Shown here: positions 1 to 24,944 of the stretch, one piece after another
Layout of the letters: each line of letters begins with the position of its first letter
Position numbering within the stretch: position 1 is the stretch's first letter
Origin: a virus
Virus record (IMG/VR): IMGVR_UViG_3300025101_000172
Location: 1 to 24,944 of that record
Length of the DNA stretch: 24,944 bases
Reading direction: 5' to 3' (one strand)
The notes under the pieces: model-generated
Databases searched by the model: none
The model's input: the letters and a program-made list of their open reading frames with translations, nothing else
What the model was told of the DNA's origin: nothing
Made by a program: the position numbers and the translations under genes

Positions 1-407
1 GCAAGATACCCGTCAGACAAACCCTCGGCCTTTTTAAGTTCAAGCCAACGGTTTAACTGCACCGGCTCAATCTGTGTCATTTTTAAGTGACCCAGGATGT
101 CAAGCCAGTGGTTATTTAGGTACATTTCGTACTTTTTAAGTGTCGATGGACGTTCCACCTTTACACGACAAGCAGGCAGCCAAACATTAAGAGCAAACTG
201 CCTAAATGTATGTTTATCAACAACATGCTTGATAGTTCCTTTGTTTACACCATCAAGATACTCGGCAGCAGCAGCCTGGGCTTCGCCTTTAGTTTTATAA
301 GTTCCGGACCATACGGTTTTATTTTTTTGATCGATAACCTCACGAACAGATGCCTGATATGCAACACCAGTCTTGGAGTTACGTTTGCGGATAGTTGACC
401 AAGCCAT
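1..407 (-). CDS. int: Tyrosine-recombinase integrase, N-terminal part (runs off window)
   Basis: Only the first 135 codons are in the window; the catalytic domain lies beyond position 1. Residues 1-60 (start MAWSTIRKRNSKTG, then WSGTYKTKGEAQAAAAEYL) have the look of the AP2-like arm-DNA-binding domain of phage integrases. Residues 65-130 (TFRQFALNVWLP, RPSTLKKYEMYL, HWLDILGHLKMTQIEP) match the helical core-binding domain. The family inserts phage DNA at the host attachment site and, with a directionality factor, excises it. The ATG overlaps the stop of the upstream gene (TAATG), so translation is probably coupled. The proposed attP lies about 650 bases upstream of its start, which fits the role. 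The catalytic Arg-His-His-Tyr residues cannot be checked here, but the N-terminal pattern is convincing. Confidence 0.85.
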   Translation of the reverse strand, partial: MAWSTIRKRNSKTGVAYQASVREVIDQKNKTVWSGTYKTKGEAQAAAAEYLDGVNKGTIKHVVDKHTFRQFALNVWLPACRVKVERPSTLKKYEMYLNNHWLDILGHLKMTQIEPVQLNRWLELKKAEGLSDGYL

Positions 408-769
408 TACGCACCGTCCTTAGAACCAGGACAAAGAACATGTCTCCAGGACTCAACACGGTCCTGCGGACTAAACAAGTCCTCAATGTCCTCAAAACCA
501 TAGCCACACTTACAACAAGTCTCAGGACCAGCAACGACACGAATATAGTCGTCACATTCGCCCTGATGGCCACACTCGAACCACTCAACAAAAGAGCCGT
601 CGCCAACGTCCTCGATATATGAGTCGAACTTAAAATGACCAGGGTCACAAGGAACAGGCAGACAACCAGGTGTGCATTCCTCATCATGAAACCAGTCGCC
701 GTTTCCAGTTTGGTCATAAAGAGCAGCTCCGTGCTTACATTTAGGCAATTTAATAACTTCCCAAGACAT
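407..769 (-). CDS. Cysteine-rich putative zinc-binding protein, 120 aa
   Basis: I do not recognise the family. The protein is acidic and rich in Cys and His: CKHG near residue 11, a CTPGCLPVPC stretch near 32-41, CGHQGEC near 66-72, and CCKCG near 84-88. These pairs could form two zinc sites. Start and stop both sit in TAATG overlaps, with the 77-residue gene upstream and the integrase downstream, so the three form one operon. In many temperate phages the gene just before int encodes the excisionase or a regulator, but no helix-turn-helix is visible, so that role is only a positional guess. The reading frame is secure from its junctions; the function is unknown. Confidence 0.7.
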   Translation of the reverse strand: MSWEVIKLPKCKHGAALYDQTGNGDWFHDEECTPGCLPVPCDPGHFKFDSYIEDVGDGSFVEWFECGHQGECDDYIRVVAGPETCCKCGYGFEDIEDLFSPQDRVESWRHVLCPGSKDGA

Positions 770-1002
770 TATAGAACCTCAAGAGTGTGGTCATGAACAG
801 ATACAACCCAAATAGTTGGAACTGCTTTCTTTTTGAACACATCACGTGACTCAGGCATCCAATGCGTGACTTTAACATCAACGAAATCGATAACATCAAA
901 ATCGCTTTTTGTTAGTGCAACAACTTCGCCCTGGAATCTTTGGCCTCGATCCATGAAATTTACACGGGATCCGACACCAATAGAACCATCATTTTTACTC
1001 AT
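769..1002 (-). CDS. Small beta-rich protein, 77 aa, first gene of the int operon
   Basis: The chosen start (MSKNDGSIG) has a strong AAGGAGAG ribosome site eight bases upstream. In-frame ATGs at 1029 and 1044 would add MVKNKGENK or a few more residues and have no ribosome site of their own. The sequence (GSRVNFMDRGQRFQGEVVAL, then hydrophobic strands ending WVVSVHDHTLEVL) suggests a small SH3- or KOW-like barrel, with G-x-V and GEVV strand patterns. This is a fold impression, not a family match. The stop overlaps the next ATG. The 5' leader is nearly identical to that of the gene at 6513-6920, suggesting shared expression control. A DNA-binding accessory role for integration is possible but untested. 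Confidence 0.65.
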   Translation of the reverse strand: MSKNDGSIGVGSRVNFMDRGQRFQGEVVALTKSDFDVIDFVDVKVTHWMPESRDVFKKKAVPTIWVVSVHDHTLEVL

Positions 1003-1010
1003 TTTATTCT

Positions 1011-1030
1011 CTCCTTTGTTTTTAACCATG
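1011..1030 (-). promoter_or_regulatory. Repeated 5' leader, copy 1 (CATGGTTAAAAACAAAGGAG)
   Basis: This 20-base leader precedes the ATG at 1002 and includes its ribosome site. The other copy, at 6926-6945, differs mainly by one missing A in the middle. In both copies the ATG inside the leader is in frame with the gene (MVKNK...KMSK), although the distance to the second ATG differs by one codon. It is probably a shared 5' untranslated region with the transcription start close by, or alternatively a translated N-terminal extension. Confidence 0.5.
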
Positions 1031-1066
1031 ACTAATAAGACCATAAATCCAAGCCATTTGCAACTC

Positions 1067-1094
1067 GTTTTGGCTCAGTTTTGGCTCAGTTTCA
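1067..1094 (+). repeat. Left arm-type repeat pair (GTTTTGGCTCA x2 + GTTTCA)
   Basis: Two perfect 11-bp direct repeats at 1067-1077 and 1078-1088 are followed by GTTTCA at 1089-1094. They match the right-hand pair at 1291-1318 except for the last base of each unit (A here, C there). Their position and helical-turn spacing suit cooperative binding of the integrase N-terminal domain. Confidence 0.7.
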
Positions 1095-1106
1095 TCCGGA
1101 ATTATA

Positions 1107-1142
1107 GGAAACCACGGAAACCACGGAAACCACGGAAACCAA
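1107..1142 (+). repeat. 9-bp tandem repeat array, GGAAACCAC x4
   Basis: Units begin at 1107, 1116, 1125 and 1134; the last ends in CAA instead of CAC. The shared hexamer CGGAAA is the reverse complement of the TTTCCG hexamer repeated with the same 9-bp period at 1157-1189, so the two arrays face each other. The location between left arm and core resembles where directionality-factor sites lie in lambda-type attP. Confidence 0.75.
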
Positions 1143-1156
1143 ATGTCGGGCTTTTC

Positions 1157-1198
1157 TTTCCGTTATTTCCGTTATTTCCGCCATTTCCGCTGCGTCCG
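1157..1198 (+). repeat. 9-bp tandem repeat array, TTTCCGTTA-like, inverted relative to the first
   Basis: TTTCCG recurs at 1157, 1166, 1175 and 1184, with a degenerate CGTCCG at 1193, always nine bases apart. Together with 1107-1142 it makes an interrupted inverted arrangement around an 18-base centre. TCCGGAAT also occurs twice, at 1095-1102 and 1195-1202, bracketing both arrays. Confidence 0.75.
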
Positions 1199-1206
1199 GA
1201 ATACCT

Positions 1207-1229
1207 GGGGAGAGTAGGACACCGCCAGC
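1207..1229 (+). other. 5S rRNA 3'-end-like segment, probable att core
   Basis: The segment contains GGAGAGTAGGACACCGCC. From memory of the family, Gram-positive 5S rRNA genes end in a very similar stretch, for example ...GAGAGTAGGACGCCGCC in Bacillus and ...AAGTAGGACACCGCCG in Mycobacterium. No other part of a 5S gene is present, so this is not a functional rRNA gene. A phage attP carrying the 3' end of its target gene is the usual arrangement for insertion into stable RNA genes, because it restores the gene on integration. Confidence 0.6.
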
Positions 1230-1290
1230 CTTTCGGCAAATAATGCAATAAATGCAGGGTTTGCTGGCCTTTAGCGGGGCTGAATCATAC

Positions 1291-1318
1291 GATTTGGCTC
1301 CGTTTTGGCTCCGTTTCA
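1291..1318 (+). repeat. Right arm-type repeat pair (TTTGGCTCC x2 + GTTTCA)
   Basis: Two 11-bp units at 1291-1301 and 1302-1312, plus GTTTCA at 1313-1318, repeat the left pair in the same orientation about 224 bp away. The element ends two bases before the stop codon of the minor tail gene. Confidence 0.7.
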
Positions 1319-1319
1319 G

Positions 1320-2546
1320 CTAATAACCCAATCTATCGTCATTTAAGGCCCCAAAGACCGTGTCATTTAGCCTAAAAAATGCTGAGTTTACGGCATCAGA
1401 CACGTTATAACGCAAGGTAAAATCATCCGGGGTTATTGCAAAAGAGATGCCATCAATAACGGATTGCCTAGCAATTTGAGATCCCTCACCAGGTGGTGTT
1501 ATTTCAATTTTTATTGAACTAGATAGCTCCAGCCCTAAAACATTTAATTGATTAGCAGCTGACAAAGTGTCAATATTTAAAACCATTTGACTGAATCTAG
1601 GCAAAGCATCCTTAAATTTAGCAAGCAAGAACGTTGCAGCCAGGGCAACATCAGAATCAGATGCATTTAATAAGTTATTTCTTTCCAGGTAACGTTTTAA
1701 ATATTTACCCTGACTAGCCGTATCCTGAGCAGTTTGTTGAGAACCACCCTCCCTGGTCAGATTTATAACGTTAAAAATTAAGTCATCATCAACGGGTTGG
1801 TTTACTTCCAAATAAGGAATGTCAGAACCATCATCTGAAAAAACAGTTGCGGTAGATGATGGGAATGAACTATGCCTATTTTTAAAATTTAAGGTGCCAT
1901 CAGAACCAGCAAAAAAACTACCATTTTCAGATTTTTCAATCTCTTGGATCAATGATAAAGCATTAGTTGATTTGTTTATTGATTGCATTGTTGAGTTTCC
2001 GGTTTCAACAGAACTAGGACCTGAATAAGCAACTTGTGAATTTGACAAGATAGAGCTGACCATTGAGCCTGAATCAGTTGAACTAACTGACAAACTTGTG
2101 GTTTCAATGTTTGCTAGCTTTACAAAAGCGTCAGAACATGAAACCTGAACCTTTGATGTTGTTTTGTTTGGATATTGAGTTAACCAATCAGTCACAAAGC
2201 CACGGTAAAGATTTGTATGACTTGACTCACCAGCAACAAGACAATCCACAATTACTTCAATTAAAGGTTCTATACCTGGAAAATATGGACCTGATGCATT
2301 TGCAGGGTTAAAACGTCCATCTGTTGAGTTTTCAAGTGTTATTGTTGCAGAACCTGATACAAAAGAGTTTAAATCACGAGATCGACCTCTTGAGATTGAA
2401 ACAGACTGAACAAAAGAAGTCACGTCAGTAAAAGTTGTAGCACCACCTAAAACGTTCCCGGAATCTAAACGACCACGGATCGCATCATCAAGAGTAAAAG
2501 TATTTGGTGTAAAACCAAACCTAACACGAAGTGTAGGTGCAGCCAT
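1320..2546 (-). CDS. Minor tail protein, 408 aa (baseplate/hub-like)
   Basis: The protein follows the tape-measure gene directly (TAATG overlap), where siphophages encode the distal-tail and hub proteins. The N-terminal third contains repeated beta motifs: TDVTSFVQSVSISRGRSRDL, a TITLENSTDGRFNP segment, then LIEVIVDCLVAG and YRGFVTDWLTQYP. This pattern is common in actinophage minor tail proteins, where an oligonucleotide-fold-like strand set leads into FxGxVxxW. The remainder is a mixed region with a long QSINKSTNALSLIQEIEKSE helix. It probably sits at the tail tip and links the tube to the fibres. No enzymatic motif is visible. It is the last gene of the late operon, ending beside attP. Role by position and pattern; exact subtype uncertain. 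Confidence 0.7.
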   Translation of the reverse strand: MAAPTLRVRFGFTPNTFTLDDAIRGRLDSGNVLGGATTFTDVTSFVQSVSISRGRSRDLNSFVSGSATITLENSTDGRFNPANASGPYFPGIEPLIEVIVDCLVAGESSHTNLYRGFVTDWLTQYPNKTTSKVQVSCSDAFVKLANIETTSLSVSSTDSGSMVSSILSNSQVAYSGPSSVETGNSTMQSINKSTNALSLIQEIEKSENGSFFAGSDGTLNFKNRHSSFPSSTATVFSDDGSDIPYLEVNQPVDDDLIFNVINLTREGGSQQTAQDTASQGKYLKRYLERNNLLNASDSDVALAATFLLAKFKDALPRFSQMVLNIDTLSAANQLNVLGLELSSSIKIEITPPGEGSQIARQSVIDGISFAITPDDFTLRYNVSDAVNSAFFRLNDTVFGALNDDRLGY

Positions 2547-4768
2547 TATTGAATATCAAAGCCGCTTAGTCTTAAATTAAGTGGACCGTTGCGTCTTTGG
2601 AACTGTCTAAGAACTTCAACAACGTCCCTTCCAACATCAGTACCATTGGTACCCATGCCAGCATTGACCGTAACGTTTATATTAGTCTGGCCAAGGTTGC
2701 CGCCAGCTCTCGACAACGGAATCACAGCCTCAGGCCCACTCTCACCAATTAAGGCAGTTGTAGGCTGAGATACAATACCACCCCTGGCCAATCTTGGGAT
2801 GTTTGGTAAATCAGGTGGGTCAATGTCAATGCCAAAGAAACTGAAACCCAGGCCTGAATTTAAAGAATTAATAAAATCATTAATTTTGTCAATAACTTTA
2901 TTAAATACAAACTTAACTCCTTCAAATACAACACCAGCTGAAGTTTTAAGCACGGTGCTTATAGTTTCTAGTAAACCTTTACCAAACTCCTTTAATTTAG
3001 GTGCAACAAAGTCCTTGACCCTTCCGAGTCCGTCAATGATTACATCTTTTAAAACACCAACGAAATCCCAGGATCCCTTGAAAAAATCTAACAGACCTTT
3101 AAATATTGCTTTGAATCCATCAACAGCAAGAGAAACATCACCAGTCAAAAGACCAGTTATAACATTTACAATGCCTTGAAAAAACTCTTGTAATTTATGA
3201 AACTTATCCACAACAAAGTCAATGGCACTTGCAAAACCTCGCTGAAACCCATCACCTTTAAAAAACGCAACAAAGCTAGAAAATGTATTTTTTAAAAACG
3301 CAACTGTGTTCTCAACAAAGTCTCTAAAAACTTTTACATTGTCAAAAGCAAATCTAAATCCAGCAGCTAAACCAGCAATTAAACCTAACACGATCACAAA
3401 AGGGCTAAATAAAGCAGCAAAAGCCGTAGCAAGAGATACAACAGATGCAAGCAAGATCCCTCCAATAACAACAGCTAAGCCAGTAAAAGCAACCTTAGGG
3501 TTGTCTTTTGTGAATTCTCTTATTCTTTTAAAAACAGGTGTAAGTTTCTCTTCAAGTTTCTCAAAACCAACACGAATGTTATTTATTAAACCAAGAAATT
3601 GGTCAGATCCTAAAAACTCCCTGACCGCATCACTAAAAGCCTTTACCCTTGGCTGCAATCTTGCAAATACAGCTTGGGCCTTGTCAATAAAATCTAAAAG
3701 AATCGGTGCTAATTTTTGGCCAATCTCAATAACAAAAACATTGATCGCTGCTCTTATTTTGTCCAGGACAAGTCCAATACCACTTGCACCCTGTGTAAAA
3801 GCAGCCTCAGTAGCACCAGCAGCATCACCAGCAGCTAAAAGCTCAGCTGCAAACTTTTCTGAACCTTTACCGGTTAGAGTTTGTATAGCACCAAGTGCTT
3901 CAACAGAACCAACAAATTGAGCTAAAGGCTTACCTTGGGCCTCGGCTCCTTTTTTGATTATGTCGAAACCCTCCTTCATGTTTCCACCACTTGCAATAAA
4001 CTCCTCAAAACTTTGACCAGTTAACTCCATAAACAACTTAGAAATTTGACTTGTAGGTTTTGCTAATTCAGATAAAGCAGCACGAATCTGAGTCATTGCA
4101 ACACTGGTCGGAGTACCAGCAGCAGTTAATGTAGCCGTTGCAGCAGTTACATCACCAAAAGCGATCCCCATAGATGCAGCAATCGGTGCAACATTAAACA
4201 TAGCATTTGATAACTCTTCTACCGTGGTCTTTCCACCTTTTACAGCAGTAAAGATAATGTCAGATGCCTCACCAACAGAAATAACGTCAGAACCAAAAGC
4301 ATTGACAACAGTAGTCAAACCATCAACAGCTGTGCCTAAATCAGTAGCACCACCAACAGCTAATTTATTTGCAGTTTCTAAGAAATCAAAAACGTTTCCA
4401 GGTGGCACACCAGCAGATAATGAATTATACAAAGATGGAATAACATCCTCAGGTAACCTGCCAATTTCTTTTGATACTTGCAATATGTCCGCAGACATTT
4501 GATCCATAGCATCAGAACTTATACCAGGCAAAAGAGTGAAAACCTCGTTCATTCCATCCTCAAAACCACGGAACTCACTCAAGGCTTTAGTTGCAACAGC
4601 ACCAGCACCAATCCCAATACCAGCAAAAACTTTATTAATTTGACCACCGACACGGTTCATGTCCTGGCCTAGAGCGTCAAACTTCTTTCCAACAGCTCCA
4701 ACTTTGCCTAAAAACTTCTTAGTGTCAGCTAAAAACTCAAACCTTAGCGTTTTCTTTGTATCAGCCAT
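2546..4768 (-). CDS. Tail tape measure protein, 740 aa
   Basis: The tape measure sets tail length and occupies the tube lumen. Residues 1-70 form a charged start (MADTKKTLRFEFLADTKKF) leading to the TP901-type core at about 75-340, with the recognisable patterns SAGVPPGNVFDFL, AVGGATDLGTAVDGL, VEELSNAMFNVAPIAASMG and AAGTPTSVAMTQIRAAL. A hydrophobic stretch (about 425-470, VAFTGLAVVIGGILLA then FVIVLGLIAGLAAG) is typical of the membrane-active middle part. The C-terminus carries GESGPEAVIPL, common in this family. It starts in a TAATG overlap with the gp10-like gene. At a rough 0.15 nm per residue the tail would be about 110 nm. Identification is firm. Confidence 0.93.
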   Translation of the reverse strand: MADTKKTLRFEFLADTKKFLGKVGAVGKKFDALGQDMNRVGGQINKVFAGIGIGAGAVATKALSEFRGFEDGMNEVFTLLPGISSDAMDQMSADILQVSKEIGRLPEDVIPSLYNSLSAGVPPGNVFDFLETANKLAVGGATDLGTAVDGLTTVVNAFGSDVISVGEASDIIFTAVKGGKTTVEELSNAMFNVAPIAASMGIAFGDVTAATATLTAAGTPTSVAMTQIRAALSELAKPTSQISKLFMELTGQSFEEFIASGGNMKEGFDIIKKGAEAQGKPLAQFVGSVEALGAIQTLTGKGSEKFAAELLAAGDAAGATEAAFTQGASGIGLVLDKIRAAINVFVIEIGQKLAPILLDFIDKAQAVFARLQPRVKAFSDAVREFLGSDQFLGLINNIRVGFEKLEEKLTPVFKRIREFTKDNPKVAFTGLAVVIGGILLASVVSLATAFAALFSPFVIVLGLIAGLAAGFRFAFDNVKVFRDFVENTVAFLKNTFSSFVAFFKGDGFQRGFASAIDFVVDKFHKLQEFFQGIVNVITGLLTGDVSLAVDGFKAIFKGLLDFFKGSWDFVGVLKDVIIDGLGRVKDFVAPKLKEFGKGLLETISTVLKTSAGVVFEGVKFVFNKVIDKINDFINSLNSGLGFSFFGIDIDPPDLPNIPRLARGGIVSQPTTALIGESGPEAVIPLSRAGGNLGQTNINVTVNAGMGTNGTDVGRDVVEVLRQFQRRNGPLNLRLSGFDIQ

Positions 4769-5439
4769 TATTTACCTTTTATCGCTTTTTTTACTATTTG
4801 CTGCATTTCAGATGCATATTCCTCACCGAGTCCAGGGGTTACCTTTGCAATTGTTTTTTCAGCAACATACCCGCCAAACTTTGTACCTTCAGGAAACCCT
4901 CCACGATTGGACCAAAAGGTGCCAATCCATTCTTTATAAACCCTGCGTCTCATTTTTTCAGCAGGATAATACACACCGATTGTCTTTAATCTTTGCTTGC
5001 CTTCGTCATCTCTAAATGCACGGTTTACATTGCCTCGTTGAGTTTTGCTCAACTCATTAGTTGCAAATCCAGGCTTTCTGTCGCCTCCGGATCCCGCAGC
5101 TAAACCAGGAATAAACTGATATTTTCGTCCAAACTCAAGGTTTCTAGCAAATTTGTTGGTTTTTCTAATGTCCAGGAACGCAACACGATCCGTACCACCA
5201 CCAACAAAACCAGCAGAACCTCGTGCTCTTTTAGGCACGGCACGGCCTTGTTCTTTTTGTCTTAAAGCCTCAGAACGAGTGTCAGCCTCAACAGACTTAG
5301 CTAAGCCTTTATGAAACTGTCTAAATTGACTACGGACCTCACCGGCCTGCTCCATACCTCGTAGGCCTCTTAAAACATCATTTAAACCCTCAACAGCTAT
5401 ACCACTGCCTGCGGCTTTTTTCGTTATGCCTTTCGCCAT
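4768..5439 (-). CDS. HK97 gp10-like tail/neck protein, 223 aa
   Basis: The N-terminus (AVEGLNDVLRGLRGM) is the typical opening of the gp10-like tail-completion family, followed by basic helices (SEALRQKEQGRAVPKRARG) and a C-terminal YASEMQQIVKKAIKGK helix. Such proteins usually join head and tail or cap the tail tube. It is longer than the usual 120-160 residues. It lies between the tail chaperone and the tape measure, not with the other connectors at 15402-16450, which is unusual. Both ends are TAATG overlaps. It could instead be a tail-specific paralogue with a different role. Family match moderate; role inferred. Confidence 0.6.
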   Translation of the reverse strand: MAKGITKKAAGSGIAVEGLNDVLRGLRGMEQAGEVRSQFRQFHKGLAKSVEADTRSEALRQKEQGRAVPKRARGSAGFVGGGTDRVAFLDIRKTNKFARNLEFGRKYQFIPGLAAGSGGDRKPGFATNELSKTQRGNVNRAFRDDEGKQRLKTIGVYYPAEKMRRRVYKEWIGTFWSNRGGFPEGTKFGGYVAEKTIAKVTPGLGEEYASEMQQIVKKAIKGK

Positions 5440-5597
5440 TATTTGCCTTTTTCTTGTTCGCTTCTTTTTAAAAGCGAGTTTTGCAAACCCATAAAGAACT
5501 CGAGTGGCATGTCGGCCACTTCCACCGGATTGAGTCCAGCAGCAAGTGCAACATCACAAATTAAAGAAACAAAGTGGCCGGTAGTTAGTCCGAGGAA
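5439..5597 (-). CDS. Second tail-assembly-chaperone frame (gpT-like), up to 52 codons
   Basis: An open stretch in the -1 frame relative to the gene at 5585-5896 begins after a TGA at 5600-5598 and ends with a TAA overlapping the next ATG. Its content (HFVSLICDVALAAGLNP, then EVADMPLEFFMGLQNSLLKR) resembles the C-terminal extension that siphophages make by frameshifting from the first chaperone frame. It has no ATG until codon 30. The shift would have to occur within 5597-5588, where no standard XXXYYYZ heptamer is visible. Expression by an unusual frameshift or by reinitiation at an internal GTG or ATG are both possible. Without an experiment the mature product is undefined. Confidence 0.55.
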   Translation of the reverse strand, partial: FLGLTTGHFVSLICDVALAAGLNPVEVADMPLEFFMGLQNSLLKRSEQEKGK

Positions 5598-5896
5598 TCA
5601 TCCCCATCTAAGCCATCAATGCTTGATACCTTCTCAAGCCATTTGTCAAAATTTTCTGTAGTTCCTAAACGTTTTGATGCATGCCAACATAAATACATGA
5701 GTTCCTCAAATGCCAAATTTTGTAGTTCGGCAGCTGGACGGTTCCCAAATTTACGCTCAACAGCAACAAAGTCAATAGGACGCAAATCAAGTTCTTGCGT
5801 GGTTTCGTCTACATACACCAAAGTGAGCTGGTGTAACCCTGATGAACCTGCCACGATTAACTCGTTGCTCTCGTTATTGTGCCGGAAGTTGGCCAA
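5585..5896 (-). CDS. Tail assembly chaperone (gpG-like), about 103 aa
   Basis: The pattern LDLRPIDFVAVERKFG, then AFEELMYLCWHASKRLG and FDKWLEKVSSI, is the usual signature of actinophage tail assembly chaperones, which coat the tape measure before the tube polymerises. Its place between tail tube and tape measure supports this. The ATG is missing: the longest frame starts with TTG at 5896, overlapping the end of the tail-tube gene by 40 bases with no ribosome site. A GTG at codon 16 (GTG-GCA-GGT) is an alternative. The acidic tail (DGLDGDDSSD) precedes the change of frame to the gpT-like segment. Role secure; start codon uncertain. Confidence 0.8.
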   Translation of the reverse strand: MANFRHNNESNELIVAGSSGLHQLTLVYVDETTQELDLRPIDFVAVERKFGNRPAAELQNLAFEELMYLCWHASKRLGTTENFDKWLEKVSSIDGLDGDDSSD

Positions 5897-6264
5897 GTCA
5901 CTGAAGTAGTGGCAAGGTCACCTACAGCATTCCCAACAGGTACATGCTGAGTCACCAAACAATTACCTGAATAGGATGGGTTAGTAGCACTTACTGAGCC
6001 ACTTGTTGGTTTAACAACATATGCAACGTTAGTCCCTAGGATAGGAAATATAGTTGCATCGATCTCTGCCGCAGCAAAGTCGCTGTTAAATTCCAAGCTT
6101 AAGCTGCCTTCCTTTAATCCGCCTTTTCTTGAGCGGAAGGTTGACCCCATAGCCGTATCATCCTGCTCTTCAGCTGTGATATCTAAAGTAACAGAACGGA
6201 CATGGTCAGATAAATCTACTGAATTGATTGTCACAGACGCATCTGTGAAAACAAAAGTAGCCAT
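5857..6264 (-). CDS. Tail tube protein, short paralogue, 135 aa
   Basis: This gene stands directly before the tail chaperone and tape measure, the canonical position of the major tail tube gene. The protein (MATFVFTDASVTINSVDLSD, then SVTLDITAEEQDDTAMGSTF and GGLKEGSLSLEFNSDF) is clearly related to the gene at 14458-15189. Both share MATFVxTD, the S(V/M)TLD(I/L)TA(E/D)E strand, an FRS(R/K) turn and a GL(K/Q)(E/D) strand. Length and strand spacing fit the tube-forming fold, in which hexameric rings stack around the tape measure. The start has AAGGA upstream, and an AT-rich 248-base spacer with possible promoter signals precedes it, so it probably begins its own transcript. Confidence 0.75.
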   Translation of the reverse strand: MATFVFTDASVTINSVDLSDHVRSVTLDITAEEQDDTAMGSTFRSRKGGLKEGSLSLEFNSDFAAAEIDATIFPILGTNVAYVVKPTSGSVSATNPSYSGNCLVTQHVPVGNAVGDLATTSVTWPTSGTITRATS

Positions 6265-6285
6265 AATATTATCCTTTTCTTTTTG

Positions 6286-6296
6286 CTTACCAATAT
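6286..6296. promoter_or_regulatory. Small inverted repeat ACCA-ATA-TGGT upstream of tail tube gene
   Basis: An 11-base near-palindrome lies about 21 bases before the start of the tail-tube gene at 6264. It could be an operator half-site pair, but it is short and stands alone, so chance occurrence in AT-rich DNA is likely. Confidence 0.2.
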
Positions 6297-6438
6297 GGTA
6301 CTGAACAGATCGCTTATTTTTGGATAGTGGCCTAGCAAAAAAATAAAAATAAACTTAGGAAAAATTAATGCAAATATAGCTGTATATAGGCCATTTAGAG
6401 CCTTTCTAAGAGCTTTGTACTATGGGTAGGCCCAATGG

Positions 6439-6510
6439 TAGCCTAGACACGAAATATCGCTTAAACGGCAACGTGTGGGCTGTCAGGCCCTTATTAGTCT
6501 TTTTAGGCTA
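6439..6510 (-). other. Possible three-way-junction RNA structure or terminator in the 6265-6512 spacer
   Basis: Starting two bases after the stop of the gene at 6513-6920, the minus-strand transcript can pair TAGCCTA (6510-6504) with TAGGCTA (6445-6439). Inside are GGGC (6490-6487) with GCCC (6480-6477), and ACACG (6476-6472) with CGTGT (6451-6447). A further TAGGC/GCCTA pair overlaps at 6427-6445. Stems are 4-7 bp, so stability is modest. It may be a terminator-like or processing structure ending the 6513-6920 transcript. The rest of the 248-base spacer (6265-6438) is AT-rich with no gene that I can see. Confidence 0.3.
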
Positions 6511-6512
6511 TT

Positions 6513-13368: not shown

Positions 13369-14262
13369 CTAGCCTAATGCCAATATTAAACCAACAGATG
13401 AACCGCCACCTCCAGCAGCAGGATACAAAGACAAAGAGCCACTGCCACCCATGCCGCTGTGGTTTGAGCAATAATAATAAAGTGTTTTTGTTGCACCAGC
13501 GATCCCTAATGTTTCAGGTGTTATCTCAATTTGAACATATGCGTTAGCACTTCCAGGGGTTCCGGAAGTTGTAACATTAGTCGTGAACTCAGCTCCGCTG
13601 TTATGAGAGCCATCCTCAGTAGTTGAAAATTTTAAATTATGACCTGAAAAAGATGAATCACTTACGTCAAATTTATATTTAAAACCTGTTGCAAGATCCA
13701 TGGCCGGTGACCTTGTGCCAGCACCTGAATCCGTGCCATTCAAAAAATAAAAAACGTTTTGACTGCCGGAACCATCATCTGCAACTTTTACAGTAAATAA
13801 AATAGTTAAAGTGCTTGTACCAGCAGTAACAGCATCAATAGCAGCTTGAGTGGCAGTTGAAACCGGCAGATCATTTAAAGTTGTCTTTTTTACAGCATTT
13901 GACGCACTAACATCAGCAATTAAAATCTCATCCCCACTTGCTGGAGTTGCAGAACTTGCAGCGTTTACATCTACGTTTAAAGTAACAGAACCGCTGGCTC
14001 CACCACCATCCATGGCTGTCCCTGCATTGACCGCTGTGATATCGCCCTCACCAATATACGAGGCCCAGCTGGAACCGGAATAGAATTGTAAAACATTGGA
14101 ATCAGCAAGATAGCAGAACTGACCCTCAACAGGGCTTGAAATTTGTGCATCACGAGCGGTTGAATCTGCAAAAATAGCAATGCTTTGCTCCATTAAATAA
14201 TCATTGACATCAGCAGCAGTTAATACTTCAGATACTGAAAATACTTTAAAACCATTAGCCAT
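13369..14262 (-). CDS. Tail fibre protein with cupredoxin-like domain, 297 aa
   Basis: The N-terminus (MANGFKVFSVSEVLTAADVN) is a typical fibre-attachment segment, followed by QFCYLADSNVLQFYSGSSW and a Thr/Ser-rich shaft (residues about 70-150). Residues about 155-280 resemble a cupredoxin: FKYKFDVSDSSFSGHNLKFS supplies an upstream HN, and LYYYCSNHSGMGGSG has Cys-x2-His-x2-Met, the spacing of copper ligands in amicyanin. The fold may be structural only, and metal binding is unproven. I chose ATG at 14262 over TTG at 14268. No ribosome site is seen; TATTCT lies six bases before the ATG, so a leaderless mRNA is likely. It opens the fibre operon after a terminator region. Confidence 0.75.
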   Translation of the reverse strand: MANGFKVFSVSEVLTAADVNDYLMEQSIAIFADSTARDAQISSPVEGQFCYLADSNVLQFYSGSSWASYIGEGDITAVNAGTAMDGGGASGSVTLNVDVNAASSATPASGDEILIADVSASNAVKKTTLNDLPVSTATQAAIDAVTAGTSTLTILFTVKVADDGSGSQNVFYFLNGTDSGAGTRSPAMDLATGFKYKFDVSDSSFSGHNLKFSTTEDGSHNSGAEFTTNVTTSGTPGSANAYVQIEITPETLGIAGATKTLYYYCSNHSGMGGSGSLSLYPAAGGGGSSVGLILALG

Positions 14263-14268
14263 AGGCAA

Positions 14269-14274
14269 AGAATA
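14269..14274 (-). promoter_or_regulatory. TATTCT -10-like box, leaderless spacing
   Basis: TATTCT is followed by six bases and the ATG at 14262. It lies in the 11-base repeat TAGTATTCTTT (14277-14267) that also precedes the gene starting at 11595. Probable start of the fibre transcript. Confidence 0.55.
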
Positions 14275-14318
14275 CTAGAAAAACAATCAATAAAATGTTT
14301 ATGGCCTAGAAAACGACA

Positions 14319-14352
14319 AACCGGGTAGCGTGTAAAAACAATCTACCCGGTT
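14319..14352. terminator. Bidirectional terminator hairpin
   Basis: AACCGGGTAG (14319-14328) and CTACCCGGTT (14343-14352) form a perfect 10-bp stem around a 14-base loop. T-rich sequence follows on both strands, TGTCGTTTTC on the minus strand and TCTTTGTT on the plus. It lies about 105 bases after the stop of the tail protein gene at 14458 and would separate the head/connector transcript from the fibre transcript. Confidence 0.65.
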
Positions 14353-14374
14353 CTTTGTTAGGTTAAAAACAAAG
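14353..14374. repeat. Inverted repeat CTTTGTT / AACAAAG
   Basis: A 7-bp stem with an eight-base loop adjoins the terminator stem. The plus strand here (14361-14374) contains GGTTAAAAACAAAG, a 14-base match in the opposite genomic orientation to the repeated gene leader at 1011-1030. Whether this is functional is unknown. Confidence 0.4.
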
Positions 14375-14382
14375 AGTGTCGC

Positions 14383-14396
14383 ATCGGTTGCCCGAT
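14383..14396 (-). other. Hairpin with GCAA tetraloop
   Basis: In the minus-strand RNA, AUCGG-GCAA-CCGAU forms a five-pair stem closed by a GNRA tetraloop. It would lie in the 3' untranslated region of the tail gene at 14458-15189, upstream of the terminator. Confidence 0.4.
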
Positions 14397-14417
14397 ATTC
14401 ATTAATTAAATAAACAG

Positions 14418-14435
14418 GTTAATATGAATATTAAC
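14418..14435. repeat. Palindrome GTTAATAT-GA-ATATTAAC
   Basis: A perfect 8-bp inverted repeat with a two-base centre, framed by TTAAATA (14406-14412) and TATTTAA (14436-14442). It may be a protein-binding operator or simply a weak AT-rich hairpin 23 bases after the stop of the upstream gene. Confidence 0.4.
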
Positions 14436-14457
14436 TATTTAATTTTAGTAGAAAGTT

Positions 14458-15189
14458 TTAAACAATTCCAACGCTTATGAAAACCTTAAATGATGGGCTG
14501 GTTCCACTGAGCGTGTAATTTATTCTGAAATGTGTGTCAGTTATTGCACCAGCAACCTTTGAATATTGTGCTCCTACAGAAGTAAAGTTTGTCAAAGTTA
14601 TACGATCGGTAGGACTTGTAAAAGAACCATTGTCGTCACTTTGAACTTTAAGTGCCAAAGTTGGTGTTGAAGTTCCTGATACAGATACAACATGAGCAGC
14701 AACAAATAAAGATTTGCCTGCTGCAACAGCTCCTAGGTTTCGTCCAGTTGAATTACCAGTTGCTGTTAAATTTGCAGAATCATCAACCATGATAGTGCCA
14801 CGAACAGCACGATCGGAACTGTTAGCATTTGTTATGGAAAACGGCATTACATCGCCAACCGCTCCACCAATTGAATAACTAAAGTTCCTGGATTTTAAAA
14901 AATATGCAGTATCACCAGCAGATGAAGTAGGGGATACAGTACCAATGAGTTCAGCACCAGCTGATACACCAAGTAAAGCGTCAGGCTTGTCAGTACCTGC
15001 CTCAAAAAATCCATTTGCGGTCAAGCTAGCATCTTGAAGTCCCGCAATTTTTGACCTAAAACCTCCTGAGTTTATGGACGTAACATCGACCTCATCAGCA
15101 GTTAAATCCAGGGTCATTGATTGAGTATGGCCTGACATGTCAAAGCCATTAAGAAAAAATCTACCGTCAGTTAATACAAAAGTAGCCAT
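14458..15189 (-). CDS. Tail-tube-like major tail protein, long paralogue, 243 aa
   Basis: Residues 1-130 are related to the short tail-tube protein at 5857-6264 (MATFVLTDGRFFLNGFDMSG, SMTLDLTADEVDVTS, FRSKIAGLQDASLT). A second part, about 140-243, is another Ser/Thr-rich beta domain (KSLFVAAHVVSVSG, LALKVQSDDNGSF, RITLTNFTSVGAQY) such as tube proteins display on the outside. It ends the connector cluster, two genes after the tail terminator, where many actinophages place the major tail protein. It starts immediately after the stop of the 20-residue gene. It could be the main tube subunit, with the other copy tail-proximal, or a head-tail adaptor or decoration. Which copy builds the tube cannot be told from sequence. 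Confidence 0.7.
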   Translation of the reverse strand: MATFVLTDGRFFLNGFDMSGHTQSMTLDLTADEVDVTSINSGGFRSKIAGLQDASLTANGFFEAGTDKPDALLGVSAGAELIGTVSPTSSAGDTAYFLKSRNFSYSIGGAVGDVMPFSITNANSSDRAVRGTIMVDDSANLTATGNSTGRNLGAVAAGKSLFVAAHVVSVSGTSTPTLALKVQSDDNGSFTSPTDRITLTNFTSVGAQYSKVAGAITDTHFRINYTLSGTSPSFKVFISVGIV

Positions 15190-15252
15190 TTATCTGCGGC
15201 CTCCACCTTTACGGCCTCCGCCTTTTTTAATTTTTGTTTTTTTGTAAGGCAT
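15190..15252 (-). CDS. Very small basic protein, 20 aa
   Basis: The reading frame encodes MPYKKTKIKKGGG followed by a repeated RKGGG/RR tail. It starts directly after the stop of the 50-residue gene (TAAATG) and stops just before the ATG of the long tail protein. Such tiny Lys/Arg-Gly peptides occur between connector and tail genes in several phage genomes. It may be a real product or a translational bridge. No function is known to me. Confidence 0.5.
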   Translation of the reverse strand: MPYKKTKIKKGGGRKGGGRR

Positions 15253-15405
15253 TTATTTTTTATCCTTTTTTTTAGCAGATCCCTGGACCTTTTCTATATG
15301 GCCTCCAGCTGCAAGAGTTTCAGCCAACATTTCATCCTTTATTTCAATGACCTCGCCAGGTTCTTTACCGTTGATTTTTTTATTACCAATTATTTTAAAC
15401 TTCAT
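15253..15405 (-). CDS. Small connector-region protein, 50 aa
   Basis: The protein (MKFKIIGNKKINGKEPGEVI, then EIKDEMLAETLAAGGHIEKV and a KKKDKK tail) resembles short phage proteins of the type 'PG-x-VIE-x...-L-x-AGG-HIE' found beside head-tail connector genes. The start overlaps the stop of the tail terminator gene as ATGA, supporting its reality. It is basic at the C-terminus, like the neighbouring 20- and 68-residue proteins. It may bind the capsid interior or stabilise the connector; function not established. Confidence 0.65.
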   Translation of the reverse strand: MKFKIIGNKKINGKEPGEVIEIKDEMLAETLAAGGHIEKVQGSAKKKDKK

Positions 15406-15821
15406 GCTGTCCCCTTAGTGTAAACAGTTATACCTAACCGAGCTCCGATGCATTCAATACCATTGACCGCATAGGTGCCTCCATAATCACTCATTGTAGT
15501 GACCACCGCAGACGTGTCCGATTGGCCTAGGCTGGAGTTTTGAAATATGGCCTGACGTATTGATGATGACCCGGAACCGTTTATAAAACCATCCAATTGA
15601 TTTTGGCCCGATCGTGAATCAGCACGAGATACAACAACAATTAAATCAAACTCGTAGCTATCAGTCCCACGAGCCATGGCCTCATTAAAATTTATTGACG
15701 ATGGAATTAAAACAGCAGCAGGAACATTGACCATGTCCTCAACTGTGTCAAAGACTCGAAGTCCAGAGATCCCTCCCAGGGTTGTTTTTATTGCGGTACG
15801 GATTGTACTAAAGCTGGCCAT
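15402..15821 (-). CDS. Tail terminator-like protein, 139 aa
   Basis: The pattern (MASFSTIRTAIKTTLGGISG, then RVFDTVEDMVNVPAAVLIPS, YEFDLIVVVSRADSRSGQNQ and LDGFINGSGSSSIRQAI, with IGARLGITVYT at the end) is typical of actinophage tail terminators, which cap the tube and join it to the head. It follows the gp6-like connector with a TAATG overlap, as in many siphophages. Length is in the usual range. Good positional and pattern support, although a gpU-like or minor capsid label would also be defensible. Confidence 0.7.
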   Translation of the reverse strand: MASFSTIRTAIKTTLGGISGLRVFDTVEDMVNVPAAVLIPSSINFNEAMARGTDSYEFDLIVVVSRADSRSGQNQLDGFINGSGSSSIRQAIFQNSSLGQSDTSAVVTTMSDYGGTYAVNGIECIGARLGITVYTKGTA

Positions 15822-16450
15822 TAAGCGATACCGTGAACTACCTCGCCACGTCTGAACGGGTCAATCATCCTGGTTATTTGTCTGTTTTGACGAACCGCCA
15901 GGACACCGAACTCACCAACACCAGCAATACCTAGGGGAGTGTTACGCATTGCAAAGTTTTCGCTGCTCAACATTAAAGCAGCTTGACGTATTGGTTCAGG
16001 AACAGCTGCAAATCCCCAGTTTGCAGTTACCTCAATAGCTGGTCGATTATTTATGTGAGTTGTTGGAAACTCGTGGGATCCATCAGTAAACAATTCAATT
16101 GAAGTGAAACCAAGCCCAGCAATACCAAAGCTCTCACCATTTAAAGGAAGTAAAATAAAATCTGTAGATGCAACGGTTGTCTCGTAGGTTCCATCCTCGT
16201 CATCATCGTACTTTAAAACCAAGCCTGTTGAAGTTGAAATATCATCAACAACTACTTTATAAGGACTAGAAGTTCTATAAACCTTTGAAGAAGTTGCTCC
16301 ATCAGCAAAAAATTGACGACCACAATAAGCGTCTATTTGACGGCTTGCAGAATTTACAGCGTCCTCAAGTTGGTCGTCGTCGTTTGAGTCGCTTATATTA
16401 ACGAATGCCTTTATCTCTGCTAAGGTGCAGTAGCCATTGGTTATCGCCAT
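15821..16450 (-). CDS. Head-tail connector, gp6-like adaptor, 209 aa
   Basis: Residues 1-45 (YCTLAEIKAFVNISDSNDDD, then QLEDAVNSASRQIDAYCGRQ) are the hallmark of the gp6-like head-tail connector family, which forms a ring under the portal. A beta domain follows (KVYRTSSPYKVVVDDI, VLKYDDDEDGTYETTV) and a C-terminal helix (PEPIRQAALMLSSENFAMRN). The protein is about twice the length of HK97 gp6 but normal for actinophages. It lies between the 68-residue basic gene and the tail terminator. Identification is good. Confidence 0.82.
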   Translation of the reverse strand: MAITNGYCTLAEIKAFVNISDSNDDDQLEDAVNSASRQIDAYCGRQFFADGATSSKVYRTSSPYKVVVDDISTSTGLVLKYDDDEDGTYETTVASTDFILLPLNGESFGIAGLGFTSIELFTDGSHEFPTTHINNRPAIEVTANWGFAAVPEPIRQAALMLSSENFAMRNTPLGIAGVGEFGVLAVRQNRQITRMIDPFRRGEVVHGIA

Positions 16451-16453
16451 TAT

Positions 16454-16660
16454 TTATTTTTTAGGTTTTGACTTTGCTGCTGGTTTTTTCTTTGCAGCTG
16501 TTTCAGCCTTAGGCTTAGCAGATGCAGACTCAGGAACTCCTGCGTCTTTCAAAACTTTTTTAACAGCAGCAGCTCTTTTGGTTTTTTTGAAAACAAGATA
16601 ACCCTTCAGCTCTGCTTGCAATGCAGCAATTTCATCTTTGGTTAATTTTAATTTAGCCAT
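16454..16660 (-). CDS. Small Lys/Ala-rich basic protein, 68 aa
   Basis: An N-terminal helical part (MAKLKLTKDEIAALQAEL, then VFKKTKRAAAVKKVLKDAGV) is joined to a histone-H1-like tail (PKAETAAKKKPAAKSKPKK). AAGGAG lies just before the ATG, right after a stem-loop that follows the capsid gene. The position between capsid and connector suggests a minor head protein that contacts DNA, but I cannot name a family. The next gene starts three bases after its stop. Confidence 0.65.
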   Translation of the reverse strand: MAKLKLTKDEIAALQAELKGYLVFKKTKRAAAVKKVLKDAGVPESASAKPKAETAAKKKPAAKSKPKK

Positions 16661-16676
16661 TTAAACTCCTTTTTAA

Positions 16677-16706
16677 TTTAGCGGGATCCCTAAAGACCCC
16701 GCTAAA
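16677..16706. terminator. Stem-loop after the major capsid gene
   Basis: TTTAGCGGG (16677-16685) and CCCGCTAAA (16698-16706) form a perfect 9-bp stem eight bases past the capsid stop codon. On the minus strand no T-run follows (ATTAAAAAGG), so a partial terminator or an mRNA-stabilising stem that keeps capsid message abundant is more likely than full termination. Confidence 0.55.
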
Positions 16707-16713
16707 TAATAAC

Positions 16714-18045
16714 CTAGAAACTAGGTGTTACTAATCCAGTACCTTGAATTTTTGTAATTCCAGCTGGGTAACGGCCTGATGCATAAGCAACATAACCATA
16801 ACAAACCAACTTGACTGAAAGTGACCCGGATCCGACATCGTCGAATCTTAGTCTAAACGGACTACCTGTCTCTTCAAAGAGAATATGGTCGTCAGCTTTA
16901 ACAACATAAATCTGGTCTTGGTTATTACCTCCACCATCATCAGTTGCAATATTAGCGTCTGCAATTACAGGTAAACCTGCAATTTGACCAACAACTTGGC
17001 CATAACCAGCAGCCTCACCAACACCAAATGCATCGCTTGGGTTGTTACCAGCAGGCAATACTAATGGTCTTGAGTTTCCATCTACACCAGCAGAAAAGAA
17101 ACCCCATCTACGTGGATGCATGATGATAGCTGTAGCAGCAGCAAATCTATTGCTATTAATTTTTTGAATAGCATCGATTAATTTTGGATAAAGCTCTCCA
17201 ACAGTTGGGGATGCATCGGTATAAGTTACGGTGTTTATTCCTGTAACGTTTCTGATGCCTTCAGGTGCTCCACCTGTACCGTCTCCATTAATTAATTTAT
17301 TATCAAGTTCTGTGTAATAAGCAGAAATCAAGTCACTAAATATGATGCCTTCAAGGTCAGTACCTCTCTCAATTGCTTGACGAGATACGTCTTGCTGACC
17401 ACCAATGGTGTTGACATTTACAGAATATAAAGTGTCGTCCATGTTGGTCTCTTGAAGTGCAGCGTTTTCAGTTGCTTGAAATGCATTAGCAGAACCTGTA
17501 GTAATTCTAGACAGCTCAACCTTCATACCTTTATCTGGTAAAGGTGCCTTAGGTAAAGCGTTATAGAATGGACTTCCAGCTCTTGCTTTTGTAGCAACAA
17601 GATCGGTCAAATATTGAGGTACGACTAAACCAGCAAATGCACCAGTTCCAACGTCTCTCTTTTCACCGTTACCTTGTTGATGACGGTTAATCCTGTCTTG
17701 AGCTAAGAAATCACCATTTCTAGCATTAAAAGCGTCTTGCAAAAATGAGTTTTCAGACCCTCTGTGATAAACACCAGGCTCTTCAATAGACTCAACAGCT
17801 GGCTCTAGGACTTCCTCGTCCACTCCAAGTTTTTGTCTACTTTCCTCAATTTCTTTTTCAGCTTTTCTCAACTCTTCAGCTTCTTTTATTCTGTCGCCAA
17901 GTTCGTTGATTTCGCTTTTTAGGCTGTCAAATTTTGAAGTCTCATCTTCGCTAAAGTCTCTGTCTTCCTTTTCAGCAAGTTCAGTCATACCTTTAGCATC
18001 AGAAATAAGTCCTTCTCTTTTTTCTAACATTTCTTTAATTTTCAA
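16714..18045 (-). CDS. Major capsid protein, HK97 fold, 443 aa
   Basis: Residues 1-85 form a charged coiled-coil scaffold (delta) domain (MKIKEMLEKREGLISDAKGM, then EINELGDRIKEAEELRKAEK), removed by the prohead protease in this family. The mature part shows typical capsid signatures: GAFAGLVVPQYLTDLVATKA, GSPFYNALPKAPLP, YSVNVNTIGGQQDVSRQAIE, LINGDGTGGAPEGI, ATAIIMHPRRW and LPVIADANI. The start is TTG, six bases after AGGAG; the first ATG would come five codons later with poor spacing. It follows the protease gene with a 70-base AT-rich gap and precedes the stem-loop. Identification is firm. Confidence 0.95.
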   Translation of the reverse strand: MKIKEMLEKREGLISDAKGMTELAEKEDRDFSEDETSKFDSLKSEINELGDRIKEAEELRKAEKEIEESRQKLGVDEEVLEPAVESIEEPGVYHRGSENSFLQDAFNARNGDFLAQDRINRHQQGNGEKRDVGTGAFAGLVVPQYLTDLVATKARAGSPFYNALPKAPLPDKGMKVELSRITTGSANAFQATENAALQETNMDDTLYSVNVNTIGGQQDVSRQAIERGTDLEGIIFSDLISAYYTELDNKLINGDGTGGAPEGIRNVTGINTVTYTDASPTVGELYPKLIDAIQKINSNRFAAATAIIMHPRRWGFFSAGVDGNSRPLVLPAGNNPSDAFGVGEAAGYGQVVGQIAGLPVIADANIATDDGGGNNQDQIYVVKADDHILFEETGSPFRLRFDDVGSGSLSVKLVCYGYVAYASGRYPAGITKIQGTGLVTPSF

Positions 18046-18115
18046 TTTAACTCCTATTGAAATAATAATATTTTATTTTTAAGTGTGAGTGTCCGCAAAA
18101 GTGATAGATCGGCTT

Positions 18116-19969
18116 TTATGAACGGCTCTGTAAGTCCCAAACTTCAATGTCTCGAACCGCAGCCCGTACTTTTGACTTTGAACTTTCAGAACTTGGTAAC
18201 AAGTCAGATAACTGACCGATTACTTCTTTTATTTTGTCAGCTTGGTCAGTTGTTGCTTCATCATTTCTTACTTCAGCAAGAGTAGACTGCAACTCTCCCA
18301 AATCGACTCCTCGGATTTTACCGACTGTCGCAGGGTTAGCTGGCCAAGTAACAACTGATACGTCAAGCAGACGCAATTCTTTGAGCGTTCTAGTTTCGCC
18401 ACCATCAGAAAACTCATCTTTGATAGCGTGGAATCCAAAACTCATCTCTGAGAGATCCCCTCTTTTTAGAGCGGATGATATTTCAGCAACTCTAGGATTG
18501 GCTTCGTCTAGCTCAGCCTTTACAAATAAACCATGTTCATCCTCTCGAAGTTCCAGGGTCCCGGACTTAGTTCTAGCCAATGGGATCCCATCATGATTTA
18601 TTAAAAACTTAACATCGTCTTGTTCATTTAAAGTTTTAGAAAACGCTCCAGGGTTTACAATTTCATTATAAACACCTCGAGAGTCTGCTACAGAATAAGG
18701 GGAGTTAAATACAGATGCATACCCCGTGAATACTAAGTCCTCAGAATCGATTGCAGCCTCAGCTCGCAACTCGAAATATCTTGTTTCTTTACTTTCGCTC
18801 ATTGCTTTAATAATACCTGCCGATTGTAAAACAGGTTGTGGCCTAGAGTTTTTTTCGCCTTCATGACGGGCAACTTGACGCTCAGCCCAACGCATAGCAT
18901 CCATCCTGGTGGCAGCAGCTAAAGAACCACCCCACAAAAGCCAAGCAACTTGTCCAGGACTCATGCGATCGGTCTCACCAGCTAAAAACTCTTTAGCACC
19001 CTCACCCTCCAGGTCAGTAACATGACGAGCAAACCAAGCGGCCATACGAAGTGCTTTATCATGAGATACATCACCATCACGCATCATGCGTGCCTCTCTT
19101 TTTGTTTTTTCAGTCAAACCTTGACCGGCAAATTGTAAATTTTCTAAACCACGAGCAGCATTATTTTTAATAAAAGCTGGTACCTTTATATCATGCCTGA
19201 AACTATTTTTTTCTTTATCTTTCTTTTTGCTGTGCTTTGGATGAGCCTCAGGAAGTAAATCATTGTCACCGACATATTTTGGATTTTTAGGTCGGTCGTT
19301 TTTTAATAAATAAGCAAATGCTTTTAAACGAGCAAGTCCCCAGGCATTCCTAGATACCCCAGGCCGATGAGATACAGAAAACGCTCCAAAGCCTCGTCGA
19401 ACTACAGCCTTAGCAGTTGGAGTCCTTAAACGTCGCCATGTCGCCATGCCCTTTGAATTTATTTCCTCGTTATGGTTTTCAACAATTGTCGCAATTGACT
19501 TTTCAGTTCCTTCAGAAAATTTTATGGATCCTGACTTTCCGGATGCACTTCCTGGCTTGTTTGTTTTTGACCCTTCAATTTGGTCTTTTTTAGGTGCAGG
19601 TTCAGACTCCTGTCTTTCAGTCAAAGTGTAATCATCATCACTCGAATGTTTCATCCCAGTAATCTCTTCATAATCGCTCATTTTTTCACAAGGCATAAAA
19701 TAAACAACACCATCAATCTCATGAGTGTGAGAACCAACGCAACCAATCTCTTTTGCTTTTGCTTCAGCCTCTTCTTGAGTTTTATAAATGTCATTATCAG
19801 GGTCAGCTTGACGATAACCACCCGACTCTGCCTCGGCAATATTAAGTGCGGTTATTTGTTTTTTTGCTTTTTCTCTAGAGTCATGGCAACCCATTAATTT
19901 ATTATCGTCATCTTTGACAACACCAAATCCGTCACAATCCTCATGGTCTCGGACAATCGAGTAAGGCAT
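18116..19969 (-). CDS. Prohead protease with long N-terminal extension, 617 aa
   Basis: The C-terminal part, about residues 395-570, is an HK97-type (S78) prohead protease: VFTGYASVFNSPYSV, IVNPGAFSKTLN, LINHDG with catalytic His459, and LSEMSFGF with Ser510. It cleaves the scaffold domain of the capsid protein. The first 389 residues are extra. Residues 1-45 (DHEDCDGFGVVKDDDNKLMG, CHDSREKAKKQI) are a short motif often fused to phage head proteins. Residues about 265-385 (NNAARGLE, AAWFARHV, PGQVAWLLWGG, MRWAERQVARHE) form a second accessory domain of unknown role. The internal ATG at 18802 has no ribosome site, so one polypeptide is likely. It overlaps the portal gene as TAATG. Confidence 0.85.
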   Translation of the reverse strand: MPYSIVRDHEDCDGFGVVKDDDNKLMGCHDSREKAKKQITALNIAEAESGGYRQADPDNDIYKTQEEAEAKAKEIGCVGSHTHEIDGVVYFMPCEKMSDYEEITGMKHSSDDDYTLTERQESEPAPKKDQIEGSKTNKPGSASGKSGSIKFSEGTEKSIATIVENHNEEINSKGMATWRRLRTPTAKAVVRRGFGAFSVSHRPGVSRNAWGLARLKAFAYLLKNDRPKNPKYVGDNDLLPEAHPKHSKKKDKEKNSFRHDIKVPAFIKNNAARGLENLQFAGQGLTEKTKREARMMRDGDVSHDKALRMAAWFARHVTDLEGEGAKEFLAGETDRMSPGQVAWLLWGGSLAAATRMDAMRWAERQVARHEGEKNSRPQPVLQSAGIIKAMSESKETRYFELRAEAAIDSEDLVFTGYASVFNSPYSVADSRGVYNEIVNPGAFSKTLNEQDDVKFLINHDGIPLARTKSGTLELREDEHGLFVKAELDEANPRVAEISSALKRGDLSEMSFGFHAIKDEFSDGGETRTLKELRLLDVSVVTWPANPATVGKIRGVDLGELQSTLAEVRNDEATTDQADKIKEVIGQLSDLLPSSESSKSKVRAAVRDIEVWDLQSRS

Positions 19970-21168
19970 TAGCCCTCCTTAGTTTCCTCATCTTGGATTT
20001 CAGGCTGAATTGAATCTGTGCCAACAGGTGGAATATCAGGTCCAACAGGTGCTCCTTGAAGTCCAATGTAAAAGTTGTCACCACCCTCGTAAGGTTCATA
20101 ATCAAGTTGTTGTCTGATTTCATTAGGGGTAAATATACCTGAGCTAATTGCAGTTTGAGCTGCTCGGATTGTTGTGGCACGATCACCACGATTATATTCA
20201 GACACGTCAAACCTTGCATAAGATGCTCCAGGTAAAAGACTTGAGAACCCTTCCTCAATCCTGGATAACCAGGGGAGTAGGGTATGCCTAACAAATTGGA
20301 TACCTGAACTCTCAACGTTTGAATAAAGTCCACTTGATCCATCGGCATGAATTAAATAACTTGGAATCCTATAAACACGAGCAATCTCTTTAACAATTTG
20401 ATCCCTTGCTTTTACAAGTTCATCACCAGCAGCATCACTTATAGCCTTCCACTTCAAACCACCCGTAAGAACCGCTGGCTTTCTGTTTCTGTTATGAGCT
20501 CCTGTCCAGGTAGCTTGCAATACTTCAGCTTGTTCTTTTGTCATTGCCTGGTCAGTTTCAAGGATAGACGATGGAGTCGCACCTTGTCCATAGAACTGCC
20601 CAATGTGCCGCTCCATTGCTAATGCAACTCCAATCGTGTTCTTTTGCGTTTTCAGTGGACTGACACCTACATGAGAACCTGGATGTGTGAACCAGGTAAA
20701 GTGCAGAATGTTATGTTTTGTATACATACGGTCATTAAAAGAAAATAATTTTTCATTGTTTTTGATGTTAACTTTTACTTTGTCCGGATGAATTATAGAC
20801 ATGGCAATTGGACGCTCAGCCGTGTCACGATCGACAAGAACGTATGCATTACCATGCAAAGCAAGTGAAGTAACAAGTTGATGAATGAACTCAAATCTTG
20901 ATTGGTTTAAATTAGGTTTTTTTAAAAACTTTGGTGTTCTATAAGTTACGTTTCTATCATCAAGTTCTCTGTAAACCTTTATAGGAAGTGCAGCGATTGA
21001 ATCACCTAAGATAGATACGCAAGATAAAACAGTACCAACACCAAGTGCAGTAATTTCAGTAACAGACTCACCTGAATAACCAGGGATCCCTTGACGTTGA
21101 GCCAAAAGCTCTGATAGGTTTCCTAAAGCAGCGTCTCGTTGTTCTCTGTTCTTTCCAAATATACTCAT
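19969..21168 (-). CDS. Portal protein, HK97 family, 399 aa
   Basis: Typical features are present: VTEITALGVGTVLSCVSILG, DSIAALPIKVYRE, then LALHGNAYVLVDRD, HFTWFTHPGSHVGVSPL, GGLKWKAISDA, and EIARVYRIPSYLI followed by SSGIQFVRHTLLPWLSRIEE. Twelve copies form the DNA channel at the capsid vertex. Length agrees with the family. Its ATG overlaps the stop of the 46-residue membrane gene (ATGA), and its stop overlaps the protease ATG. Identification is firm. Confidence 0.94.
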   Translation of the reverse strand: MSIFGKNREQRDAALGNLSELLAQRQGIPGYSGESVTEITALGVGTVLSCVSILGDSIAALPIKVYRELDDRNVTYRTPKFLKKPNLNQSRFEFIHQLVTSLALHGNAYVLVDRDTAERPIAMSIIHPDKVKVNIKNNEKLFSFNDRMYTKHNILHFTWFTHPGSHVGVSPLKTQKNTIGVALAMERHIGQFYGQGATPSSILETDQAMTKEQAEVLQATWTGAHNRNRKPAVLTGGLKWKAISDAAGDELVKARDQIVKEIARVYRIPSYLIHADGSSGLYSNVESSGIQFVRHTLLPWLSRIEEGFSSLLPGASYARFDVSEYNRGDRATTIRAAQTAISSGIFTPNEIRQQLDYEPYEGGDNFYIGLQGAPVGPDIPPVGTDSIQPEIQDEETKEG

Positions 21169-21305
21169 CGGTTATATAAATAGCTCCCTGCCAGTATGCC
21201 AGCACCTAATACAATTAAAGCCATTGCTTGACTAAACATATAAACACCAGCCGTTATCAACAACAGACCAGCGACTTCAAGTGTTACAAACAATGCTCTC
21301 ACCAT
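21165..21305 (-). CDS. Small two-helix membrane protein, 46 aa
   Basis: The frame encodes MVRALFVTLEVAGLLLITAG, then VYMFSQAMALIVLGAGILAG and SYLYNR: two hydrophobic segments joined by a short turn, ending with a basic residue. It starts seven bases inside the end of the large terminase gene and its TGA overlaps the portal ATG, so it is tightly fitted into the operon. An ATG followed directly by GTG leaves two possible starts. Tiny membrane proteins at this location occur in other actinophages; their role is unknown to me. Confidence 0.6.
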   Translation of the reverse strand: MVRALFVTLEVAGLLLITAGVYMFSQAMALIVLGAGILAGSYLYNR

Positions 21306-22744
21306 TCTACAATACCAATGTTTGAGGGTTCAGGTGGCCTAGTTGGGAACGTTAATCTGTCCAGGCACATCACCATAGCGATAGCACCGTCAATCTTTCT
21401 TTTTGATTTACCCTTTGACAATCTGAATCCACGGTCGGTCGGTTTATTTACAGCAGATAAAACTTGATCGTTGAATGTGTTGTGGTTTTTATGCCTAACC
21501 TTCTTTGAAGTTATCAACTCGTAGCTTTGACCGCAGGCAGGAACCATCCTGCCGTGAGTTTGTGGAAACTCAACCATTGGAACGTTCTCATCATACAAAG
21601 CCTGAGCAGATCGCTCAAAGAACGCTGGGTCATACGCACACTCAACAACATTAAACTCACGGTTTAATTTACTTATGAACGTCTCAACCTCTGCATAGTC
21701 AAACATTACTCCCTCATTCCTCCAAATTTTAGAATCTAAATAAATCAATTCAGACTCCGGGTCTTGTTGACCCCAAACAACAGCCACACTATCGTGCTTC
21801 AAAGCCATGTCAATCCCGATGTAAGTCGGCAGATCAGGCTTCAATTCAAAAGAATCTGCAAGCTCAGCCCACAAACCCTCAGGTAACCAGGACTCCTCTT
21901 GGGTCCTTGTCCACATATTGAGATGGTAACGTTGAAACTCGGGGAGTGGTAACGCAGCTCTTCGCCTTCTTAAATTATCAACAGGCCACCAACCGCCACC
22001 TATTGCAGGATTGACTGACTTCCACATTTCCTCATCCTCAAAATCTGCACCTTCATCAGGCTCCAACCAATAAAAATAAAACTCCGGATCCTCAGTCTCA
22101 CCTGATTGTTTTCTTTTACCACGCAAGTAAAGACGGCCAGCCAAAGTGTCCAGGTCATAACCGGCAGTAGTAATATTTAAAATAAGGGAGTCCTTCCTTT
22201 TAGCCGTGTTGTTTGATAAAACATAATGAACTCTTTGCAAGTTTGGAGTTGACCATTCGTGAATTTCATCAGCAATAAATGCTGAGTTACGTCCACCATC
22301 AGCCGTGCCTGCTTTTGCAGCAACACGGAATACACGACCCGGTCCATTCTTAACACCTATAGAATTATTAAAGACTTCAGTAAGACCTTTTAAATAAGGA
22401 CTTTGCTCACACATTGTCCGCATCGTTCCAAAGACAAGGTCGGCCTGCTCAAAGCTAGCAGCTGCAACAGTAACAAGCGGGGATACAGTACCAGCACCAA
22501 GCAGTTCATATAAACCGATGGCCGCAGCCATTTGAGATTTGCCGTTACCTTTCGGAACTCCACAAAGAGCTTCTCTGTATTTACGCTCTCCATCTTTGTT
22601 TTTTTCGTAAAGATTATAAATCAATTGCTTCTGCCATAGGTCTAATTTAAAAGGCTGACCATAGAAGTCACCGTCACCATGAACGCAAAAGTTCTCAATA
22701 AACTTAACAACACGACTGCCATCGGACTCAGGCAGCTCAATCAA
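21299..22744 (-). CDS. terL: Terminase large subunit, 481 aa
   Basis: This motor packages DNA into the prohead and cuts concatemers. The ATPase part has a Walker A GVPKGNGKS (residues 62-70), preceded by GQPFKLDLWQKQLI, and a Walker B AFIADE before IHEWSTPNL near residue 155. The nuclease part starts at YIGIDMALKHDSVAVVW, with further acidic sites at CAYDPAFFE and KIDGAIAMVMCLDR. Its start is TTG, overlapping the TGA of the zinc-ribbon gene, with a GGGGG ribosome site six bases upstream. Length is slightly short but both domains are complete. It is followed by the 46-residue membrane gene and the portal. Confidence 0.94.
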   Translation of the reverse strand: MIELPESDGSRVVKFIENFCVHGDGDFYGQPFKLDLWQKQLIYNLYEKNKDGERKYREALCGVPKGNGKSQMAAAIGLYELLGAGTVSPLVTVAAASFEQADLVFGTMRTMCEQSPYLKGLTEVFNNSIGVKNGPGRVFRVAAKAGTADGGRNSAFIADEIHEWSTPNLQRVHYVLSNNTAKRKDSLILNITTAGYDLDTLAGRLYLRGKRKQSGETEDPEFYFYWLEPDEGADFEDEEMWKSVNPAIGGGWWPVDNLRRRRAALPLPEFQRYHLNMWTRTQEESWLPEGLWAELADSFELKPDLPTYIGIDMALKHDSVAVVWGQQDPESELIYLDSKIWRNEGVMFDYAEVETFISKLNREFNVVECAYDPAFFERSAQALYDENVPMVEFPQTHGRMVPACGQSYELITSKKVRHKNHNTFNDQVLSAVNKPTDRGFRLSKGKSKRKIDGAIAMVMCLDRLTFPTRPPEPSNIGIVEW

Positions 22745-22869
22745 ATTGTCCCCCTATTACAATCAAAGCAAACATCCTCAACATCAAACATGTCAACGTA
22801 CTTTTTACAAACCCTGCATTTTAATAACTCTTCATCAAGGTCATCCATCTCATGTTTACTCCAAATCAT
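22741..22869 (-). CDS. Zinc-ribbon miniprotein, 42 aa
   Basis: The frame encodes a 42-residue protein with two CxxC pairs: LLKCRVCKKYVDMFD and DVCFDCNRG (Cys18, Cys21, Cys34, Cys37), a classic zinc-ribbon spacing. The N-terminus is acidic (HEMDDLDEEL). It fits exactly between the two terminase genes: its ATG overlaps the small-terminase stop (TAATG), and its TGA overlaps the large-terminase TTG. It may assist packaging or bind nucleic acid; HNH residues are not present, so it is not the HNH nuclease often found near terminases. Confidence 0.65.
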   Translation of the reverse strand: MIWSKHEMDDLDEELLKCRVCKKYVDMFDVEDVCFDCNRGTI

Positions 22870-23381
22870 TACTCCTCCTCCAGGAGTTCCAAAATCCTTG
22901 GATCCGTAGCCGTATCCTCGCTTGAATTTAAAAGATCGTTTATAGATGCCAAAGAAGTTGCAGCCTCACCAACAGCAATTCCAAGTCTTTGACGAGCCAT
23001 CGGAGTCAAACCTAACTCGTTCTCGAGTCTAAGTATTTGAGTCTCGAGTTTTAGAGCATGCTCCGCTAAGGGATTGGTGCGAATTTGTCCAGTTGAACCA
23101 CGAACTACTAAAGACTTTTTAACAACTTTCATAACCCTGGAATATTGATCGTACATCCCAAACAATCTCTCAACAGCTGGAACGTCAACCTCTTGAGCGA
23201 CACCAGCAACATCAGAATCCCAGTAAGTGTACCAACGGTCCCTGGTTTGTTTTAACCAGCCACGAGTTGGCTTCGGTGGTTCATTCTTTAGTTCAGATGA
23301 ACCTGAGATAATCTGCAACTCACGTGAACGATGGCCCTGGGCCTCACCGGCTGGCTTTGGAAGTGGGCCTCTTTTACCCAC
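22869..23381 (-). CDS. terS: Terminase small subunit, P27-like, 170 aa
   Basis: The start is GTG at 23381, giving VGKRGPLPKPAGEAQGHRSR, the usual opening of P27-type small terminases, with GGAG eight bases upstream. Then come KPTRGWLKQTRDRWYTYW, VDVPAVERLFGMYDQYSRVM, RTNPLAEHALKLETQILRLE and ELGLTPMARQRLGI, all typical. It recognises the packaging site and stimulates the large subunit. It overlaps the 3' end of the methylase gene by eight bases. A longer upstream frame exists but has no homology-like content and no ribosome site. Identification is good. Confidence 0.85.
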   Translation of the reverse strand: MGKRGPLPKPAGEAQGHRSRELQIISGSSELKNEPPKPTRGWLKQTRDRWYTYWDSDVAGVAQEVDVPAVERLFGMYDQYSRVMKVVKKSLVVRGSTGQIRTNPLAEHALKLETQILRLENELGLTPMARQRLGIAVGEAATSLASINDLLNSSEDTATDPRILELLEEE

Positions 23382-24816
23382 CAGCAGCTCCAGGTAAATG
23401 CTTAACAGTTTCATCCGGGTAAGCATTTTTAAATCTATCAACAATGACATCAACATAAGCAGGGTCAAGTTCAATCGTGTAACACTTTCTATTTAAAGCA
23501 TGAGCAGCAATAAGCGTGCTGCCGGATCCCGCAAAAGGGTCCAGGACTAAATCACCAGGCTTGGATGAATAAAGTATGGCCTTAGAGAGCAGCTCCAGGG
23601 GTTTCATGGTCGGATGATCCTTATTATTCCTAGGTTTTGGAACATTCCACACGTTAGATGGCCCAAAAACCATCTCATTGACGTTAAAAGTTCTCGAATC
23701 GTCGTACATTTCCGAATTAGAACTGCCAAACAGGCCAAGATTAAGCTCCGGGTTCTTTGTTTTCTTTAGTTCACGCAGCATTTCATCATCCTCGTCGTCT
23801 AATTCAACAGTTAAATTAAAACCACCATCAAACAAATCAAGCTGTGCCTCACCAGCTTTATTATTTTTAAAGTCATCCCAAACATTTGATAGGTCTCGTC
23901 GACCAATAAAATAATGTGACTTACCCTCAGGCCAACCATACATGATTGGCTCAAACCTCCAATGAAAATCAGATCGGCCCAGGACAAATGAATCCTTGAC
24001 CCATATGATATTTGAGGAGTAGTGCATTTTTGCAGCAGACCAGGCTTGAAAAACAGAACTTGTCGCAGCAGTTGCATAAAACATATAAACAGCACCATCA
24101 GTAAAAGCATGAATCATAGACAAAGCATCATAAAGAAAACTTGTAAAAGAGTCCTCAGCCATTTTATCGTTTTCAATTGAACGACCATGCGTGTCTTTGT
24201 AGTCAACGTTATACGGTGGGTCAGTTAAGCACAAAGCAGCCTGGCCCTGGATACCGTAATAACTTGATGGCTCAGTAGCAGAACCACAAACAACATAGTG
24301 GTCACCAAGCCTCCAAACATCACCTAACTTGGTAACGGGATCCGCAGGGGCATCAATAATTTGCCCTTCAGATGGCAGCTCCGGCTCGATCCCTAAAAGT
24401 TTTTCAAGGTCAGCTAAGTCATAACCAGTCGCGTCAAGCATCGAATCATCAACCGCAACTCTTTCTAACATTTCAGCTAAAGCCTTATCGTCGTAAGTTC
24501 CAAGGTCAGCTGTTCTATTATCAGCCAAAGCAAAAGCCTCAGATACAGAAACATCCTCATCAACAATTGATGCAGCAATATGAGTCCAACCTAATTGAAT
24601 CGCAGCAAGCAATTGATGATTGCCTGAGATAACAATTAGAGAGTCATCACTTTCACGTCTTGCAACGATTGGCTTACGCTGACCAAACTTCTCGTAGCTT
24701 TTTACAACAGCCTGGACATTTCCTCGTCTTGGATTACCAGGCAAAGCCTTAAACAGCCCGATTGGTGTAGCCAAGTTCTCTAGATCCTTAATTATTCCGT
24801 GTTTTTTGTTAGACAT
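23374..24816 (-). CDS. ParB-like / DNA N6-adenine (or N4-cytosine) methyltransferase fusion, 480 aa
   Basis: Residues 15-120 are a ParB/sulfiredoxin-like nuclease fold (PIGLFKALPGNPR, IVARRESDDSL, VISGNHQLLAAIQLGW, AFALADNRTADL). Residues 160-480 form a DNA methyltransferase with DPPY at 199-202 ahead of the AdoMet motif DPFAGSGST at 426-434, which is the beta-class order. Between them is an acidic insert near 320-375 (DLFDGGFNLTVELDDEDDE). Such fusions are common in phages and may protect DNA from host restriction or mark packaging sites. It opens the packaging operon; the ATG follows a GGGGGG ribosome site. Target sequence and base specificity are not visible. No cognate endonuclease gene is in the window. 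Confidence 0.88.
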   Translation of the reverse strand: MSNKKHGIIKDLENLATPIGLFKALPGNPRRGNVQAVVKSYEKFGQRKPIVARRESDDSLIVISGNHQLLAAIQLGWTHIAASIVDEDVSVSEAFALADNRTADLGTYDDKALAEMLERVAVDDSMLDATGYDLADLEKLLGIEPELPSEGQIIDAPADPVTKLGDVWRLGDHYVVCGSATEPSSYYGIQGQAALCLTDPPYNVDYKDTHGRSIENDKMAEDSFTSFLYDALSMIHAFTDGAVYMFYATAATSSVFQAWSAAKMHYSSNIIWVKDSFVLGRSDFHWRFEPIMYGWPEGKSHYFIGRRDLSNVWDDFKNNKAGEAQLDLFDGGFNLTVELDDEDDEMLRELKKTKNPELNLGLFGSSNSEMYDDSRTFNVNEMVFGPSNVWNVPKPRNNKDHPTMKPLELLSKAILYSSKPGDLVLDPFAGSGSTLIAAHALNRKCYTIELDPAYVDVIVDRFKNAYPDETVKHLPGAAGG

Positions 24817-24944
24817 TTACAACCCCCCATCTTGTGGAAACATACAGAATCCACGCACGACAACTTACAACAAAAAAAACAAAACTAAACAAAAACAAAA
24901 CAAACCAAAAAACCCAAATAAACCTGGGCAGCATAAAAGTGTTG
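24817..24944 (-). promoter_or_regulatory. Upstream region of the packaging operon
   Basis: On the minus strand, GCCCAGGTTTATTTGGG followed by TTTTTT (about 24934-24910) is a weak terminator-like hairpin. A long G/T-rich tract follows (24913-24865), then TATGTT near 24842 as a possible -10 box, and GGGGGG before the ATG. No good -35 is visible. It probably ends an earlier operon and starts the packaging transcript, but no element is certain. Confidence 0.3.

Follow-up and report, generated by a model that had tools for sequence, protein, structure and literature searches.

Does the tail fibre of a marine phage carry a copper site? The question is raised by a 297-aa protein encoded in a 24.9-kb linear virus record from IMG/VR (the whole stretch of DNA analysed, here called the window), in whose C-terminal domain an initial annotation had recognised the ligand motifs of type-1 copper proteins. 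The answer favoured here is that the domain is a mobile fibre module: a cupredoxin in which the ligands of a mononuclear type-1 copper site are all in place (His208, Cys265, His268 and Met271), and into which copper would be taken up. We consider this reading probable, though well short of certain.

Gene and genome setting

The gene lies in a short series of tail genes, transcribed in the order given here and followed, further on, by lysis genes:

14458..15189, minus strand: upstream major tail protein gene (phrog_9522, E 9.7e-40), 99-100% conserved beside the varying fibre
13369..14262, minus strand: gene for the 297-aa tail-fibre-type protein, an ATG-started open frame after the major tail protein gene (phrog_693)
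13024..13356, minus strand: next gene, 110 aa, phrog_1276-like (E 1.8e-8), a likely partner in the fibre locus, replaced along with the C-terminal peptide of the fibre
12068..13009, minus strand: glycine-rich protein, the likely adhesin of the fibre locus (PF21722, E 1e-9), absent from the related stretches L001 and L007

A Pfam search of the 297-aa protein matched no family, and PHROG profiles assigned it to phrog_693 (tail fibre, E 1.6e-17) and also to phrog_30742. Homology and position in the tail module are consistent with phage tail fibre proteins, and cultured relatives carry the tail fibre annotation. The earlier identification as a tail fibre is thereby backed by family profiles, gene neighbourhood and the mosaicism described below, the GenBank names of relatives counting as annotation only. 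These lines support a tail-fibre-type protein, putatively located in the virion, in a marine tailed phage.

The terminase and capsid of this phage are nearest to those of actinophages, at 31-36% identity. Two of its genes match major tail protein profiles (14458-15189, phrog_9522; 5857-6264, phrog_4574), and the gene order across 2546-10847 is unusual in that the tape measure gene (2546-4768) is separated from the first major tail protein gene by lysis-type genes; a gene at 10101-10847 combines DUF5675 with a peptidoglycan-binding domain. A 688-aa protein (7775-9841) matches no Pfam family and contains a long poly-threonine tract that precedes a strongly acidic part, and the frame at 23374-24816 appears, by eye, to resemble a fusion of a ParB-type domain with a DNA methyltransferase.

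Predicted fold

The part of the protein in question is:

13411..13818, minus strand: cupredoxin-fold domain, approximately residues 149-284 (AlphaFold models; Foldseek and VIA matches mostly cupredoxins)

This domain was modelled twice by AlphaFold from alignments of its own relatives, with pLDDT of 79.8 from 38 sequences and 86.3 from 112 sequences (95 of 147 residues at 90 or above), and more than 90 near the candidate ligands. The fold predicted in both models is that of a cupredoxin, as had been supposed from the motifs: with either model, structural matches in the PDB (Foldseek, VIA) are mostly cupredoxins. The top match is the N-terminal cupredoxin of the three-domain nitrite reductase of Hyphomicrobium (Foldseek E 8.6e-4, probability 1.00), which in VIA (2dv6, 6tfo) aligns over 109 residues at 3.1 A and 16% identity with a Z of 8.6; since a Z of this size is modest in itself, the uniformity of the match list and the sequence bridge through phage P-HM1 (below) carry much of the argument for the fold. 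Rusticyanin, CueO, two-domain laccases, the A domains of ceruloplasmin and factor VIII, and amicyanin come next, and no carbohydrate-binding module is among the structural matches listed for the domain. In BFVD, structural matches to the cupredoxin model include Marseillevirus LCMAC201/202 "beta-sandwich proteins" and a phage "YHYH domain" protein.

In the secondary structure of the model, the first His lies between the equivalents of strands beta3 and beta4, the Cys ends beta7, and the second His and the Met fall in the next loop. By strand position, the candidate ligands are thus predicted to be placed as in cupredoxins; the predicted eight-strand sandwich, with His before beta4, Cys ending beta7 and His and Met in the loop after it, is that of PF00127 members such as amicyanin and pseudoazurin.

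Candidate ligands and their conservation

The four residues are:

13639..13641, minus strand: His208, first ligand candidate, in GHNLKFS (which begins at residue 207); identical in 118 of 118 relatives, and in register with the plastocyanin ligand His via P-HM1
13468..13470, minus strand: Cys265, ligand candidate, at the end of model strand 115-120; conserved in 117 of 118 relatives
13459..13461, minus strand: His268, ligand candidate; conserved in 117 of 118 relatives
13450..13452, minus strand: Met271, axial ligand candidate; Met in 115 and Leu in 2 of 118 relatives

Both of the motifs originally pointed out are present: His208 within GHNLKFS and, near the end of the protein, Cys265-x2-His268-x2-Met271, where CSNHSGM makes up residues 265-271 and the three ligand candidates sit within YYYCSNHSGMGG. 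One possibility is that the motif arose by chance in an unrelated beta-sandwich, as might be suspected of a protein which, taken alone, has no significant match in the PDB or Pfam. It is contradicted by the fold matches, by conservation and by a significant bridge to plastocyanin, and C..H..M occurred in only 81 of 200,000 composition shuffles of the 297-aa protein (p = 0.0004); we regard it as barely credible.

Ligand conservation is a stronger test than the shuffle statistic. Of 118 diverse aligned relatives, 115 have HCHM at the four positions, two have HCHL and one has HSGY, so that nearly all homologues carry the complete set. In a bias-free scan of IMG/VR, queried with the segment between the ligands and with EYTTGVT[KTV] as the sole search word, each of the 80 distinct copies of the domain had C..H..[ML] together with the first His (79 with Met, one with Leu; one further regex match, an unrelated stretch, is left out of this count). 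Among the distinct copies from a scan seeded instead with a ligand-less relative, 15 had both the His and C..H..[ML], 34 had only the His and 13 had neither (one spurious pattern match omitted). Neither scan gave C..H..[ML] in a copy lacking the first His (Fisher p 0.03 for the ligand-less-seed scan alone, 1.6e-7 for both pooled, values that are indicative only because the sequences are related). The converse fails: the first His persists in subfamilies that have no Cys, His and Met, copper by itself therefore cannot account for its conservation, and the fold has uses without copper.

These subfamilies bear on a second possibility, already raised in the initial annotation as a retained fold used for binding: a metal-free cupredoxin serving as a generic beta-sandwich spacer or binding domain, its Cys, His, His and Met kept for other reasons. 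Related subfamilies do persist in viruses after ligand loss, and the structural matches include superfamily members without copper, a coagulation factor among them. Such a reading fits some of the relatives lacking ligands but not the subfamily of the window's own copy, which retains the complete set across wide divergence, and in which the ligands behave as a unit, C..H..[ML] never appearing without the first His. For the window protein we think it unlikely.

Further details agree with a metal site. A single Cys per domain, found in 106 of 118 relatives, is as expected of a metal ligand and not of a disulphide. Met to Leu is the sole axial change among copies retaining Cys and His, and Leu is known at the place of the axial Met in some multicopper oxidases. 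The residue after His208 is Asn in the window protein, as it is after the first ligand His of plastocyanin, azurin and amicyanin; most relatives differ from these PF00127-type cupredoxins in having His-Pro instead of His-Asn.

Variant sites were also noted in individual stretches. Leu replaces Met in L187, L193, L196 and L244 (CAVHSGL, CTVHSGL). Within L118-L197 are copies that keep the His and have lost Cys, His and Met (GHPFRLS with YAEP; GHILQFS with YYYSSGG) and others that have lost all four ligands (GLPLRFS with YYYAEG; GNAFRFS).

Which metal might be bound is a separate matter. Zinc, iron or cuprous copper only could occupy a purely structural site with no type-1 copper centre, since sequence cannot tell the metal and sites of Cys, His and Met bind several soft metals. 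The order of the ligands and the C-x2-H-x2-M spacing, however, are those of amicyanin, and they stand on a predicted cupredoxin fold; another metal is accordingly rated as quite improbable.

Sequence relationship to blue copper proteins

Direct searches did not connect the window protein with known copper proteins. A phmmer search of it against the PDB found nothing, and it matched neither PF00127 (Copper-bind), to which 15 of 118 relatives give sub-threshold hits, the best with E 0.0026, nor the amicyanin and pseudoazurin equivalogs of NCBIfam, to which only a SAR86 relative comes near (pseudoazurin, E 0.13). A broad family profile against the PDB had pseudoazurin first but below significance (E 0.78), and none of the curated families searched names a cupredoxin-like fibre domain. 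Two other leads were set aside: antibody matches of a close-relative profile in the PDB are spurious, the resemblance lying in the YYC stretch, and CBM_4_9 is sub-threshold in 16 of 118 relatives, slightly more often than Copper-bind, yet is without counterpart among the structural matches listed.

A bridge is provided by a protein of Prochlorococcus phage P-HM1, annotated as hypothetical, which carries one clear domain of the family (115 bits) and a second domain (L293:4564-4923) that is significantly related on both sides. The family profile matches this second domain with 23.8 bits and E 3.1e-4 for a search the size of the PDB (200 shuffles gave 6.1 bits at most); the second domain in turn matches plastocyanin 1b3i with E 5.6e-5, its other matches being mostly blue copper proteins, and its four candidate ligands (His, Cys, His, Met) fall on the corresponding residues of plastocyanin-like proteins. 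This alignment points to the His of GHN/GHP as the first ligand and not to that of the later THNSG (residue 220), which hhalign and a small HMM of cellular plastocyanin-like proteins had paired with the ligand His. The THNSG His is rejected on two grounds: it is not retained across the family as His208 is, and the P-HM1 bridge puts the His of GHP/VHP in register with the plastocyanin ligand. By sequence, membership in the cupredoxin superfamily is thus transitive, and together with the predicted fold it places the domain in that superfamily, though not under PF00127.

Distribution and modularity

The domain is widespread in marine phages. The window protein matches 252 GenBank phage records, mostly of Synechococcus and Prochlorococcus phages, part of them over regions other than the cupredoxin domain; a consensus query for the domain itself matches 49, pelagiphages and methylophilales phages included, and in one scan 516 IMG/VR stretches matched it. 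Domain-bearing proteins are named in GenBank as tail fibre, virion structural or hypothetical proteins. Cultured phages carry the same domain with its ligands, and the fibre proteins of phrog_693 and of cyanophages, pelagiphages and methylophilales phages are under annotations that make no mention of copper.

Bacteria have it too: Pelagibacteraceae in phage-like genes, and SAR86 in short proteins with a lipoprotein-like start, chromosomally encoded and surrounded by metabolic genes; a search of the plasmid collection found no copy. In two SAR86 loci (L096:2860-6327, L103:2830-6269) the domain-bearing lipoprotein-like gene is followed by a gene of at least 966 aa without a clear Pfam family.

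The fibre gene also has two variable parts, one on either side of the domain:

14038..14262, minus strand: N-terminal region, residues 1-75, presumed to serve in virion attachment; exchangeable, 22% identity in L004
13372..13410, minus strand: region of the C-terminal peptide GGGGSSVGLILALG, a presumed docking tip; homology with L001 and L007 ends at 13416, and peptide type tracks the next gene

The fibre of L004 is 22% identical to that of the window over the N-terminal 75 residues and 90% identical over the cupredoxin domain. At the other end, L001 and L007 encode upstream proteins 99-100% identical to those of the window and a fibre 88-90% identical, and nucleotide homology with both ends at window position 13416, after the domain and ahead of the final residues: comparison of the sequences places a recombination break directly after the cupredoxin domain. 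In the window and L001-L031, the type of C-terminal peptide (GLILALG, FDQLLLIGA, DIHGFLLMGA or FFALNG) tracks the type of the next gene, and the peptide may be a docking peptide for that gene's protein. With its flanks exchanged and the domain kept, the domain is the conserved part of an exchangeable locus which, to judge from these comparisons, is probably a hypervariable host-recognition locus.

Possible roles

On the predicted fold, ligand conservation, spread and modularity established above, we infer copper uptake and a role for it along the following lines. The module would sit between the exchangeable N-terminal region and the recombining C-terminal tip peptide; its Cys, His, His and Met would take up copper once the virion had reached the environment, outside the cell; and the copper would lock the loops at one end of the sandwich and so yield a small, robust and stable fibre module. 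What stands of the type-1-copper-like tail domain proposed in the initial annotation is the predicted cupredoxin fold and the conserved ligands; copper binding, sensing of the surroundings and stabilisation of the fibre are kept here as things the site might do.

Since the two ends of the protein vary around a conserved domain, what the domain confers is more likely to be generic, either stability or contact with some widespread component of surfaces, than strain-specific; its near constancy among phages whose hosts are unrelated speaks against binding of a strain-specific receptor. It may still make contact with some common surface component that handles copper. A more pointed version would be a "copper Trojan horse", in which the copper-loaded face docks on a host surface protein for copper uptake or handling, as has been proposed for iron in HxH fibres (PMC11705849). 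Besides this precedent, the locus resembles a hypervariable host-recognition locus, and surface lipoproteins of SAR86 carry the same domain; receptor-contacting parts usually diversify, however, and this one is near-constant across phages of unrelated hosts. We hold such docking to be doubtful, and prefer copper uptake by a generic fibre module.

Relation to known systems and significance

The cupredoxin superfamily is well known; what appears to be new is the phage-fibre setting, for which no published description was found in the literature searched (mainly open-access papers). PF00127 cupredoxins are soluble electron carriers, whereas the phage domain scores below the curated cut-off and is part of a fibre; its best structural match, the nitrite reductase N-terminal cupredoxin (2dv6, 6tfo), is an electron-transfer module of an enzyme. 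A parallel is offered by the HxH tail fibres of phage T4 gp37 and Alteromonas phage R22Y, for which an iron-binding site in a marine-relevant phage fibre has been proposed (PMC11705849). Both are proposed metal sites in fibres, but motif, metal and fold differ, and the window protein has no HxH motif, its only His residues being His208, His220 and His268.

In the boldest reading, which we think improbable, a large but unrecognised family of true copper proteins would be present in the fibres of abundant marine phages, and copper-laden virions would use the metal in attaching to hosts with copper handling at the cell surface and would add to the organic copper pool of the sea. Even if copper is not bound, the analysis supplies a fold and a name for a domain left as "tail fiber" or "hypothetical" by PHROGs, Pfam and GenBank. 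If it is, a family of metal proteins has been overlooked in widespread marine viruses, and the iron-only idea of metal-bearing tails would extend to copper, linking trace metals with infection.
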